From positions 1 through 64,000 of the forward strand of contig JAGBAO010000014.1 in NCBI GenBank assembly GCA_017938925.1: 64,000 bases of DNA, given 5' to 3'. Origin of the DNA: Bacteroidales bacterium (GTDB taxonomy: Bacteria > Bacteroidota > Bacteroidia > Bacteroidales > UBA932). This document shows, in pieces, positions 1 to 64,000 of the stretch. The notes under the pieces are model-generated. The model was not told the origin of the DNA and made no database searches. It worked only from the letters and a program-made list of their open reading frames with translations. How positions within the stretch are numbered: the stretch's first letter is position 1; each line of letters opens with the position of its first letter. Position numbers and translations under genes: made by a program.

Positions 1-114
1 ACTATAAGGAATACGTAACTCCTTGCAAATCTTTCTAATACTAACCCCAGACTTGCGCATCAAGACTGCGCGTGCTTTGAGTTGATACTTGTCATCTTTC
101 ATACCCGTTGACAT
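1..114 (-). CDS. IS3-family transposase OrfA, N-terminal fragment cut by the window edge
   Basis: Reading leftwards from the ATG at 112-114 gives 38 codons (MSTGMKDDKYQLKARAVLMR, then KSGVSIRKICKELRIPYS) that are still open at position 1. The pattern is that of the first helix-turn-helix of IS3/IS150-type OrfA proteins: basic N-terminus, then a 'GVSIRKICKELRIP' recognition-helix-like stretch. OrfA binds the element's ends and, with OrfB made by frameshifting, carries out transposition. The start lies 3 bases inside an IS3-type terminal inverted repeat (117-141), which supports both the start and the family. The catalytic DDE part would be left of the window, so integrity cannot be judged. Confidence 0.7.
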   Translation of the reverse strand, partial: MSTGMKDDKYQLKARAVLMRKSGVSIRKICKELRIPYS

Positions 115-116
115 TG

Positions 117-141
117 TGTCCAACTTTTGGGGCGCAGTTCA
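117..141 (-). repeat. Terminal inverted repeat of an IS3-family (IS150-like) element
   Basis: Read on the minus strand the segment begins TGAACTGCGCCCCAAAAGT and ends TTGGACA. This matches the usual IS150-group end (TG..CTGC.CCC..AAAGTTGGACA) and lies just upstream of the OrfA start. It marks the right-hand boundary of an insertion sequence lying mostly outside the window. The family assignment comes from the recalled consensus; the partner repeat is not visible. Confidence 0.65.
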
Positions 142-162
142 AATTTCGTTACAAACAGCAAT

Positions 163-196
163 CGACGCAGAAAAAATGGCTGATTTTTCTGCGTCG
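163..196. repeat. Perfect 13-bp hairpin beside the IS end
   Basis: CGACGCAGAAAAA (163-175) is repeated inverted at 184-196 around an 8-base loop. It lies 20 bases outside the IS end in sequence without a gene. It could terminate transcription in either direction or be another extragenic palindrome; no T-run decides this. The rest of 142-800 holds only repeats and a gene remnant, listed separately. Confidence 0.5.
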
Positions 197-242
197 CCAG
201 CACGACAGGGTACAAGGTGATGCTCAGGGCTTCTCGCCACTA

Positions 243-294
243 TTTTTCTAAAGCACAGATCAACAAGAATCCATACGGATGGAGCATCGCACTT
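243..294. repeat. TTTTCTAAA element, copy 1
   Basis: Starts TTTTTCTAAAG and ends GCATCGCACTT. It aligns without gaps over the last 37 columns with the copies at 733-785 and 41872-41922. All three share the TTTTCTAAA head, a [CT]-A-GATT-like centre and a GCAC end. This is the most diverged copy. Its function is unknown. Confidence 0.45.
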
Positions 295-309
295 CCGTTC
301 AAATTCACG

Positions 310-348
310 CGGGTGCTACATGAAATCGTGTGATTCATGTACAACCTG
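310..348. repeat. CGGGTGCTACA hairpin, degenerate copy
   Basis: CGGGTGCTACATGAA (310-324) faces TTCATGTACAACCTG (334-348). The arms pair with a few mismatches. It is a decayed relative of the perfect palindrome at 378-428 and of the two copies at 41714-41827. Confidence 0.5.
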
Positions 349-377
349 TCCTCCAAATGGGGGATAAAACCGGATAA

Positions 378-428
378 ATTAAGCGGGTGCTACATGAAAA
401 CGTTAAAATCATGTAGCACCCGCTTAAT
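378..428. repeat. CGGGTGCTACA hairpin, perfect 20-bp stem
   Basis: ATTAAGCGGGTGCTACATGA (378-397) is repeated exactly inverted at 409-428 around an 11-base loop. A 20-bp perfect stem with no protein-coding context indicates an extragenic palindrome under recent spread or selection. The core CGGGTGCTACA recurs at 310, 41714 and 41788. Confidence 0.75.
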
Positions 429-550
429 CGCCGGATATACAGCACCTCACCTGCTGCCATCTGCTGCAAATCCTAACCCTCCAGCATTGCTGCATCATTT
501 CATTCCCCGTCATATCACATCCACAAGAGACTTGTCTGGAAGGTTTCGTG

Positions 551-643
551 TCATGACTCCAAATCCTCCTCAGAAAGTCCTACCAATGATGCCACTTGGG
601 CTTTAGACATTCCCGTCGCAATAAGTTTTGCAGCGACCTCCCG
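551..643 (-). pseudogene. C-terminal remnant of an Rpn/PD-(D/E)XK nuclease-family gene
   Basis: The minus strand reads REVAAKLIATGMSKAQ then VASLVGLSEEDLES and a TGA stop at 551-553. This has the shape of the conserved tail of Rpn-family (PDDEXK_2) proteins, where a coiled segment precedes 'A..L...G.s...ia..tGLs.eEi'. The intact gene at 40751-41650 ends the same way (KQLGVAIETISQATGLSVEE). No nuclease core is found upstream, so only the last ~30 codons survive. The same two repeat types lie next to both the remnant and the intact gene. Confidence 0.5.
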
Positions 644-695
644 GAGTCCATGGGTTGGGCCCAGTTGTGCACAGTTTTCTGTCAACGTCACGACA

Positions 696-722
696 AAGCC
701 CGAGGCAAATTGCCCCGGGCTT
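696..722 (-). terminator. Rho-independent terminator of the starch operon
   Basis: On the minus strand the arm AAGCCCGGGGCA is followed by a 3-base loop, its near-complement TGCCTCGGGCTT (one G-T pair) and then T-rich sequence. It lies about 85 bases beyond the stop of the SusE-like gene at 808, the last gene of the run, so it probably ends that transcript. Confidence 0.7.
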
Positions 723-732
723 CATATCACGG

Positions 733-785
733 TTTTTCTAAAGTGCTGATTCTAAGGAATCTAAACTGATTGTGCGTTGCACTTT
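733..785. repeat. TTTTCTAAA element, copy 2
   Basis: Begins TTTTTCTAAAGTGCTGATT and ends with GTGCGTTGCAC, which can fold into a 4-bp hairpin. It matches the copy at 41872-41922 well. It sits between the operon terminator and the stop of the last gene, so it would be part of that mRNA's 3' untranslated region. Confidence 0.55.
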
Positions 786-807
786 AATGTTACCTCATAA
801 CAAAGTC

Positions 808-2121
808 TTATTTCTTCATCAGAGTGATAATACTTGTATCGTTATTCTTGTTTTTTTCAATATAGGAAATCACATAATCTCCTGCTGCATTCATCACACA
901 ATTTCCGTCATTATCATTTGACTTATTATCATACCCTACCCAGACATTAGTATAGGTGTTATCCCAGTCTCCTGTTTTTCTAATTTTCCATGCATCTCCT
1001 TTTTTAAAGTTCTGCACAATTGTCCAAATTCCATCACCAGAGTATGCCATATTAAAATCAGTGGCCCAACCTGATCCTGTAAAAGAGCCTATCAAACTAT
1101 ATGTAGTTGTTGGTTTAGTTTGCATTGTTGCTTCAGTATAGGATTTACCAGGTTCCATAATATAAACCTGTCCAGCAAGACGATCAAAGTAAATATCATA
1201 AGTTGCTGCATTGACAGTTATATCAGCTGAAGAGCCATGTGTAAACACACCGATAGCGCTATTTATTGTCTTAGTCGTAGTGTTTGCACTACCAAAATTA
1301 TAGGCATCATCCCAAACTCCTGCTTTACGGATTTTGAAATTTCCTTTAGCGGCAAAGTTTATATTATGAGCAACGAACAAATTATCTTGAGTTGTTTCGT
1401 ACATCATTTTATCTGTGCTCCAGCCATCGTTAGAATAATCACCTACTACAGCATAAGTCGCATTCTCTTTAAGAGTTAGTTCTCCTAATGGATAAATCTT
1501 GCCTGCTTCAGGAGCAAATTCATCCTTTTCCTTAGCTCCGAGTACAATACCTACAGTATAGCTCAATTTTCCAGCAACAGGAGCCACACAAGCATAATAT
1601 TCTTTGCCGGCCTCACAACCTTTTACAGTATAGGTTTTATCTCCTATTGCAAAAGCAACATCGCCTGCAATAGTAGGAGTAAACAGAAGAAGTGCAGTCT
1701 TGTTTGCGAGAGTCGCACCCTCGCCTGCGCGAAGTACATCAAGGTCCACTGCGCCCTTAAGGAGAGCCGCTCCGTTTGCGAATGAGCCCTCTACAGCCTC
1801 CTGCTCTGCAGGAACTGCAGCTACACCAGCCGGATACTTAAGAGTCGCCTCACCGTTAAGACCTACGGTAGTAAGTTCTCCGCTGAAAGTGCTTCCTTCA
1901 ACGAGGGAAAGAGTTCCCACATTATTTCCATCAACGATTACATCGACAGCATCGCCTGATGTCCATGTTGTTGTGCCCTCAGCACCCAGAGCAGTCTTTG
2001 TCTCAGGATTGAGCTGTACGGTGATAAGTTCTGTCTCACCGGTTGTCTTGATTTCTTCCTTATTGCATGATGCAGCAATCACAAGCGCTGCAGATGCCAA
2101 AAATATAAAATACTTTTTCAT
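808..2121 (-). CDS. SusE/SusF-like starch-binding outer-membrane lipoprotein
   Basis: 437 aa. The start at 2121 is chosen because it gives a clean lipoprotein signal (MKKYFIFLASAALVIAASC, cysteine in the lipobox). An upstream start would overlap the small peptide gene at 2150-2317. After the signal comes a domain of about 180 residues with the GDAVDVIVDGN...TLKYPAG pattern seen in fimbrillin-like lipoproteins. Two C-terminal modules follow ('YAVVGDYSNDGWSTD...FKIRKAGVWDDAYNFG...YDIYFDRLAGQVYIM' type and 'YSLIGSFTGSGW...WKIRKTGDWDNTY'). They match the SusE/SusF carbohydrate-binding repeat found in the protein at 19817-22036. The role is surface capture of starch; no catalytic residues are expected. 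It is the last gene of the minus-strand run. Confidence 0.8.
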   Translation of the reverse strand: MKKYFIFLASAALVIAASCNKEEIKTTGETELITVQLNPETKTALGAEGTTTWTSGDAVDVIVDGNNVGTLSLVEGSTFSGELTTVGLNGEATLKYPAGVAAVPAEQEAVEGSFANGAALLKGAVDLDVLRAGEGATLANKTALLLFTPTIAGDVAFAIGDKTYTVKGCEAGKEYYACVAPVAGKLSYTVGIVLGAKEKDEFAPEAGKIYPLGELTLKENATYAVVGDYSNDGWSTDKMMYETTQDNLFVAHNINFAAKGNFKIRKAGVWDDAYNFGSANTTTKTINSAIGVFTHGSSADITVNAATYDIYFDRLAGQVYIMEPGKSYTEATMQTKPTTTYSLIGSFTGSGWATDFNMAYSGDGIWTIVQNFKKGDAWKIRKTGDWDNTYTNVWVGYDNKSNDNDGNCVMNAAGDYVISYIEKNKNNDTSIITLMKK

Positions 2122-2149
2122 TGTCTTTTTCAGATTTAAGTTCAACATA

Positions 2150-2317
2150 TTACCATGAAAATGTTCCGGCTTCCCAGTCCTCAACAGACAATGTAGTACC
2201 GATAGAGCTGGCACACAACACTCCCTCAGAATGCATCTCCGAAACTATTGTTTCCGGGGATGCGTAGCTGCTGGATCTGAGGGTAGATTCAGCAGTGGTC
2301 ATTTTAATTTTGTTCAT
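2150..2317 (-). CDS. Small 55-aa peptide with SEGVLCAS motif
   Basis: Minus-strand reading frame from ATG 2315-2317 to TAA 2150-2152. It gives MNKIKMTTAESTLRSSSYAS, then PETIVSEMHSEGVLCASSIG, then TTLSVEDWEAGTFSW. It fills the gap between the SusB gene and the SusE-like gene and ends 28 bases before the latter's start. From memory, similar small Bacteroidales proteins share an 'EGVLCAS' core and an acidic, tryptophan-rich C-terminus, often beside exported lipoprotein genes; their function is unknown. There is no signal peptide. The composition (one Cys, W-E-A-G-T-F-S-W end) is not that of random sequence. A leader peptide or a tiny secreted or modified peptide are both possible. Confidence 0.55.
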   Translation of the reverse strand: MNKIKMTTAESTLRSSSYASPETIVSEMHSEGVLCASSIGTTLSVEDWEAGTFSW

Positions 2318-2358
2318 AATATTGAAATTTGGTTAGTGAATGTTTCAAATTCTTTGCG

Positions 2359-2394
2359 GCACTCCGAATGACAATAGATTGACAGCCGGAGTGC
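2359..2394 (-). repeat. Intercistronic hairpin after the SusB gene (GTCAT family)
   Basis: GCACTCCG (2359-2366) pairs with CGGAGTGC (2387-2394). It lies 5 bases past the SusB stop and lacks a T-run, so it is more likely an mRNA-processing or stabilising hairpin, or a dispersed repeat, than a terminator. The minus strand reads GTCATTCGGAGTGC, resembling the repeats at 4632 and 51135. Confidence 0.5.
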
Positions 2395-2399
2395 GGGGA

Positions 2400-4613
<2,214 letters not shown>

Positions 4614-4631
4614 TTACTGTTTCACTTATAG

Positions 4632-4652
4632 ATCCCCGGTCAAGCCGGGGAT
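4632..4652 (-). repeat. Intercistronic palindrome between GH13 and susB
   Basis: ATCCCCGG (4632-4639), loop TCAAG, CCGGGGAT (4645-4652). The minus strand reads CCGTCATCCCCGGCTTGACC, a form of repeat common in many bacterial genomes. It lies between two co-directional operon genes without a T-run and so may modulate differential expression. It is one of three GTCAT-headed copies here. Confidence 0.55.
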
Positions 4653-4658
4653 GACGGC

Positions 4659-6590
4659 TTACCTTTTATATTCCACCACCAGCGCAGTCTTAGGAGCGAC
4701 GACAGTTGCGTCCGACACTTCGAAAGGCTCGCCCGTGAGCACATCGACTCCGCCGTGGAGGCCTTCGGTGATCTCAGAATAGTAAGACCAAGGAACGTTC
4801 ACCGGGTCGAGGTTGTTGTTGACATATACGAACACCGCAGCCTCGTCATTATAACGGAAATATGCGTATGTGTTGTCGCGGGTCATGAAGTGCATGGTCT
4901 TGCCGTTGTGGATGACATCTGCTGTCTTTCTCCACTGGAAGAGACGGCTGACATGGTTGAACAGGTCTGCTGCCTGGCCCTTAGCGACCTTGAGACCGTC
5001 AGTGTTATGTGTCTGGGCCTGACGTCCTTCGTCTGTGAAGAGGTCGATCTTGTCTCCCTCCCAGCCGCCTGGGAAGTCCACGCGGAGACCTGGGTGGTCG
5101 CCGATATTGTCCGGCTTGGTGGAAACGAACATGAGCTCGTCACCGGCAAAGATCTGAGGTATGCCTCGCATTGTGGCCATCATCGTCATGGCGATCTTGA
5201 GGGCACGCGGATCCTTGCGCACGCAGTCACCGATGCGGGCAGTGTCGTGGTTGCCAGGGAAGATGAGCATCTTCGAAAGGTCGTGATATACGAAATCGTG
5301 CGAGAGGATGTCATATACCTTGCTCATGCCGGCTCCCCATCCGCCATAGTCCTCATCGAGGGCATCACGAAGAGCATCGTGAAGCGGGAAGTCCATGATG
5401 GACGGAAGATGCGAGTCAAAGCCGTCCTTATTGGCGTTGCCGCCCTGCCAGTAGGCAAGCTGAGGAATGGACGAGGTCCAGCACTCTCCCACTATATTGA
5501 AGTTCGGATATTCGTTCATGATGGCCTTGCACCACTCTGATGCAGGACCCTTTTCGTTGTAAGGGTAGGTGTCCACACGGAAGCCGTTGAGGCCTGAATA
5601 CTCGATCCACCACACTCCCCACTGAATGAAATACTGGAGGACGTAAGGATTGTCGAGGTTCATGTCGACCATCGTAGGCACGAACCAGCCGCTCTCCTGG
5701 ATATAGAGGTCCTTAGCAGAAGCGTTAGGATCCATGTTGGTCGAGAAGGCCACGTTTGTTCCTGTATATGTGTCGAACTGATGCACCCAGTCCTGGAACG
5801 GAAGGTCGTTCATCCACCAGTGCACATAGCTGCAATGGTTAGGAACGATGTCCATGATTATTCCCAGTCCCTTCTCGCGAGCCTTGTCGACGAGGGTCTT
5901 GTAGAGTTCGTTCGAGCCGAAGCGCGAGTCGATGTGATAGTAGTCAGAAGCTGCATATCCGTGATATGAGCCCTGAGGATCGTTGTCCTCGAGGAACGGA
6001 GTCGTCCAGATGTATGTGGCACCGAGCTCGCTGATGTAGTCGAGGTGGTCGATGACGCCCTGGATGTCTCCTCCGTGGCGGCCATGACCGTTTGCGCGGT
6101 CTGCCTTCTCGGAAGTATCCTCAGTGGAGTCGTTCGAAGCATCGCCGTTTGCAAAGCGGTCAGGCATGATCAGATAGACCATGTCGGCCGTGGTAAAGCT
6201 CTTGCGCTCGGCAGAACCTTCTGCGCGGGCTGCTATCTCATATGGATACTTGAATGACTCGCCGTCCTTTGAAAAGACTATGTAATATGTGCCCGGCTTG
6301 GCGTTCGGAGCGACCTTCACGTCCATGAAGAGGTAATTAGGACTCTCCGCTTTATGAATCTTCTCTACAGACACGCCCTTGCCGCCTTCGAGTGCTACAT
6401 CGTACTCCGAGATTCCGGCTCCGTAGATCATGAGCTGGAGGTCGGTCTTCATGCCCACCCACCATGAGAGCGGCTCCACTCGGGTCACCTGGTCTCTGGT
6501 TGCATCTGCCACTGATGACGGGTCGAATGACGGGGCTGAGCAGGCTGCCAGGAGGGCTGCTGTTGCTATTGCTGCTATTATTCTCTTCAT
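4659..6590 (-). CDS. GH13 neopullulanase/cyclomaltodextrinase (SusA-like), lipoprotein signal
   Basis: 643 aa. The signal peptide ends LLAAC (Cys17), then an N-terminal Ig-like/CBM domain (about 30-125, 'YIVFSKDGESFKYPYEI') and a GH13 barrel. Catalytic residues are visible: nucleophile D340 in GFRVDTYPY, acid E369 in VGECW, transition-state D449 in FPGNHDTAR; region I is DIVPNH at 247-252. The domain order and the 'MPDRFANGD' entry are typical of SusA-type neopullulanases, which cut maltooligosaccharides and pullulan. B. thetaiotaomicron SusA is described as periplasmic, whereas this one has a lipobox and may be membrane-anchored. Its start lies 1 base after the stop of the GH13 gene at 6592, so translation is probably coupled. 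Confidence 0.88.
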   Translation of the reverse strand: MKRIIAAIATAALLAACSAPSFDPSSVADATRDQVTRVEPLSWWVGMKTDLQLMIYGAGISEYDVALEGGKGVSVEKIHKAESPNYLFMDVKVAPNAKPGTYYIVFSKDGESFKYPYEIAARAEGSAERKSFTTADMVYLIMPDRFANGDASNDSTEDTSEKADRANGHGRHGGDIQGVIDHLDYISELGATYIWTTPFLEDNDPQGSYHGYAASDYYHIDSRFGSNELYKTLVDKAREKGLGIIMDIVPNHCSYVHWWMNDLPFQDWVHQFDTYTGTNVAFSTNMDPNASAKDLYIQESGWFVPTMVDMNLDNPYVLQYFIQWGVWWIEYSGLNGFRVDTYPYNEKGPASEWCKAIMNEYPNFNIVGECWTSSIPQLAYWQGGNANKDGFDSHLPSIMDFPLHDALRDALDEDYGGWGAGMSKVYDILSHDFVYHDLSKMLIFPGNHDTARIGDCVRKDPRALKIAMTMMATMRGIPQIFAGDELMFVSTKPDNIGDHPGLRVDFPGGWEGDKIDLFTDEGRQAQTHNTDGLKVAKGQAADLFNHVSRLFQWRKTADVIHNGKTMHFMTRDNTYAYFRYNDEAAVFVYVNNNLDPVNVPWSYYSEITEGLHGGVDVLTGEPFEVSDATVVAPKTALVVEYKR

Positions 6591-6591
6591 A

Positions 6592-7809
6592 TTATTCTGC
6601 TATGATTTCATATGACCAAGGAGCCTTGAGCTCAGCCTTTACGGTCACCTTGTTGTCTGGGAGTGTGCGGGTGAAGACGAGGGTGCTGTCCTCTGTCGAA
6701 ACCACCTCGAACACGCCGCCCTTGTCACCTGCCGCAAGCGCAGGGTTTGCATGACGGACGTCGATGAGCCACTTGTAGAAGTCGAAATATTCGTTCTTCT
6801 CCCATGCTGGGATATGGTCCTTCTCGAAGAACTCGAACCTCTTGTTCCAGCCCATCTCCTGACCTGTGTAGATCAGAGGCTGACCGTTAGGAAGGGTGAA
6901 GGTGAGCACAGCCATGAGCTTTGCTGCATCGCCCATTCTCTCGAACTCGGTTCCAGCCCAAGAGTTCTCGTCGTGGTTCGAGGTGAACATGAGACGGAAT
7001 GCATCAGCAGGATGTCTCTCCGCGTCCTTAGCAAGATATTCAAGAAGTTCAGGGATATTCTTCTCACCGCGCGCAATCGCGTTCATCATGTGGTGAAGCT
7101 CCCATGAATATGAAGCATCGAAGTCTGAAAGGCTGTGCAGAAGAGGTTCTTCACCCTCTGCAAGCATATACATTCCGGGATATGCGGCACGAAGGCCTGC
7201 GATTGTCTCCTGCCAGAACTCGAGCGGAACCTCGCATGCCATGTCGCAACGGAAGCCGTCCACTCCGCGCTGCATCCAGAAATGCATTGCGTCTGACATT
7301 CCCTTCCACACGTCCTTGTTCTCGTAGTTGAGGTTGGCGGTGTCTGACCAGTCTGCTGTGAATGTGGTGTTGCCCTCTGCATCACGCTCGTACCACTGAG
7401 GGTCCTGTCCTGTCACCCAGACAGCGTCAGGTGATGTGTGGTTGGCCACCCAGTCCAGGACTACACGCAGACCGAGTCTGTGAGCTTCTGCCAGGAAGTT
7501 GTCGAAGTCCTCGAGGGTTCCGAACTCAGGATTCACCGCGCAGTAGTCCTTCACTGCATAGTATGAGCCGAGAGTTCCCTTACGGCCTTCCACTCCGATA
7601 GGATAGATAGGCATGAGCCATACGATGTCCACACCCATCTCAGCCAGACGCGGAAGTTCCTGCTGAGCGGCTGCGAATGTTCCCTCAGGAGTGTACTGGC
7701 GAACGTTCATTTCATATACCACCGAGTTTTCAAGTGGCTGCTGCTTTGGAGCCTGAGTGCATGAAAGCACTGCCAGGGCTGCGCATATTGCAAATATTAT
7801 CTTCTTCAT
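6592..7809 (-). CDS. Compact GH13 alpha-amylase-family lipoprotein
   Basis: 405 aa, short for GH13. A lipoprotein signal (LAVLSC, Cys17) leads straight into the barrel without an N-terminal accessory domain. Region I is DWVANH (119-124), the nucleophile is D189 in GFRCDMA, the acid is E218 in LAEGE and the third Asp is D280 in TSNHDENSW. The C-terminal beta domain is very short. It probably cleaves alpha-1,4-glucan oligosaccharides at the cell envelope. Specificity (amylase or glucanotransferase) cannot be read from sequence. It sits between pulA and the SusA-like gene in a tightly packed operon. Confidence 0.85.
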   Translation of the reverse strand: MKKIIFAICAALAVLSCTQAPKQQPLENSVVYEMNVRQYTPEGTFAAAQQELPRLAEMGVDIVWLMPIYPIGVEGRKGTLGSYYAVKDYCAVNPEFGTLEDFDNFLAEAHRLGLRVVLDWVANHTSPDAVWVTGQDPQWYERDAEGNTTFTADWSDTANLNYENKDVWKGMSDAMHFWMQRGVDGFRCDMACEVPLEFWQETIAGLRAAYPGMYMLAEGEEPLLHSLSDFDASYSWELHHMMNAIARGEKNIPELLEYLAKDAERHPADAFRLMFTSNHDENSWAGTEFERMGDAAKLMAVLTFTLPNGQPLIYTGQEMGWNKRFEFFEKDHIPAWEKNEYFDFYKWLIDVRHANPALAAGDKGGVFEVVSTEDSTLVFTRTLPDNKVTVKAELKAPWSYEIIAE

Positions 7810-7826
7810 ATTTGTTTTATATTATC

Positions 7827-9782
7827 TTAGTTTTCAGCAAGGATGGTAGCGGAAGTGGCTGTTGCCGTGATCCAGTTGCCTGAATATGCCGTGATGCCGT
7901 CAACGTCAGCCTTGCCGCCTCTTGCGAGTACGGTGTAGTTGCCCTCAGGGATAGCCACCGTGGCAAGCTTCTTCGAACCGTTCAGAAGTACGGTGAGAGA
8001 CTTTGCAGGGTCGATCCCCTCAAGACCTGAGATGCGGAAAGCCACCACACACGGATCATCCGTCTCGATGAACTGAAGCTTCTCACGCACAAGGTCAGCA
8101 TCTCCGAGGCAGAAGCCAGGGTGTGCGTGACGGATTGCTGCAAGAGCTGCATAATAGTCCACGAGATCCTTGTATTTTGTCTTGTATGTCCAGTCGATGG
8201 CATTGATGGAGTCAGGCTTGTTGTAGCTGTTCTTGACTCCCTGCTTATGACGGTAGAGTTCCTCACCGTTGAAGATGAAAGGAATGCCCTGGGAGGTATA
8301 GACCGCTGTCTGAGCGAGCTTCACCATTGCAAGACGCTCCTTCTCGGAAGCCTTTGTCGCCTCCTCAAGACGGTCACGGAGACAGTGGTCGTCGTGGCAG
8401 CTCACATAGCTCACGTGCTGGAGAGGATTGTTGGTCCAGCGCTCCACACTCACCTGAGGGTGCTCCACTCCGCCGGCGATTCCGAACTCCACGTTCTCCT
8501 TGTTTCCGGCAACTCCGTCCATGAATCCGGCATTCTCGCAGCCGAGAGGTCCGCGCACGGCGTCACGGATGTTGTCGCTGAACGCTCCGACCTTGTCCAT
8601 CATGTATGTGTTTGCCTTGAGGGCGATCTGCTCTGCAGGATATGCAGGAGCCTGGGCCGCCCATCCCTCGCCGTAGATGACGACGTCAGGATCGATAGCA
8701 TGGAGACGCTCGCTGATGAGGTTCATGGTCTCGATGTCGTGGATGGCCATGAGGTCGAAGCGGTAGCCGTCGATGTGATATTCCTTCATCCACCACTCGA
8801 GGGACTCGATCATATACTTGCGGAACATCTCCTGCTCGGAAGCTGTCTCGTTGCCGCAGCCTGAACCGTCAAAATAGGTTCCGTCAGGACGCATGCGGTA
8901 GAAATATCCCGGCATGGTGCGTTCGAAACCTGTGTTCGGAGCATGTGTGGTGTGGTTATACACCACGTCAAGAATCACACGGAAGCCTGCCTTGTGGAGG
9001 GCCTGCACCATCTGCTTGAATTCCTTGATACGTGTAACCGGATTGTATGGATCCGTCGAGAAGGAGCCCTCGACAGCGTTGTAGTTCAGAGGCTCGTAGC
9101 CCCAGTTGTACTGGTTGTCCTCCAGGCGGGTTTCGTCGATTGTCGCGAAGTCTGTCGAAGGAAGAAGCTGAATATATGTCACTCCAAGCTCCTTGAGATG
9201 GTCGATTCCTGTCGCAAGACCGTCAGGATTCTTCGTACCCTCCTCAGTCAGAGCAAGATACTTACCCTTGTTCTGCACTCCGGAGTTCGCATGAATGGAG
9301 AAATCCCTGTGCTGGAGCTCATAAACGATGATGTCGGACGGCTTGATCTCAGGACTCTTGTCCTCTGCCCATCCTTCAGGATTTGTCTCAGACCAGTCGA
9401 TCACCGCTCCGCGCATGCCGTTCACTCCGACAGCCTTGGCAGCGATACCCTCGGTCTCTTCGAGCCATGTTCCGTTCTGATTGATCTGGAATGTGTAGAA
9501 TGCACCCTTGACATCCTCCTTCACAGTGGCCTTCCAGAGTCCGTCCTTCCTTGAGTACTTCATGTTCACGATCTTGAAGGCAGCCTCGTCGGAAGCCGAA
9601 TGATAGAGTCTCAGCTGGGCAGCCTCAGCAGTAGGAGCCCACACTGCAAATTCAGTCCTGTCACCCAAGTAGACACACTCTTCGAGAGGTGCCTGTGGCA
9701 CCGGCAGAGCGTTTTCAGATGCGCATGATGCGAGCGCAGCAACAGCCAACGTTCCCATTAACAACGTCTTAAAGATCTTCAT
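7827..9782 (-). CDS. pulA: Type I pullulanase lipoprotein
   Basis: 651 aa. Signal peptide with lipobox ALASC (Cys20), CBM48-like N-terminal domain (about 40-130, 'TEFAVWAPTAEAAQLRLY'), then a GH13_14 barrel. The type I pullulanase signature YNWGYEP is at 225-231. The nucleophile is D343 (GYRFDLMAIHD), the acid E372 (YGEGW) and the third Asp D464 (SCHDDH). It debranches alpha-1,6 linkages in amylopectin, glycogen or pullulan, supplying linear chains to the neighbouring GH13 and GH97 enzymes. It is the first gene of the 9782-to-808 run. About 100 bases upstream is a direct-repeat box shared with the permease promoter at 28218. Confidence 0.93.
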   Translation of the reverse strand: MKIFKTLLMGTLAVAALASCASENALPVPQAPLEECVYLGDRTEFAVWAPTAEAAQLRLYHSASDEAAFKIVNMKYSRKDGLWKATVKEDVKGAFYTFQINQNGTWLEETEGIAAKAVGVNGMRGAVIDWSETNPEGWAEDKSPEIKPSDIIVYELQHRDFSIHANSGVQNKGKYLALTEEGTKNPDGLATGIDHLKELGVTYIQLLPSTDFATIDETRLEDNQYNWGYEPLNYNAVEGSFSTDPYNPVTRIKEFKQMVQALHKAGFRVILDVVYNHTTHAPNTGFERTMPGYFYRMRPDGTYFDGSGCGNETASEQEMFRKYMIESLEWWMKEYHIDGYRFDLMAIHDIETMNLISERLHAIDPDVVIYGEGWAAQAPAYPAEQIALKANTYMMDKVGAFSDNIRDAVRGPLGCENAGFMDGVAGNKENVEFGIAGGVEHPQVSVERWTNNPLQHVSYVSCHDDHCLRDRLEEATKASEKERLAMVKLAQTAVYTSQGIPFIFNGEELYRHKQGVKNSYNKPDSINAIDWTYKTKYKDLVDYYAALAAIRHAHPGFCLGDADLVREKLQFIETDDPCVVAFRISGLEGIDPAKSLTVLLNGSKKLATVAIPEGNYTVLARGGKADVDGITAYSGNWITATATSATILAEN

Positions 9783-9878
9783 ATTTCGTTATCAGTTTTA
9801 TCGTTATCTGTCTTTCCAAAGACACAATTATACATCCTACGAATATACGAAGATTTTAAGACATATACATATATAATA

Positions 9879-9917
9879 GACGAAATGTCCGATAATTAGG
9901 ACAGATGGTCGGATTTT
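9879..9917 (-). promoter_or_regulatory. Candidate LytTR-type operator upstream of pulA
   Basis: GACGAAATGTCCG (9879-9891) followed by GGTCGGATTTT (from 9907). The GTC[CG]G cores at 9887 and 9908 are 21 bases apart in direct orientation. The same arrangement occurs at 28218-28257. LytTR regulators are known to bind two direct ~9-bp repeats about two helical turns apart, and a LytTR gene lies at 29717. The assignment is inference; the shared sequence is directly seen. Confidence 0.45.
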
Positions 9918-9965
9918 ACGGACGAAGCAGACCGGCACCCGATCCGTTATCCGACAGCAAAACAG

Positions 9966-10003
9966 TTTGGCAGACCTGCTCCACCGGCCGCAGGTCTGCC
10001 AAA
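9966..10003 (-). terminator. Strong hairpin after susD, probable terminator
   Basis: TTTGGCAGACCTG (9966-9978) and its exact inverted copy (9991-10003) form a 13-bp stem with a 12-base loop, 8 bases past the susD stop. On the minus strand it is followed by ACTGTTTTGC, a weak T-run. It probably separates the susC-susD transcript from the pulA operon. Confidence 0.6.
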
Positions 10004-10011
10004 GCAAGTGG

Positions 10012-11634
10012 CTAATAGCCAGGATTTTGCACGAGAGTCTTATTGGTTGCCAGTTCTGTCGGAGGGATTGGGAATATGCGTTTATAGGACTCGAACGACT
10101 GGCCGGCGAAGGAATCCCCTCCCTTATAAGGCCAGAGATACTCCGACGTGTCGTATAATCCCAGACGGATCAGGTCGGTGCGGCGGTGAGCCTCCCACAT
10201 GAGTTCGCGTGCACGTTCAGCCATTATGAAATCCCTGTCGAGCGTGACATCCGGTGAGACACCCGCCCTTTCACGCAGGGCTGCCACCTCGGAGGAGGCA
10301 TCTCCCCCGGCATGCATGCAGGCCTCGGCGTAGATCAGGTAGATCTCACCCAGACGTATCATCGGAAAATCCACGTTGGCAAAGGAGTTGGTGTTCGCCG
10401 TAGGAAGATATTCCTGCTCGGTCTGGTTGTGAGGTATGTTATTGAATTTCAGGCAGGACCATCCGTTCATGAAATTATAGAGAGCCCCGTCCATGGACTC
10501 CTGGCGGCCTTTGATGTAGAACACCTTGCCACGCTCGTCCTCAACGTCATAGGCTCCGCTTTCATAGTCCTGGCCGCTGACCTCGAAGAACCTTTCGACA
10601 TATTCATACGGCACTCTGAGTCCTGCCCAGCCGTTGACCTGGCCGTTCGGCTTCGATGTGTCCGTGATGTCGGTGGAAGCGAGAGTTGCGGAGAGAAGGT
10701 AGGAGGTTCCGCCGTAGGATTCCGTGTTGGAGGCATCATAGGCTATGGTCCAGAGCATCTCGCCGCGGGCCTGCGGGTTCTGGCCGTTGTCACCCCTGAA
10801 AAGTGCCGAATAGTCAGGGCAGAGGGCATATCCCATGTCGAATATAGCCTCACAGACAGTTTTGGCCTCAGCCCAGCGGGGCACTCCGGTGTAGACTTCA
10901 GAGTTCAGATACAGACGTGCGAGAAGTCCGGCAGCCGAGCCCTTGTCCGCGCGAGGATAAAGCGAGCGGGGAGCCAGCATAGGGCTTTGGTCTGACATCA
11001 GGTAGGTGAGTTCGCTCACACAGTAGTTGAAGATCTCCGTGCGGGAGGCCTGCGGCGGGGTGTATGTGCCTCCGAACGGGGACTCCTCGGTGGAGAACGG
11101 AACCGGGCCGAAGCAGTCCAGGGCGATCCAGTAGAGATAGGTCCTTATGAACCTGGCCTCGGCTCTGAATGTGTTGATCTTAGCCGCCAGGGCCTCGTCC
11201 ACGCCTCTTGAAGCGAGCTTGTCCGGGGTGGTCTGACGGAGATATTCATTGACGTATGATATGCCCTGAAGGGTGCGGACATAGACTGCATAGACCGCAT
11301 CGTTCTGGGTCTCGTTCCAGGTGTTCGTGTTCAGGGCACGCACCCAGGCGTCATTCTCCCAGGAGCATTTTGCAGCGTCTGCAGTGGTCTCCTGGACAGA
11401 CCAGAAGGCACGGACCAGTTCAGAGGCACCGCCGTCCATCTGCTGGAGGTCTGTCAGGTCGTTGGAGGCGAACTGGAAGTAGAGGCGTGCCAGACCGGAC
11501 ATATATGCCGACTCGTCGCTGCCATACACATATTCCGCAATCGGCTCCGTCCTGTTCAGCGGAAGGGTGTCCAGATCTTTGACGCAGGAGGCTGTTGCTG
11601 CCGCCGCTATCAGTATGTATATTATCTTTTTCAT
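10012..11634 (-). CDS. susD: SusD/RagB-family starch-binding lipoprotein (pair 1)
   Basis: 540 aa. Lipoprotein signal TASC (Cys17), then the SusD opening 'LDTLPLNRTEP', tetratricopeptide-like helices in the first 300 residues ('AEARFIRTYLYWIALDCFGPVPF') and the C-terminal SusD segment with 'MAERARELMWEAHRRTDLIRLG'. SusD proteins form a lid over the SusC pore and hold the glycan for import. It starts 11 bases after the susC stop at 11646, as a pair. Its partner paralogue at 22060 shares most of these motifs, so the pair arose by duplication. Confidence 0.93.
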   Translation of the reverse strand: MKKIIYILIAAAATASCVKDLDTLPLNRTEPIAEYVYGSDESAYMSGLARLYFQFASNDLTDLQQMDGGASELVRAFWSVQETTADAAKCSWENDAWVRALNTNTWNETQNDAVYAVYVRTLQGISYVNEYLRQTTPDKLASRGVDEALAAKINTFRAEARFIRTYLYWIALDCFGPVPFSTEESPFGGTYTPPQASRTEIFNYCVSELTYLMSDQSPMLAPRSLYPRADKGSAAGLLARLYLNSEVYTGVPRWAEAKTVCEAIFDMGYALCPDYSALFRGDNGQNPQARGEMLWTIAYDASNTESYGGTSYLLSATLASTDITDTSKPNGQVNGWAGLRVPYEYVERFFEVSGQDYESGAYDVEDERGKVFYIKGRQESMDGALYNFMNGWSCLKFNNIPHNQTEQEYLPTANTNSFANVDFPMIRLGEIYLIYAEACMHAGGDASSEVAALRERAGVSPDVTLDRDFIMAERARELMWEAHRRTDLIRLGLYDTSEYLWPYKGGDSFAGQSFESYKRIFPIPPTELATNKTLVQNPGY

Positions 11635-11645
11635 AATCCTTTATG

Positions 11646-14600
11646 TTAAAAATTGACATTGACTCGGAAGGAGTAGGTGCGAGGGCGAGGCCAGATGGTG
11701 CCGTCGATGCCGTTCTCCGAGATGACCTCCGGATCCATGCCGCTGTAGCCCGTCAGGATGAAGACGTTCTGCATCGCAAGGGCAAGACGGATGTCGGTCT
11801 CCCATTTTCCTATCCTGCGGAAGGTATATCCGAGGTTTATGTCATCCAGCCGGAAGAAGGATGCGTTCTCGAGAAAATAGTCCGAGTACCACTGCTGGCC
11901 GCTGTTAGGAGCCGTGAATCCTGTCTTCCTGACCAGACGGGCCTGGTTCGGCAGGTTGCCGGCATTCAGGTCCAGACTGGCTGTGGAGTTGGCCGATGCG
12001 AAGTCGTTGAATACCCATGTTCCGGCCGAGCCGTGACCGTTCACTCCGAAATCCCAGTTGCGGAAGGTCAGCTTGACGTTCATTCCGTAGAAGAACTTCG
12101 GCGAGGCACTTTTGCCACTCATATATCTGTCTGATTCCGTGATATTTCCGTCACCGTCCAGGTCCTCGAACTGATTCTGGAGAGGCCTGCCGTCGGCGTC
12201 ATATTTCTGTTTGTAGACATAATATGTATATGGGGCATAGCCCACCATCTGGCGGCAGAGGTAGCCGCCTGTTCCCTTGGATATATTGCCTGTCTCTATA
12301 TAGTAATTGTCATCCTCGGTCGGGTTCAGCTTGGTGAACACGGTGTTCTGGAATGTACCGTTGAAGCCCAGCTGAAGGCTCCAGTCCCCCGTCTGCACCG
12401 GCACTCCGCTCAGGGCGAACTCCAGTCCCATATTCCTGATGGAACCGATGTTGGTCATCAGCTTGTTGCCGAAGTTGGAACCCATAGGGATCTGCACCGA
12501 GTTCAGAAGGTCACGGGTGTCGCGGATATAGGCATCTATGTTTCCGCTGAGTCTGTCCTTGAAGAAGCCGAAGTCCAGACCGGCGTTATATGTCAGCGTC
12601 GTCTCCCAACGGATGGTCGGATCGTAGGCCTGAGGGGTCAGAAGCTTGACGAAGTCCGAATTACCCATGTCGTAGGTATAGGACGGGTTGTTGTTGAAGC
12701 TGTAGCGTGCCAGATGGACATAGTCTCCGATTCCGTCCTGCTGGCCCGTCAGTCCCACAGAGAGTCTGAGTTTCAAGGTGGACACCGGCCATGCAGACTT
12801 CATGAATGGTTCCTTGGCGATGTTCCATGCGAAGGCTCCGGAAGGGAAGAATCCCCAGCGGTGATCCCTGGCGAACTTGCTGGATCCGTCGCCTCGGGCC
12901 GTGAAGGTGAAGACATAGCGGGAATCCAGAGAGTAGTTGATCCTGCCATAGAAGGAGACGAGATAGTTCTCGTTGCGGTACCACAGATATCTGGTTTCAG
13001 CTGTCTCTCCCGGATTGAGGTCCATGTCATGAGTGATGTTGAAATACCTGATGTCGCGGTTCGCCCAATAGTTGTTCTGCCATGAGTAACCGGCCATGAC
13101 ATCCAGTTTATGGACTCCCCAAGTCGGGCTGTAATTGACATAGGACTCGAAGAGCTGGCTGCGACTGAGATTATATCCTTTCGTATATCGTCCTACCCTG
13201 AGATTAGCTGTATCTGTATATGCCTGGAATGAGCCCGGACGCACTCCGTTATATGAATATGTAGCTGTGATGTCCAGGCCAGCACTGACATTGAAGCTCA
13301 GATCCTCCAAGCCGTGAACCTTATAATCCGCGGCTGCCCTGCCGATGAATCTATATGAATCCGCCGTGCTTATGGCGTCGTATATCATCGAAAGCGGGCT
13401 CGGACCCACCAGCACATTAGGCGAGAAGGCTGTTCCGCGGCCGTTTCCGTAGTTCCAGTAGCCGTTTGTGGTCGTATAGTCTATGGTTCCGTCAGCATTC
13501 CTCCAGTAAGGATCCATGGTCGGGTTGAAGAAGGCGGCCTTGCCCACCGAGCCTCCGTCCGCATAGTCCTGGCCGGAATATACTCCCTTGAAGCTGAAAT
13601 CCAGAGTCAGATGCTTGTCAAGGAAGTTCGGCGAGAAGACAGCATCAGCCGTAAACCTGTCATATTGAGATCCCTGCAGGGTACCCTGCTGACCGGTGTA
13701 GGCAGCAGAGGCACGGTAAGGCATGCGGTCCTTCACATTGCCGTATATGCTTATATTGTGCTCGGTAGCAAGGGCCGGTCTGAATATCAGGTCCTGCCAG
13801 TCGGTCTGCTTGTCGCCTATCAGCTGGGCGACCTTGTCTCCGGTCGCGGTCCCGGAAGGATAGACCTGGGAATAGAAGTCCACCAGTTCAGCCGCAGACA
13901 TCACCGGCACCTTCTGAGAGATATGCTGCAGACTCACAGAACCGTTGTATGAGACCTGAGGCCTGGAGCCCTTTCCCTTCTTCGTCGTGATCAGGATGAC
14001 ACCGTTGGAGGCACGCGAGCCATATATCGCTGCCGCCGAGGCATCCTTCAGAACCGAGAAAGACTCTATATCATTGGGATTCAGCAGGTCCAGAGGATTG
14101 GACATCGCACCTCCCGCACCCTGTGCCACAGGCACTCCGTCTATTACGATCAGTGGGTCGTTGGAGGCGTTGAGCGAGGCTGCGCCTCTGATGCGGATGC
14201 GCGACCCTGAGCCAGGTCCTCCGTCACCAGGAGTCACGAGAAGTCCCGCCACCTTGCCTTTGAGCATGTCCTGAGTGTTCACCACAGCTCCCCTGTTCAG
14301 GTCGTCTGCCTTGATGGCCGAGATGGAGCCGGTCATGTCGTCCTTCTTCACCGTGCCGTAACCGATGACCACTGCCTCGTCCAGATACTCGTTATCCTCC
14401 TTCAGGGTTATCGTGGACGGCACCTGCGACGCCTGGAACATCTGGGAGACATAGCCGATGCAGCTGATCTCCACCGGAGAGTCCGGACTGCTTACCGTCA
14501 GCGAGAATCCACCGTCGATTCCGGTGGAGGTTCCGTTGGCGGTTCCCTGCTCCACCACGGTCGCACCGATGACAGGTCCCAGCTGGTCCTGGACAGTTCC

Positions 14601-14690
14601 GCTCACCGAATATCCGCCTTGTGCGGACACCCTGGCGCTCCCGGCCAGAAACAGGGCCAGCGCAGCCAGAATATATACAGATCTGTTCAT
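11646..14690 (-). CDS. susC: SusC/RagA-family TonB-dependent outer-membrane transporter (pair 1)
   Basis: 1014 aa. Signal peptide ending VSAQG, a carboxypeptidase-regulatory-like beta domain (about 27-100, 'YSVSGTVQDQLGPVIGATVV'), a plug with the SusC signatures 'VVIGYGTVKK', 'IRIRGAASLNASNDPLIVID' and 'SVLKDASAAAIYGSRASNGV', then a 22-strand barrel ending with 'YSFRVNVNF'. It imports starch oligosaccharides with TonB energy, together with SusD. It resembles the SusC at 23691 throughout. The upstream region carries a 51-bp palindrome array (14782-14985) instead of a recognisable Bacteroidota promoter. Confidence 0.94.
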   Translation of the reverse strand: MNRSVYILAALALFLAGSARVSAQGGYSVSGTVQDQLGPVIGATVVEQGTANGTSTGIDGGFSLTVSSPDSPVEISCIGYVSQMFQASQVPSTITLKEDNEYLDEAVVIGYGTVKKDDMTGSISAIKADDLNRGAVVNTQDMLKGKVAGLLVTPGDGGPGSGSRIRIRGAASLNASNDPLIVIDGVPVAQGAGGAMSNPLDLLNPNDIESFSVLKDASAAAIYGSRASNGVILITTKKGKGSRPQVSYNGSVSLQHISQKVPVMSAAELVDFYSQVYPSGTATGDKVAQLIGDKQTDWQDLIFRPALATEHNISIYGNVKDRMPYRASAAYTGQQGTLQGSQYDRFTADAVFSPNFLDKHLTLDFSFKGVYSGQDYADGGSVGKAAFFNPTMDPYWRNADGTIDYTTTNGYWNYGNGRGTAFSPNVLVGPSPLSMIYDAISTADSYRFIGRAAADYKVHGLEDLSFNVSAGLDITATYSYNGVRPGSFQAYTDTANLRVGRYTKGYNLSRSQLFESYVNYSPTWGVHKLDVMAGYSWQNNYWANRDIRYFNITHDMDLNPGETAETRYLWYRNENYLVSFYGRINYSLDSRYVFTFTARGDGSSKFARDHRWGFFPSGAFAWNIAKEPFMKSAWPVSTLKLRLSVGLTGQQDGIGDYVHLARYSFNNNPSYTYDMGNSDFVKLLTPQAYDPTIRWETTLTYNAGLDFGFFKDRLSGNIDAYIRDTRDLLNSVQIPMGSNFGNKLMTNIGSIRNMGLEFALSGVPVQTGDWSLQLGFNGTFQNTVFTKLNPTEDDNYYIETGNISKGTGGYLCRQMVGYAPYTYYVYKQKYDADGRPLQNQFEDLDGDGNITESDRYMSGKSASPKFFYGMNVKLTFRNWDFGVNGHGSAGTWVFNDFASANSTASLDLNAGNLPNQARLVRKTGFTAPNSGQQWYSDYFLENASFFRLDDINLGYTFRRIGKWETDIRLALAMQNVFILTGYSGMDPEVISENGIDGTIWPRPRTYSFRVNVNF

Positions 14691-14781
14691 ATCCTTGTCG
14701 TGTTAATTTATAATTATTCTAAACCAGCACAACCTAAGACAATCCTCAGACCAAACCCGCCGGCGCGCTGCCTAAACTTTT

Positions 14782-14985
14782 CATCCGGAAACATGGCTCG
14801 CTTTCCGGACGAGAATCGATTTTCGGGATCGTCATCCGGGAAAACGCTGGAAATCACGGATGGGAGCGAGTTTTCAGAGCCGTCATCCGGGCAAACGCCG
14901 GAAATCACGGACGGGAGCGAGAGATTTGCAAAGCTATCCGGAAAAACGCGGGGAATCACGGACGGCGAAAGGCTGCGTAATACAT
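14782..14985. repeat. 51-bp-period palindrome array, 4 units (upstream of RAYT)
   Basis: Units begin at 14782, 14833, 14884 and 14935 with [CT]ATCCGG, exactly 51 bases apart. The second and third have the full unit, with CATCCGGG then ATCACGGA[TC]GGGAG. A fifth degenerate trace follows near 14995. The units are the same family as the arrays at 15339, 16440, 30535, 37155 and 56518. This one fills the space between susC and the small hypothetical gene. Confidence 0.8.
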
Positions 14986-15007
14986 TTTCCAGGCAATCCG
15001 AAAGATT

Positions 15008-15337
15008 TTGCCGCAAATATATCCCGGATATCATTTGAAAACCCTATCTTTGGCAGAGATTGAGAACTATCTGGTTCGCCATCCACGATCAAATGGCATA
15101 ACATCGCAAACCATAACTAAGATCATGGAGGCTCTATATCTTAACGTCAAGACTGTTCCGGCAATAGATCCCGAACACCATCTTCCACACACTGCCTACA
15201 CCGTCTTCAGCACAGACGGCGACGGACTTCGATTTGCATCCGGCTGGACTTTGCGTGATGCTATACATTTATTCGCCAGATTATATGGATATGATCCTGC
15301 CAGACTCAGGCTTATCCGCCCTTTCCGACCACAATAG
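15008..15337 (+). CDS. Small hypothetical protein beside the RAYT gene
   Basis: Open frame ending TAG at 15335-15337. The translated stretch (LAEIENYLVRHPRSNG ... ASGWTLRDAIHLFARLYGYD ... RLRLIRPF) has protein-like composition, and I do not recognise it. The start is uncertain: no ATG opens the frame before 15125, so TTG at 15008 or 15050, or a 70-aa version from ATG 15125, are possible. It lies between two palindrome arrays and reads toward the RAYT gene. It could be an accessory of the transposase unit, a decayed gene, or chance. There is no signal peptide, membrane segment or cysteine pattern. Confidence 0.35.
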   Translation: MPQIYPGYHLKTLSLAEIENYLVRHPRSNGITSQTITKIMEALYLNVKTVPAIDPEHHLPHTAYTVFSTDGDGLRFASGWTLRDAIHLFARLYGYDPARLRLIRPFRPQ

Positions 15338-15338
15338 G

Positions 15339-15474
15339 CATCCGGAGACTTACCTTGTTTCCCGGACGGGACCTCCAATTTCGTTCTCCCGTCCGGGGAA
15401 TCAGGTATATATCCGGACAACAGGCGCAATTTCACCATTCTATCCGGGAATATAGTGGATTTCCCGGACGGGAT
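15339..15474. repeat. 51-bp-period palindrome array, 3 units (directly upstream of RAYT)
   Basis: Units start at 15339, 15390 and 15441, exactly 51 apart, each an imperfect palindrome such as TATCCGGGAA...TTTCCCGGACG. Strong secondary structure also joins neighbouring units (TCCCGGACGGGA with TCCCGTCCGGG). The array ends 17 bases before the RAYT start, so it would form part of its mRNA leader. Confidence 0.8.
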
Positions 15475-15490
15475 TCAATGATACAAATAC

Positions 15491-16426
15491 ATGAAAACCG
15501 AATTACGTACACTGACTTTCTCAGAGAAGGAGAGTATCTGTGAAAGAGAATTTGAGACGTCTGGGCCTTTCTGGCACCTGTACACTGACGGCAGAAAGAT
15601 GCAGGACATGTTCCTGACAGATGAAATCTTTGAACTGGCTGAAACCTTGCTGGCAGTCTCATGCTGCAGACATCCGCAAGTCAAGGTTGTGACATTCGAA
15701 CTTATGACCAACCACCTGCACATAATAGCAAGCGGACAGCGCACAGAATGCCTCAATCTGTTCAATGACTATAAAACAAGACTGCAAAGAGTTCTGAAGA
15801 AAGCGGGGGTTATCATAAAATGGGATAGTTTTGAGGCTGATATTATTCCAATCGAAACTCTAAAAGCGCTCAGGAATGAAATCATATACGTAAACCGGAA
15901 CGCTTTTGTAGCCAACCCGAGCCATACCCCTTCCAACTATCCATGGGGAGGAGGTTATGCATACTTCTGCCCTTTGATTAAACATGTAGACGCCATTGAG
16001 TTCGAGAAGTTGACTTATGACAAGAAGAGGCAGGTGGCCCATTGCAGAGATATAAGCGGACTGGGCAAACTGCGTCTGAAGGATAAGCTGGGAGTTCTGG
16101 TCACATCATTCTGCGACATATCATTGGGAGAACGCATGTTTCCAGACGCACGAAGCTATTTCAACTCACTTACTCGCAATTCAGAGGCATTCAGTCTGAT
16201 TGCAGAAAGACTTAAAGATTCCGTATTCCTGACTGATGAAGAGCTCTTCCATGCAGCTGTCAATTACGCCGAGAGCAAATTCGGAACAAAATCAGTGATC
16301 ATGCTTGGTCCGGATCAGAAAATCATGCTCGCTAAAGAGTTGCATTTCAGATATAGAGCGACCAACCAGCAGATCCGGAGGATAACCCGTCTGGATATCC
16401 AGATTCTTAATGAGATGTTTCCATAG
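15491..16426 (+). CDS. REP-associated tyrosine transposase (RAYT, Y1/HUH family)
   Basis: 311 aa. The N-terminal half is a Y1_Tnp domain. It contains the HUH metal-binding motif as NHLHIIASG (H75, H77 after the strand VVTFELMT), followed by the helix FNDYKTRLQRVLKKAG with Y94 as candidate nucleophile. The C-terminal part is helical with 'RYRATNQQIRRITRLD', a likely DNA-binding end. RAYTs nick single-stranded extragenic palindromes and are thought to spread them without being classic insertion sequences. That fits this gene, which is embedded in palindrome arrays (three units just upstream, eight just downstream). The gene appears intact. It splits the starch locus between susC pair 1 and the GH13 gene at 16897, and runs opposite to them. 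Confidence 0.85.
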   Translation: MKTELRTLTFSEKESICEREFETSGPFWHLYTDGRKMQDMFLTDEIFELAETLLAVSCCRHPQVKVVTFELMTNHLHIIASGQRTECLNLFNDYKTRLQRVLKKAGVIIKWDSFEADIIPIETLKALRNEIIYVNRNAFVANPSHTPSNYPWGGGYAYFCPLIKHVDAIEFEKLTYDKKRQVAHCRDISGLGKLRLKDKLGVLVTSFCDISLGERMFPDARSYFNSLTRNSEAFSLIAERLKDSVFLTDEELFHAAVNYAESKFGTKSVIMLGPDQKIMLAKELHFRYRATNQQIRRITRLDIQILNEMFP

Positions 16427-16439
16427 CTAATCGCTAAAC

Positions 16440-16847
16440 TATCCGGAAAAACACAGGGGATCCCGGACGGGAGAGAGATTTCAACGCCGTCATCCGGGGA
16501 AACGCGGGGAATCACGGACGGGAGCGAGAGATTTGCAAAGTCATCCGGGGAAACACAGGGAATCACGGATGGGAGCGAGAGATTTGCAAAGCCATCCGGG
16601 GAAACACAGGGAATCACGGATGGGAGAAACTTTTCAGTGCCGCCATCCGGGAAAACGCAGGGAATCACGGACGGGAGCGAGAGATTTGCAAAGCTATCCG
16701 GGGAAACACAGGGAATCACGGATGAGAGAGACTTTTCAGTGCCGCCATCCGGGAAAATGCGGGGAATCACGGATGGGAGAAACTTTTCAGTGCCGCCATC
16801 CGGGGAAAGGCGGGGAATCACGGATGGGACAAAAAAGGCAATCCCCT
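16440..16847. repeat. 51-bp tandem palindrome array, 8 units (downstream of RAYT)
   Basis: Units begin at 16440, 16491, 16542, 16593, 16644, 16695, 16746 and 16797, a strict 51-bp pitch. The unit reads C[AC]TCCGGGGAAACRC, then AGGGAATCACGGATGGGAG, then one of two linkers (AGATTTGCAAAG or TTTTCAGTGCCG type). It starts 13 bases after the RAYT stop and runs into the terminator of the GH13 gene. Because 51 is divisible by three, frames stay open through it on both strands. Confidence 0.9.
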
Positions 16848-16875
16848 GACAGAGCCAAAGGCACCATCAGGGGAT
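16831..16875 (-). terminator. Terminator of the GH13-SusE-SusDC-permease operon
   Basis: On the minus strand ATCCCCTGA (16867-16875) pairs with TCAGGGGAT (16841-16849), followed by TGCC and a TTTTTT run (16831-16836). It lies 22 bases beyond the stop of the gene at 16897. Confidence 0.75.
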
Positions 16876-16896
16876 CTATATAAAGGTAGATCAGAC

Positions 16897-19752
16897 TTAG
16901 AAGCTGGTCAGGAGCTTGAACTCACCCTGCTGGAGAGTTATGCTGCCTGAGACTGATGCTCCGTTGTTGAAGTAGTCCTTCCAGGTTCCGGATGGAACGG
17001 TCACCGTTGTTGCAGATGTCTTGAAGTTACCCACAACATAGAACTTCTTGCCACCTGCGTTACCTTCTATGGTCTTCACATCAGAAGCTGCGTTCCATTT
17101 GAACACTCCTGACTGGCCAGAGAAGAACTCTGGGTTGTCGTTACGGAACTTGATCAGTTTTGCATACGTGTCATAGAGACCCTTGCGGGCTGGATTTGCC
17201 ATGTACTTGTCAGTCACAACCGGCTTGTTGCCTGTGCGGCCGCCTTCTTCGATAGAGAAGTCGTAGCCGATCTCACCGAACTGCCAGATCATCTTAGGAC
17301 CAGGTGCAAGGAGGAAGAATGCAGCGGAAGCACCTGCGCGACGCATCGGCACCGTGATATCCTTCTGCTCCTTGTTTACAGTAGCATTAGGCTTCTGACC
17401 TGGAGTCATGAGCCAGAGTTTCTTGAGATCAGGACTGAAGTAGACGTCATATGTTCCGGCCTTTGCCACTCCCACATTACCGCCACCTGTAGCCATATCC
17501 ACAGCCTTGCCGGCAGATGCCTTTGCACCTTCTGCAGCAGCACCCCAATTGTATGCAGATGTCCACTTGTCATCATTGAACTTACGCACCTTGAACTCAT
17601 CTGTTGCAGTAAGAGCAACATTCTTGACAACGAAGATATCTCCTGATGCTGAGAACTTGAGATCATCCTTAGCCTCCCATTTACCTCCGACACCGATGAG
17701 TCCCCACTCGACAGACACGCCTTCCGGTGTGGTCACACCTGCACAGAGACGCTCCTCATCGTGGCTCTCCATGTAGCTTACCCAACCGCCATAAGGGCCG
17801 TTCTGCTCATATGAGCCTGAGAAGTTTCCGACCTTTCCTCCAACAGCCTCACGGTAAGTGTGGTTCATGTTTCTCCAGAGCTGTATGCCATGCTGTGCAA
17901 GGACAAGTTCCTCTCTATATTCAGCAAGGTGCTCGAAGATGACAACCGCCTTGTCATTGACTGACCAGATATGGTCCGCATAGCCCTTGAGGATAGCTAC
18001 ACGGCTTGCATCGTACTGTCCCCATTTTCCGACATCCGGATCTGTCTTGGTCTGAGTGAATCCCTTTGTAAGGTCAAAACGGAAACCGTCCACCTTGTAC
18101 TCAGTGAGGAGATACTCGAGGCTCTGCTTCACATGCTCCTTGACCATAGGATTTTCATGATTGAAATCATGATATACGTTGTATGGATGCGTAGGTGCTC
18201 TGTTGAACCAAGGGTTATTGTCAGCAGTGGCGTCACCATCCCACCACAACTTTGCCCAAGGATGTGATCCTGTAGCATGGTTGTAAACGACGTCAACGAT
18301 GACAGCGATTCCGTTCTCATGACAGAGGTCGATGAACTGCTTGTACTCCTCACGGGTTCCGTAGTACTTGTCAAGGGCGAAATAGTGGTTAGGGTTGTAT
18401 CCCCAGCTCTCATTGCCATCAAACTCCTGGATAGGCATGAGCTGAACCGCATTCACTCCGAGATTCTTGATATAGTCGAAGTTCGCAGTCGCACCTGCTA
18501 TGTCGCTGGTCTCTGTGAAGTCACGGAAGAGCATCTCATAGATGATGAGGTTGTTCTTATCCTTGACCTCAAAATCTGTCACCTTCCATGAATATGAAGG
18601 CTGGTTGATCTGGAATGCAGAAATGAGAGCCTTGGCTCCTGCAGGGAACTCCGGTGCACCTTCAACCCATGCGTCATTCCACTGGTCATAGACTATGTTG
18701 GAGTATGGATCGCTCACATAAGTATCGGTTCCCGATTCATTTCCGAGACGGTACTGGAAACGGTACTCCTTGTCGGCGTCGAAGTCGCCGAGAGTGATCC
18801 ACCAGCAACCTGCTGTCGGATCCCACTTCATGCAGCCTTCTTCAACTCTCTTCCACTCGTTCCAGTCACCTACGATATAGCAGTACTTGTGTGACTTCTT
18901 TGCAGTGTCCTGATCGTAGAACACGAAGGTCATCGTGCCGTCTGCATTGTAGTTGATGCCATGCTTTGCACCTGCAGGAAGTTCTGCGGTCACGAGCGGA
19001 TGCGGCTCGAACGGCACCGGCTTGTACTTGTTGTCAATTGCAGAGCAGAACTGGTCTGCCTCGTGGCTCTTGGTGTTGCCGTCTTCCGAACGCACTATGA
19101 TTGCGAGCTTAGTGATCGGAGTTTCGCCGCTCTCGAAATATTCACGCACTGTAGGCTCGAGCTTGAGTTCCCAGTGGTTGTCTGCAACCTTTGTAAAATG
19201 TGTCTTCTCGGTAGGCTGTCCCCACTCACCCTGCACATACATCCACTCGCCTTCTACCACAACTCCAAGGTGTCCGTAAAGTTCACCGGTGTGTCCGTAA
19301 AGCGGGTTGTCAGCAGCTGGCTTGAAGATAATGGTTGCAGGAGAGTCTGCGTCCGGGCAAACCGGATCCACCTCGATGCCTGATGTCGGATCAGGATAGG
19401 ACTCACCCTTCTCGGCTGCTGTACCTGGAGCCTGGATCACGGAAACAATCACCGGCTGGCTTCCCGATCCGCTGAACGAGAGTTCTGCGGTACGCTCCTT
19501 CGGACTATTGGCCTGCACCATCACCTTGACGGTCATGCCGGACTTGCCATAGGTTGGAGTGGTCGTACACCATGTTGCGCTGGACTTAACCGCCCATGCG
19601 TTTTCAGCCGTAACGGTCACTGTGAGCGTGTCGGCGTCTCCGCCAAACTCAAGAGTGCTAGGACTCACGGAAAGCGAGCCGTCCAGCTCATTGTTCTTGC
19701 AGCCGACCAGAGCGATCAGAACTGCAGCAAATGCAAATAGGATTCTTTTCAT
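16897..19752 (-). CDS. Multi-domain GH13 surface lipoprotein: BACON, CBM and an inserted SusE/F-like module
   Basis: 951 aa. Lipobox LVGC (Cys18), BACON-type domain (about 28-110, 'VSPSTLEFGGDADTLTVTV'), a beta-rich region with a CBM48/Ig-like domain (about 130-370, 'YCYIVGDWNEW'), then a GH13 barrel. Region I is DVVYNH (487-492), the nucleophile D560 (GFRFDLTKG), the acid E607 (IFEH) and the third Asp D665 (MESHDEER). Just after D665, residues about 680-790 form a complete SusE/F-type binding repeat (WGLIGVGGKW ... FKVRKFNDDKW ... YDVYFSPDLKKLWLM), and the barrel resumes at about 800. Sequence and place in the operon suggest the surface endo-amylase (SusG role). It follows the SusE-like gene at 19817 by 64 bases. 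Confidence 0.88.
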   Translation of the reverse strand: MKRILFAFAAVLIALVGCKNNELDGSLSVSPSTLEFGGDADTLTVTVTAENAWAVKSSATWCTTTPTYGKSGMTVKVMVQANSPKERTAELSFSGSGSQPVIVSVIQAPGTAAEKGESYPDPTSGIEVDPVCPDADSPATIIFKPAADNPLYGHTGELYGHLGVVVEGEWMYVQGEWGQPTEKTHFTKVADNHWELKLEPTVREYFESGETPITKLAIIVRSEDGNTKSHEADQFCSAIDNKYKPVPFEPHPLVTAELPAGAKHGINYNADGTMTFVFYDQDTAKKSHKYCYIVGDWNEWKRVEEGCMKWDPTAGCWWITLGDFDADKEYRFQYRLGNESGTDTYVSDPYSNIVYDQWNDAWVEGAPEFPAGAKALISAFQINQPSYSWKVTDFEVKDKNNLIIYEMLFRDFTETSDIAGATANFDYIKNLGVNAVQLMPIQEFDGNESWGYNPNHYFALDKYYGTREEYKQFIDLCHENGIAVIVDVVYNHATGSHPWAKLWWDGDATADNNPWFNRAPTHPYNVYHDFNHENPMVKEHVKQSLEYLLTEYKVDGFRFDLTKGFTQTKTDPDVGKWGQYDASRVAILKGYADHIWSVNDKAVVIFEHLAEYREELVLAQHGIQLWRNMNHTYREAVGGKVGNFSGSYEQNGPYGGWVSYMESHDEERLCAGVTTPEGVSVEWGLIGVGGKWEAKDDLKFSASGDIFVVKNVALTATDEFKVRKFNDDKWTSAYNWGAAAEGAKASAGKAVDMATGGGNVGVAKAGTYDVYFSPDLKKLWLMTPGQKPNATVNKEQKDITVPMRRAGASAAFFLLAPGPKMIWQFGEIGYDFSIEEGGRTGNKPVVTDKYMANPARKGLYDTYAKLIKFRNDNPEFFSGQSGVFKWNAASDVKTIEGNAGGKKFYVVGNFKTSATTVTVPSGTWKDYFNNGASVSGSITLQQGEFKLLTSF

Positions 19753-19816
19753 ATTTGTATGGTTATCTAAAACTGGTAATCTGTGGCCCGGTCAGGGGCC
19801 ACAGACCTATAAAGAA

Positions 19817-22036
19817 TTATTTTGCTTCAGAAGGATGCTTGCCAGCCTCCATGACATAGACATGCATCTTCTCAAGATGGAACCAGATATCATAAGTACC
19901 TGCAGGTACCTTCATATCCTTGGAACCACCTGAAGTGATCACGACATAGCCCTTGTTTGCCTCAAGAGTTTCGCCATAACTCTCAAGTCCGAAGTTTGCG
20001 TTATCGTCCCAACTACCTGCCTTGCGGACCTTGAAGCCTCCTGTGACTTCAACACCTGTCGCCACAAATACGTTAGCATCTGTTGTCTTCTTCATCATGA
20101 TATCGTCTGCAGCTTCCCAGCCTTTCACTCCGATGACACCATAGATTGAATCTTCCTCAAGAGCTGTAACGCCAGTCGCTATGGAGTTCTCAGTAACAAC
20201 TGGTGCAGCAGGCTTCTCAGGTGCAGGTGCTTCACCAGTCGCACCATCAGGAGTCGTTCCCTCTGTCATCAGATAGAACATAGTAAGATCAGCCTTAAGG
20301 TACACGTCATATGTACCACCAGCAACCATCTTACTGTTTCCAGAACCCGCAGCACATGGATATCCGGTATCAGCAATGACATCGCCTTCATAAACAAGTT
20401 CAGTTCCCCATGTGTTGCCTTTACGGAACTTGAATTCATTATTGGCCGCGAAAGTCACGCCCTTTGCAAAAATCCAGTCACCGTTCTCAAACATTGTTAC
20501 ATTTGTATCCCAGTTGCCGTTAACACCGATAATACCCCACTCTGACACTGGAAAATCACTGCCCGGAACATTCGATCCTGCTGTCAGAACATAAAGCTTC
20601 TCGTTTGCGTTATCGTAGTAAATGTCGTAGTTACCATCTGCTGGGACAGTCATATTCTTACCATCCTTAACAACATCAAGTGCATCACCGACAGCGATAG
20701 TTACATTTTCTTCTTCAACACCCTCGCCTACCTTGAGACCTCTGTTGTCATCCCATTTTCCGTCAAGGCGGAGCTTGAAGCCTTCACCGGCCTTAAGAGC
20801 AACATCAAGAGCTGCACGGAAACCAGACACATCGCTCATAAGCACATCGTTATCCCAGTTGCCGCCAACACCAATTAGATTCCAGCCTTTGACCTCTACC
20901 GGTGTCTCTGGCTCTGGCTCCGGTGCAGGAGTTGTTCCTTCCTCGATGCCGTATGCCTTTGCGTTGAGCTCGTATGTGATATTGTCAGGGTTGTTGAGGT
21001 TGAGGTATACGCGGTACTTGCCGGCCTTAGCCTCGATGTTGTCGCCACCAGCAGTAACCACACCGTCCTTCACGCCCCAGTTGAGATCCCAACCTGCGTC
21101 CGCGCGGAACTTGAAGTTTCCGTCAGCTGTGAACTCTACGTCAGCATAGAATCTCTGCTTTGCAACATGGAAGTTCATCACCACGTCATTATCCCAGTCA
21201 CCGTTGACACCGATTACGCCAACCTGATCGAATGCGAAGTTCTTGATGAGCTGAGGAGTCTTCTTGTCAAATGTCAAGTGATAGAACTTCTTGGTCTGGT
21301 AAGCAGCAATGTTGGATCCACCTCCTTTAGTAAGCGGAATCTTATCAGCTTCAGCAGCAACCTCAGTACCCTCTGGAACAGAGTGCTCGCCATTGTCAGC
21401 TCCCCAGTCAGTTCCTGTGATCTTGAACTCATTTGTGGTCATATCGAAGTCGTTGATTCCGAAACCGATAATACCGGAATATGTCTCATCAGCACCTGCG
21501 AAATCAAACACATACTGTCCCTTTCCAGGAGTCCAGCCCTGATATTGACCCACAATTGTCATCTTAGGGTAATCCCTCTCAGCAGCAGTAGCAGTAGCAT
21601 TGACAGGAACACCGGCAGAGTAGATCTTTGCAGACTCACCTGTGTATGCGCTCACATAGAACTCTACGTCTGTAGCGACTGCATCAAGAAGTTCAAGTCC
21701 TTCGAAGAGAGCCACGTTGATGGTCTCGTAGTAGAGGACTGCTGTTGTGTCGGTGATGCCCGAAGAAACGATAGCCTTTGTCGCGCCACCCTTCTCTGCC
21801 ACCTCGATTGCATAAGTCACCTGAGTGCTCACGCCGAAGTCTGCGCTTGTCCAGTTGAATACAACTGAATCCACAGCCATGTTAAGCGGAGTGATCTTGA
21901 TCGTATCAGGAAGATCCGAAAGAACAGGAGCCACAGCCTGGTCAGCAGGCAGCATCTGCACCAATTCCGCCTTCTGGCAACCGGCGATCATGCCGATCGC
22001 CGCAGCCAATGAAAGGATATATTTTGTAATTTTCAT
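19817..22036 (-). CDS. SusE/SusF-like starch-binding lipoprotein with five repeat modules
   Basis: 739 aa. Lipobox IAGC (Cys20), an N-terminal SusE-type Ig domain (about 40-145, 'INVALFEGLELLDAV'), then five beta-sandwich modules at about 157-262, 270-360, 384-490, 497-592 and 628-730. Most modules open with IGVxGxWDxD, have FKxRxxxxWDxN in the middle and end YDIYY...LYVL. They match the starch-binding repeats of SusE/SusF; canonical SusF has three. A proline/glutamate linker (TPAPEPEPETPVE) follows module 2. The protein should be outside the cell, holding starch near SusCD. It lies 23 bases after the susD stop at 22060. Confidence 0.85.
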   Translation of the reverse strand: MKITKYILSLAAAIGMIAGCQKAELVQMLPADQAVAPVLSDLPDTIKITPLNMAVDSVVFNWTSADFGVSTQVTYAIEVAEKGGATKAIVSSGITDTTAVLYYETINVALFEGLELLDAVATDVEFYVSAYTGESAKIYSAGVPVNATATAAERDYPKMTIVGQYQGWTPGKGQYVFDFAGADETYSGIIGFGINDFDMTTNEFKITGTDWGADNGEHSVPEGTEVAAEADKIPLTKGGGSNIAAYQTKKFYHLTFDKKTPQLIKNFAFDQVGVIGVNGDWDNDVVMNFHVAKQRFYADVEFTADGNFKFRADAGWDLNWGVKDGVVTAGGDNIEAKAGKYRVYLNLNNPDNITYELNAKAYGIEEGTTPAPEPEPETPVEVKGWNLIGVGGNWDNDVLMSDVSGFRAALDVALKAGEGFKLRLDGKWDDNRGLKVGEGVEEENVTIAVGDALDVVKDGKNMTVPADGNYDIYYDNANEKLYVLTAGSNVPGSDFPVSEWGIIGVNGNWDTNVTMFENGDWIFAKGVTFAANNEFKFRKGNTWGTELVYEGDVIADTGYPCAAGSGNSKMVAGGTYDVYLKADLTMFYLMTEGTTPDGATGEAPAPEKPAAPVVTENSIATGVTALEEDSIYGVIGVKGWEAADDIMMKKTTDANVFVATGVEVTGGFKVRKAGSWDDNANFGLESYGETLEANKGYVVITSGGSKDMKVPAGTYDIWFHLEKMHVYVMEAGKHPSEAK

Positions 22037-22059
22037 ATTCTATAACAGTTATTTGACCA

Positions 22060-23679
22060 TTAATAACCTGGGTTCTGCTTGAGCTCAAGGTTAGTAGCGA
22101 GCTCAGTTGATGGAACAGGGAAAATGTTGAAGTGAGCCGGAAGGTCTCTTCCTGCGTAGTCACCACCCTTGTATGTCCAGTTGTATCCCTTGATCCACTT
22201 TCCGTAGCGGATGAGGTCTGTACGGCGATGGCCTTCCCACATGAGCTCACGAGCACGCTCTGCCATGAGGAAGTCCTCGTCAACAGTTGTCGGAGCAGCT
22301 ACGCCTGCACGGTCAGCAAGAGCCTTGAGCTGTGCAGATGCGTTTCCGCCGGCATGCATACAAGCCTCAGCATAGATAAGGTGGATCTCACCGAGACGGA
22401 TGAGAGGCCAGTCGATGTCGCTGAAGTTCTTTGTTGCAGCGGTAGCAGCATACTGGACTGCTGTTGAGTCATGAGGCACGTTGTTGAACTTGATGCATGA
22501 CCATCCATTGAGGAAGGTGTTGAGCTGGCCTTCCATTGACTGTGTACGGCCCTTGATATAGAAATATGCACGCTTGTCGGTGATGTTGTAGTTACCGGTT
22601 GCGAAGTCTGCAGAAACAGGCTCGAAGTACTTCTGAACGAAGTGGTCAGGAACACGGTTACCAGCCCATCCACCGTTGATACCGATGATAGCTACTGCAC
22701 CATCATCTCCCGAGAGGGTAGAGAGTGTAAGGTATGTTGTACCACCGTATGACTGAGTGTTTTCTGCATCATAAGCAGCAGCGAAGAGCATTTCCTTTCT
22801 TGCGTCAGGGTTCTCACCATTGTCACCGCGGAAAAGTTCTGCATGAGTCGGAGCAAGAGCGTAGCCCAGACCGTAGATTTTCTCGCAAGTTGCCTTTGCC
22901 TCAGCCCACTTGGCCTCACCTGTATAAACCTCGGCATTGAGGTATACACGTGCGAGGAGACCGAGAACGGAGCCCTTGTCAGCACGCGGATAGTTCGACT
23001 GAGCTGCAGGCATCTTGCTGTCATCGGATGCAAGATCCTCGAGTTCGCTTACGACATAGTTGAAGATCTCTGTACGTGGAGTCTGAGGAGGGTTGTAGCC
23101 ACCACCGAACTGAGTGTCCTCTGTTGAGAAAGGAACCTGTCCGAATGTATCCATGGCTGCCCAGTAGAAGTATGCACGGAGGAAACGGGCCTCTGCACGG
23201 AACTCCTGAACCTTAGCCTTGACCTCTGCAGGTACGCCTCTGAGGTCGAGGTTTGCGTCAGAAGTCTGACGGAGATACTCGTTCACGTAAGTGATACCCT
23301 GGAGGGTACGTACATACACTGCATAGACAGCATCGTTGAGGACGTCGCCCTTCCATGTACAGTTGTTGAGGTCATTCACCCATGCGTCTCCCCATGCACA
23401 CTTTGCAGCATCCGCTGTTACCTCCTGAGTCGACCAGAATGCGCGGATGAACTCAGATGCACCACCGTCGGCAACCTGAAGGTCCTGAGTGTTGTTGGAA
23501 ACAAGCTGGAAGTAGATCTTGGTAAGACCCTGGAGATAGCCGGCCTCATCTGCGCCATATGCAGTCTCCGAAGTCACGTCTGTCGGGTTCAACGGAACGG
23601 TGTTGAGGTCACCGACACAAGCTGTGAGCATTGCGGCTGCAGCCACAGCAGAAAATATATTTTTAATATTCAATTTCAT
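22060..23679 (-). CDS. susD: SusD/RagB-family starch-binding lipoprotein (pair 2)
   Basis: 539 aa from ATG 23679. I prefer this start to the ATG at 23691, which overlaps the susC stop, because an AGGA-type site precedes it and the signal peptide (MKLNIKNIFSAVAAAAMLTAC) is then standard; both are possible. SusD features are 'LNTVPLNPTDVTSE', 'AEARFLRAYFYWAAMDTFGQVPF' and 'MAERARELMWEGHRRTDLIRYG'. The sequence is a close paralogue of the SusD at 10012. It acts with the SusC at 23691 as the glycan-capturing lid. Confidence 0.93.
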   Translation of the reverse strand: MKLNIKNIFSAVAAAAMLTACVGDLNTVPLNPTDVTSETAYGADEAGYLQGLTKIYFQLVSNNTQDLQVADGGASEFIRAFWSTQEVTADAAKCAWGDAWVNDLNNCTWKGDVLNDAVYAVYVRTLQGITYVNEYLRQTSDANLDLRGVPAEVKAKVQEFRAEARFLRAYFYWAAMDTFGQVPFSTEDTQFGGGYNPPQTPRTEIFNYVVSELEDLASDDSKMPAAQSNYPRADKGSVLGLLARVYLNAEVYTGEAKWAEAKATCEKIYGLGYALAPTHAELFRGDNGENPDARKEMLFAAAYDAENTQSYGGTTYLTLSTLSGDDGAVAIIGINGGWAGNRVPDHFVQKYFEPVSADFATGNYNITDKRAYFYIKGRTQSMEGQLNTFLNGWSCIKFNNVPHDSTAVQYAATAATKNFSDIDWPLIRLGEIHLIYAEACMHAGGNASAQLKALADRAGVAAPTTVDEDFLMAERARELMWEGHRRTDLIRYGKWIKGYNWTYKGGDYAGRDLPAHFNIFPVPSTELATNLELKQNPGY

Positions 23680-23690
23680 GTCTATCCTCA

Positions 23691-26600
23691 TTAGAAGTTA
23701 ATGTTCAGACGGAGAGAGTAAGTACGTGGTCTTGGCCAGAAAGATCTGTCAACACCGTCGGTGCTGTTGATTTCAGGGTCAATTCCAGAGTACTTTGTGA
23801 GAACGAATACATTCTGGCATGAAGCTGCGATACGGATGTTACCTGCCCACTTGCCGAGATCCTTGAATGTGTAACCGAGGTTGATGTCATCAAGACGGAA
23901 GAATGAAGCATTCTCAAGGTAGTAGTCTGAGAAGAACTGGTAGTCACCGCTGATCGCCTTGAAGCCAGACTTGACAGCTGCCTTTGCGAAGTTAGGAAGG
24001 TTTCCTGCGTTCACGTCGAAGTATGCTGTAGAGTTGTTGGATGCGAAGTCATTGAACACCTTGTATCCTGCTGAACCGTGGCCGTTGAAACCGAAGTCCC
24101 AGTTCTTGTATGAGAGCTTAACGTTCACACCATAGTAGAAGTCAGGGTTAGCGTCACCTGCACAGTACTTGTCGTCGTTGTTGATCACGCCGTCTTCGTT
24201 GCGGTCAACGAATGCATTCTGAACCGGCTTGCCCTCAGCATCATAAAGCTGCTGGAACACCCAGTATGAATATGGAGCGTAACCCACCTGATGGCGTCCT
24301 ACATAAGAACCGGTACCGTGTGAGATACCTGAAGTCTGGATGTAGTATCCTTCCTGGTCTGTTGCGTTGAGCTTGGTGATCTTAGTGTCCTGGAATGTAC
24401 CGTTCACGCCGATAGAAAGATGCCAGTCGTTTGTCTGAACAGGGATCACGTTGAGAGCGAACTCAATACCCTTGTTCTGCATAGATCCTACGTTTGTAAG
24501 CACCTGGTTACCGAAGTTCGATCCCATTGGAGTGAGGACGTTGTTGAGGAGGTCGTCTGTGTTACGCAGATATGCATCAACGTTACCTGTGATTCTGTCA
24601 CCGAGGAAACCGAAGTCAACACCGACGTTGTATGTAGTGGTAGTCTCCCACTTGATGTTCGGATCGTAAGCACCCGGAGTCCACATGAACTGGAAGCCCT
24701 GTGCACCCATGTAGTACTGCTGGTAAACGTCAGTAGAGAGACCGTAGCGTGCAAGGTGTGCGTACTCACCGATACCGTCCTGCTGTCCGGTCATACCGGC
24801 AGAGAGACGAAGCTTGAGCTGTGACACAGGCTTCACGTTCTTGAGGAAGCCTTCCTCCTTGATGTTCCATGCGAATGCGCCTGATGGGAAGAGACCCCAA
24901 CGGGTTGCAGGAGAGAAGCGTGAAGAACCATCGTTACGGAGTGACACTGTGAAGAGATACTTCGAAGCGATAGAATAGTTGATACGTCCGTAGAATGAAA
25001 CGAGGTAGTTCTCCCATCTCCATGTAGGGTAACGGCCGTCGATTGTCTCGTCTTCCTTGAGCTTAGGCTCGTCAGTGATGTTGAAGTAGCTGATGGTCTT
25101 GTTAGCACCATAGAAGTTCTGCCAAGAGTAACCTGCCATCACGTCGAGAGTATGGATTCCCCAAGTCTCGTTGTAGTTGGCGTATGCCTCGAGAGCAGTA
25201 CTGCGACGGAGCTGCCACTCAGTAGAGTACTGACCGACTCCACGGTTTTCAGTGTCAGACCATGCCTGATATGAGCCGACCTCGACACCGTTCTTGTTGT
25301 TGTAGTCAGACCAGTCCATTGAAGCAGTCACGTTGAACTTGAGTGACTCAAGACCGTGAACCTTGTAGTCGATGCCTGCACTACCGACGAAACGGCGTGA
25401 AGTACCGTAGCTGATTCTTTCATACAGCTGTGACATAGGGCCTACACCGAGGAGTGTGTTAGGTGCGAATGCATCTCCGCGACCTGTACCGTAGTTGAAG
25501 TAACCGTTACATGTGGTCATATCCACTGTACCGTCCTCATTGCGGAAATATGGATCCTGAGTAGGGTTGAAGAAGGCAGCGTTTCCTACCACTCCACCGT
25601 CAGCATAGTTAGAGTATGTATATACACCCTTTGCGTTGAGGTTGATGGTGAGGTGCTTGTCGAAGAAGTTAGGAGACAGGCTGAAGTCAACCGTTCCCTT
25701 ATCGTAAGTCGAGCCTACGAGGGTACCTGACTGGTCAGTGTAACCGAGAGATGCACGGTAAGGCATACGGTCGTTCACGTTTCCGCTCACGCTCACGTTG
25801 TGGTCATGAGTGATGGCTGTGCGGAACACGATATCCTGATAGTTGATGTTCTGATCCTTGCTCAGACGCGAGCCGATCGTCTTTCCTGCAGGTGTAGAGA
25901 GGTCGCCCATGAGCTGGTCGCCTTCCCAGTAGATGCCGTAATTCTCCTTGATGAAGTCACGGAACTCTGTAGGGTTGAGCACCTGGAGCTGCTTTGAGTT
26001 CTGCTGGACGCTCACGCTACCGCTGTAAGAGATCTGCGGACGGTTACCCTTACCCTTCTTTGTTGTGATGAGGATGACACCGTTTGACGCACGTGAACCG
26101 TAGATGGCTGCCGAAGAAGCATCCTTGAGGACAGTGAATGACTCGATGTCGTTAGGGTTGATCATATCAAGAGGGTTAGACATACCGAAACCACCCTCGC
26201 GAGCGATTGGAACGCCGTCGATTACGATGAGTGGGTCGTTAGATGCGTTGAGGGAAGCGGCACCACGGATACGGATTGTAGATCCTGAACCTGGACCACC
26301 GTCACCAGGGGTGATGAGAAGGCCCGGAACCTTACCCTTGAGCATGTCCTGGGTATTTACCACAGCACCGCGGTTGAGTTCCTCGCTCTTGATTGCAGTG
26401 ATCGAACCGGTCATGTCTTCCTTCTTTACGGAACCGTAACCGATTACGACAACCTCATCAAGGAACTGAGTGTCCTCTGCGAGAGTCACAACAGCAGGAA
26501 CTGCAGATGCTGTGAAAGTCTGAGTCGCATAACCGATGCAGCTGATTTCCACAACAGCATTCGCGCTTGAAACATTAAGGACATAGTCGCCGTCGAGACC

Positions 26601-26768
26601 AGTGGAAGCACCGTTGGTGGTTCCCTGCTCGATAACAGTCGCACCGATGATCGGTCCGACGTTGTCAACAACTACTCCTTTCACCTCGTATCCGCCCTGA
26701 GCGAATACAGATGCGCCCATAATGCATGAAAGCAGGAATGATGCGCATAGTGTCATGATTCTATTCAT
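23691..26768 (-). CDS. susC: SusC/RagA-family TonB-dependent outer-membrane transporter (pair 2)
   Basis: 1025 aa. Signal peptide ending VFAQG, regulatory beta domain (about 27-100), SusC plug signatures 'VVIGYGSVKKEDMTGS', 'IRIRGAASLNASNDP' and 'KDASSAAIYGSRASNGV', and the barrel ending 'YSLRLNINF'. It is co-transcribed with the permease gene upstream (64-base gap) and susD downstream. The first 250 residues agree with the SusC at 11646 in most positions, showing a duplicated importer. Codon choice is somewhat less GC-rich than in pair 1. Confidence 0.94.
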   Translation of the reverse strand: MNRIMTLCASFLLSCIMGASVFAQGGYEVKGVVVDNVGPIIGATVIEQGTTNGASTGLDGDYVLNVSSANAVVEISCIGYATQTFTASAVPAVVTLAEDTQFLDEVVVIGYGSVKKEDMTGSITAIKSEELNRGAVVNTQDMLKGKVPGLLITPGDGGPGSGSTIRIRGAASLNASNDPLIVIDGVPIAREGGFGMSNPLDMINPNDIESFTVLKDASSAAIYGSRASNGVILITTKKGKGNRPQISYSGSVSVQQNSKQLQVLNPTEFRDFIKENYGIYWEGDQLMGDLSTPAGKTIGSRLSKDQNINYQDIVFRTAITHDHNVSVSGNVNDRMPYRASLGYTDQSGTLVGSTYDKGTVDFSLSPNFFDKHLTINLNAKGVYTYSNYADGGVVGNAAFFNPTQDPYFRNEDGTVDMTTCNGYFNYGTGRGDAFAPNTLLGVGPMSQLYERISYGTSRRFVGSAGIDYKVHGLESLKFNVTASMDWSDYNNKNGVEVGSYQAWSDTENRGVGQYSTEWQLRRSTALEAYANYNETWGIHTLDVMAGYSWQNFYGANKTISYFNITDEPKLKEDETIDGRYPTWRWENYLVSFYGRINYSIASKYLFTVSLRNDGSSRFSPATRWGLFPSGAFAWNIKEEGFLKNVKPVSQLKLRLSAGMTGQQDGIGEYAHLARYGLSTDVYQQYYMGAQGFQFMWTPGAYDPNIKWETTTTYNVGVDFGFLGDRITGNVDAYLRNTDDLLNNVLTPMGSNFGNQVLTNVGSMQNKGIEFALNVIPVQTNDWHLSIGVNGTFQDTKITKLNATDQEGYYIQTSGISHGTGSYVGRHQVGYAPYSYWVFQQLYDAEGKPVQNAFVDRNEDGVINNDDKYCAGDANPDFYYGVNVKLSYKNWDFGFNGHGSAGYKVFNDFASNNSTAYFDVNAGNLPNFAKAAVKSGFKAISGDYQFFSDYYLENASFFRLDDINLGYTFKDLGKWAGNIRIAASCQNVFVLTKYSGIDPEINSTDGVDRSFWPRPRTYSLRLNINF

Positions 26769-26832
26769 AAGAATTTTGTTTGGTTAGTAGATTGTTTGTT
26801 ATTATGTTTTCCTTAATTGGTGCAATTGAGGA

Positions 26833-28134
26833 TTATTTTTCCTTCACGAGACGCACTGACAGGGCTCCAAGCACGAGGAGCACAGCCGCAACCAGGAACA
26901 TGCTCACCTGAGCACCGCCCACAAGCTTGAGGATGAATCCTCCGCATGCTGCAGCCGCGATCTGAGGAAGGCAGATTGTGCCGTTGAACAGACCGAGGTA
27001 GGTTCCGATATGGTCTCCCGAAAGAGAGTTGGTGAGGAGTGTGAAAGGAATTGCCAGCATTGCTGCCCATGCTGCTCCTATGAGAAGGAATGAAGCGATG
27101 AGGAGATACTGGTCATGGATATAGAACACTGAAGCAAAGCCGACAGCTCCCACAAGGAGGCTGACGACATATGCAGTCCTGATGTTCTTGAACTTAGGGA
27201 TGAGCAGAGCCCAGAGCATTGAGCCTATGGCCTGGACAGCGAACATCATTCCCACCCAGTTGCCGGCTTCCTGATAGCCCTCGGAAGCCACGTCTGTAGT
27301 GCCCCAGCAGGTATCAGCGATGGCACCGTTGGTGTATGTCCACATATAAAGGAATGCAGCCCAGCAGAAGAACTGTACGAGTCCCACTGTCCAGAATGTC
27401 TTTGGCGCATTCTTGAGAAGGGCAAACATGCTCGGAGCCTTTTCCTCGGCCTTTTTCTGAGTGTCGATGCCGTGGAACTCCGCATATTCCTTCGGAGGCA
27501 TCTCCTTCACCTTGAAGGTGGTGAAGAGGACGCAGAGGATGAGGATGGCCGCACCGATGTAGAATGCATACTTCACAGTGTCAGGGACCTGTCCCTCAGG
27601 AGCGGTGTTTGCGATTCCGATCCATGCGAAGATGAACGGGAACACATATCCGATGAGACTTCCAGCATTGCAGAGGAAGCTCTGGATGGAATATGCCTGA
27701 GCCTTCTGGTTCTCGCCCACCATATCACCTACGAGCATCTTGAACGGCTGCATGGCCACGTTGATGGATGTATCCAGAAGCATGAGCGACAAGAGTCCGA
27801 AGACCATCGCTCCACTGACTGCGAGACCGAAATTGCCTGCGTTAGGAAGCATGCACATCACGAGGATGGCGATGATCGATCCGAGGAAGAGATACGGGAT
27901 TCTACGGCCGAGACGGGTCCATGTCCTGTCGCTGTACTTTCCTACGAGAGGCTGTACGATAAGGCCCATGAGGGGAGGAAGGATCCAGAAAAAGCTGAGA
28001 TTGTGCGGATCCGCACCGAGTGTGGCGAAGATGCGGCTGATATTCGCATTCTGCAGCGAATATGCTATCTGGACTCCGAAGAATCCGAAGCTGATGTTCC
28101 ACATCTGCCAGAAAGTAAGTTTCGTTTTTTGCAT
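26833..28134 (-). CDS. MFS sugar permease of the SLC45/maltose-transporter type
   Basis: 433 aa. The start is placed at ATG 28134 (MQKTKLTFWQMWNISFGFFG); the frame stays open 46 codons further upstream but reads through the regulatory region. About 12 membrane segments are visible, with the family motif 'GKYSDRTWTRLGRRIPYLFLG' between segments 2 and 3 and 'IAYSLQNANISRIF' in segment 1. Such permeases next to starch loci in Bacteroidota import maltose and maltooligosaccharides across the inner membrane. It is the first gene of the operon running to 16897, and its promoter region carries the 28218 box. Confidence 0.85.
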   Translation of the reverse strand: MQKTKLTFWQMWNISFGFFGVQIAYSLQNANISRIFATLGADPHNLSFFWILPPLMGLIVQPLVGKYSDRTWTRLGRRIPYLFLGSIIAILVMCMLPNAGNFGLAVSGAMVFGLLSLMLLDTSINVAMQPFKMLVGDMVGENQKAQAYSIQSFLCNAGSLIGYVFPFIFAWIGIANTAPEGQVPDTVKYAFYIGAAILILCVLFTTFKVKEMPPKEYAEFHGIDTQKKAEEKAPSMFALLKNAPKTFWTVGLVQFFCWAAFLYMWTYTNGAIADTCWGTTDVASEGYQEAGNWVGMMFAVQAIGSMLWALLIPKFKNIRTAYVVSLLVGAVGFASVFYIHDQYLLIASFLLIGAAWAAMLAIPFTLLTNSLSGDHIGTYLGLFNGTICLPQIAAAACGGFILKLVGGAQVSMFLVAAVLLVLGALSVRLVKEK

Positions 28135-28217
28135 TTTTATGCGGTTTTGGTTACTATTTTTAGCATTCGTTAAGTTTGTAAATATAAATATTAATTGCAA
28201 GATAAGACTTATTTTTT

Positions 28218-28257
28218 GACGAAATGTCCGGAAAAAGACGACGAACGGTCGGTTTTT
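28218..28257 (-). promoter_or_regulatory. Candidate LytTR-type operator between permease and lytS
   Basis: GACGAAATGTCCG (28218-28230) and GGTCGGTTTTT (from 28247). The GTC[CG]G cores at 28226 and 28248 are in direct orientation 22 bases apart. The first 13 bases are identical to those at 9879. The box is about 85 bases upstream of the permease start and inside the divergent region with lytS, a natural place for the two-component system to act and self-regulate. Confidence 0.5.
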
Positions 28258-28278
28258 GGGGATGAAAAACAACGAAGC

Positions 28279-28310
28279 TTTGGAATATCAGAGCAAAAAG
28301 GCTAACTTCG
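28279..28310 (+). promoter_or_regulatory. Predicted promoter of lytS
   Basis: TTTG at 28279-28282 and TAACTTCG at 28303-28310 (one mismatch to the Bacteroidota -7 consensus TAnnTTTG), 24 bases start to start, as expected for the -33/-7 pair. The kinase ATG is 25 bases further on. Confidence 0.5.
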
Positions 28311-28335
28311 TGGATGTTTAGAGATTCGAAAACAG

Positions 28336-29709
28336 ATGAGACGACATAACATCGCTTTCATAATACACACATTCGCACTTCTCCACGCGGCGGTCGCTCT
28401 GACCTGCCGTCTGGCCGGTATCGAGGACGAACTGCTCCTTACCATTCTGACCATGGCGATGGTGCTTCTTATCTGCCTTAGAAAGAAGTTCAGCATCGAA
28501 TTCTCTGCCGCCAGTGTGATAGTGGCCAATGTCATCGGCTACCTGCTGGGAAACATCGGAGCCGAAATCCTGGAAAAGTTCATAAGTTCACCATACGCCG
28601 TCCATGCCCTTTCCACAGCAATAACGACCGAACTCCTCGGATGGGGAACAGTGTTGTTTTCGAGGCTATTCAGCTACGACAGGAAAAAGTCGGAAGGCAC
28701 CTCGACAGAGTCGTACCTCAAATGGACAATCACGGCTATTGCAGGCATCTTTGTATTCAGAGTAGGTATCATCCTGCTTTTTTCCAACCAGCCGTTTGCA
28801 AAGATGGATCTGGTGAATGCCGTCATCAAGGTGTTCTCCAATTCATGGGCTCTGATAACAATATTCTGCATCAACATTATATATATAAGGTATAGCGAAC
28901 GGTTCATCGGAAGGCTGCCACGTCCTCTTAGGGTTACGATTCTGGTGACATTCATGCTGGTGGTGAGTCTGCTGGAGACACTCGTGGTGTCGGAGGTGAC
29001 GACAGACAAGGTAGCTGGATTCTGGAAGGCCTTCCCTTCAATGTTCGCAATTTCCCTGCTCGTGCAGATCACCGTGTATTGCGTCGTATTCATGAGCAAC
29101 TATGCACTGAACGCCCGCAACAAGATGCAGAAGGAAATCGGCAAGGCCAACATGGCCCAGTACCGCTACATGAAGCTCAAACAGCAGGTAAACCCCCATT
29201 TCCTGTTCAATTCTCTGAACATCCTTGACTGTCTTGTCTGCGAAGACCAGAACGAAAAGGCAAGTCTGTACATCCATAAGCTGGCTGGAATATACAGGTA
29301 CATGATCAAGAGCGAGGACGAGGAGGTCGTTCCTCTCAGAGATGAGCTGTTGTTCGTCAGTCAGTATGTCGACCTGCTTCGTATCCGTTTTCCGGAGGGA
29401 TTCAATGTCGAGATGGACATCCCGGAAGAAATGATGGGAAGCTTCGTGCTTCCGTGTTCCATTCAGCTGCTGATTGAAAACGCCACCAAGCACAATGCCG
29501 TAAACACAGAGAAGCCATTGACCATCAAGGTCGTGGCTGACAATAATCACATCCGGGTGACCAACAATATCAATCCAAAGGTCGGCCGGGTCGAGTCCAC
29601 CGGACTGGGACTCAAATATCTCCGCCAGCAGTACCTGGATATCTGCGGAAAGAATATTGTGATTGAACATACCGATGAGACATTCAGTGTCACATTGCCA
29701 TTAATATAA
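28336..29709 (+). CDS. LytS/YehU-type sensor histidine kinase
   Basis: 457 aa. The N-terminal ~255 residues hold about seven to eight membrane segments with no recognisable periplasmic domain. A His_kinase domain (PF06580 type) follows, with phosphoacceptor H288 in QQVNPHFLFNSLN, and an HATPase part with 'LPCSIQLLIENATKHN' (N box) and 'STGLGLKYLRQQY' (G box). It should autophosphorylate and pass the phosphate to the LytTR regulator 7 bases downstream. The gene diverges from the sugar permease gene, so the signal may be a sugar or an envelope state; that part is inference. Confidence 0.88.
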   Translation: MRRHNIAFIIHTFALLHAAVALTCRLAGIEDELLLTILTMAMVLLICLRKKFSIEFSAASVIVANVIGYLLGNIGAEILEKFISSPYAVHALSTAITTELLGWGTVLFSRLFSYDRKKSEGTSTESYLKWTITAIAGIFVFRVGIILLFSNQPFAKMDLVNAVIKVFSNSWALITIFCINIIYIRYSERFIGRLPRPLRVTILVTFMLVVSLLETLVVSEVTTDKVAGFWKAFPSMFAISLLVQITVYCVVFMSNYALNARNKMQKEIGKANMAQYRYMKLKQQVNPHFLFNSLNILDCLVCEDQNEKASLYIHKLAGIYRYMIKSEDEEVVPLRDELLFVSQYVDLLRIRFPEGFNVEMDIPEEMMGSFVLPCSIQLLIENATKHNAVNTEKPLTIKVVADNNHIRVTNNINPKVGRVESTGLGLKYLRQQYLDICGKNIVIEHTDETFSVTLPLI

Positions 29710-29716
29710 GACAGTT

Positions 29717-30472
29717 ATGATGAAGGTCCTGATTGTAGAAGATGAAATCATGGCTCAGAAGAGCCTCACCCGACTCCTAATGCAGAACTTCTCAGACATG
29801 AGCATAGTCGGATACACCGATTCGATTAAAAACACGGTCAGCTGGCTGAGGACAGAAGGCAACTCGGCAGACATAATCTTCATGGATGTGGAGCTGTCTG
29901 ACGGAGTCTGCTTCGAGATCTTCCGTCAGGTGGAAGTCAAGGCCAAGGTCATAATGACCACAGCATACGACAGTTACGCTCTGAAAGCCTTTGAAGCGGG
30001 TAGCGTGGACTACCTGCTGAAGCCGGTGGAGTCAGCCGCACTCAAGAGGGCTGTTGCCAGATGCCGGATGAGCGGAGGTCAGATAGATGTGGAGGCATTG
30101 CTGAAAGCTGTCGGAGGCGAATCAAAGAAGGAATACAAAGAGAGATATATCGTCCGGTTCAATGACCGCATCGTTCCTTTGGAGACTTCCAACATTGCTT
30201 ATATATACTCCGAGGAGAAGAACAACTACCTCGTGACCTTTGACGAGCAGAGATATATAATAGACTCGTCTCTTGATCTTGTGATAGATGAATTCAATCC
30301 CGAGCAGTTCTTCAGAGTGTCCCGCAGCTGCATCGTATCCCTCAAGGCCATTGTCAGCATCATCAAGCAGGCAGGGAGCAGACTCCGCATCGTGGCAAGA
30401 CCAGAACCTGACTTCGAGATGACTGTCAGCCGCTCCCGCGTGGATGATTTCCTCAAGTGGCTTGAGAGATAA
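29717..30472 (+). CDS. LytTR-family response regulator
   Basis: 251 aa. Receiver domain 1-120 with acidic pair E8/D9, phosphoacceptor D57 (IIFMDVELSDG), T81 region 'MTTAYD' and K102 region 'YLLKPVE'. The C-terminal LytTR DNA-binding domain (about 140-250) shows 'IVRFNDRIVPLETSNIAYIY' and 'FFRVSRSCIVSLKAIVSI'. LytTR proteins bind paired direct repeats. It forms an operon with the kinase and lies in the middle of the starch locus, which has no SusR or hybrid two-component regulator. It is therefore the best candidate for local control. Confidence 0.9.
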   Translation: MMKVLIVEDEIMAQKSLTRLLMQNFSDMSIVGYTDSIKNTVSWLRTEGNSADIIFMDVELSDGVCFEIFRQVEVKAKVIMTTAYDSYALKAFEAGSVDYLLKPVESAALKRAVARCRMSGGQIDVEALLKAVGGESKKEYKERYIVRFNDRIVPLETSNIAYIYSEEKNNYLVTFDEQRYIIDSSLDLVIDEFNPEQFFRVSRSCIVSLKAIVSIIKQAGSRLRIVARPEPDFEMTVSRSRVDDFLKWLER

Positions 30473-30490
30473 TCACTTAGACGGTTATAG

Positions 30491-30530
30491 AAAAATCTCC
30501 CGAATGCCAGATGACATCGGGAGATTTTTA
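30491..30530 (+). terminator. Rho-independent terminator of the lytS-lytTR operon
   Basis: AAATCTCCCGA (30493-30503) and TCGGGAGATTT (30517-30527) form an 11-bp perfect stem followed by a short T-run. It lies 20 bases after the regulator's stop. Confidence 0.85.
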
Positions 30531-30534
30531 TTTG

Positions 30535-30666
30535 TATCCGGGAAACCGCATGTTTTCCCGGACGAAAGCCGTATTTCGAAGAAGCCATCCGGGATTTACT
30601 GCATTTCCCCGGATGACAGTCGTTTTTTCGAGGAGTCATCCGGGATTTACAGTATATTCCCGGACG
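30535..30666. repeat. 51-bp-period palindrome array, 3 units
   Basis: Units at 30535, 30586 and 30637 (51-base pitch). Each is a ~30-base palindrome of the form CATCCGGGATTT...CCCCGGATG or TATCCGGGAAA...TTTCCCGGACG. It fills the convergent gap between lytTR and the GH77 gene. It is the same family as the arrays around the RAYT gene, but palindromes are better preserved here than in the RAYT-flanking tandem arrays. Confidence 0.85.
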
Positions 30667-30681
30667 AGTACGAAAAGAGCG

Positions 30682-33084
30682 TTACTTTCTGCCGCTGTCA
30701 GCGATCATGCCGCTGAGGGTTGCGTTGAAGTCGTCTGCTGCTGCAAGCTGGTCGAGGGTCAGGTGCATGCGGTAGCGCCAGTAGTGGCGAGGGTTGGCAG
30801 GCACGTTGATGCGCTCGTCGTTAGGATTGCTGCGGCGAAGGGCGCCGTCCATGGAGAGCCAGTCCTGGAGAGGAAGCACGGTCAGCATTGCAGGAGACCA
30901 GAGGTGCTGGTCGAGAATCTGACGGCAGATCCAAGGCTCGCAGAAGTATGGAGCATCCCCCTGACCGCCGAGCATCTCGTTGTAGAACTGCTGGGTCACC
31001 TGTCTGTCCTCTTCCCACCATGCACGGATAGGGTTCATGTCGTGGGTTGAAGTCGTGCAGACTGAAAGATATGGATACCACGCCGGGTTCGCAAAGTTGT
31101 CGTGAACAGACTTTGGCATACGCTGGATCTCAAGAGAGAGGATCTTCAGTCCGTCCATCACGCTCGGCACGCATGCAGGGATCATTCCGAGGTCCTCACC
31201 GCAGGCGAGCATGCCTGTGGAATCGAGGAGTGCAGGAAGTTTCTGCATTGCTGTGTGGTACCAGAAATCGTTATGACGATAGTAGAAGAAGTCAGTATAG
31301 AGACGGTCGAAGGCAGCACGGCGGTAAGCGTCAAGCCACTGGTATGACTGGCTGTCACGTGCTCCGATGCGAGGATGGTAGTGACCGGTCTTGCGCGGGT
31401 CCTCGATGAAGAGGCCGCCGTCACGGACATCAAATCCCTGGTTTTCAAGTTCGTGTGCAGGATAAGGCAGTGCCGGGCTGAAGTAGCCGTCAAGTCCGCT
31501 CTTTGACCAGAGAGGAATCTCCCATATGCGGAAGAATCCGAGGATATGGTCGATACGGAACACGTCGAAGTACTCCGCCATCTTCGCAAAACGTGCCTTC
31601 CACCATGCAAATCCGTCCTCGGCCATCTTCTCCCAGTTGTATGTAGGGAAGCCCCAGTTCTGGCCGTCTGCAGAGAATGCATCAGGTGGTGCTCCCGCCT
31701 GAGAATCCATGTGGAAAAGTTCAGGATGGATCCATGCATCCACACTGGTGCGGCTGATTCCGATAGGAAGGTCACCCTTGAACACGACTCCGTGTGAGTG
31801 GGCATATTCGCATACCTCCGAAAGCTGGAGGTCAAGGTGATACTGAACGAAGCACCAGAAGTCGATGTCTGTCTTGTGCTCCTCGCAGAATGCCGCCACC
31901 TTCTTCCTGTTATACTTTGCATATCCCTTCCACTGTGAGAAGTCAGGGGTTCCGTTAAGGTCACGAAGGACGCAGAAGGCTGCATATGGAAGAAGCCAGT
32001 CGTAGTTCTTCTGAACGAATGCCTGATATTTCTCAGTTGCTGAGAGTTTCTTGAATGTCTTGTCGAAGGCCTTGCGAAGATATGCAAGCTTTGTGTTGTT
32101 CACCCTCTCGTAGTCGATCTGGTCGAGGGCGTTGAGTTCAGCCTGAAGGGCCTTGTATTCTTCATCCACCTTCACGCCTACTGCCGGCAGGTGAAGGAAC
32201 TGAGGATGAAGTGCGAATGTAGAGTTAGGATTGTATGGATATGAGTCCTCCCAGGTTCCGAGCATTGTGGTGTCGTTGATAGGGAGGAGCTGAAGGATGC
32301 TCTGGCCTGTCGCAGCAGCCCAGTCCACCATTTTCTTGAGGTCGTAGAACTCACCCACACCGAAATCCTCTGCACTGCGGAGAGAGAACACTGGGATCGC
32401 TGTTCCGGCTCCCTTCCAGTTTCTTCCGTAGAAACATGTCTGGACTGTGCCGTCCACCACCATTTCGCCTTTCTGAGGCACTGTAGTGAACCATCTGTTC
32501 TCACATCCCTCCCAAGCCAGCGGCTCAAGAGTCTTCCTGTCTGCAATGACTAACTTGTACTCGAACACCTCGCTGACATTCAGAGCCAGAGTCCACTGAG
32601 GATATGCGCTTGAGTCAAAAGGCAGGACCTTCTTCCAGTTTCCGAGAGCCTTTCCGCTTCCGGCAAGTGCCAGAACCTCGTTCGGACGGATGTTCGCAGC
32701 CTGAACAGAAAGAACGACATTCGCGTCCTTTACAGCCTTTGCCTTCTTCTCGGCACCTCTTCCGAAGATCGCACCTGTGAATGCAGAAGAATAGAAAGGA
32801 GCATCTGCCGGGCGGTCATGCCATCTGTCGTTAAGCACCAGGGTCTTTGGTGCAGCACCCTCAGGGAGTGCAAGAAGATGCTTTCTCCACTCGGTGCGGA
32901 CTGTCTGGCCATCGCGGACAACCTCATAAGTGTACTCCGACGCCTTCTCAGGATTGAAGCGTGCAACCTCGAGGGTCCACTCGCCCTCTCCGGTCCAGGC
33001 CATCGGATAGCGCTTTCCGCCCAGACAGAGGACAAGTTCCTCACCCCAGGCGGTGTTGTAGTTGATTTTTACCTGTAATTTCAT
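30682..33084 (-). CDS. malQ: 4-alpha-glucanotransferase (GH77, DPE2-like) with two N-terminal CBM20 domains
   Basis: 800 aa, no signal peptide. Two starch-binding CBM20-like domains (about 1-95 and 120-218, the second with 'GSGKALGNWKKVLPFDSSAYPQW') precede the GH77 barrel. Nucleophile D512 (FRIDHILGFFR), acid E630 (ACGEDLGMIP) and third Asp D682 (STHDMNPIRAWW) are all present. The length and double CBM20 match the DPE2 subgroup. It works in the cytoplasm, transferring glucan segments between maltose, longer oligosaccharides and glycogen. It is downstream of the OPA transporter (82-base gap) and next to the regulator of the starch locus. Confidence 0.93.
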   Translation of the reverse strand: MKLQVKINYNTAWGEELVLCLGGKRYPMAWTGEGEWTLEVARFNPEKASEYTYEVVRDGQTVRTEWRKHLLALPEGAAPKTLVLNDRWHDRPADAPFYSSAFTGAIFGRGAEKKAKAVKDANVVLSVQAANIRPNEVLALAGSGKALGNWKKVLPFDSSAYPQWTLALNVSEVFEYKLVIADRKTLEPLAWEGCENRWFTTVPQKGEMVVDGTVQTCFYGRNWKGAGTAIPVFSLRSAEDFGVGEFYDLKKMVDWAAATGQSILQLLPINDTTMLGTWEDSYPYNPNSTFALHPQFLHLPAVGVKVDEEYKALQAELNALDQIDYERVNNTKLAYLRKAFDKTFKKLSATEKYQAFVQKNYDWLLPYAAFCVLRDLNGTPDFSQWKGYAKYNRKKVAAFCEEHKTDIDFWCFVQYHLDLQLSEVCEYAHSHGVVFKGDLPIGISRTSVDAWIHPELFHMDSQAGAPPDAFSADGQNWGFPTYNWEKMAEDGFAWWKARFAKMAEYFDVFRIDHILGFFRIWEIPLWSKSGLDGYFSPALPYPAHELENQGFDVRDGGLFIEDPRKTGHYHPRIGARDSQSYQWLDAYRRAAFDRLYTDFFYYRHNDFWYHTAMQKLPALLDSTGMLACGEDLGMIPACVPSVMDGLKILSLEIQRMPKSVHDNFANPAWYPYLSVCTTSTHDMNPIRAWWEEDRQVTQQFYNEMLGGQGDAPYFCEPWICRQILDQHLWSPAMLTVLPLQDWLSMDGALRRSNPNDERINVPANPRHYWRYRMHLTLDQLAAADDFNATLSGMIADSGRK

Positions 33085-33166
33085 ATCTGTTTACTATATA
33101 TTTGTGTTTTCCTGTTCTATCTCCGTCACAGTTTCCATCAAAAGCGCCCTTTCTGCGGAGAAACCA

Positions 33167-34531
33167 TTATTTCCTCATCTTTTTCCAGTTCAGTACAGGC
33201 AGCACAAAGGAAATAAGGGCAGCGGTCATCCAGAACCACGACACCGGTCCGAAATCATACACATCCGCACCTTCCACCTCTGTCATGAATCCCTGGATCA
33301 GGTATCCGCTGGTTATGTCCTGCAGACCAGCCGCCACATAACTTGAGATTCCCACGACTCCCAGAGCGGCTCCGGTCGCCTTGCGAGGCACTATATCCAC
33401 AGCCATAAGGCCGGCGACTATGCAATACAGCACACCCACCGACAGGCTGAACAAAGATACATAAAATATATTGAGTACAAAGCCCCCACCCACAAAGAGG
33501 AACAATCCCAGCGACGCCAGACCCAGCACTCCGGACAGAAGCGCAGGTTTCACCCTGTCGCTCCTGAAGACCTTGTCTGAAAGCCATCCTGCCAGCACGG
33601 TTCCCAACACCCCGAATGCGGCAGAGAAGGCGATTACCTGAGTGGCATCCTCGAGGGAGAATCCCCTCGCTTTCTGAAGGAAGAGCACTCCCCAACCGGC
33701 AATCGCATATTTCGTTATATATATGAATGCACTTGAAAGGGCTATCACCCATATCCCCGGATGCCTCACAATCATCTTCTGAAGTTCCTTGGTAGGCATC
33801 TTGTCCTGCTTTGTGACCTGCTCGCCCGACAGGGTCTGGACAGGCGGAAGGCCCTTGCTCTCAGGAGTGTCGCTAACAAGAAGAAGGATGATCAGGGATC
33901 CGACCAGACCGGCCAGAGAGGCCACCAGGAAGCCATATTCCCATCCCAAGGCACCGACTACGAATCCTGTGATGATGAAGGACAGGAACTCGCCTATATA
34001 CGGACTGGAACTGAACATGCTGTAGTACGTACCCCTTTTGGACTGAGGAAACCAGCGCGAAAGGCTGATCACTCCCGGAGGCGAGCCCATCGACTGAGCC
34101 CAGCCGTTCACGCCCCAGAGCACGGCAAACGAAACGAAGATGAGCACGGAAGGCAGTCCGGCTGGCCCTTGTAGAAGCCCGAAGACTCCCATGAGAAGGT
34201 TCACCAGAGTGGAAATCAGAAGACCTGTGGCCATGAAACGGCGCACATTGCAGTAGTCGGCGATGAAGCCGTTCATGAACTTGCCCACTGCATAGACCAG
34301 CAGAAGTGCCGATCCTATGAGTCCCAGTTCGCCGGCAGTCAGCACTCCCTCGTCGATGAGGGGCTGTTTCACCACGCTCAGACTCATGCGGCAGACATAA
34401 TACAGACTATAAGCAATCGTCGCACCCCAGAACGTCCTGCGGCGCAACGATATGTATGTCTGGTCCACCTTGTCCGGTTCAACCTTGTCGGCGGACGGCT
34501 TGCTTATTCTGTAGAACGTGTATAGTCCCAT
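33167..34531 (-). CDS. OPA-family sugar-phosphate (GlpT/UhpT-type) MFS transporter
   Basis: 454 aa with about 12 membrane segments. Family features are 'WGATIAYSLYYVCRMSLSVVKQPL' in segment 1 (shown in parts), 'VNGWAQSMGSPPGVISLSRWF' after segment 4 and a conserved 'KYAIAGWGVLFLQK' in segment 7. These proteins exchange organic phosphates, such as glycerol-3-phosphate or hexose phosphates, for inorganic phosphate across the inner membrane. The exact substrate is not deducible. It has its own predicted promoter at 34572-34579 and is followed by the GH77 gene, so the two may be co-expressed. Confidence 0.85.
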   Translation of the reverse strand: MGLYTFYRISKPSADKVEPDKVDQTYISLRRRTFWGATIAYSLYYVCRMSLSVVKQPLIDEGVLTAGELGLIGSALLLVYAVGKFMNGFIADYCNVRRFMATGLLISTLVNLLMGVFGLLQGPAGLPSVLIFVSFAVLWGVNGWAQSMGSPPGVISLSRWFPQSKRGTYYSMFSSSPYIGEFLSFIITGFVVGALGWEYGFLVASLAGLVGSLIILLLVSDTPESKGLPPVQTLSGEQVTKQDKMPTKELQKMIVRHPGIWVIALSSAFIYITKYAIAGWGVLFLQKARGFSLEDATQVIAFSAAFGVLGTVLAGWLSDKVFRSDRVKPALLSGVLGLASLGLFLFVGGGFVLNIFYVSLFSLSVGVLYCIVAGLMAVDIVPRKATGAALGVVGISSYVAAGLQDITSGYLIQGFMTEVEGADVYDFGPVSWFWMTAALISFVLPVLNWKKMRK

Positions 34532-34571
34532 GCGGTCATGTTCATATGCCGGGAGACCCGGACATCAGAGA

Positions 34572-34579
34572 CAAAGTTA
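34572..34579 (-). promoter_or_regulatory. Predicted -7 box of the OPA transporter gene
   Basis: TAACTTTG on the minus strand, an exact TAnnTTTG match, 41 bases upstream of the start codon at 34531 and just past the MATE gene stop. No clear -33 element. Confidence 0.45.
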
Positions 34580-34596
34580 TAAAAGAATGGGAAGAT

Positions 34597-36018
34597 TCAG
34601 AATTTTATTCTTGAATATTTCGCAGAAAGGTAGATGGTGCGGGCAAGAAGATGGGCGAAATATGCAGCCATCAGGATGTGCATCGCCAGGACATCGTGGC
34701 GGAAGGCAGCTGTCTGAGTGGCGATTTCAGTCCGTATCGCCGGGATATGGTCCAGACAGGCCATTCCGACGAGCCATACTCCGGCAAAGGCCACGACCGC
34801 CCAAAGCATCGCATTGCGGATCTCCTTAGAGGCTGTCGCACCTATATATATGCCGTCCCACGTGAAGGCGGCACAGCCTATCACCGGCATGAGCAGGAGC
34901 CATGGCATGAACTCGCGGGACTGCTCGATCACCGCAGCGTCGGAAGTCATGATCCGGAGCATCGGCACGCCGGCAAACTGATATATCCCCATGAATATCA
35001 CCGCAATAGCCATGCTCCACACGAAAGTCCACTTCACGGTCTGACGCAGCATCGGGCCATCTTTTGCACCTATATATCTTCCAGTCAGAGCCTCCCCTGC
35101 ATATGCGAAACCGTCCGTGAAATATGAGAAGATCATCAGAAGTTTCATCAGGATGGAACTGACTGCCAGCAGAAGGTCACCATAGCGGGCGGAGATGGTG
35201 GTGAAGCCTATATATATTGCTATGAAACAGAGGGACCTGACAAAAAGGTCGGTGTTCATCACGAAGAAGCGGCGGGTCTCTGCACCTGCGAAAGTTTCCC
35301 TAAGGTCGGTTACGGACAGGGTGGATATGGTGCTGCGCACATATTTGAATGCCAGCAGGAGGAGGGCTGTCAGGAGTCCGGAATATTGGGCCACGACAGT
35401 TCCTGCCGCTATTCCGTTGAAACCCATAGGGGTGAGAAGCCACCTTATGTTTCCGTCCGGACTTCCGGCTGGGATGCCGAGGGCAAGTACTATGCTAATA
35501 AGCACATTCATTCCGTTCACGACAAAGTCCGTCACCATCGGGCTCACGCTGTCCTGCATGCCTATGAACCAGCCTTTGAACGCCATCAGGCTGAGAGTAG
35601 CCGGAGCCGCCCATATCCTTATGAAGAAATATTCCGAAGCCAGGTCCCGCACCTCGGGAGTGCAGTCCACCACGAGGAAGGCTGCCTTGACGAATATCCA
35701 CTGGATTGCTATCAGAGCCAGGGCACAGGCGAGCGATATGCCGAGGGCCCTGGTCAGGATCCTTGCACACTCCTTTCTGTCACCCTTTCCGAAGGCCTGC
35801 GCCGTCAGTCCGCCTGTTCCGACGCGAAGAAAACCGAAATTCCAGTAGAGCAGGTCAAAGAGCATCGTGCCTATGGCGATTCCGCCGATCATGGTCGCCA
35901 CCGCCCCGTCCAGATGGCCGGCCACGGCGACATCCACCATTCCCACAATCGGGACGGTTATGTTGGCAAGGATGCTGGGAATTGCCAGTTTCAGTATGTC
36001 TCTGTTGATTGCTTTCAT
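34597..36018 (-). CDS. MATE-family efflux transporter (DinF-like)
   Basis: 473 aa from ATG 36018 (MKAINRDILKLAIPSILANI); the ATG at 36027 is an alternative. Longer starts would overlap rsgA. Twelve membrane segments are in two halves, with MATE signatures 'ITVPIVGMVDVAVAGHLDG' in segment 1-2, 'GTGGLTAQAFGKGDRKE' and, in the second half, 'GFAYAGEALTGRYIGAKDG'. It exports organic cations or metabolites using a Na+ or H+ gradient; DinF-type members often follow housekeeping genes. It lies 31 bases after the rsgA stop, so it is probably in the same transcript. Confidence 0.88.
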   Translation of the reverse strand: MKAINRDILKLAIPSILANITVPIVGMVDVAVAGHLDGAVATMIGGIAIGTMLFDLLYWNFGFLRVGTGGLTAQAFGKGDRKECARILTRALGISLACALALIAIQWIFVKAAFLVVDCTPEVRDLASEYFFIRIWAAPATLSLMAFKGWFIGMQDSVSPMVTDFVVNGMNVLISIVLALGIPAGSPDGNIRWLLTPMGFNGIAAGTVVAQYSGLLTALLLLAFKYVRSTISTLSVTDLRETFAGAETRRFFVMNTDLFVRSLCFIAIYIGFTTISARYGDLLLAVSSILMKLLMIFSYFTDGFAYAGEALTGRYIGAKDGPMLRQTVKWTFVWSMAIAVIFMGIYQFAGVPMLRIMTSDAAVIEQSREFMPWLLLMPVIGCAAFTWDGIYIGATASKEIRNAMLWAVVAFAGVWLVGMACLDHIPAIRTEIATQTAAFRHDVLAMHILMAAYFAHLLARTIYLSAKYSRIKF

Positions 36019-36049
36019 AAACGTCATTGCCGGCCTGACCGGCAATCTT

Positions 36050-37135
36050 CTACCTGTATTTGCCTTCCTCTTCCAGCATGCCGAGATACGAAGAATAGCG
36101 GTCATATGTGATGTCGCCGTTCTCCACAGCCTCCTTGACGGCACATCCCGGCTCATGAGTATGGGTGCAAGGGGTGAAGCGGCAGTCCTGTGCAGCCTTC
36201 AGCATCTCAGGGAAATAAAGAGCTATCTCCTCCTTCTTCAGGTCCACCAGGCCGAAGCCTCTCAGACCAGGGGTGTCCACGATGAAGCCGCCTGTAGCCA
36301 GGGAATACATCTCATAGAAGGTCGTGGTGTGGCGTCCCTGTTCGTGTGCATCCGAAATCTCGCCCACACGCGGTTCCAGAGCCGGATCAAGAGCCTTTAT
36401 CAGCGACGACTTGCCCACTCCGGAGACTCCGGAAAAGAGCGAGACGACCGGTTTCGAAGGATCATATTCCGGGTTCGGCGTCCCGTCAGGCAGAATCCTT
36501 CCGGCCACCATATCCCTGAGCATATCCACACCCTGGCCTGTGTGAGCCGAAAGTTCGATGACAGGATATCCGGCACCCTCATATATCTCATGGAAGGCCA
36601 CCCTCATGTCCTCGTGCTCGGGGCCATACAGGTCGCACTTGTTCAGGACTATCACAGGCGGCACGTTATAGACCTCGCAGGTCACCAGAAGCCTGTCCAG
36701 GAACGGAAGCTTGACCTGTGGAAAGTCCAGGGTCACCACCAGGAAGGCCCTGTCCAGATTGGAGGCGATGATATGGGACTGACGCGAAAGGTTTGTGGAT
36801 TTGCGGATTATATAATTGGCGCGGGGGGTAACCGACGTGATTGCCGCAGGGTTTTCCAGGTTCAGATAGTCCAGCGGGTAGCTTCTTCCGTCTGTATCTT
36901 GAATGGTCTGACCGGCGGAACTATCATACGGCTCTTTGCACATCAGAGCGTCCTCCGGAATGTCCGCCTCGAAGGTCACCCTGTCGCCGACAGCCACAGG
37001 ATTTGTCGCAGTGCTTCCCTTCAGGCGGATCTTTCCTCTGAGCACCGCCGGGAAAAGATTCCACTGGGGCAATTGAGCCAGCATGTAGTGGCTTCCCGTA
37101 TGTTTGACTACCGTCGCTTCTCCTTTAACTGTCAT
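36050..37135 (-). CDS. rsgA: Ribosome small-subunit-dependent GTPase RsgA
   Basis: 361 aa. An OB-fold N-terminal domain (about 1-105) is followed by the circularly permuted GTPase with G4 NKCD (165-168) before G1 GVSGVGKSS (236-244) and G3 DTPG (287-290). A C-terminal zinc site has C318, C323, a nearby His and C331. The permuted motif order is diagnostic. RsgA assists late maturation of the 30S subunit. The 37155-37235 palindromes lie in its leader, downstream of the promoter predicted at 37306-37313. Confidence 0.96.
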   Translation of the reverse strand: MTVKGEATVVKHTGSHYMLAQLPQWNLFPAVLRGKIRLKGSTATNPVAVGDRVTFEADIPEDALMCKEPYDSSAGQTIQDTDGRSYPLDYLNLENPAAITSVTPRANYIIRKSTNLSRQSHIIASNLDRAFLVVTLDFPQVKLPFLDRLLVTCEVYNVPPVIVLNKCDLYGPEHEDMRVAFHEIYEGAGYPVIELSAHTGQGVDMLRDMVAGRILPDGTPNPEYDPSKPVVSLFSGVSGVGKSSLIKALDPALEPRVGEISDAHEQGRHTTTFYEMYSLATGGFIVDTPGLRGFGLVDLKKEEIALYFPEMLKAAQDCRFTPCTHTHEPGCAVKEAVENGDITYDRYSSYLGMLEEEGKYR

Positions 37136-37154
37136 ATATTCCTTTTTTTACCTT

Positions 37155-37235
37155 CGTCCGGGATTTACCCCGTTTCTCCGGATAACACCGTCTTTTTGGT
37201 GCCTTCGTCCTGGATTTACCCCGATTTTCCGGACA
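37155..37235. repeat. 51-bp-period palindrome array, 2 units
   Basis: Units at 37155 and 37206 (51 apart), reading CGTCCGGGATTTACCCC...CTCCGGAT and a diverged second copy. It is the same family as 30535 and 56518. It would be transcribed in the rsgA leader. Confidence 0.75.
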
Positions 37236-37305
37236 GCGTCTGCTTTTAAAGGGTGGTAATCCGGGGGTACCTTAGTTTTTCCGAACGAGAGGAAATGATG
37301 GACTG

Positions 37306-37334
37306 CAAAGATAATGAAATATTCATTACCTTTG
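37306..37334. promoter_or_regulatory. Back-to-back promoters for rsgA (-) and polyprenyl synthase (+)
   Basis: CAAAGATA at 37306-37313 is a minus-strand TATCTTTG; TACCTTTG at 37327-37334 is the plus-strand box. Both match TAnnTTTG exactly and are 13 bases apart. The plus start codon follows 28 bases later; the minus transcript would have a 170-base leader containing the palindromes. Confidence 0.5.
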
Positions 37335-37362
37335 TAGGATTGAGCATAAGCATATATACGAC

Positions 37363-38349
37363 ATGATACAGGAAAAACACATCGAAGAGGCTCTTAAGGA
37401 GCTGTTTGCGAACCTCAGGTTCACTGCCGAACCCGCAGGATTGTATGACCCGCTCAGATATATGATGGAGATCGGAGGCAAAAGGATCAGACCCCGCCTC
37501 TGTCTGACGGCATATTCCCTTTTCAAGGACAGTTTCTCTGAGGAGATCCTCTCCCCTGCCGCTGCGCTTGAGGTGTTCCACAGCTTCACCCTCATCCACG
37601 ACGACATCATGGACAAGGCTGACGTCCGCCGTGGAGTGCCGACTGTGTACCGCAAATGGGACGAGAACACTGCCATCCTTTCGGGAGACGTGATGTCCAT
37701 CGAGAGCTACAAGCTCATCTCCAAGGCTCCGGCTAATGTGCTCCCAGAGGTGCTGGAGCTGTTTTCTGAGACAGCCGCAGAGGTGTGCGAGGGACAGCAG
37801 TATGACATGGATTTCGAGAACATGCAGCAGGTGCCGATGGCGGACTATATGAAGATGATAGGTCTGAAGACCGCAGTGCTCATCGCCTGTGCTGCCAAGA
37901 TGGGTGCAATCATCGGAGGCGCTTCGGCCCGGCAGTGCGACCTTCTGTATAAGTTCGGATACGATGTGGGACTTGCATTCCAGATGGCTGACGACTGGCT
38001 GGACACATTCGGAGATCCGGCCGTGTTCGGGAAGGCTATCGGAGGTGACATCCTCAACAACAAGAAGACCTGGCTGATGATCCGCGCCCTTGAGAAGGCC
38101 TCGCAGAAGGAGTATGAGGCCCTGCAGCTGGCCATGGCCCTGCCTGTCGACACTGACAAGCAGAAGGCTGTGAAGATAGCTGCCGTCAAGAGCATATATG
38201 ACAGTCTCAATGTGGGAGAGGACGCTAAGAAGGAAATAGTGCGTCTGCATGAGCAGGCCATGGGATATGTGGCTGAGCTTGGACTGACGCCCGACTGCAC
38301 GGCGCTGCTGAAGAATTATGCCGCCGCACTGATCGGACGAAAGAAATAG
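37363..38349 (+). CDS. Polyprenyl (isoprenyl) diphosphate synthase
   Basis: 328 aa, cytoplasmic. The two aspartate-rich motifs of trans-isoprenyl diphosphate synthases are present: DDIMD (80-84, followed by KADVRRG) and DDWLD (210-214). 'GGKRIRPRL' near residue 38 binds the diphosphate. It condenses isopentenyl diphosphate with allylic primers, giving chains for quinones or the undecaprenyl route. Chain length depends on residues before the first motif and is not assigned. It is the first gene of an apparent operon with the U32 gene (13-base gap). Confidence 0.92.
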   Translation: MIQEKHIEEALKELFANLRFTAEPAGLYDPLRYMMEIGGKRIRPRLCLTAYSLFKDSFSEEILSPAAALEVFHSFTLIHDDIMDKADVRRGVPTVYRKWDENTAILSGDVMSIESYKLISKAPANVLPEVLELFSETAAEVCEGQQYDMDFENMQQVPMADYMKMIGLKTAVLIACAAKMGAIIGGASARQCDLLYKFGYDVGLAFQMADDWLDTFGDPAVFGKAIGGDILNNKKTWLMIRALEKASQKEYEALQLAMALPVDTDKQKAVKIAAVKSIYDSLNVGEDAKKEIVRLHEQAMGYVAELGLTPDCTALLKNYAAALIGRKK

Positions 38350-38362
38350 AGGAACAACGAAA

Positions 38363-39736
38363 ATGAAACAGAAAGATATTTTGAGCAAAGGGAAGGATTT
38401 GGCCAGATCCTTGGAGATAATGGCGCCGGCGGGCAATTTCGAGTGTCTGCAGGCGGCGATACAGGGCGGAGCGGACTCCGTATATTTCGGAGTCGAGAAG
38501 CTGAACATGCGTTCGCACTCGGCCAACAACTTCAAGATGACGGACCTCGCTGAGATCGTGCGCATATGCTCGGAGCATGGGGTCAAGACATATCTCACAC
38601 TGAACATTGTCCTGTACAACGAGGATATCGAGGACATGAAACGCACCCTTGAGGCGGCAAAGGCTGCCGGGGTGACTGCCGTGATCGCTTCCGACATGGC
38701 TGCCATCATGTATGCCCGTCAGATAGGCGTGGAGGTGCATATATCCACACAACTCAGCATATCCAACGCCGAGGCCCTGCGATTCTATGCCCAGTTCGCC
38801 GACGTGATCGTGCTGGCACGAGAGCTGAACCTCGGTCAGGTCAAGGAGATCAAGGCAATCATCGACCGCGACCAGATCTGCGGACCATCAGGACGTCTGG
38901 TGGAGATCGAGATGTTCGCCCACGGAGCACTCTGCATGGCCATTTCAGGGAAGTGCTATCTCAGTCTCCACGAATACGGGGCTTCCGCGAACCGCGGTTC
39001 ATGCTACCAGATCTGCCGCCGTGCATACGACGTGCGCGACAGGGAGACGGGAGGGGAACTGACCGTGGACAACAAATACATAATGTCACCTAAGGACCTC
39101 TGCACCATAGAGTTCATGGACAAGATCATCGATGCGGGAGTGACAGTCTTCAAAATCGAGGGACGCGCCCGCTCGGCTGAATATGTGAAGAGGGTGGCAT
39201 CATGCTACCGCCGTGCTGCGGATGCCGTGTGCGAAGGGACATATACCCCAGAGCTGGGAGCCGCGCTGAAGAAGGAGCTGAGCGACGTATTCAACAGAGG
39301 ATTCTGGGACGGATACTATCAGGGAGCGCGCCTGGGCGAATGGAGCGAGGTGTACGGAAGCTCTGCCGCACGCAAGAAGGCATACTGCGGCAAGGTGACC
39401 AACTGGTTCGGCAAGCTCGGAGTTGCGGAAATCCTTGTGGAATCATATTCCTTGAAGGTCGGAGACAAGATCCTGATCATAGGCCCGACTTCCGGCTGTG
39501 TGGAATACACTGTCCCTGAGATCCGCGTGGACCTCAAACCTGTGCAGGAGGCATCCAAAGGAGTGTTCTGCTCGATTCCGATCGACTGGAGCAAGGTGGT
39601 GCCGGGTGCACGTGAGGAAGCTCTCGGACTGTGCGGGGACGGCTGCAGCGAAACCGCCTGCAAGGCCATTGAGGTGACCCGCCTGCGCCGCTCGGACAAG
39701 GTCTATATCTGGGCTGAGGAACAGTCCGACATCTAA
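38363..39736 (+). CDS. trhP: Peptidase U32-family protein (YegQ/TrhP-like, tRNA hydroxylation)
   Basis: 457 aa. The N-terminal TIM-barrel-like region opens 'LEIMAPAGNFECLQAAIQGG'. The U32 signature 'EIEMFAHGALCMAISGKCYLS' lies near residues 180-200, followed by a cysteine set (C193, C198 and the 'GSCYQICRRAY' pair) and the C-terminal beta domain. YegQ/TrhP proteins are needed for 5-hydroxyuridine at position 34 of some tRNAs, using prephenate-derived chemistry. The older peptidase label is probably not the real function. The length fits TrhP rather than the two-subunit ubiquinone or 23S rRNA relatives, but RlhA-like activity cannot be excluded. Confidence 0.82.
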   Translation: MKQKDILSKGKDLARSLEIMAPAGNFECLQAAIQGGADSVYFGVEKLNMRSHSANNFKMTDLAEIVRICSEHGVKTYLTLNIVLYNEDIEDMKRTLEAAKAAGVTAVIASDMAAIMYARQIGVEVHISTQLSISNAEALRFYAQFADVIVLARELNLGQVKEIKAIIDRDQICGPSGRLVEIEMFAHGALCMAISGKCYLSLHEYGASANRGSCYQICRRAYDVRDRETGGELTVDNKYIMSPKDLCTIEFMDKIIDAGVTVFKIEGRARSAEYVKRVASCYRRAADAVCEGTYTPELGAALKKELSDVFNRGFWDGYYQGARLGEWSEVYGSSAARKKAYCGKVTNWFGKLGVAEILVESYSLKVGDKILIIGPTSGCVEYTVPEIRVDLKPVQEASKGVFCSIPIDWSKVVPGAREEALGLCGDGCSETACKAIEVTRLRRSDKVYIWAEEQSDI

Positions 39737-39771
39737 CCTGATTTTCACAAGGTGTTTTTTTAAAAAAAGTT

Positions 39772-40533
39772 GTGATGAAAGGAATCGGAATATTTATGAC
39801 GGTGCTGATGGCCTTTGTGGCATGTGAGTCCGGCCTGTTCGGAGAAAAGGGCAACGGAGTTTCTGTGACCAGGGAGATTGAGGTCGGGGAATTCAGCAGG
39901 ATCGACGTGCCTGATTTTGTGGATGTCCGTTACACTCAGACCACGGACGGTCAGAGCGTCACCCTGACATGCGACGGCAATCTGATCGAGCGTTTTGCAA
40001 TCACGGTTAAAAGCGGTACACTCGTGGTGGCGACCAAGCCGTCACTCTCTCTGATAACCAAGACCGACACATACGTCACAGTCTGCTCCCCGGTCCTCAC
40101 CGGTGTTGACCTGTCAGGCTCGGGAGACCTATATATAAACGGTCCTTTATCTGTCGAAGGTGACTTCAGCGCAGACCTGTCCGGATCGGGAGATCTGAAG
40201 GTTGACGGACACATCACGGCAGAAAGCATCAGTATTCAGTTGAGCGGAAGCGGCGATGCATCAGTAGCCGGCATGACCGCGACAGATGCCGAATTTGAGA
40301 CCAGCGGAAGCGGAGACATCAACGCCAGACAGGTGACAGCGGAAAAGGTACACGTTTCAAGTTCAGGCAGCGGTGACTGCACCCTCGGCCTGAAGGATTC
40401 CGGAAGTCTGGACATCCAGTTATCCGGAAGCGGCGACGTGACTCTCAGCGGAACAGCCCGCGCCATAATGAGCATATCTCAGACCGGAAGCGGGGACTTT
40501 GACATGCGGGGCCTTTCACTTTCCGGAATATAA
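39772..40533 (+). CDS. DUF2807 (head-GIN) beta-helix lipoprotein
   Basis: 253 aa. Lipoprotein signal 'VLMAFVAC' (Cys18). The mature part starts 'REIEVGEFSRIDVPDFVDVRYTQ', typical of DUF2807, and then repeats the turn motif SGSGD about every 18-20 residues (at least seven times), as in a right-handed beta-helix. The family is common in Bacteroidota envelopes and its function is unknown. It lies 35 bases after the U32 gene and is followed by a strong terminator, so it closes that operon. Confidence 0.85.
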   Translation: MMKGIGIFMTVLMAFVACESGLFGEKGNGVSVTREIEVGEFSRIDVPDFVDVRYTQTTDGQSVTLTCDGNLIERFAITVKSGTLVVATKPSLSLITKTDTYVTVCSPVLTGVDLSGSGDLYINGPLSVEGDFSADLSGSGDLKVDGHITAESISIQLSGSGDASVAGMTATDAEFETSGSGDINARQVTAEKVHVSSSGSGDCTLGLKDSGSLDIQLSGSGDVTLSGTARAIMSISQTGSGDFDMRGLSLSGI

Positions 40534-40554
40534 GATTCCGCTCCAAAGCATTTC

Positions 40555-40581
40555 AGCCACTCCTTTTCGGGGTGGCTTTTT
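40555..40581 (+). terminator. Rho-independent terminator after the DUF2807 gene
   Basis: AGCCACTCC (40555-40563), loop TTTTC, GGGGTGGCT (40569-40577), then a T-run. Nine base pairs including one G-T. Confidence 0.85.
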
Positions 40582-40750
40582 GTATGCGGGATGTTACTGT
40601 GGTAAAAACATTACGTTTTATCGTACATTCTTGGTACGGATTCGACCGTCTATGGGCCTGTGAGCTTGATTTTTCAAAATAGCCGAATACTTTTTCGGTA
40701 AACTGATAATCCTTCGGAACTTTGCTGTCCGAACAAATACTTAATGTGAT

Positions 40751-41650
40751 ATGGAAACAGCAGAGAACAGCGAGATGGAGCAGAAGTATGTGGACATACT
40801 CAGCTTGGGTGGATTCAATGCCATCTTCGGAGACGAGAAAAACAAGGCGGAGGTGATGACAATCATCAATGAACTTCTGCCGGAGCACAGGAAGGTGGTG
40901 GAAATCGATTTCATGCCCACCGAACAATTCGGACCGGTTATCGGATACAGCAAAGACTTTCGTTATGATTTCAGATGCCGTGATTCCTCGGGGGTGGTAT
41001 TTATCGTCGAGCTGCAGAAGTACTATGAGACGGCATGGTTCAAGAGATGCGTCAGTTATGCAAGCAGAGCATACGACAGACAGAACAAAAGCGGAGAGGA
41101 TTATGACGTTCCTCCTGTATATCTGATCGGATTGATGGGAGTGCCGATCATGCATCCGGACAAGGAATATTGGAAGGACAAGTATATTTCTGAATATACT
41201 TTCAGGGAAAAAGATTGTCATGACTTGCTTGAAGAGACAATTGTGATTATATTTGCCGAGCTGACGAAGTTTGACAAGAGCGAGGAAGAGTGCCTGACCC
41301 GGCAGGACAGGATGCTGTATCTGCTGAAGAACTCCGGCAAGTTGAGAGTCCCTCCGGCATGGTCGGAACAGGAAAACTACACAGAACTCCTCAACGCTTG
41401 TCATATAGATGATTTCAGCGAGGAGAAACGCAATAAATACGACAGTGACATGTACGACGAGAAACGACGCAAAGGCGAAATGAAGGCCGCCATTGAAATG
41501 GGCATGGCAGAAGGTCTGGCTACGGGACGTGAGGAAGGAAGAGAGGAAGAAAAGCGGAATAATGCCTTAAAGTTCAAACAACTGGGAGTAGCAATCGAGA
41601 CTATTTCTCAGGCGACGGGGTTGTCTGTGGAGGAGATTGAAGCTTTATAA
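40751..41650 (+). CDS. Rpn-family PD-(D/E)XK nuclease (transposase-like, PDDEXK_2)
   Basis: 299 aa, cytoplasmic. The nuclease core shows D73 in RYDFRCRDSSG and E87-x-Q89-K90 in FIVELQKYY, the D...ExQK form typical of Rpn proteins. The last ~60 residues are charged and coiled-coil-like (EKRNKYDSDMYDEKRRKGEM, GREEGREEEKRN) and end with the small 'ISQATGLSVEEIEAL' module. Rpn proteins promote RecA-independent recombination and some act in phage defence; their mobility is debated. The gene looks intact and has its own terminator. Downstream lie two CGGGTG hairpins and a TTTTCTAAA element, the same companions as the remnant at 551-643. Confidence 0.85.
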   Translation: METAENSEMEQKYVDILSLGGFNAIFGDEKNKAEVMTIINELLPEHRKVVEIDFMPTEQFGPVIGYSKDFRYDFRCRDSSGVVFIVELQKYYETAWFKRCVSYASRAYDRQNKSGEDYDVPPVYLIGLMGVPIMHPDKEYWKDKYISEYTFREKDCHDLLEETIVIIFAELTKFDKSEEECLTRQDRMLYLLKNSGKLRVPPAWSEQENYTELLNACHIDDFSEEKRNKYDSDMYDEKRRKGEMKAAIEMGMAEGLATGREEGREEEKRNNALKFKQLGVAIETISQATGLSVEEIEAL

Positions 41651-41675
41651 TAGTTTACCCTGACTCATATCGAAG

Positions 41676-41709
41676 GCGGAAAGCGGTTGATGACTGTTTT
41701 CCGCTTTTT
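41676..41709 (+). terminator. Rho-independent terminator of the Rpn gene
   Basis: GCGGAAA (41676-41682) pairs with TTTCCGC (41698-41704), followed by TTTTT. Confidence 0.75.
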
Positions 41710-41713
41710 GTTT

Positions 41714-41754
41714 GCGGGTGATGCATAAGAATGCAGAGTTCGTGTAGCACCCGC
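41714..41754. repeat. CGGGTG hairpin downstream of the Rpn gene, copy 1
   Basis: Arms GCGGGTGATGCA and TGTAGCACCCGC flank a loop containing AATGCAGAGTTCG. It shares the core with 310-348 and 378-428 and is nearly the same as the copy at 41788. Confidence 0.7.
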
Positions 41755-41787
41755 ATGACTTTTCGGGATTTGAGCACCATTTTGAGG

Positions 41788-41827
41788 GCGGGTGATACAT
41801 AAGAACGCAGAGTTCGTGTAGCACCCG
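41788..41827. repeat. CGGGTG hairpin downstream of the Rpn gene, copy 2
   Basis: GCGGGTGATACATAAGAAC faces GTTCGTGTAGCACCC. The copies start 74 bases apart (41714 and 41788) with unrelated sequence between them. Short frames through them are not genes. Confidence 0.7.
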
Positions 41828-41871
41828 GTGAAATAGACCTTTGCAACATTTCAACTGCCCTGACCCACTGA

Positions 41872-41922
41872 TTTTCTAAAACACTGATTTCAAAGGAGCT
41901 GAACGGGTTGTGCGAAGCACGA
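41872..41922. repeat. TTTTCTAAA element, copy 3
   Basis: Begins TTTTCTAAAACACTGATTT and ends with GTGCGAAGCAC, a small hairpin. It abuts the stop of recO and aligns with the copy at 733-785. It could form part of the recO 3' end. Confidence 0.55.
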
Positions 41923-41923
41923 C

Positions 41924-42571
41924 TCAGGAAAAGAGGTCGCGGAGGACCTTGAGGGAGTTGATGTTGACCGAGGATTCGGTGTGGAATTCTATGTAGCGGA
42001 GGATCTCCTCGGCAATTTCATTTCTTACCGTGCCGTTGAGGGGGATGAGCATGGACTCGGCGAAGGAGGTCTGCATGAAGCGTTCGACGGTGGGATAGTG
42101 ATCGCCGACAAACGGCTGGAGATCACGGGATTCCGGACTGAAACCAAGGGCTACGGTGAGTTCGAGGAGAAACCTCAGATGGAAGTTGCTGAAGTCGTGC
42201 TGCACGGCGTCCAGCAGGAGGATATTCCTTTCGCACCATTCATAGAGGCCCTGTTCTGCCGCGCCTTCCTTGATGACCCTGTAGAGGACTTCGCTCATGA
42301 ACATGGTCATGGAGTTCTTGAAGACGTTGCTTCGGATTCCGAGCAGAGGGTGACGTGCGGTGAGATTGCGGGCAGTGAATAAGGTGGATTTCGTGGACTC
42401 CTGCACATCGGCTTCCAGAATATTCAAGGGCAGAAAGAGCGACATCAGGCGTTTGCCTGCACCGCGCACAAGAAAACTTCGCCGCCCGTATTCCCTGCTG
42501 AGGGTGTGGACGACGATGGAATTCTCTCCAAACTTCGTGGTATGGAGAACTATCAGCTCCGTGTTTACCAT
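41924..42571 (-). CDS. recO: DNA repair protein RecO
   Basis: 215 aa from ATG 42571. An N-terminal OB fold (about 1-80: 'ELIVLHTTKFGENSIVVHTLSREYGRRSFLVRG' in outline) is followed by the helical domain 'LRFLLELTVALGFSP'. RecO loads RecA onto SSB-coated single strands with RecR/RecF. The length is slightly short of typical RecO (230-250 aa), and the central CxxC zinc motif of some members is absent, as in many Bacteroidales. It is a single-gene unit beside the repeat cluster. Confidence 0.9.
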   Translation of the reverse strand: MVNTELIVLHTTKFGENSIVVHTLSREYGRRSFLVRGAGKRLMSLFLPLNILEADVQESTKSTLFTARNLTARHPLLGIRSNVFKNSMTMFMSEVLYRVIKEGAAEQGLYEWCERNILLLDAVQHDFSNFHLRFLLELTVALGFSPESRDLQPFVGDHYPTVERFMQTSFAESMLIPLNGTVRNEIAEEILRYIEFHTESSVNINSLKVLRDLFS

Positions 42572-42686
42572 AATCAATACGCACCAATATTCACAAAATC
42601 CTATCTCTCAGATACTTATCCTGTCTCGAAAACACTTACGGAAGTGAAGACGGAGTGACCTGAAGTCAAAGGACTGGAGGGAAGGG

Positions 42687-43319
42687 TCATTTATTGGATT
42701 TCAGCCAGGCGGCCATGGCGCGGAGAGCCTTGCCCCTGTGGGATATCTCGTTCTTCTGTTCCTCGGTTATGTCTGCCAGGGTCTGGCCGGGATACTCGTC
42801 AGCGATGAAGATAGGGTCATATCCGAAACCGCCGTTTCCTGACTTCTCACGGGCGATCTCGCCTTCCAGGGTTCCTTCGAACATCTGGACCTTTCCGTCA
42901 ATGATCAGGGTCACCACGCTCTTGAAGCGTGCACGGCGTGAGACCGGTTTTGTCTTCAATCCATATTCTGCCGCCATACGGGCAGACGTTTCAAGGGCCT
43001 GAAGTTCATAGAGTACCTTGTCCATGTTCTTGTTGAAGTCCTTGTCTTCTCCGGCATAACGTGCGGTGTACACCCCTGGGGCACCTCCGAGAGCATCGAC
43101 TTCAAGTCCGGTGTCGTCTGCAAAACAGTTGCAGCCGCACTTTTCATATAGATACTGAGCCTTCTGCAATGAGTTGGCTCTCAATGTATTTCCTGTTTCA
43201 GGAATACCCTCGGTAATACCGAAATCTGCGGGGGTAACGAGCTCGAATCCCTCGCCCAGAATCTCTGATGCTTCACGCAGTTTGCCGCTATTGCCCGTTG
43301 CAAATACCAATTTCATCAT
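42687..43319 (-). CDS. rdgB: RdgB/HAM1-family XTP/dITP diphosphatase
   Basis: 210 aa. The opening 'KLVFATGNSGKLREASEIL' is the nucleotide-binding signature. It is followed by 'ETGNTLRANSLQKAQYL', 'FADDTGLEVDALGGAPGVYTARYAG' (in parts) and 'GFGYDPIFI...ISHRGKALR' at the end. It removes non-canonical purine nucleotides (ITP, XTP) before they enter DNA. Two adjacent ATGs (43319 and 43316) are equivalent starts. The promoter is predicted at 43354-43361. Confidence 0.95.
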   Translation of the reverse strand: MMKLVFATGNSGKLREASEILGEGFELVTPADFGITEGIPETGNTLRANSLQKAQYLYEKCGCNCFADDTGLEVDALGGAPGVYTARYAGEDKDFNKNMDKVLYELQALETSARMAAEYGLKTKPVSRRARFKSVVTLIIDGKVQMFEGTLEGEIAREKSGNGGFGYDPIFIADEYPGQTLADITEEQKNEISHRGKALRAMAAWLKSNK

Positions 43320-43353
43320 AAAACTGCTTTATTATTACTACTAAAAACCGGTG

Positions 43354-43380
43354 CAAAGGTATAAAAATTTCATAACTTTG
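43354..43380. promoter_or_regulatory. Back-to-back promoter boxes (rdgB and outward +)
   Basis: CAAAGGTA at 43354-43361 is a minus-strand TACCTTTG for rdgB (35 bases from the start). TAACTTTG at 43373-43380 points right, toward the S41 protease, across 330 bases of non-coding repeats. The boxes are 11 bases apart, the same geometry as at 57120-57146. Confidence 0.45.
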
Positions 43381-43563
43381 CGAATTGGTGTCAGTGGGGT
43401 CCGGTGCAAAAATCGGGCGATTGATGATTCGACTGGATCGATGGAAAATCTCCGGCCGAGCTGGGAACGACAGAGACGGACCAGGGATGATGTAGGGGGG
43501 GGAGATTGAATGGAGCCGGAGAAGAGGGTAAGGAGCCAGGATGACAGGGAAGGAGAGACATCG

Positions 43564-43676
43564 ACCGTCAGGCACTAAATCAGCTAAAACTCTGCCTGTC
43601 GGTATAAAAAACAAGGCAATTTGCCCGTTTTCGGGGATCGTCAGGCAGAGTTTCGGGCAAAAAACTGCCTGTCGGT
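43564..43676. repeat. Paired ACCGACAGGC-family hairpins, locus 1
   Basis: First hairpin 43564-43603: ACCGTCAGGCA and TGCCTGTCGGT. Second hairpin 43638-43676: TCGTCAGGCAG and CTGCCTGTCGGT. The gap 43381-43563 holds A/G-rich sequence without a gene. The paired layout recurs at 46109, 52391 and 59008. Confidence 0.8.
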
Positions 43677-43712
43677 GCCATATGATTAACTTATAAGATC
43701 ATTAAAAGGAAT

Positions 43713-45335
43713 ATGAAGAGGAAAATATATATGCTCATGGCTGCGGCCATGTTTTTTATGGCGGGAGTGACCGCCGAGGGACAGTCAAAGGGGTTCAGAT
43801 TAGGACAATGGTCCGAGATTCATAATGCCATCGTGATGGAGCTGAACCGCTCGTATGTGGATTCGCTGCCGGTGGACAGGATCATGAGGGCCGGGGTGGA
43901 TGCCATGCTGGAGGAACTGGACCCATATACCGTCTATATTCCTGAGGAGGAGAACGAGGACCTGCAGATGATGCTTTCCAAGACGTATGGAGGCATCGGC
44001 GCGATCATCCACAAGAAGAAGGATGAGAATGTGATCATAAACGAGCCTTATGCCGGCTCCCCTGCCCAGAAGTACGGACTCCAGTGCGGAGACGAGATCC
44101 TTCAGATCGACGGTCTGCCGACCAAGGGGCTGGAGACAAAGGAGAGCAGCGACCGCATGAAGGGCAAGCCCGGCACCACCGTGGTGTTCAAGGTGAAGAA
44201 GGTGCGCACGGGTGACACTCTCGATATCCCCGTCGTGCGCGAAAGAATCCATTTCCCGGACATAGAATATGCAGGGATGCTGGACGACACCACCGGATAT
44301 ATCCTCCAGAGCGGATTCACCGAGAATGTTTCAAACGATCTGCGTGCCAAGTTCCTTGACCTCAAGAAGCAGGGTATGAGGCGTTTCGTCCTTGACCTCA
44401 GGGGCAACGGAGGCGGACTTATGAGCGAAGCCATAGGCATCGTGTCGCTGTTCGTTCCGAAGGGCTCTCTTGTGGTGACCGCCAAGGGAAACACCAAGGA
44501 CTCGATCAAGGAATATCATACAACCGCTGAGCCTGTGGACACGGAGATTCCGATGATCGTCCTCATAGATTCAGGATCGGCATCGTCGTCTGAAATCGTG
44601 TCCGGAGCCCTCCAGGACATGGACAGGGCGACCATCATGGGCAAGCGCAGTTACGGAAAGGGACTCGTGCAGTCTATCAGACCTCTGCCATACAACGGAC
44701 AGATGAAGATCACCACCTCGAAATACTACACTCCAAGCGGACGCTGCGTCCAGGCGATAGACTATGCCAACAGGAACGATGACGGAAGCGTGGGACATAT
44801 CCCTGACTCTCTGACCAGAGAGTTCAAGACAGCTGCCGGAAGGACGGTGCGTGACGGCGGCGGAATCACCCCGGATGTGGACATAGAGGTGCCGCAGTAC
44901 AGCCGCCTTGTATATTCACTCGTGCTGGGAGGCGTCATCGACCAGTATGTAATCAATTACGCACGAGGTCACGAATCGATTCCCGCAGTTGATGATTTCC
45001 ATTTCACCGACGAGGATTTCGAAGATTTCATTGCCTTTGCCAGAACTCAGGAGTTCGACTACCGCAGCAGTGCGAAGACCTATTATGACCAGATGAAGAA
45101 GGAACTGGAGAAGGACGGTCTGGCAGATGCCATGTCTGACGAGCTCAAGGCGATGGAAAAGGCTCTGGAGATGGATAAGGAGAGGTTCATCCGCCTGAAG
45201 AAGGAGGAGATCGTTCCGTTCATCGAGGAGGAGATCGCGACACGCTACTGGTTCCAGGAGGCCGGTGTCAAGGTGCGTCTGAGGTATGACGAGCAGCTGA
45301 AGAAGGCTCTTGTCTCTCCTCTGATTGTAAAATGA
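43713..45335 (+). CDS. C-terminal processing peptidase (S41, CtpA/Prc-like)
   Basis: 540 aa. Signal peptide (ending TAEGQS), a helical N-terminal region, PDZ domain (about 88-165, 'GGIGAIIHKKKDENVIINEP') and the S41 catalytic domain. Its serine is S291 in DSGSASSSEIVSGAL and its lysine K316 in KRSYGKGLVQS. A ~150-residue C-terminal helical domain ends 'RYDEQLKKALVSPLIVK'. It is a periplasmic protease that trims protein C-termini. The TGA stop overlaps an ATG (ATGA) of the following HAD frame, so the two genes are co-transcribed. Confidence 0.93.
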   Translation: MKRKIYMLMAAAMFFMAGVTAEGQSKGFRLGQWSEIHNAIVMELNRSYVDSLPVDRIMRAGVDAMLEELDPYTVYIPEEENEDLQMMLSKTYGGIGAIIHKKKDENVIINEPYAGSPAQKYGLQCGDEILQIDGLPTKGLETKESSDRMKGKPGTTVVFKVKKVRTGDTLDIPVVRERIHFPDIEYAGMLDDTTGYILQSGFTENVSNDLRAKFLDLKKQGMRRFVLDLRGNGGGLMSEAIGIVSLFVPKGSLVVTAKGNTKDSIKEYHTTAEPVDTEIPMIVLIDSGSASSSEIVSGALQDMDRATIMGKRSYGKGLVQSIRPLPYNGQMKITTSKYYTPSGRCVQAIDYANRNDDGSVGHIPDSLTREFKTAAGRTVRDGGGITPDVDIEVPQYSRLVYSLVLGGVIDQYVINYARGHESIPAVDDFHFTDEDFEDFIAFARTQEFDYRSSAKTYYDQMKKELEKDGLADAMSDELKAMEKALEMDKERFIRLKKEEIVPFIEEEIATRYWFQEAGVKVRLRYDEQLKKALVSPLIVK

Positions 45336-45382
45336 CCCGGCATGAATTAAACGACAGGATGGTCATAAAACAAACTGAAGGC

Positions 45383-46030
45383 ATGGAGCTTAAGACAGCA
45401 TTGTTTGACTTTGACGGTGTGATCATGGACACCGAGCACTTGTACACCGAATTCTGGAGCATGCTCGGAGAGGAATATCTCGGGCTGGAAGATTTCGGCC
45501 ACACCATCAAAGGCCAGACACTGATCCAGATATTCGAGAAGTATTTCGAAGGAATGGATGCCCAGAAAGCGGAGATTGTTCCCAGACTCAACGAATTCGA
45601 GCGGACCATGCCGTTCGAATATATCCCGGGTGCACTTGAATTCATGAAGAAGCTCAAGAAAGCAGGAGTTCCGATTGCCATCGTGACCAGTTCAAACGAC
45701 GCCAAGATGGAAAAGGTCTATAAGGTGCATCCCGAACTGCTCGAGCTGGCCGACGCCATACTCACCAGCGAGCATTTCTCAAAGTCCAAGCCTGATCCCG
45801 AATGCTTCCTGAACGCCATGGAAAGACTGGGAGGCAGACCGGAGACCACAGTGGTCTTCGAAGACTCCCTCCACGGTATTGCAGCCGGACGCGCCTCCGG
45901 AGCCTATGTCGTGGGACTCGCAACATCCTTCCCGCGCGAGGTGATAGAACCTCTGTGCGACATGGTGATTGAAGATTTCTGCTACATGGCGACTGAAGAC
46001 TTCACCTCGTTATCCCAGCGCGACTCATAA
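45383..46030 (+). CDS. HAD-superfamily phosphatase/phosphoglucomutase-like hydrolase
   Basis: 215 aa from ATG 45383, preceded by GAAGG. A start at 45332, overlapping the protease stop as ATGA, adds 17 unconserved residues and remains possible. HAD motif I is FDFDGVIMDTE (nucleophile D9, acid D11), motif II 'IVTSSN', motif III 'SKPDPECF' and motif IV 'VVFEDSLHGIAAG'. The alpha-helical cap between motifs I and II is typical of beta-phosphoglucomutase and sugar-phosphate phosphatases (subfamily IA). The substrate is unknown. A beta-phosphoglucomutase role would connect with maltose use, but that is speculation. Confidence 0.85.
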   Translation: MELKTALFDFDGVIMDTEHLYTEFWSMLGEEYLGLEDFGHTIKGQTLIQIFEKYFEGMDAQKAEIVPRLNEFERTMPFEYIPGALEFMKKLKKAGVPIAIVTSSNDAKMEKVYKVHPELLELADAILTSEHFSKSKPDPECFLNAMERLGGRPETTVVFEDSLHGIAAGRASGAYVVGLATSFPREVIEPLCDMVIEDFCYMATEDFTSLSQRDS

Positions 46031-46108
46031 CTCACTAACCGCCAGCAAGATAAACAACGAACTAGCTATCTTTGCCATGCTAGCCATACCATTTTATTTG
46101 CTTTGAGG

Positions 46109-46282
46109 CCATCAGGCAGAGAATTGCCCCAAAGTCTGCCTGTCGGTCCTAAAAACCCATCTTTCGGCCTAGTTTCGGGCACCGACAGGCGCCTTTCAGC
46201 ACTTTTCTCTGCCTGTCGGTCCTAAGAAGAGACAAAATGACACCGTCAGGCAGGAAATCAGTCATTTTCCCGCCTGACGGTG
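46109..46282. repeat. ACCGACAGGC-family hairpins, locus 2 (three hairpins)
   Basis: Hairpins at 46109-46147, 46181-46220 (ACCGACAGGC with GCCTGTCGGT) and 46242-46282 (ACCGTCAGGC with GCCTGACGGT). The first 114 bases (46109-46222) match 52391-52504 with only two differences. The last hairpin lies before the oprM-type gene's stop and may end its transcript. Confidence 0.85.
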
Positions 46283-46334
46283 CTGTATGGAGGTTCTGGT
46301 GAGGGGAAGCACCTATTTCATTTGCGACACGGTG

Positions 46335-47714
46335 CTATTCCTGGCCGCCGCCGAGGGCACGGTAGAGGGTGACCACGGCAGAGATCTTCTCGAAGGTGTC
46401 CTGGGCCTGTGAGGTCTGGGCCTGCAGGAGAGACTGCTGGGCGGTGAGGACCTCCAGATAGGTGGTGGAGGTGTACTGCATCAGTTTTTCGGTCTTGGTC
46501 AGGGCCGTCTGAAGGGCCTCGACCTGCCTGTTTCTCCACTGCTCCTTGGCAAGAGCCGTCTGGTACTGGGTCAGGGCGTTGTTCACCTCTGCTCCTGCAT
46601 CCAGGACAGTCTGCTGGAATGCGAGGACTGCCGCTTCCTGATCGGCACGGGCTATCTTCACCTTTCCGCGAAGGGCACCGGCATTGAATATCGGCTGGAA
46701 GAGGGATCCCGCAGCATTCATCAGAAGACCGGAAGGGTCCATCACCGTGCTGCCGAGATTATTGGTCCACCCGAGGACTCCGCTCAGGGAGAGCGACGGA
46801 TAGAGGTCTGCACGGGCCACATTCACTGCGTAGTATGCGGCAGCAAGATTATTCTCCGCTGCGCGGACATCCGGACGGCGTGAAAGAAGGGCTGCAGGGA
46901 CCCCTGTCGCCAACTGGTCAGGGAAGACCGCCGACGAGAGTTTTCCGCGATGGATGGAGCGAGGTGTCTGGCAAAGGGTCACGGACATGGAGTTCTCCAG
47001 TTCGTTTATCGCCTTCCTTATGTCCTCGACCGCTGCCTCCACCTGATACCAGGCGCCTTCCATCTGGGCCACAGCCACTTCGTTGCCCATTCCGGCACCG
47101 ACCATGGCACGCAGCACACGTACGCTCTCGGAGAACTTCTCGCAAGTCTGCTTCGCTATCCTCAACTGCTCGTCCAGCATCAGGAGAGTGTAGTACTGGG
47201 TCGCTACGCCGGCAATGAGTCCTGTCCTTGCAGCCTGTTCATAATCCTGAGCCATAGCTGCGGCGGACTGCGCCTGACGCTTTGCATTTGTCTTTCCTCC
47301 GAAGATGTCTATTTCCCAGGACGCTGCAACAGGGACTGTATATGTCCAGCCTGCTCCGGTGGTGACATTCTCGAAGTTATTGAATCCGCTCACGGCACCT
47401 TCCGGAGCGAAGTTTATGGACGGGAGATAGTCCAGACGGGCTATCTTCAGTCCGGTCATCGCCTGCTCCACCCTCAGACGGGCAGTACGCAGGTCAGTGT
47501 TTCTGGCCAGAGCGCTGTCGATCAGCACCTGGAGCTGAGGGTCCGTGAAGAGTTCCCTCCAGCCCAGATCGGCAATCGAAGACGTATCAGCGGTCTGAAA
47601 CCTCTCCCCGAACAGGGAATCGGTCACGACCTCAGCCGGCCTCTCATATTTCTTATATATTCCGCAGCCAGTGACCATCATCACCGCCACCAACATCATT
47701 ACTATTCTTTTCAT
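46335..47714 (-). CDS. RND efflux outer-membrane channel lipoprotein (OprM/NodT type)
   Basis: 459 aa from ATG 47714 (MKRIVMMLVAVMMVTGC, Cys17 lipobox). It has two OEP domains with the repeated pattern 'DLGWRELFTDPQLQVLIDSALARN...DLRTARLRVEQA' and 'VPAALLSRRPDVRAAENNLAAA', both hallmarks of OprM-like trimers. It forms the exit duct of a tripartite pump with the AcrB- and AcrA-type proteins encoded upstream (47902, 51126). It is separated from acrB by 187 bases with a complex hairpin cluster, which may lower its expression relative to the pump. Confidence 0.92.
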   Translation of the reverse strand: MKRIVMMLVAVMMVTGCGIYKKYERPAEVVTDSLFGERFQTADTSSIADLGWRELFTDPQLQVLIDSALARNTDLRTARLRVEQAMTGLKIARLDYLPSINFAPEGAVSGFNNFENVTTGAGWTYTVPVAASWEIDIFGGKTNAKRQAQSAAAMAQDYEQAARTGLIAGVATQYYTLLMLDEQLRIAKQTCEKFSESVRVLRAMVGAGMGNEVAVAQMEGAWYQVEAAVEDIRKAINELENSMSVTLCQTPRSIHRGKLSSAVFPDQLATGVPAALLSRRPDVRAAENNLAAAYYAVNVARADLYPSLSLSGVLGWTNNLGSTVMDPSGLLMNAAGSLFQPIFNAGALRGKVKIARADQEAAVLAFQQTVLDAGAEVNNALTQYQTALAKEQWRNRQVEALQTALTKTEKLMQYTSTTYLEVLTAQQSLLQAQTSQAQDTFEKISAVVTLYRALGGGQE

Positions 47715-47810
47715 AAATCTGCTATATATCATTTCTCACCCACGTTTCTCACCTTGAGATGAAGAGTGACAATCTCTCAAGATGAAGGGGAGCCAGACTG
47801 ATTTAGGGAT

Positions 47811-47873
47811 GGCATGTAAGCGACATGCCACCCCCGGCTAGGGGGTGCCTGCCGTAGGCAGGCGGGGGTCGCT
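47811..47873. repeat. Nested hairpin cluster inside the efflux operon
   Basis: GGCATGT/ACATGCC (47811-47829), CACCCCC/GGGGGTG and GCCTGCC/GGCAGGC follow each other. An outer pair AGCGAC (47819-47824) with GTCGCT (47868-47873) could close the last two into a three-way junction. The tail ATGCCACCC repeats at 47826 and 47877. The remainder of 47715-47901 holds nothing recognisable. Confidence 0.6.
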
Positions 47874-47901
47874 GTAATGCCACCCGAAATCAGTCGATAC
47901 G

Positions 47902-50900
47902 TCATAACCTCACAGTATTATCCACTTCACCCTTCCCTCTCTTCATCTCCCTGACCTCCTCAATCTCCCTCTGAATCTGCCAATCCCCCCTCTCAAACTC
48001 TTCCGGCTTGAACCTCTCCTCGATCCACTTGAAGACCACAAAGAGCGACGGCACAAGAAAGAGCAGCACAAGGGTACCCACAAGCATACCTCCCACTGCA
48101 CCTGTTCCCAGCGACGAGTTTCCGTTTGCACCCACGCCATTGGAGAACATCAGAGGAATCATACCGAACACCATCGTCAGGGCAGTCATGAGGATAGGAC
48201 GAAGACGCACCTTCGCCGCACCCACAGCCGCCTGGGTCAGGCTCATTCCTGCCTTGCGGCGCTGACCTGCATACTCGGTGATGAGGATGGCTGTCTTGGC
48301 AAGGAGTCCGATGAGCATGATGACTCCGGTCTGGAGGTAGATATTATTTTCAAGTCCGAAGAACTTGGCGAACAGGAAGGATCCCATGATGCCGCAAGGC
48401 ACGGATATGATCACGGCGAGCGGAATCAGGAAACTCTCATAGAAGGCACAGAGGATCAGATATATAAGGACTATACATATTATATATATGATCATCGAGC
48501 TGCTAGCCGAACGTGCCTCCTCACGGGTGATACCTCCGAACTCGAAGCCGAAGCCTCGCGGAAGCACCTGCTCCGCCACCTCGTTGATGGCGCGGATGGC
48601 ATCTCCGGACGAATATCCCGGAGCCGCAGAGCCGTTGACAGCTATGGAGTTATACATATTGAATCTCGCCAGGGACTGCGCTCCATAGACCTTTGTGAGT
48701 TCCACGAACTGAGACAGAGGAGCCATCTGGCCGTTGTCCATACGCACATGGATCCTGTTCAGGGTCTCAGGCGACATCCTGTACTGAGGAGCAGCCTGAA
48801 TCATCACGCGGTACACGTGGGAGAAGCGGTTGATGTTGGACACATACTGGCCTCCGTAATAGCCTCCGAGTGTCGCAAGCACGGTTGCCGGAGAGACTCC
48901 TGCCCTCTTGCACCTTGCCGCATCCACATCCACGACATACTGCGGGAAGTTAGGGTTGAAGGACGTATATGCCATGGCAATCTCCGGACGCTGGTTCAGG
49001 GCTCCAAGGAACTGCTGCGCAACTGAGTAGAACTCCTGCACATCCCCGCCGAGCTTGTCCTGAAGGTGCATCTCGAAACCATTGGTGGTACCGTATCCCA
49101 TGATCACAGGAGGTGCCATAGGGATGATCTGTGCATCCTTGATGTCGGCTGTGCGTGCCATAATATCCCCAATGATGGCGTCCACCTTGTTTTCGTCTCC
49201 AGGCCTTTCGCTCCAGTTCTTAAGACGGAGGATGAGCTGGGCATATGGAGTACCCTCTCCTGCGATCATTCCATATCCCGAAACCGCCGCACATAGTTCT
49301 ATATTCTTCATTCCGTCAAGCCTTGCATTCACTTCGCGCAAGGTCCTGTCGGTGTTCTCGAGCGAGCTTCCCGGAGGCATGGTAACGTCCACCATGATGG
49401 TTCCCATATCCTCGTTCGGCACCAGACCGGTTGGGGTTGTGATCATGAGCCACACGAGAAGTCCTATACATACTGCAACCACAGCCCACATCGTCTTCTT
49501 GTGGCGGATGAAATAGATCACTCCGAACTTGTAGTGGTTAACGATGGCGTTGAAACCCACCGTGAACCTCTCTCTGAACCTGTTGGAGAAGGTGTCCTTG
49601 ACCTTTCCGTCCTCACCCACATACGGTTTCATAAGCAAGGCGCAGAGAGCTGGAGAGAGCGTGAGGGCGGTCACCGCGGATATACCCACAGCTACTGCCA
49701 TGGTGATACCGAACTGGGTGTAGAAGATTCCCGAAGTACCTCCTGTCATGGAAACCGGGATGAACACCGCCATGAAGACCAGAGTCGAGGTAATGATGGC
49801 GGACATAATGCCGTTCATCGCGTCGTTGGTCGCATGGTATGAAGACCTGTATCCCACCTCGAAACGGGCCTGGACAGCCTCCACGACCACTATGGCGTTG
49901 TCGCACACCGTTCCGATGGCGAGCACAAGGGCGAAGAGGGTCAGCAGGTTGATGGTGAATCCCGCAACCGCCATGAATGCGAAGGTTCCCACGAGGGACA
50001 CCACGATCGCAATGGTCGGGATCAGGGTGGCACGAAGGTCCTGAAGGAAGAAATACACCACCAGCACCACAAGGATGAAGGCTATGATGAGTGACTTGAA
50101 GACCTCTTCCATAGAGGCATAGAGGAAGTCGTTCACTGACATAAGGGTGTCGATTTCAACATCTTCCGGCAGGTCCTTGCTCGCATTTTCGATGAGTTCG
50201 TCGATGCTGTTGACCACCTCTGTGGCATTGGATCCTGCGATCTGGAAGACCATGAGCTGGATGCCCGGATGGCCATTCAGACGGGAGTTATATCCATACG
50301 ACTCGATGCCGAGTTCGGTCTTGGCAACATCCTTCAGACGAAGCACCTCACCGTCTGGCAGGGCCGCGATGACGATCTCGTCAAATTCCTCCGGAGTCAT
50401 CTTGCGTCCGCGGTACTTCATCGTATATTCATATGTCGAGCCTGAACTTTCTCCGAAGGAGCCGGTCGCCGCCTCGATGTTCTGCTCCGCAAGCACTCCG
50501 GCTATATCGGACGGAATGAGATGGTGACGGGCCATTGCTGTCGGGTCGAACCATATTCTCATCGAATACTGGGCACCGAGCAGGACGACGTCTCCCACAC
50601 CCTTGATTCGCTTGAGTTCGGGCTCGATGTTCAGTTTCATGTAGTTGGCGAGGAAACGCTCGTCGTATGTTCCGTTCGGACTGTGGATATCCACGATCTT
50701 AAGCATGGATGTCTGCCTCTTGATGACGGTCACACCGATTCGTGTAACCTCCTGAGGGAGAGAGCCTAAGGCCATGGACACACGGTTCTGGACATTGACG
50801 GTGGCCATGTCCGGGTCGGTTCCCTGACGGAAATATATGTTGATCGACACCGAGCCGTTGTTGTTGGAGGTGGACTTCATGTAGTCCATGTTCTCCACTC

Positions 50901-51114
50901 CGTTGATGGACTCCTCGAGAGGGGCGATCACTGATTTCTGGATGGTCTCGGCACTGGCTCCCGGATACTGGGTCATCACCATTACTGTTGGAGGAGCGAT
51001 GTCAGGATACTGCTCGATAGGCAGGGTCGCCAGACCGATGCAGCCCGCCAGGACTATGACTATCGAGATCACGCTCGACAGCACGGGGCGGTCTATGAAT
51101 ACCTTTAACTTCAT
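47902..51114 (-). CDS. RND multidrug efflux pump, HAE1 family (AcrB-like)
   Basis: 1070 aa. Starts with 'VFIDRPVLSSVISIVIVLAG', the usual first membrane segment of HAE1 pumps. It has 12 membrane helices in two halves, two large periplasmic loops, the helix-4 'GTVCDNAIVVVEAVQ' with its proton-relay aspartate, and 'GGTSGIFYTQFGITMAVAVG'. It pumps amphiphilic drugs, bile salts or dyes out, driven by protons. It lies 11 bases after the acrA stop. The C-terminal 40 residues are charged and variable. Confidence 0.95.
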   Translation of the reverse strand: MKLKVFIDRPVLSSVISIVIVLAGCIGLATLPIEQYPDIAPPTVMVMTQYPGASAETIQKSVIAPLEESINGVENMDYMKSTSNNNGSVSINIYFRQGTDPDMATVNVQNRVSMALGSLPQEVTRIGVTVIKRQTSMLKIVDIHSPNGTYDERFLANYMKLNIEPELKRIKGVGDVVLLGAQYSMRIWFDPTAMARHHLIPSDIAGVLAEQNIEAATGSFGESSGSTYEYTMKYRGRKMTPEEFDEIVIAALPDGEVLRLKDVAKTELGIESYGYNSRLNGHPGIQLMVFQIAGSNATEVVNSIDELIENASKDLPEDVEIDTLMSVNDFLYASMEEVFKSLIIAFILVVLVVYFFLQDLRATLIPTIAIVVSLVGTFAFMAVAGFTINLLTLFALVLAIGTVCDNAIVVVEAVQARFEVGYRSSYHATNDAMNGIMSAIITSTLVFMAVFIPVSMTGGTSGIFYTQFGITMAVAVGISAVTALTLSPALCALLMKPYVGEDGKVKDTFSNRFRERFTVGFNAIVNHYKFGVIYFIRHKKTMWAVVAVCIGLLVWLMITTPTGLVPNEDMGTIMVDVTMPPGSSLENTDRTLREVNARLDGMKNIELCAAVSGYGMIAGEGTPYAQLILRLKNWSERPGDENKVDAIIGDIMARTADIKDAQIIPMAPPVIMGYGTTNGFEMHLQDKLGGDVQEFYSVAQQFLGALNQRPEIAMAYTSFNPNFPQYVVDVDAARCKRAGVSPATVLATLGGYYGGQYVSNINRFSHVYRVMIQAAPQYRMSPETLNRIHVRMDNGQMAPLSQFVELTKVYGAQSLARFNMYNSIAVNGSAAPGYSSGDAIRAINEVAEQVLPRGFGFEFGGITREEARSASSSMIIYIICIVLIYLILCAFYESFLIPLAVIISVPCGIMGSFLFAKFFGLENNIYLQTGVIMLIGLLAKTAILITEYAGQRRKAGMSLTQAAVGAAKVRLRPILMTALTMVFGMIPLMFSNGVGANGNSSLGTGAVGGMLVGTLVLLFLVPSLFVVFKWIEERFKPEEFERGDWQIQREIEEVREMKRGKGEVDNTVRL

Positions 51115-51125
51115 GGGGACCTCCT

Positions 51126-52262
51126 TTATTTAGATTCGCTCAACTCGCTGCGCTCGCTCGGAATGACAGTCTGGCCTTCACGGACCATGCCGACGCCCTC
51201 GGCGACAATGACATCTCCTGCCGAGAGACCGGCCTTCACTACATATCCCTTGCCGTCATCGGTGAGTTTCACACCCTGGAGGTGGGTCAGGACGGCTTTG
51301 CCGTCAACGACCTTATATACACAGACAATGTCCTGCATCTCGAAAGTAGCCCTGCACGGAACCACGATACTGCTGTCCAGCGTCCTTGCCAGGATGATGT
51401 TTCCCGACGCGCCGCTGTGCAGGATGCCGCCCTCGTTAGGGAAGACTGCACGCACCGACACGCTTCCGGTGCGAGGGTCAATCACTCCGCTGATGGTCTC
51501 GATATATCCTTCCTCACCGTAGAATGAGCCGTCTGCAAGCTGAAGTTTCACTGGCGGAAGGCTTGCAAGCACCTCCTGCATCGACCCGTGCTCGGCGGTC
51601 AGACCGAGAAGCTGGATCTCTGAAATCGAATAATAGACATACATCTGGGAGTTGTCGGACACTGTGGTCAGAGGCTGCGGGATTGCCGGCGAGACGAGGG
51701 CACCAGCACGGAACGGAATGGTACCCACGACTCCATCCACAGGGCTGAGGACCTGGGTGTAGGTCATGTTGTTCTCTGCTGTGACAAGCTGAGCCTCAGC
51801 CTGGGCGAGTCCTGCCTTCGCTGTAAGGAGCTGATTCTTGCTTGTGAGCAGATCGAACTCCGAGATCACCTTCTCCTCGAAGAGCTTCACACGGCTGTCA
51901 TACACCAGCTGAGCCGTAGCCACACCGGCATTCGCAGCCTCCACATTGGCCTGAGCCATCTGAAGGGCGGCCTTGAACGGCACCTGGTCGATGATGAAGA
52001 GTGACTGTCCTTTCTTCACGCGCTGTCCCTCCTTCACACACACCTTTGAGATTGTGCCCGAAACCTGCGGGAATATCGCAATATCCTGACGTCCTTCGAT
52101 GGATGCCGGATAGGTCTCGGACAGAATTGTCTGAGTCGCTTCGACCGTCATCATCTTGTGAGCCGAAGCCTGATTCTGGTGGCCCTGCTGCTGATTCCGG
52201 CCACAACTGACACTAAAAAAGGCAGCAATCAAAGTTGCTGCAATCACTGATAATTTTTTCAT
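51126..52262 (-). CDS. RND periplasmic adaptor (AcrA-like membrane-fusion lipoprotein) with repeat-derived C-terminus
   Basis: 378 aa from ATG 52262. Lipobox SVSC (Cys18), then the lipoyl/hairpin/lipoyl/beta-barrel order: 'IFPQVSGTISKVCVKEGQRV', a coiled-coil hairpin (about 95-160), 'VLSPVDGVVGTIPFRAGALV' and the barrel '...GVIDPRTGSVSVRAVFPNEG'. It links the pump to the outer-membrane channel. The last residues VIPSERSELSESK are encoded by 51126-51167, which reads as a GTCATTCCGAGCGAGCGCAG-type genomic repeat. The native end was therefore probably replaced or extended by repeat insertion. Confidence 0.93.
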   Translation of the reverse strand: MKKLSVIAATLIAAFFSVSCGRNQQQGHQNQASAHKMMTVEATQTILSETYPASIEGRQDIAIFPQVSGTISKVCVKEGQRVKKGQSLFIIDQVPFKAALQMAQANVEAANAGVATAQLVYDSRVKLFEEKVISEFDLLTSKNQLLTAKAGLAQAEAQLVTAENNMTYTQVLSPVDGVVGTIPFRAGALVSPAIPQPLTTVSDNSQMYVYYSISEIQLLGLTAEHGSMQEVLASLPPVKLQLADGSFYGEEGYIETISGVIDPRTGSVSVRAVFPNEGGILHSGASGNIILARTLDSSIVVPCRATFEMQDIVCVYKVVDGKAVLTHLQGVKLTDDGKGYVVKAGLSAGDVIVAEGVGMVREGQTVIPSERSELSESK

Positions 52263-52282
52263 CCGTTTTAATTTTTGCGCGG

Positions 52283-52290
52283 CAAAAGTA
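52283..52290 (-). promoter_or_regulatory. Predicted -7 box of the efflux operon
   Basis: TACTTTTG on the minus strand, exact TAnnTTTG match, 21 bases upstream of the acrA start and preceded by a T-rich stretch. The leader would be only about 15 bases. No clear -33 element. Confidence 0.5.
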
Positions 52291-52390
52291 TACAAAAAAA
52301 CGACAAGTTGTGACCTCTGAAAATTCAAAAAAAATGCATTTTTTGCTCAGAAATTTCTGAGTATCCCGGAAAAGCACCGGCCATTTCTGA

Positions 52391-52504
52391 CCATCAGGCA
52401 GAGAATTGCCCCAAAGTCTGCCTGTCGGTCCTAAAAACCCATCTTTCGGCCTAGTTTCGGGCACCGACAGGCGCCTTTTAGCTCTTTTCTCTGCCTGTCG
52501 GTCC
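52391..52504. repeat. Paired ACCGACAGGC-family hairpins, locus 3
   Basis: Begins CCATCAGGCAGAGAATTGCC and ends CTGCCTGTCGGTCC. It differs from 46109-46222 at only two of 114 positions. It sits between the divergent efflux and GH53 genes; the rest of 52505-52628 shows nothing recognisable. Confidence 0.85.
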
Positions 52505-52628
52505 CGCAGGGCTACAGATTGTGAGTTCTGCTTCCTTTCCGCCTATATTCTTGCATTTCTGCACCAGACATTTTAGCGCCGAGACCAAAAATATGACGAA
52601 AAAAATCGGCGTATCCGAGGAATATTTT

Positions 52629-52636
52629 TAAATTTG
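52629..52636 (+). promoter_or_regulatory. Predicted -7 box of the GH53 operon
   Basis: TAAATTTG, an exact TAnnTTTG match, 27 bases upstream of the ATG at 52663. No convincing -33 element 24 bases upstream, so the call is weak. Confidence 0.35.
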
Positions 52637-52662
52637 TGGGATTTGGAATTTATTTGAATACC

Positions 52663-53781
52663 ATGAAATACAGAAGACTTATATTGGTGGCAGCAATGAT
52701 CATATCAGGGTTTGCCGCCTGCGAAAAGACACCGGACAACGACGATCAGGGACAGACTCCGGGCAATGGGGATGACAATCAGGAAGTGAGCGTTCCTGCG
52801 ACATTCGCCAAGGGAGCGGACATCAGCTGGGTCACACAGATGGAAGAAGACGGGGTGGAGTTCTATAATGCGACCGGCAAGGAGACAGAGTGCACCGAAC
52901 TGATGAAGGAGCTGGGATTCAACTCGATACGCCTGCGCGTGTGGGTGGATCCGGAAGACGGATGGTGCAACAGCGAGGATGTGCTCGAGAAGGCATTCAG
53001 GGCATATAATCTCGGAATGAGACTGATGATCGACTTCCATTACAGCGACACATGGGCAGATCCTTCAAACCAGACACCGCCTGCAGCGTGGAAGTCATAC
53101 AAGGCCGATGAAATGACCCAGGCCGTAGCCAGACATACGACAGACGTTCTCCAAGCCATGAAGGAAGTCGGCATAGAGGTGGGATGGGTGCAGGTGGGCA
53201 ACGAGATAAACAGCGGCATGCTGCATCCGCTCGGAGACATAACCCAGCCTGCCAATATCCCGAACTTTGTCAAGTTCGTCAATGCCGGATATGACGCAGT
53301 CAAGGCAGTCTATCCGGAAGCCAAGGTCATCCTGCACAGGAGCAACGGACAAGACACCGACAAGTTCGCCTGGTTCCTGAATGTGCTCAAGGTCCAGAAA
53401 GTCAAGTATGACATCATCGGAATGTCACTCTACCCTATCTGGTGGGAAAACGGCTCGAACGGATGGAATGCGGGATGGAAGAGCGTCATCTCGAACTGTC
53501 TGGACAACGTCCGCAATTTCAGCAGCACATACGGCAAGCCGGTGATGATCTGCGAGATAGGAGTGCCGGTGAGCGAGCCGCAGATGTCCAAGGAGGCCGT
53601 GAAGATGATTCTGGACGGCACCCGCGAGATCGAAAGCTGCCACGGAGTGTTCTACTGGGAGCCTCAGACAGACGGAGTGTGGAAACCGTCAAGCTATGCT
53701 GCTCTTGGCTGGAACGCATATGACAAGGGCGCTTTCAAGGACGGAAAGGCGACAGCTGTTCTCGACGCGTTTAAAGAATAA
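52663..53781 (+). CDS. GH53 endo-beta-1,4-galactanase lipoprotein
   Basis: 372 aa from ATG 52663. Lipobox GFAAC (Cys20), a glycine/aspartate-rich linker (DNDDQGQTPGNGDDNQ) and a single GH53 barrel opening 'KGADISWVTQMEEDG'. The acid is E181 in QVGNEINSGML, the nucleophile E298 in MICEIGVP; 'SIRLRVWVDP' is also a family marker. GH53 enzymes cut the galactan side chains of pectin (type I arabinogalactan). There is no SusCD pair nearby, so it works as a stand-alone surface enzyme. It is followed after 14 bases by a subtilisin-like lipoprotein. Confidence 0.92.
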   Translation: MKYRRLILVAAMIISGFAACEKTPDNDDQGQTPGNGDDNQEVSVPATFAKGADISWVTQMEEDGVEFYNATGKETECTELMKELGFNSIRLRVWVDPEDGWCNSEDVLEKAFRAYNLGMRLMIDFHYSDTWADPSNQTPPAAWKSYKADEMTQAVARHTTDVLQAMKEVGIEVGWVQVGNEINSGMLHPLGDITQPANIPNFVKFVNAGYDAVKAVYPEAKVILHRSNGQDTDKFAWFLNVLKVQKVKYDIIGMSLYPIWWENGSNGWNAGWKSVISNCLDNVRNFSSTYGKPVMICEIGVPVSEPQMSKEAVKMILDGTREIESCHGVFYWEPQTDGVWKPSSYAALGWNAYDKGAFKDGKATAVLDAFKE

Positions 53782-53795
53782 ACAAAAAGACATAT

Positions 53796-55892
53796 ATGAA
53801 AAAATCGATTTTTGCATTGCTGGCAGCAGGTGCCGTCTGCATCTCATGCGCCAAGGAACTGCATGAAAACGCTGCTGAGATGACACCTCAGCAGCAGACG
53901 CTCATGACCAAGCTGGTCGGAGGCACTCAGGGAGAACTGATTCCGGGAAGCCTGCTGGTCAGACTTGAAGACGAGGCAGTTTCAGCGGTCGGAAGCAACG
54001 GCTCGGGCGTGTTTGACGGAATCGAGGGCCTGAAGGTATCCCCTGCACTTGCTGTCCAGCCAAAGAATATGGAGGTGGCCAGGAAATATGGTCTCCATCT
54101 GTGGTTTACAGTTGAGTTTGACCCGCAGATCAAGCTGGAAGATATGGCAGAGAGACTGGCAGCAGCACCGCTCGTGAAGTCCCTGCAGTACACCAGATAT
54201 GTCCAGCCTGTAACAGACGGAATGTCTGTCCCGTTCGATATTCCGGCACAGACGAAGTCGGAAGACGCCGTCCCGCCGAAGAACCCAGATGCGTTCGACG
54301 ACCCTTATTATCGCTGGCAGTGGAATCTGGTCAATGACGGAACGCTTACAGAAGACGCTGTCGAGGGTGCAGATGTGGGAGTACGCGACGCATGGAGACT
54401 GACGGGAGGCGACCCGAGCGTGGTGGTCGCTGTGTTTGACTGCGCCGTGAACAGCATGCATGCCGATCTCGCTGATGCATTGTGGCAGAACGAGGCTGAA
54501 ATCAATGGAACTCCCGGGAAGGATGATGACGGCAACGGATATATAGATGACAAGTACGGTTTCAACTTTGTCGGCTGCTTCCGCATCACTGAAGAATTCG
54601 CCAGCGACAGGCTTGACGGCAAGAAGGTCACCGATGCTGTCCAGGGCAATGCACTCAACTGGCATGCAGGAAGCGGACACGGAACACATGTAGCCGGAAT
54701 CATCGGAGCGACAAACAACAACGGCAAGGGCGTGAGTTCGATTGCAGGAGGAACAGGAAACGGTGACGGAGTGCGGTTGATGACATGCCAGATCTTCGAG
54801 GGAAACAAGGCGACAAGCGACGCCCAGAGTGCCGCTGCCTTCATCTATGCTGCGGATAACGGAGCATGCATAGCACAGTGTTCATACGGAACTTCAATGA
54901 CGATCACCCAGGACGACATCTATATCAACGGAAGCGGTGATGACATTGACGACATCAAGGGATCTCCTATGGAAAATGCAGCCCTCAAATACTTCCTGGA
55001 TCCGGAGAACTGTCATCATCCGGCTCTGGAAAGGAACATCGCGATCTTTGCCGCCGGAAATCACAGCAACCCGTATTCAAGCTACCCGGGGGCACTTCCT
55101 TATGTGATTTCAGTGACCTCATTCGGTCTGGATTTCCTTCCTGGAGGCTACACCAACTACGGTCCCGGCTGCAAGATTGCCGCACCTGGCGGAGAAATGA
55201 CCTCCGACAACGACAAGATTAGAGCCGTGCTTTCTACCGGTGTTGCCAACGCCGCTCAGGGATCGCCGGGAGCGATAATGGATGACGGCAGAATCGACAG
55301 TCAGTATGTCTATATGCAGGGAACATCGATGGCCTGTCCTCATGTGTCAGGAGTCGTGGCACTGGGTATTTCATATGCTGCAAAACTCGGAAAGAAACTC
55401 ACCAACGAGCAGCTCACTTCGTATCTCCTTACATCCGTGAACGATATCGACCAGTTCTGCGTCCAGGGCAACAAGTCATATAACGGGAAGACTATTCCTC
55501 TGTCGCAGTACAAGGGCAAGATGGGAACAGGAGCTGTGGATGCATGGAAGTTCCTCATGGCCATCGAGGGGACTCCTTCAGTGATGATCAAGGCCGGGGA
55601 GAAGACATCCATAGACTTGTCCCAGTGCCTCGGAGGCAGTGTCATGAACATGAAATATGAAATCTCCATCGATGAACAGACAAAGGCCTCACTCGGCTTA
55701 ACGGAAGATCCTGTGATCAAGGACGGAATGCTGGAGCTCACTTGCACCAAGATCGGAGCCGGGAAGGTCACTCTGAGTTCGGCTGTCGGAAAGGACACCG
55801 CAATGGAGGACGGAATCGGAGAGATGGCATTTGCACGCGAACTTTCCATTGTTTCACGACCTTATGCCGCCAGCAACGGAGGATGGTTCTAA
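53796..55892 (+). CDS. S8 (subtilisin-like) serine protease lipoprotein
   Basis: 698 aa. Lipobox CISC (Cys18) and an N-terminal propeptide-like region (about 45-140, 'GSLLVRLEDEAVSAVG'...'LAAAPLVKSLQYTR'). The S8 domain has D215 (VVAVFDCAVN; a Cys-Ala replaces the usual T-G after Asp), H295 (SGHGTHVAGIIG), oxyanion N422 (FAAGNHS) and S511 (GTSMACPHVSG). A ~150-residue C-terminal beta domain ends in GGWF. It is probably a surface protease with unknown target. It follows the GH53 gene by 14 bases and precedes a lipocalin-like lipoprotein by 12, so the three form one operon. Confidence 0.9.
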   Translation: MKKSIFALLAAGAVCISCAKELHENAAEMTPQQQTLMTKLVGGTQGELIPGSLLVRLEDEAVSAVGSNGSGVFDGIEGLKVSPALAVQPKNMEVARKYGLHLWFTVEFDPQIKLEDMAERLAAAPLVKSLQYTRYVQPVTDGMSVPFDIPAQTKSEDAVPPKNPDAFDDPYYRWQWNLVNDGTLTEDAVEGADVGVRDAWRLTGGDPSVVVAVFDCAVNSMHADLADALWQNEAEINGTPGKDDDGNGYIDDKYGFNFVGCFRITEEFASDRLDGKKVTDAVQGNALNWHAGSGHGTHVAGIIGATNNNGKGVSSIAGGTGNGDGVRLMTCQIFEGNKATSDAQSAAAFIYAADNGACIAQCSYGTSMTITQDDIYINGSGDDIDDIKGSPMENAALKYFLDPENCHHPALERNIAIFAAGNHSNPYSSYPGALPYVISVTSFGLDFLPGGYTNYGPGCKIAAPGGEMTSDNDKIRAVLSTGVANAAQGSPGAIMDDGRIDSQYVYMQGTSMACPHVSGVVALGISYAAKLGKKLTNEQLTSYLLTSVNDIDQFCVQGNKSYNGKTIPLSQYKGKMGTGAVDAWKFLMAIEGTPSVMIKAGEKTSIDLSQCLGGSVMNMKYEISIDEQTKASLGLTEDPVIKDGMLELTCTKIGAGKVTLSSAVGKDTAMEDGIGEMAFARELSIVSRPYAASNGGWF

Positions 55893-55904
55893 TATAAGAC
55901 GGAT

Positions 55905-56360
55905 ATGAAGAAGATACTATTATATATATGTGCAGCGGCGCTCTGCCTGCTGACATCTTGCGAAAAGGAACTGACCATGGCTGAGAAACTGGTCGGAGAC
56001 TGGCATTGCACATCGACATCCACAGACGCAGAGATATATGTGACATTCAGGGCAGAAAACACCTTCGTCCTCTACCAGCAGATCGGTGAGGGCGCATTCA
56101 GAGTATATAACGGCACATATGTACTTTCTGCCGGCACAGGCGAGGGTGCGGAATATGTCCTGAGCGGGGAATATAACGACGGGACTCCTTGGGGCACCAC
56201 TTATGAATTCAGAAGCGAGGACAAGAACGTCTTCACACTCACGGCGGCTGGAATTACTGAGACATACACCAGAGTGGACGGTGGCATTCCGGAAAAGGTC
56301 ACTGCCAGTTGCGAGACTGTGGTCAAATCTGAGGATGGATACTGGAAGCCTTTCCTTTAA
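55905..56360 (+). CDS. Small lipocalin-like lipoprotein
   Basis: 151 aa. Lipobox LLTSC (Cys19), then 'AEKLVGDWHCTSTSTDAEIY', 'FRAENTFVLYQQ' and 'YVLSGEYNDGTPWGTTYEF'. This series of eight or so beta strands starts with the G-x-W motif of lipocalin-like domains. Such small lipoproteins are common in Bacteroidota and have no known role. It is the last gene of the GH53-protease operon. Its stop overlaps the stop of convergent queH by four bases. Confidence 0.75.
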   Translation: MKKILLYICAAALCLLTSCEKELTMAEKLVGDWHCTSTSTDAEIYVTFRAENTFVLYQQIGEGAFRVYNGTYVLSAGTGEGAEYVLSGEYNDGTPWGTTYEFRSEDKNVFTLTAAGITETYTRVDGGIPEKVTASCETVVKSEDGYWKPFL

Positions 56361-57112
56361 AGACCGGGCTTGGCGTTCATGCTGAACTCGCAACCGCAAT
56401 AGAGCTGGTTGTAGAAACCGTATTCCTTTATGATCTGAAGGCGGCGCTCCTGGAGCCCGCCTTTTTTCCAGTTATGAGGCCACCATGTCACGCCTGGGCT
56501 TTCACTTGGAGAGTTCCTATCCGGGGATTCGGCTGTTTTCCCGGATAGCGCGAGCAAATCTGATGGTTCGTCCGGGAAATTCCCCATTTTTCCGGATGGC
56601 GGCAGATATTTTTCCAAATTGTCCGGGAAATCCCCTATTTCTCCGGATGACAGCATGCTATTTATCTGCTCACAGGCCCACTGACCGGCTTCGTTGATCT
56701 GATCGAGGGACTTCCATCGCGATGAAGCGAGAGTCGAGGTTATGACCCTGATGCCATGGGCGGCAGCATATTCCGCTGTGCGCAGGAGCCTGAGCTTGAA
56801 GCATTTGAGGCAGCGTCCTCCCCTTTCGGGCTCGTTTTCAAGGCCCTTGACGCATTCAAGCCAGTTCTCGTGGTCGTAGTCCGCATCTATGATCTCCAGA
56901 CCGAGGGACTCGGCATAGCGGGTGCACTCGTTCTTGCGGATCTCATATTCCTCGTGAGGGTAGATATTTGGATTGCAGTAATATATGACCGGAGTGACCC
57001 CGTGTTTCATCAGACACTCGATGATGGCACTCGAACATGGGGCACAGCAGGTGTGAAGGAGAACCTTCGTCTCCCCAAGCGGCACCTGAAATATTTCTTT
57101 TTGTTTTGCCAT
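56357..57112 (-). CDS. queH: Epoxyqueuosine reductase QueH with in-frame palindrome-array insertion
   Basis: 251 aa, about 55 residues longer than expected. The core is complete: TCCAPCSSAIIECL (C22, C23, C26), 'YYCNPNIYPHEEYEIRKNE', CLKC (C101, C104), 'STLASSRWKSLDQINEAG' and YCGCEF (C239, C241), the cysteines that hold the iron-sulfur and metal sites. QueH makes queuosine from epoxyqueuosine in tRNA. Residues about 150-206 (SSGEIGDFPD..., PPSGKMGNFPDEP, LSGKTAESPDRN) have no counterpart in the family as I know it. They are encoded by three 51-bp palindrome units (56518-56649). The frame is intact across the insertion and rejoins at GVTWWPHNWKKGGL. The insertion lies in a surface loop before the conserved tryptophan segment; activity is likely but unproven. 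Confidence 0.88.
   Translation of the reverse strand: MAKQKEIFQVPLGETKVLLHTCCAPCSSAIIECLMKHGVTPVIYYCNPNIYPHEEYEIRKNECTRYAESLGLEIIDADYDHENWLECVKGLENEPERGGRCLKCFKLRLLRTAEYAAAHGIRVITSTLASSRWKSLDQINEAGQWACEQINSMLSSGEIGDFPDNLEKYLPPSGKMGNFPDEPSDLLALSGKTAESPDRNSPSESPGVTWWPHNWKKGGLQERRLQIIKEYGFYNQLYCGCEFSMNAKPGL
56518..56649. repeat. 51-bp-period palindrome array inside queH, 3 units
   Basis: Units start at 56518, 56569 and 56620 with a 51-base pitch: TATCCGGGGATT...TTTCCCGGATA, CGTCCGGGAAATTCC...TTCCGGATG and TGTCCGGGAAATCCCC...CTCCGGATG. It is the same family as the arrays around the RAYT gene, but located within a coding sequence. Confidence 0.9.
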
Positions 57113-57119
57113 GGCTCCG

Positions 57120-57146
57120 CAAAGATATGCATTTTTCGTATCTTTG
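57120..57146. promoter_or_regulatory. Back-to-back promoters for queH (-) and nhaC (+)
   Basis: CAAAGATA at 57120-57127 is a minus-strand TATCTTTG; TATCTTTG at 57139-57146 is the plus copy, 11 bases apart. Flanks extend the symmetry to GGCAAAGATA and TATCTTTGCC. The starts lie 8 bases (queH) and 24 bases (nhaC) away. Confidence 0.55.
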
Positions 57147-57169
57147 CCGCTTCATAAAACGAACTGACT

Positions 57170-58522
57170 ATGGGAATAATTCCTGACAGATACATCTCCG
57201 AACTGAGCCGGAGCCTGAAGAAGAGGAAGAAGGCATATGACGAGACCCCGATGAGCGGCTGGCTGGCCCTCAGTCCCCTTTTCGTCTTCCTGTGCCTTTA
57301 TCTTGTATCTTCAATCATAGCAAACGATTTCTACAGGATTCCGATCTCGGCTGCCTTTCTCCTGGCTTCCATCTACGGAATCCTCATCTGCAGAGGAAAA
57401 AGTCTGGAAGAAAGGGTGAGCGTATTCTCCAGGGGGGCCGGCAACAGGAATGTCCTGCTGATGATATGGATATTTGTCCTCGCAGGAGCATTTGCCGCCA
57501 CAGCCAAACAGATCGGAGCCATCGATGCGACAGTCAATCTTGCACTGAGGATACTGCCAGGGAAACTTCTGTACGCCGGCCTGTTCCTGGCCTCGTGCTT
57601 CATATCCATGTCCATCGGCACAAGCGTGGGCACCATTGTAGCCCTTGTTCCTGTTGCAGCGGGAATCGCTCAGGAGATAGGGGCGGGAGAGGCGATGATC
57701 ACTGCCATAATCGTGGGAGGAGCCTTCTTCGGAGACAATCTCTCGTTCATTTCTGACACGACCATTGCGGCGACACGCACACAGGAGTGTTCCATGTCTG
57801 ACAAGTTCAAGGTCAATTTCAGGATTGTGGGTCCGGCCGCCGTGGTGGTCACACTGCTGTATATCTTCCTCGGAAAGAGCGTTTCCGTGGTTCCTGAGGC
57901 CGGTGCTGTGGAGCTTGCGCTGCTGATTCCATATATACTTGTGATAATCCTTGCCATCACTGGTGTGGATGTCTCTGCTGTGCTGGCAATAGGAATTGCT
58001 GTGAATGCAGTGATCGGATTCGCTCAGGGAAGCCTGGACTGGAGCGGGTGGCTTGAAGGCATCGGAAGCGGAATCAGCGGAATGGGAGACCTGATCATAG
58101 TGACGATGCTTGCCGGCGGAATGCTCGAAGTCATCCGCGAGAACGGCGGTCTGGACTTCATCGTAAGAGGCTTGACAAGACATATCAGAGGGAAACGCGG
58201 TGCTGAACTCAGCATAGCAGGGCTCGTATCCCTGGCCAATCTGTGCACGGCGAACAACACGATAGCCATCATCACCACAGGGGAAATCGCCCGCGACATC
58301 ACCCGCCGCTTCGGCCTGGACCCTCGCAAGAGTGCCAGCATCCTGGACACCTTCTCCTGTCTGATCCAGGGTCTCATACCTTACGGTGCCCAGCTGCTGA
58401 TGGCAGCAGGTCTTGCAGGAATCTCATCCATATCCATCATAGGATATCTCTACTACCCGTTCGTGATGGGGGTCTTCGCCCTCGGCGCCATCCTCCTCCG
58501 CCTTCCGCGGAAGTATTCATAG
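57170..58522 (+). CDS. nhaC: NhaC-type Na+/H+ antiporter
   Basis: 450 aa with about 11-12 membrane segments. Family markers are 'SIGTSVGTIVALVPVAAGIA' and 'GGAFFGDNLSFISDTTIAAT', and a second half with 'LCTANNTIAIITTGEIARDI' and 'LIPYGAQLLMAAG'. The two half-sequences repeat the same GD/N-containing broken helices that bind sodium. It exchanges sodium or possibly organic ions for protons at the inner membrane. A cytosolic N-terminus of about 30 basic residues precedes segment 1. It is convergent with the NifX-like gene (7-base gap). Confidence 0.88.
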   Translation: MGIIPDRYISELSRSLKKRKKAYDETPMSGWLALSPLFVFLCLYLVSSIIANDFYRIPISAAFLLASIYGILICRGKSLEERVSVFSRGAGNRNVLLMIWIFVLAGAFAATAKQIGAIDATVNLALRILPGKLLYAGLFLASCFISMSIGTSVGTIVALVPVAAGIAQEIGAGEAMITAIIVGGAFFGDNLSFISDTTIAATRTQECSMSDKFKVNFRIVGPAAVVVTLLYIFLGKSVSVVPEAGAVELALLIPYILVIILAITGVDVSAVLAIGIAVNAVIGFAQGSLDWSGWLEGIGSGISGMGDLIIVTMLAGGMLEVIRENGGLDFIVRGLTRHIRGKRGAELSIAGLVSLANLCTANNTIAIITTGEIARDITRRFGLDPRKSASILDTFSCLIQGLIPYGAQLLMAAGLAGISSISIIGYLYYPFVMGVFALGAILLRLPRKYS

Positions 58523-58529
58523 ACCAGGA

Positions 58530-58877
58530 TCAGTGGCAGTCGTGGTGGTCGCAGGCCTCGCCGTTATCCTTGATGCGGCCGTCCAGATAGGCGGCCACGA
58601 GCTCCTCAACATCGCCGCTGCATCCTCTGATGACCTCGATACGCTGGGCCTCCAGCACATTCTTCGCTCCCTGGCCCATATTGCCGGCCAGCATCACAGC
58701 CACACCCATCTGCCTGAGCACAGGGGCGATTCCGCTCTTGCATCCGCAGCCTTCCGGTGAAGCCATCCTGCTGATGCCGGTCACCTTGCCGTCAATCACA
58801 TCAAATATGGTATAATACGCGCAATGGCCGAAATGATCGTCCACGCGTCCGTCTCTTGTTGGTACTGCTATCTTCAT
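58530..58877 (-). CDS. NifX/NifB-type dinitrogenase iron-molybdenum cofactor-like protein
   Basis: 115 aa. 'MKIAVPTRDGRVDDHFGHCAYYTIFDV' is the classic entry of the NifX/NafY fold (shown in parts). 'GCGCKSG' (C44, C46) gives a possible metal site, followed by 'GVAVMLAGNMGQGAKNVLE', and the tail ACDHHDCH adds four metal ligands. Small proteins of this kind occur in many anaerobes without nitrogenase and probably bind iron-sulfur or other metal clusters. No nif gene is in the window. The promoter is at 58898-58905. Confidence 0.82.
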   Translation of the reverse strand: MKIAVPTRDGRVDDHFGHCAYYTIFDVIDGKVTGISRMASPEGCGCKSGIAPVLRQMGVAVMLAGNMGQGAKNVLEAQRIEVIRGCSGDVEELVAAYLDGRIKDNGEACDHHDCH

Positions 58878-58897
58878 ATCTGTTTAGATTTGGGACA

Positions 58898-58905
58898 CAA
58901 AATTA
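58898..58905 (-). promoter_or_regulatory. Predicted -7 box of the NifX-like gene
   Basis: TAATTTTG on the minus strand, exact TAnnTTTG match, 21 bases upstream of the start at 58877. Confidence 0.45.
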
Positions 58906-59007
58906 ATCAAATTAATGTCCTCCCGAAAGCATCGCACATAGGTTTATCCAACAAAGATCTCGTCCGTGGAACCCTTTTCGAAGACACCCGGATGCCCTGG
59001 ATCGGGA

Positions 59008-59119
59008 GCGACAGGCAGAGTTTGAGGCAAAAAGTTGCCTGTCGGTGCTCAAAACGAGGGTTCTAGGCGCGAAAGCGGAACCGACAGGCGGAATTTCGGG
59101 CGAAAGTCTGCCTGTCGGT
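59008..59119. repeat. Paired ACCGACAGGC-family hairpins, locus 4
   Basis: Hairpins 59008-59046 (GCGACAGGCAG with TTGCCTGTCGGT) and 59080-59119 (ACCGACAGGC with GCCTGTCGGT), separated by about 33 bases. They occupy most of the gap between the NifX-like gene and the LuxR gene; 59120-59186 is purine-rich and otherwise featureless. Confidence 0.8.
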
Positions 59120-59186
59120 CGGAGAGGAGGCTGGAGGAAGGGACAAGGGAGAAGGAAGGGAGGAATGAAGGGAGAAAGGCAGGAGA

Positions 59187-59792
59187 TCAGAGGTCAATGG
59201 AACTGGAGTCGATGAGGTTGTTCAGGAGGGCATAGACCGTCAGGCCGGCGACTGTCTTTATGCCGGTCTTGCGGGTTATGTTCTTGCGGTGGGTGATGAC
59301 CGTATGGATGGACAGGTTGCAAGCGTCTGCTATCTCCTTGTTCAGCATGCCCTTGGCCACACAGACCAGGATCTCCTTCTCTCGTGCCGAGAGGTCATAT
59401 TCCTCCGTCTCGGGATTGTCCTGTCTGGAGTCGAGAGACTCCCTCAACTTTCTGACAATCAGCACCGGATCGTCATTCAGACCGATCAGGGCATCATACT
59501 GCTTCTTCTGCTCGTCATCCATCGGGATGGTCTGCAATCCGACCACTGCGGCATCGGAATACTCGGATATGTGGCTGCGCACGGACGAGCGCGACACGAA
59601 ATCGAACACCACCGGATCCAGCACGATCACATCGGCATCTATATTCCTCAGGCGCATCTGCGAGGCGTGTGACAAGTCTGTAAGGATGCCCTCCACCCTG
59701 AACTCTCCCAGTTCAGAGAGCACCGCCTCAATTCCCCTTGCCACAATCTTGGAAGGGACGATCAGCAGGACTTTCTTTGCATGTGTCTTCAT
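59187..59792 (-). CDS. LuxR/NarL-type response regulator
   Basis: 201 aa. The N-terminal receiver-like domain (about 5-115) has D59 in 'DADVIVLDPVVF' as the possible phosphoacceptor, but lacks the usual acidic pair after 'VLLIV', so phosphorylation is doubtful. The C-terminal LuxR helix-turn-helix (about 133-195) is clear: 'LSAREKEILVCVAKGMLNKEIA' in parts, then 'LSIHTVITHRKNITRKTGIK'. It lies 18 bases after the hemerythrin-like gene in the same direction. This LuxR plus HHE pairing recurs in Bacteroidetes and suggests a stress or oxygen/NO response. No partner kinase is adjacent. Confidence 0.87.
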   Translation of the reverse strand: MKTHAKKVLLIVPSKIVARGIEAVLSELGEFRVEGILTDLSHASQMRLRNIDADVIVLDPVVFDFVSRSSVRSHISEYSDAAVVGLQTIPMDDEQKKQYDALIGLNDDPVLIVRKLRESLDSRQDNPETEEYDLSAREKEILVCVAKGMLNKEIADACNLSIHTVITHRKNITRKTGIKTVAGLTVYALLNNLIDSSSIDL

Positions 59793-59810
59793 AAGCCTCT
59801 ACCTGTCTGA

Positions 59811-60503
59811 TTATTCACCCTCGATCCTGTTGACTATCGGGATCAGCACCCCGTCTTCCAGAACCGTATGCTTTGCAAGGTCCTCCTCCAGACGGAAGAT
59901 CCTGTACAGAACCTCATTGCGGAGCACCGTGTCGCAGGTGTCCGGAAGATATTTCATGACTATGTTCTTCAGGTCGCTCAACGCCTCGTCGATATCGCTG
60001 TGATTCTCCTCGAACTGCTCGATCGTATATCCCTCGTGAGTCTTCCCCGCTACCAGAGCCCTGACATAAGGGAACACGACGTTTTCCTCATAGGAGAAGT
60101 GGTTGGCCACATGGGTCTTGTAGTCCGTGAAGAACCTTGCTACAATCTTCTTCTGCATCTGGTCGCACGAGGCCACCATGGCAGTTATGTTCTTTTCAAG
60201 GGAATTGAACTCCTTGTCCATATAGAAGGAATGGGAGTTCTGCAGGTAGTCCACTATTGTGAGCGGATCCGCCTCAGCAAGCATCTCGGAAGAAGGGATA
60301 TAGTCTTCGTAGGTATATATGCAGCATATCAGCAGGAAGGACCGCACGTCTATTCCCTGCCTATGGCACACCTCATTGATCGTATTCTCACCGAATCCCA
60401 GACCTATTCCGAACCGCGAAAGCACATTCAGCAGCTTCCAGTTCATCTCTATCAGATCCGCAAGCTTCATCGACTCTGAAAAAACTATCCTGTCGTTTCC
60501 CAT
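59811..60503 (-). CDS. Hemerythrin/HHE-domain protein (RIC/ScdA-like without the cysteine start)
   Basis: 230 aa, cytoplasmic. The first ~70 residues resemble the ScdA N-domain ('LADLIEMNWKLLNVLSRFGI'...'GFGENTINEVCHRQGID'). The HHE domain holds candidate di-iron ligands H90, H132, H136, E139-E140, H168 and H215 in 'KTHVANHFSYEENVVFPY', 'ENHSDIDE' and 'KHTVLEDGVLIP'. Such proteins repair iron-sulfur clusters or sense NO and O2. It precedes the LuxR gene and is divergent in role from, but next to, FeoAB, consistent with iron and redox care. Confidence 0.85.
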   Translation of the reverse strand: MGNDRIVFSESMKLADLIEMNWKLLNVLSRFGIGLGFGENTINEVCHRQGIDVRSFLLICCIYTYEDYIPSSEMLAEADPLTIVDYLQNSHSFYMDKEFNSLEKNITAMVASCDQMQKKIVARFFTDYKTHVANHFSYEENVVFPYVRALVAGKTHEGYTIEQFEENHSDIDEALSDLKNIVMKYLPDTCDTVLRNEVLYRIFRLEEDLAKHTVLEDGVLIPIVNRIEGE

Positions 60504-60526
60504 AATAATGATTACAAATTATTTGT

Positions 60527-60534
60527 CAAATATA
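60527..60534 (-). promoter_or_regulatory. Predicted -7 box of the hemerythrin-LuxR operon
   Basis: TATATTTG on the minus strand, exact TAnnTTTG match, 24 bases upstream of the start at 60503. Confidence 0.45.
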
Positions 60535-60573
60535 GCGATTTTGCGAAAAGAAGAGATGCTCCGTCACGGAAAA

Positions 60574-63057
60574 CTACAGCCCGCAAAGCAGGGCGATTCT
60601 GAATGTGACGAAGGCAGCCACCCAGGCCAAGACAATGGTATATACCGCTGTGAATATCGCCCATTTCCAGCCTCCGCTTTCCTTCTTTATGGCTACAAAT
60701 GTGGCTATGCACGGGAAATAAAGCAGGATGAAGACCATATATGCAAGGGCTGCGGCAGGGGTCACAGACCTCAGGAGGGCCTTCTGCAGACGGGTGTCGC
60801 CGGCCGATTCCTCACCTGCATGACGCATATCCTGTTCCAGATGGACATAAGTGGCTTCCGGATGCAAGCCTTCTGCCAAGACCAGGTCAGCCCCATCACC
60901 AGAAGTCAACACCTCCATCGGTTCCTCCGGAGCATACATAACGCCCAGAGTGCTGACCACCAGCTCCTTGGCTCCGACACCGGCCACGATGCCCACTCCC
61001 ATCCTCCAGTCGAATCCCAGAGGTTCGAGCACCGGCTCCATGGCCTTTCCTATATATCCTATGAACGAGTGTTCCTGCTGCTCCTTCACCGAATCGTAGG
61101 CATTGTGGTTAGGGAAATATCCCAGGAACCATATCACCACCGAGAAGATAAGGATCACTCCGCTCATCTTCTGCAGATACTGCTTTCCCTTCTCCCAGGT
61201 GTGTCTGAATATGGACTTTGCGGTCGGAACACGATACGGCGGGAGTTCCATCACGAACGGGAGGTCGTCATCCTTGAAGAAGCGGCTCATTATCCTCGCC
61301 GCCACGATGGCAAGCAGGATTCCCAGGGCATATAGTCCCAGAAGCACAAGTCCGGCCCGGCGCGGGAAGAAGGCTCCGGCAAGGAGTATATATACCGGCA
61401 TTCGTCCGGCACACGACATCAGAGGGATTATCAGCATGGTAATCAGGCGGCTCTTCGGGCTCTCGATGGTCCTGGTGGCCATTACGGCCGGCACATTGCA
61501 GCCGAATCCCATGATCATAGGAATGAAGGACTTGCCGTGAAGCCCTATCTTGTGCATCAGCCTGTCCATGATGAAGGCCGCACGGGCCATATATCCTGAA
61601 TCCTCAAGCAGGGATATGAACATATACAGCAGCAGGATGTTAGGCAGGAAGACCAGCACGCTGCCGACTCCGCCTATGACTCCGTCGATCATGAGGTCCT
61701 TGACCCAGCCGTCCGCCATATTCGCCCCGACAAAGGCACCCACCTGCTCCACAAGCCACTCGATCCAGCGCATCGGATAGTCGCCTATCACGAAAGTGCC
61801 CTCAAAGACGACATAGAGCATGAGGAAGAATATCGGGAAGGCTGCCCAGCGGTTGGTCACCACTGCGTCTATCTTGTCAGTTATCGTACTGCGTTTCTTG
61901 ACCCCCTTGTACGGTTCATAGGTCTCGGTGAGGGCGCCCTGGATGAAGGCATATTTCGCCACAACCATAGACGATTCCGCTCCGGATCCCATAAGGCTTC
62001 TTATCCTCTGGTCTTCCTCGTATCTTGCTGAAATGATCTCGTCTCGGTTCGGAAGGGCTTCCACTATCTTCTCGATCTCTCTGTCATGTTCAAGATACTT
62101 GATCGCGAGATATCTGGTCGAATAGCTGTACTGGATGTCGAGGTTCTTCCATATGAGATGCTTCAGACGGTCTATGCTCTGCTCCAGCTCGGCTCCATGA
62201 TTGATGTGGATGTGACGGGCCAGACGCGGGTCGCTCTTCTCGTAGATCTGGATTACGGTGTCGAACAGATGCTCTATACCCTCTCCGCTGCGGCTCACAG
62301 TCGGCACCACGGGCATTCCGAGAAGGTAGCCTAACTGTTTGATATCCAGCTTATCTCCCTTAGCTTTCAGCTCATCATACATATTCAGGGCCATCACCAC
62401 ACGCAGGTTCATGTCTATGAGCTGGGTGGTGAGATAGAGGTTGCGCTGGAGATTGGATGCGTCCACCACATTGATCACCACATCAGGCATATCCTCCAGA
62501 AGGTTCTTGCGCACGAAGAGTTCCTCAGGACTATATGCTGAAAGAGAATATGTGCCGGGAAGATCCACCAGAAGGAAGCGGTAGCCTCCGTATTCGAAGG
62601 AGCCTTCCTTGGCGTCCACAGTGACTCCGCTGTAGTTTCCCACATGCTCGTGACTGCCGGAAGCGATGTTGAAGAGGGAGGTCTTGCCGCAGTTCGGGTT
62701 TCCCACCAGAGCGACCTTGATGACCTTTCCCCTCTGCTCGGCCAGGCGGTCCATCTCGCTTTCCAGCCAGACCTCACGATCTCCTTCGAGGGGCGGCAGG
62801 TCCTCCTTTGACATGAGCGTCTCCTTTGCCTCCGATTCGCTTATGACCTCGATCTTGGCGGCCTGTTCGCGACGCAGGGATATCTTGTAGCCGATGACCT
62901 CATATTCGATCGGATCCCTCAACGGAGCATTGAGGATGACCTTGACCTTGCTTCCCTTGACGAAGCCCATCTCGATTATCCTCTTACGAAAACCGCCGTG
63001 ACCGTTCACCTTAACGATCACACCGCGCTCACCTGTCTTTAACTCCGATAGTTTCAT
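60574..63057 (-). CDS. feoB: FeoA-FeoB fusion, ferrous iron transporter
   Basis: 827 aa from ATG 63057; a longer start runs through the promoter. Residues 1-75 are a FeoA SH3-like domain ('KLSELKTGERGVIVKVNGHG'). A linker leads to the FeoB G-domain with G1 GNPNCGKTS (119-127) and G3 DLPG (165-168). The membrane part has the two Gate regions ('FIPMIMGFGCNVPAVMATRT' and 'GAKELVVSTLGVMYA'). It imports Fe2+ in anaerobic conditions. FeoA-FeoB fusions are common in Bacteroidota. It is a single-gene unit with its own promoter. Confidence 0.95.
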   Translation of the reverse strand: MKLSELKTGERGVIVKVNGHGGFRKRIIEMGFVKGSKVKVILNAPLRDPIEYEVIGYKISLRREQAAKIEVISESEAKETLMSKEDLPPLEGDREVWLESEMDRLAEQRGKVIKVALVGNPNCGKTSLFNIASGSHEHVGNYSGVTVDAKEGSFEYGGYRFLLVDLPGTYSLSAYSPEELFVRKNLLEDMPDVVINVVDASNLQRNLYLTTQLIDMNLRVVMALNMYDELKAKGDKLDIKQLGYLLGMPVVPTVSRSGEGIEHLFDTVIQIYEKSDPRLARHIHINHGAELEQSIDRLKHLIWKNLDIQYSYSTRYLAIKYLEHDREIEKIVEALPNRDEIISARYEEDQRIRSLMGSGAESSMVVAKYAFIQGALTETYEPYKGVKKRSTITDKIDAVVTNRWAAFPIFFLMLYVVFEGTFVIGDYPMRWIEWLVEQVGAFVGANMADGWVKDLMIDGVIGGVGSVLVFLPNILLLYMFISLLEDSGYMARAAFIMDRLMHKIGLHGKSFIPMIMGFGCNVPAVMATRTIESPKSRLITMLIIPLMSCAGRMPVYILLAGAFFPRRAGLVLLGLYALGILLAIVAARIMSRFFKDDDLPFVMELPPYRVPTAKSIFRHTWEKGKQYLQKMSGVILIFSVVIWFLGYFPNHNAYDSVKEQQEHSFIGYIGKAMEPVLEPLGFDWRMGVGIVAGVGAKELVVSTLGVMYAPEEPMEVLTSGDGADLVLAEGLHPEATYVHLEQDMRHAGEESAGDTRLQKALLRSVTPAAALAYMVFILLYFPCIATFVAIKKESGGWKWAIFTAVYTIVLAWVAAFVTFRIALLCGL

Positions 63058-63063
63058 GCCGTG

Positions 63064-63071
63064 CAAAAGTA
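63064..63071 (-). promoter_or_regulatory. Predicted promoter of feoAB
   Basis: TACTTTTG on the minus strand, with TTG(C) 25 bases upstream as a -33 element, matches the Bacteroidota promoter layout. The distance to the ATG is only 6 bases, so the mRNA would be nearly leaderless. Confidence 0.5.
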
Positions 63072-63178
63072 CAAAAAAACTACCACCCACGTGCAAGAAA
63101 GGGCGAAATATCACGAGAGAATATGAGAAATCTCTGACGCTCTAACCACTTATGGGGAGAGTTGAAAAGAATAATGAT

Positions 63179-63186
63179 TATATTTG
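63179..63186 (+). promoter_or_regulatory. Predicted -7 box of the right-edge lipoprotein gene
   Basis: TATATTTG, exact TAnnTTTG match, 22 bases before the ATG at 63209 (13 before the alternative at 63200). No -33 element seen. Confidence 0.4.
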
Positions 63187-63208
63187 TGAGTTCGACAATA
63201 TGCAGAAT

Positions 63209-64000
63209 ATGAAAAGAGCATTATCAGCAATCATCATATCGGCGGCAATGCTTGCCGCGTGCTCGGAAGATATCACCTTCACTCCCGGCATATCTTTTCT
63301 GACTCCTGATCCTGAGATACTGGAAGAGACAGCCATATTCAGAGTGATCGGGCAGTCATTTTCGTCCGCTGACTCCGTCAGGATTCCTGTCGTGTTCGGG
63401 GGCACGGCAGAAGCTGGAAGCGACTACGAGGCCTCGGCCGACCACTTTGTTTTCAGCAGCGAATCTCCGACTGATTCCATAGTAATATCCACCAAGAGAC
63501 TTGGAACTGAAAAGACAGTCAGCCTCACCTTGCAGATACCGGACGGCTTCGTCGCGGGGAAATATCCATCCTCCGAATTCAAGCTGCAGGGCAAATACGG
63601 CAAGCTGAGCTTCGGCTCTCAGAGAGGATATATTGCAGACACCACGAAATATACTGTCAGCCTCAGCGACAGCACGGGCGCTGCAAGAGTGCTCAGCAGG
63701 AACTCGCTTATATCCTTCGCTGTTGACAAGGAAAAATCCACCGCTGTCGAAGGAACTGACTTTGAGTTCATCGGGGGATCGTCTATCGAAATCGCCGGAG
63801 GCGGATCCTCAGCAGAATTCACCATCGCCCCCATCGCAGGAGCCTTGCAGAAAGGAAGGGATAAGATCGTGCTGAAAGTGGAGTCTGACGACAAATTTGA
63901 CACGGGCATGTTCCCTGAACTTGAACTGGGAATCCTCAAGCCTGAGTTCAACGTACTTGATGGGAACTGGAAGATCGACACACTGGTCACTGACTCGCTT
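63209..64000 (+). CDS. Calx-beta-like lipoprotein, cut by the window edge
   Basis: 264 codons are visible, still open at position 64000. The start at 63209 gives MKRALSAIIISAAMLAAC (lipobox AAC, Cys18); ATG 63200 is an alternative adding three residues. Two beta-domain repeats follow: 'PVVFGGTAEAGSDYEASADH' with 'LTLQIPDGFVAGKYP', and 'STAVEGTDFEFIGG' with 'KIVLKVESDDKF'. Both show the 'GtDYe...sv.I....v.l.l' order of Calx-beta-type domains seen in Bacteroidota DUF4843-like lipoproteins. The protein is surface-exposed with unknown function; the C-terminal part is outside the window. Confidence 0.7.
   Translation, partial: MKRALSAIIISAAMLAACSEDITFTPGISFLTPDPEILEETAIFRVIGQSFSSADSVRIPVVFGGTAEAGSDYEASADHFVFSSESPTDSIVISTKRLGTEKTVSLTLQIPDGFVAGKYPSSEFKLQGKYGKLSFGSQRGYIADTTKYTVSLSDSTGAARVLSRNSLISFAVDKEKSTAVEGTDFEFIGGSSIEIAGGGSSAEFTIAPIAGALQKGRDKIVLKVESDDKFDTGMFPELELGILKPEFNVLDGNWKIDTLVTDSL

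Follow-up and report, generated by a model that had tools for sequence, protein, structure and literature searches.

In-frame REP-like palindromes at a recurrent insertion hotspot in queH of Bacteroidales

A queH gene in a Bacteroidales contig carries an array of palindromic repeats within its reading frame. This raises the question of how repeat DNA came to be translated inside an enzyme, and whether it now does anything there. The window, meaning the whole 64,000-nucleotide stretch that we analysed, comes from a 34-contig draft genome with 91.9% completeness. By sequence comparison, the product of the open reading frame (ORF) at 56357-57112 is QueH: it matches profile PF02677 with 199.4 bits against a cut-off of 23.5, and PDB entry 7lc5 is a QueH match both by sequence and by fold (TM 0.88 on the target). 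Epoxyqueuosine reductase activity is the predicted function.

56357..57112, minus strand: queH, epoxyqueuosine reductase, 251 aa, with in-frame insert (PF02677, 199.4 bits; 7lc5)
56620..56649, minus strand: palindrome unit 1 in coding order, reads SGEIGDFPD (model R2 without queH copies, E 3.8e-8)
56569..56598, minus strand: palindrome unit 2, reads SGKMGNFPD (model R2 without queH copies, E 1.3e-8)
56518..56547, minus strand: palindrome unit 3 in coding order, reads SGKTAESPD (model R2 without queH copies, E 3.7e-7)

The array consists of three 30-bp palindromes and two 21-bp spacers, which together make 132 bp or 44 codons. Its period is exactly 51 bp, and the encoded peptides recur every 17 residues in the coding direction. 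An earlier sequence-only reading had placed an in-frame palindrome array here, and covariance model R2, built from 19 copies outside queH and run over 130 kb (E-values are rough), finds all three palindromes within 56518-56649. Because this model holds no queH copies, the likeness of the queH units to a dispersed family is not circular. That reading also spoke of a 51-bp unit; the period is indeed 51 bp, but the unit itself is a 30-bp palindrome set on a 51-bp lattice. The QueH linker has 75 residues in the window versus 20, so that 55 are added, much as proposed; 44 come from the array and the rest from its edges.

The enzyme around the insert appears intact. Nine cysteines (C22, C23, C26, C46, C63, C101, C104, C239, and C241) are invariant in 54 of 54 aligned QueHs, the alignment comprising 54 of the 81 rows (window and named); as judged by conservation, the catalytic cysteines are retained, as had been stated. 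Over 122 codons, the QueH core differs from that of its sister L074 at 7, 5, and 51 sites by codon position (49 synonymous and 6 non-synonymous changes), and on this comparison it is strongly constrained and under purifying selection. The AlphaFold model gives the insert a mean pLDDT of 39-59 in residues 161-200, although these low values may partly reflect the thin alignment there. The insert is thus predicted to be a disordered, exposed loop, which is what a structure prediction had been suggested to look for.

The palindromes of queH belong to a family dispersed through the genome. The window has 12 occurrences of the strict pattern YRTCCGG-N16-CCGGAYR, against 0 expected from 100 shuffles. 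A 30-bp model, scored on 150 of 1690 first-look candidates, matches 16 places in the window's genome with about 46 units (best E per place ≤0.0012; two weaker places were excluded), and 14 of these places are arrays of 2-8 units. Two of the 16 places lie within confirmed genes, queH and metH, the others being judged by ORF lists alone. The family is therefore a short, dispersed palindrome (30 bp, within the REP range of 20-40 bp) found mostly between genes, and its description as an otherwise extragenic repeat largely holds. The GTAG tag of classical REPs is present in none of 23 palindromes; CGTC stands at one end in 15 of the 23, yet as part of the arm YRTC.

30535..30666, minus strand: array of 3 palindromes, flanked by a LytTR response-regulator gene and a GH77 gene
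37155..37235, minus strand: 2 palindromes, probably intergenic (ORF list only)

Steps within arrays of this genome are mostly 51 bp. The proposal that the frame survives any number of units is right for such arrays, but not for the four steps elsewhere in the genome that measure 52 bp. Outside queH and metH, 7 of 12 and 9 of 12 arrays are open in the two SG..PD frames. Since other arrays are so often open in the SG..PD frame, the open frame in queH needs no special selection, and the openness of these outside arrays does not prove selection either. Four arrays were not counted as lying in genes: in L156 the surrounding ORF overlaps a tsf-like gene (named by eye) out of frame, and those of L157, L158, and L163 fall within ORFs (223, 120, and 111 aa) without a Pfam match. 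Two further dispersed palindrome families occur in the window, one at 43634, 46178, 46239, 52460, and 59077 and the other at 302, 376, 41706, and 41780, between ORFs according to the ORF lists; the genome thus hosts several palindrome families.

Arrays of the same 30-bp family bracket a gene for a RAYT-like protein (P0002), 40 kb from queH in the window. The sequence-only reading had reported neither this gene nor the recurrence of insertions at the queH site described below.

14782..14964, plus strand: array of 4 palindromes, upstream of the RAYT-like gene
15125..15337, plus strand: small ORF of 70 aa lying within the upstream set of arrays (its counterpart at this position in genome G026 is 54% identical)
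15339..15470, no strand assigned: array of 3 palindromes, immediately upstream of the RAYT-like gene
15491..16426, plus strand: RAYT-like HUH/Tyr transposase gene (P0002), 311 aa (H75-x-H77, Y133, N137)
16440..16826, plus strand: array of 8 palindromes, beginning 14 bp past the RAYT-like gene

Residues H75, H77, Y133, and N137 are the same in every one of the 25 aligned rows, which comprise P0002 and 24 of 28 homologs. P0002 scores 15.6 bits against Y1_Tnp (cut-off 23 bits) and 12.5 bits against the NCBIfam model REP_Tyr_transpos (cut-off 80 bits), under the cut-off in both cases. Y1_Tnp is matched by 3 of the 25 members of A3, the alignment of P0002 and its relatives, at E 0.01. The A3 profile also finds chain 2xm3, named “transposase”, at E 0.007, which we take to be an IS200/IS605-type enzyme. 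The single-sequence structure model of P0002 was useless (pLDDT 36). We therefore call P0002 RAYT-like, a putative remote member lying below the model cut-offs.

The association of gene and palindromes recurs in a second species. The closest homolog of P0002, 59% identical and found in G026, is also bracketed by palindromes spaced at 51 bp (L257, positions 887/938/989 and 2325/2376/2427); each is a weak match (E 0.003-0.07) but plain in the sequence. Their arms have changed together, with TCCGT...ACGGA replacing TCCGG...CCGGA. Around P0002 itself, the best strands of the bracketing arrays give no clean inversion, and near-symmetric palindromes score on both strands. A search of other fetched RAYT loci at E 1e-3 gave no match to the 70-aa ORF, whose product is a possible partner protein of the RAYT-like protein. 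From this arrangement we infer a link between the palindrome family and P0002, whose product would be what moves the palindromes.

At E 1e-5, 32 of 37 genomes in the genus have a homolog of P0002, compared with 0 of 24 genomes from other genera. Genome G021 has 15 matches to the palindrome family but only a 38% identical RAYT homolog, and no CCGG palindromes were found at E 0.1 at its four fetched RAYT loci. G058, from another genus, has one strong family match without a P0002 homolog at E 1e-5. Family palindromes are likewise absent from the five fetched loci of other Y1_Tnp matches in the window's own genome. The matches of G021 without RAYT-side palindromes and the strong match in G058 speak against a simple one-to-one link between family and RAYT, and the RAYT loci of G021 somewhat lower our confidence in a RAYT-linked explanation.

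QueH is a recurrent target of insertion among relatives of the window's bacterium. We compared 110 QueH rows, of which 30 come from the 37 genomes with a match and 80 are the best among 194 relatives (four rows repeat a contig, leaving 106 otherwise). The stretch that spans residues 140-214 in the window's protein has 19-20 residues in 63 of the 110 rows, 21-39 in 26, and at least 40 in 21. Alignment with related QueHs, proposed earlier as a check, thus finds 19-20 residues in 63 rows where the window has 75, and a 55-residue segment conserved in distant Bacteroidales, which would have spoken against insertion, is not seen in the 110 rows. A conserved QueH domain at this place was rejected on the same count of 63 short rows. 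In 47 of 110 rows, an insertion of at least 4 residues follows residue 152; insertions of this size appear at seven other internal places, in one row each, and both termini vary too (7 and 33 rows). On this alignment, the site after residue 152 is a recurrent insertion hotspot.

Sister species carry different inserts at this site. In a QueH tree of 104 rows, whose bootstrap had not settled, the window's QueH pairs with that of L074 with support of 100/94. The two inserts share no match better than E 1.4; that of L074 repeats about every 17 residues (by eye) and has no second copy in its own genome at E 1e-3. The window's palindrome family is also present, at this site and in this frame, in L048 and L019/L067; these lie outside the window/L074 pair, so that separate arrival, or loss and regain, is likely for the family on this phylogeny, and a single old arrival less likely. 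Some shorter inserts resemble remnants of longer ones (L064 of L051, L056, and L054) and point to insert loss. Two rows of the tree call for comment on their labels. The QueH of G029, labelled as the window's genus, is identical in the tree to that of L088 and groups with Candidatus Cryptobacteroides, which makes Cryptobacteroides the probable genus of the window's bacterium; the L100 contig, titled Clostridium sp., has a QueH that groups with Phocaeicola and is probably mislabelled.

Some inserts match elements elsewhere. The queH insert of G032 matches an element next to a RAYT gene in that genome at 97.6% identity over 82 bp, and the metH insert of G017 is 87% identical over 90 bp, on the opposite strand, to that same RAYT-side element. 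Among 14 inserts of other genomes compared with their own RAYT flanks (some RAYTs having been fetched), G032 gave the one real match; the match of the G035 insert is queH itself. At the DNA level, the window's queH array is most similar to an array in G007 (E 8e-11); the RAYT flank of its own genome matches less well, at E 1.6e-9. At least 5 of 33 genomes in the genus have a RAYT-like gene at a distance of 0.3-4.2 kb from queH (G021:C23, G026:C25, G024:C57, G035:C62, and G036:C7), an illustrative count from a hand-made list of RAYT positions; this nearness may help explain the hotspot.

Insertion is not confined to queH. In metH of the window's genome, an in-frame array lies exactly between the homocysteine (7-330) and pterin (405-643) domains, and the metH of G021 carries the same palindrome family. 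Across 30 MetH loci, out of 38 genomes with a match, the homocysteine-pterin stretch is 52-59 residues long in 23, and seven have 61-104. Another family, with an element of about 135 bp that was first found in the queH inserts of L051/L053, L054, and L057, is dispersed in 8 of 8 genomes searched (44 matches); these genomes were chosen for a queH or nearby stretch resembling that insert. Twenty-nine loci, or 28 distinct copies, of the 44 matches were examined, and 11 of the 28 copies are in frame within genes that Pfam recognises, namely queH (five), M20 peptidase genes (two, in two genomes), and genes for a HutI-like amidohydrolase, MurB, AroE, and a U32 peptidase (one each). The sequence-only reading had called queH an essential-type enzyme, a label that goes too far for queuosine synthesis, although inserts of this kind also occur in metH and murB of the lineage.

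Comparison with solved structures locates these inserts with differing clarity. AroE residues 101-158 span only residues 104-112 of 1wxd, although the second part of the match is weak alone. MurB breaks twice against its solved counterpart (69-142 against 71-86, and 269-316 against 211-215), and the same two breaks are seen in most MurBs of relatives. The HutI-like enzyme matches a solved enzyme only from past the repeat. The break in the M20 peptidase is weak: its first segment is not significant alone against 3ct9, and 3pfo aligns through with a difference of 11 residues. In the U32 peptidase gene (L332), the repeat is at the N terminus and the start codon may lie after it. The in-gene copies of the 135-bp family, in six kinds of gene, all have one orientation; for copies lying elsewhere than in recognised genes, 22 of 45 sense and 15 of 45 antisense frames are open. 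Other gaps were seen in MurB. The protein encoded at L340:539-1885, minus strand, has a second insert of about 45 residues after residue 262 that looks like another repeat family, and MurBs of G021 and G024 have gaps of about 28 and 22 residues, respectively, near query position 376.

The 135-bp element (L313-L342) is, from its alignment, a candidate new structured mobile element with several hairpins. Paired bases occupy 97.8% of 776 cells, and 17 of 38 pairs show changes on both sides. On four of five covariation measures, 0 of 500 shuffles score as high, and slid controls are 28-50% paired; the fifth, further pair types, is matched by 140 of 500 shuffles. The structure was derived from the same alignment, with one helix added by eye. 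A search of Rfam with six loci returned no family at the gathering score.

These hairpins invite a different account of the queH insert, in which in-gene hairpins are kept for a job of their own, such as ribosome pausing or mRNA protection at a domain or loop border, and the peptide is a by-product of a domesticated control element. Stems of the 135-bp family stay paired in 245 of 248 cells of seven gene copies, where 10 pairs have changes on both sides, and in 114 of 114 cells of three queH copies, where four of the five varying pairs change on both sides and one changes to G-U. The peptide, by comparison, shows no sign of constraint in the one pair of inserts compared between species, L053 and L054 (differences of 6, 6, and 9 by codon position versus 16, 5, and 59 in the core); this lends no support to the earlier word “domesticated” as applied to it. 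Furthermore, a set of 18 queH inserts, some of them non-independent, folds more stably than the coding sequence upstream (mean z -1.72 versus 0.04; one-sided Wilcoxon p 0.002), and the single orientation and the position of the metH insert between two domains fit as well. Nevertheless, pairing is equally high outside recognised genes (552 of 566 cells), a level that new insertions, or conversion by copies in the dispersed pool, suffice to explain. As RNA, the array in the window folds with no exceptional stability (z -0.56 and -0.87; as DNA, z -1.96), so that the argument from pairing rests on relatives; several other queH inserts are no more stable. The tree of 135-bp copies, which is weak and leaves vertical descent versus separate arrival unsettled, does not join the queH copies in one clade, and the remnant-like inserts argue against a need for the element. 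We consider this account improbable.

Accounts that dispense with a mobile element fare worse. Local slippage or tandem duplication within queH, with the likeness to dispersed palindromes due to coincidence or reverse flow, could explain growth by a 51-bp step, and the roughly 17-residue repeat and single-copy state of the L074 insert count in its favour. However, the genome has the same palindrome at 15 other places, including metH and both sides of the RAYT-like gene, and the strict pattern is absent from 100 shuffles. Tandem slippage alone was rejected because of the dispersed copies, and we hold the broader version to be very unlikely. That queH is a decaying gene or an assembly artefact, with a meaningless insert, could be raised from the draft state of the genome, but hardly deserves credence: the frame is open, the cysteines are kept, the inserts at this site come from many assemblies, and those of L051 and L053 are identical in two separately named assemblies. 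A pseudogene was rejected on the constraint of the core against L074.

The reading that we favour, and regard as probable, is that the queH insert consists of three copies of a REP-like palindrome linked to a RAYT-like transposase, and that copies landing in tolerant loops with an open frame survive. The family occupies its 16 places mostly as arrays spaced at 51 or 52 bp and brackets the RAYT-like gene, whose closest homolog in a second species is bracketed by palindromes at 51-bp spacing with arms that have changed together. The transposase would act on single-stranded DNA hairpins, copying or moving units, and arrays would grow and shrink by the unit. Comparison among relatives shows that the linker after residue 152 tolerates additions, and that inserts of different families have been gained, lost, and swapped there repeatedly. 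Insertion would not be aimed at queH: the survivors would be the copies in tolerant loops with an open frame, and the 51-bp lattice, together with the often open SGxxxxxPD frame, would raise the odds of survival. The enzyme is predicted to stay active with the insert as a disordered, exposed loop.

A bolder extension of this favoured reading is conceivable, though we doubt it. The elements of this lineage may be compatible with ORFs genome-wide through their near-fixed 51-bp step and open frame, hairpins in enzyme genes may be kept paired by continuing selection or conversion, and the queH site may be a rotating cassette that swaps unrelated families between sister species.

At the queH site the repeats differ between related bacteria, and repeat DNA seems to become protein there time after time. 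The best-known coding palindromes are those of Rickettsia, and in our view reduced genomes and weak selection are natural suspects there. Here, a gut Bacteroidales lineage of many species offers a mapped hotspot, sister species with differing inserts, and a candidate transposase in the same window, which make both the passage from selfish DNA to protein and the host's need for it directly testable. The lineage comprises relatives of a group with good genetic tools.

A search of open-licence papers by title and abstract found none on in-frame palindromes in Bacteroidales or in queH. In-frame palindromes are nonetheless already known as a kind. According to a review (PMC10969869), the RPEs of Rickettsia lie in frame inside genes (Ogata 2000, 2002), and, like the elements described here, they are palindromic repeats in unrelated genes that add a peptide to an enzyme presumed to work. 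The host genes here are likewise unrelated: queH and metH in the window's genome, and queH, murB, aroE, and genes for a HutI-like enzyme and an M20 peptidase in relatives. Compared by description with RPEs as that review presents them, our elements differ in lineage, in their build (short palindromes at 51-bp spacing and, among relatives, a multi-hairpin element of 135 bp), and in the presence of RAYT-like genes.

Intragenic REPs are a second precedent. One study (PMC3733652) describes GTAG/CGTC REPs wholly inside ORFs, with clusters that encode 43-82 residues, hosts that include tRNA pseudouridine synthases, and different REPs near the same recB site in two Xanthomonas. Set against that account, the palindromes here have no GTAG tag, occur in Bacteroidales, and have hosts including queH, metH, murB, and aroE; moreover, one hotspot is compared over many species, with swaps between unrelated families. 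As in the REP/RAYT systems outlined in PMC2817692, an HUH/Tyr gene is bracketed by dispersed palindromes that co-diverge with it, whereas P0002 is a remote member, the step is nearly fixed at 51 bp, and about 46 units compare with the more than 100 copies usual by that outline. Another comparable group is TnpAREP subclass 2.6, or Bertels group 5, which as described in PMC6006769 shares the NH[LIV]H motif, occurrence in Bacteroidetes, and atypical secondary structures; the tyrosine motif listed there is YIH[QN]NP, while P0002 has YVNRNA, again a comparison by description. Thus, as far as these searches go, what is new is the lineage, the rotating hotspot, and the breadth of host genes.
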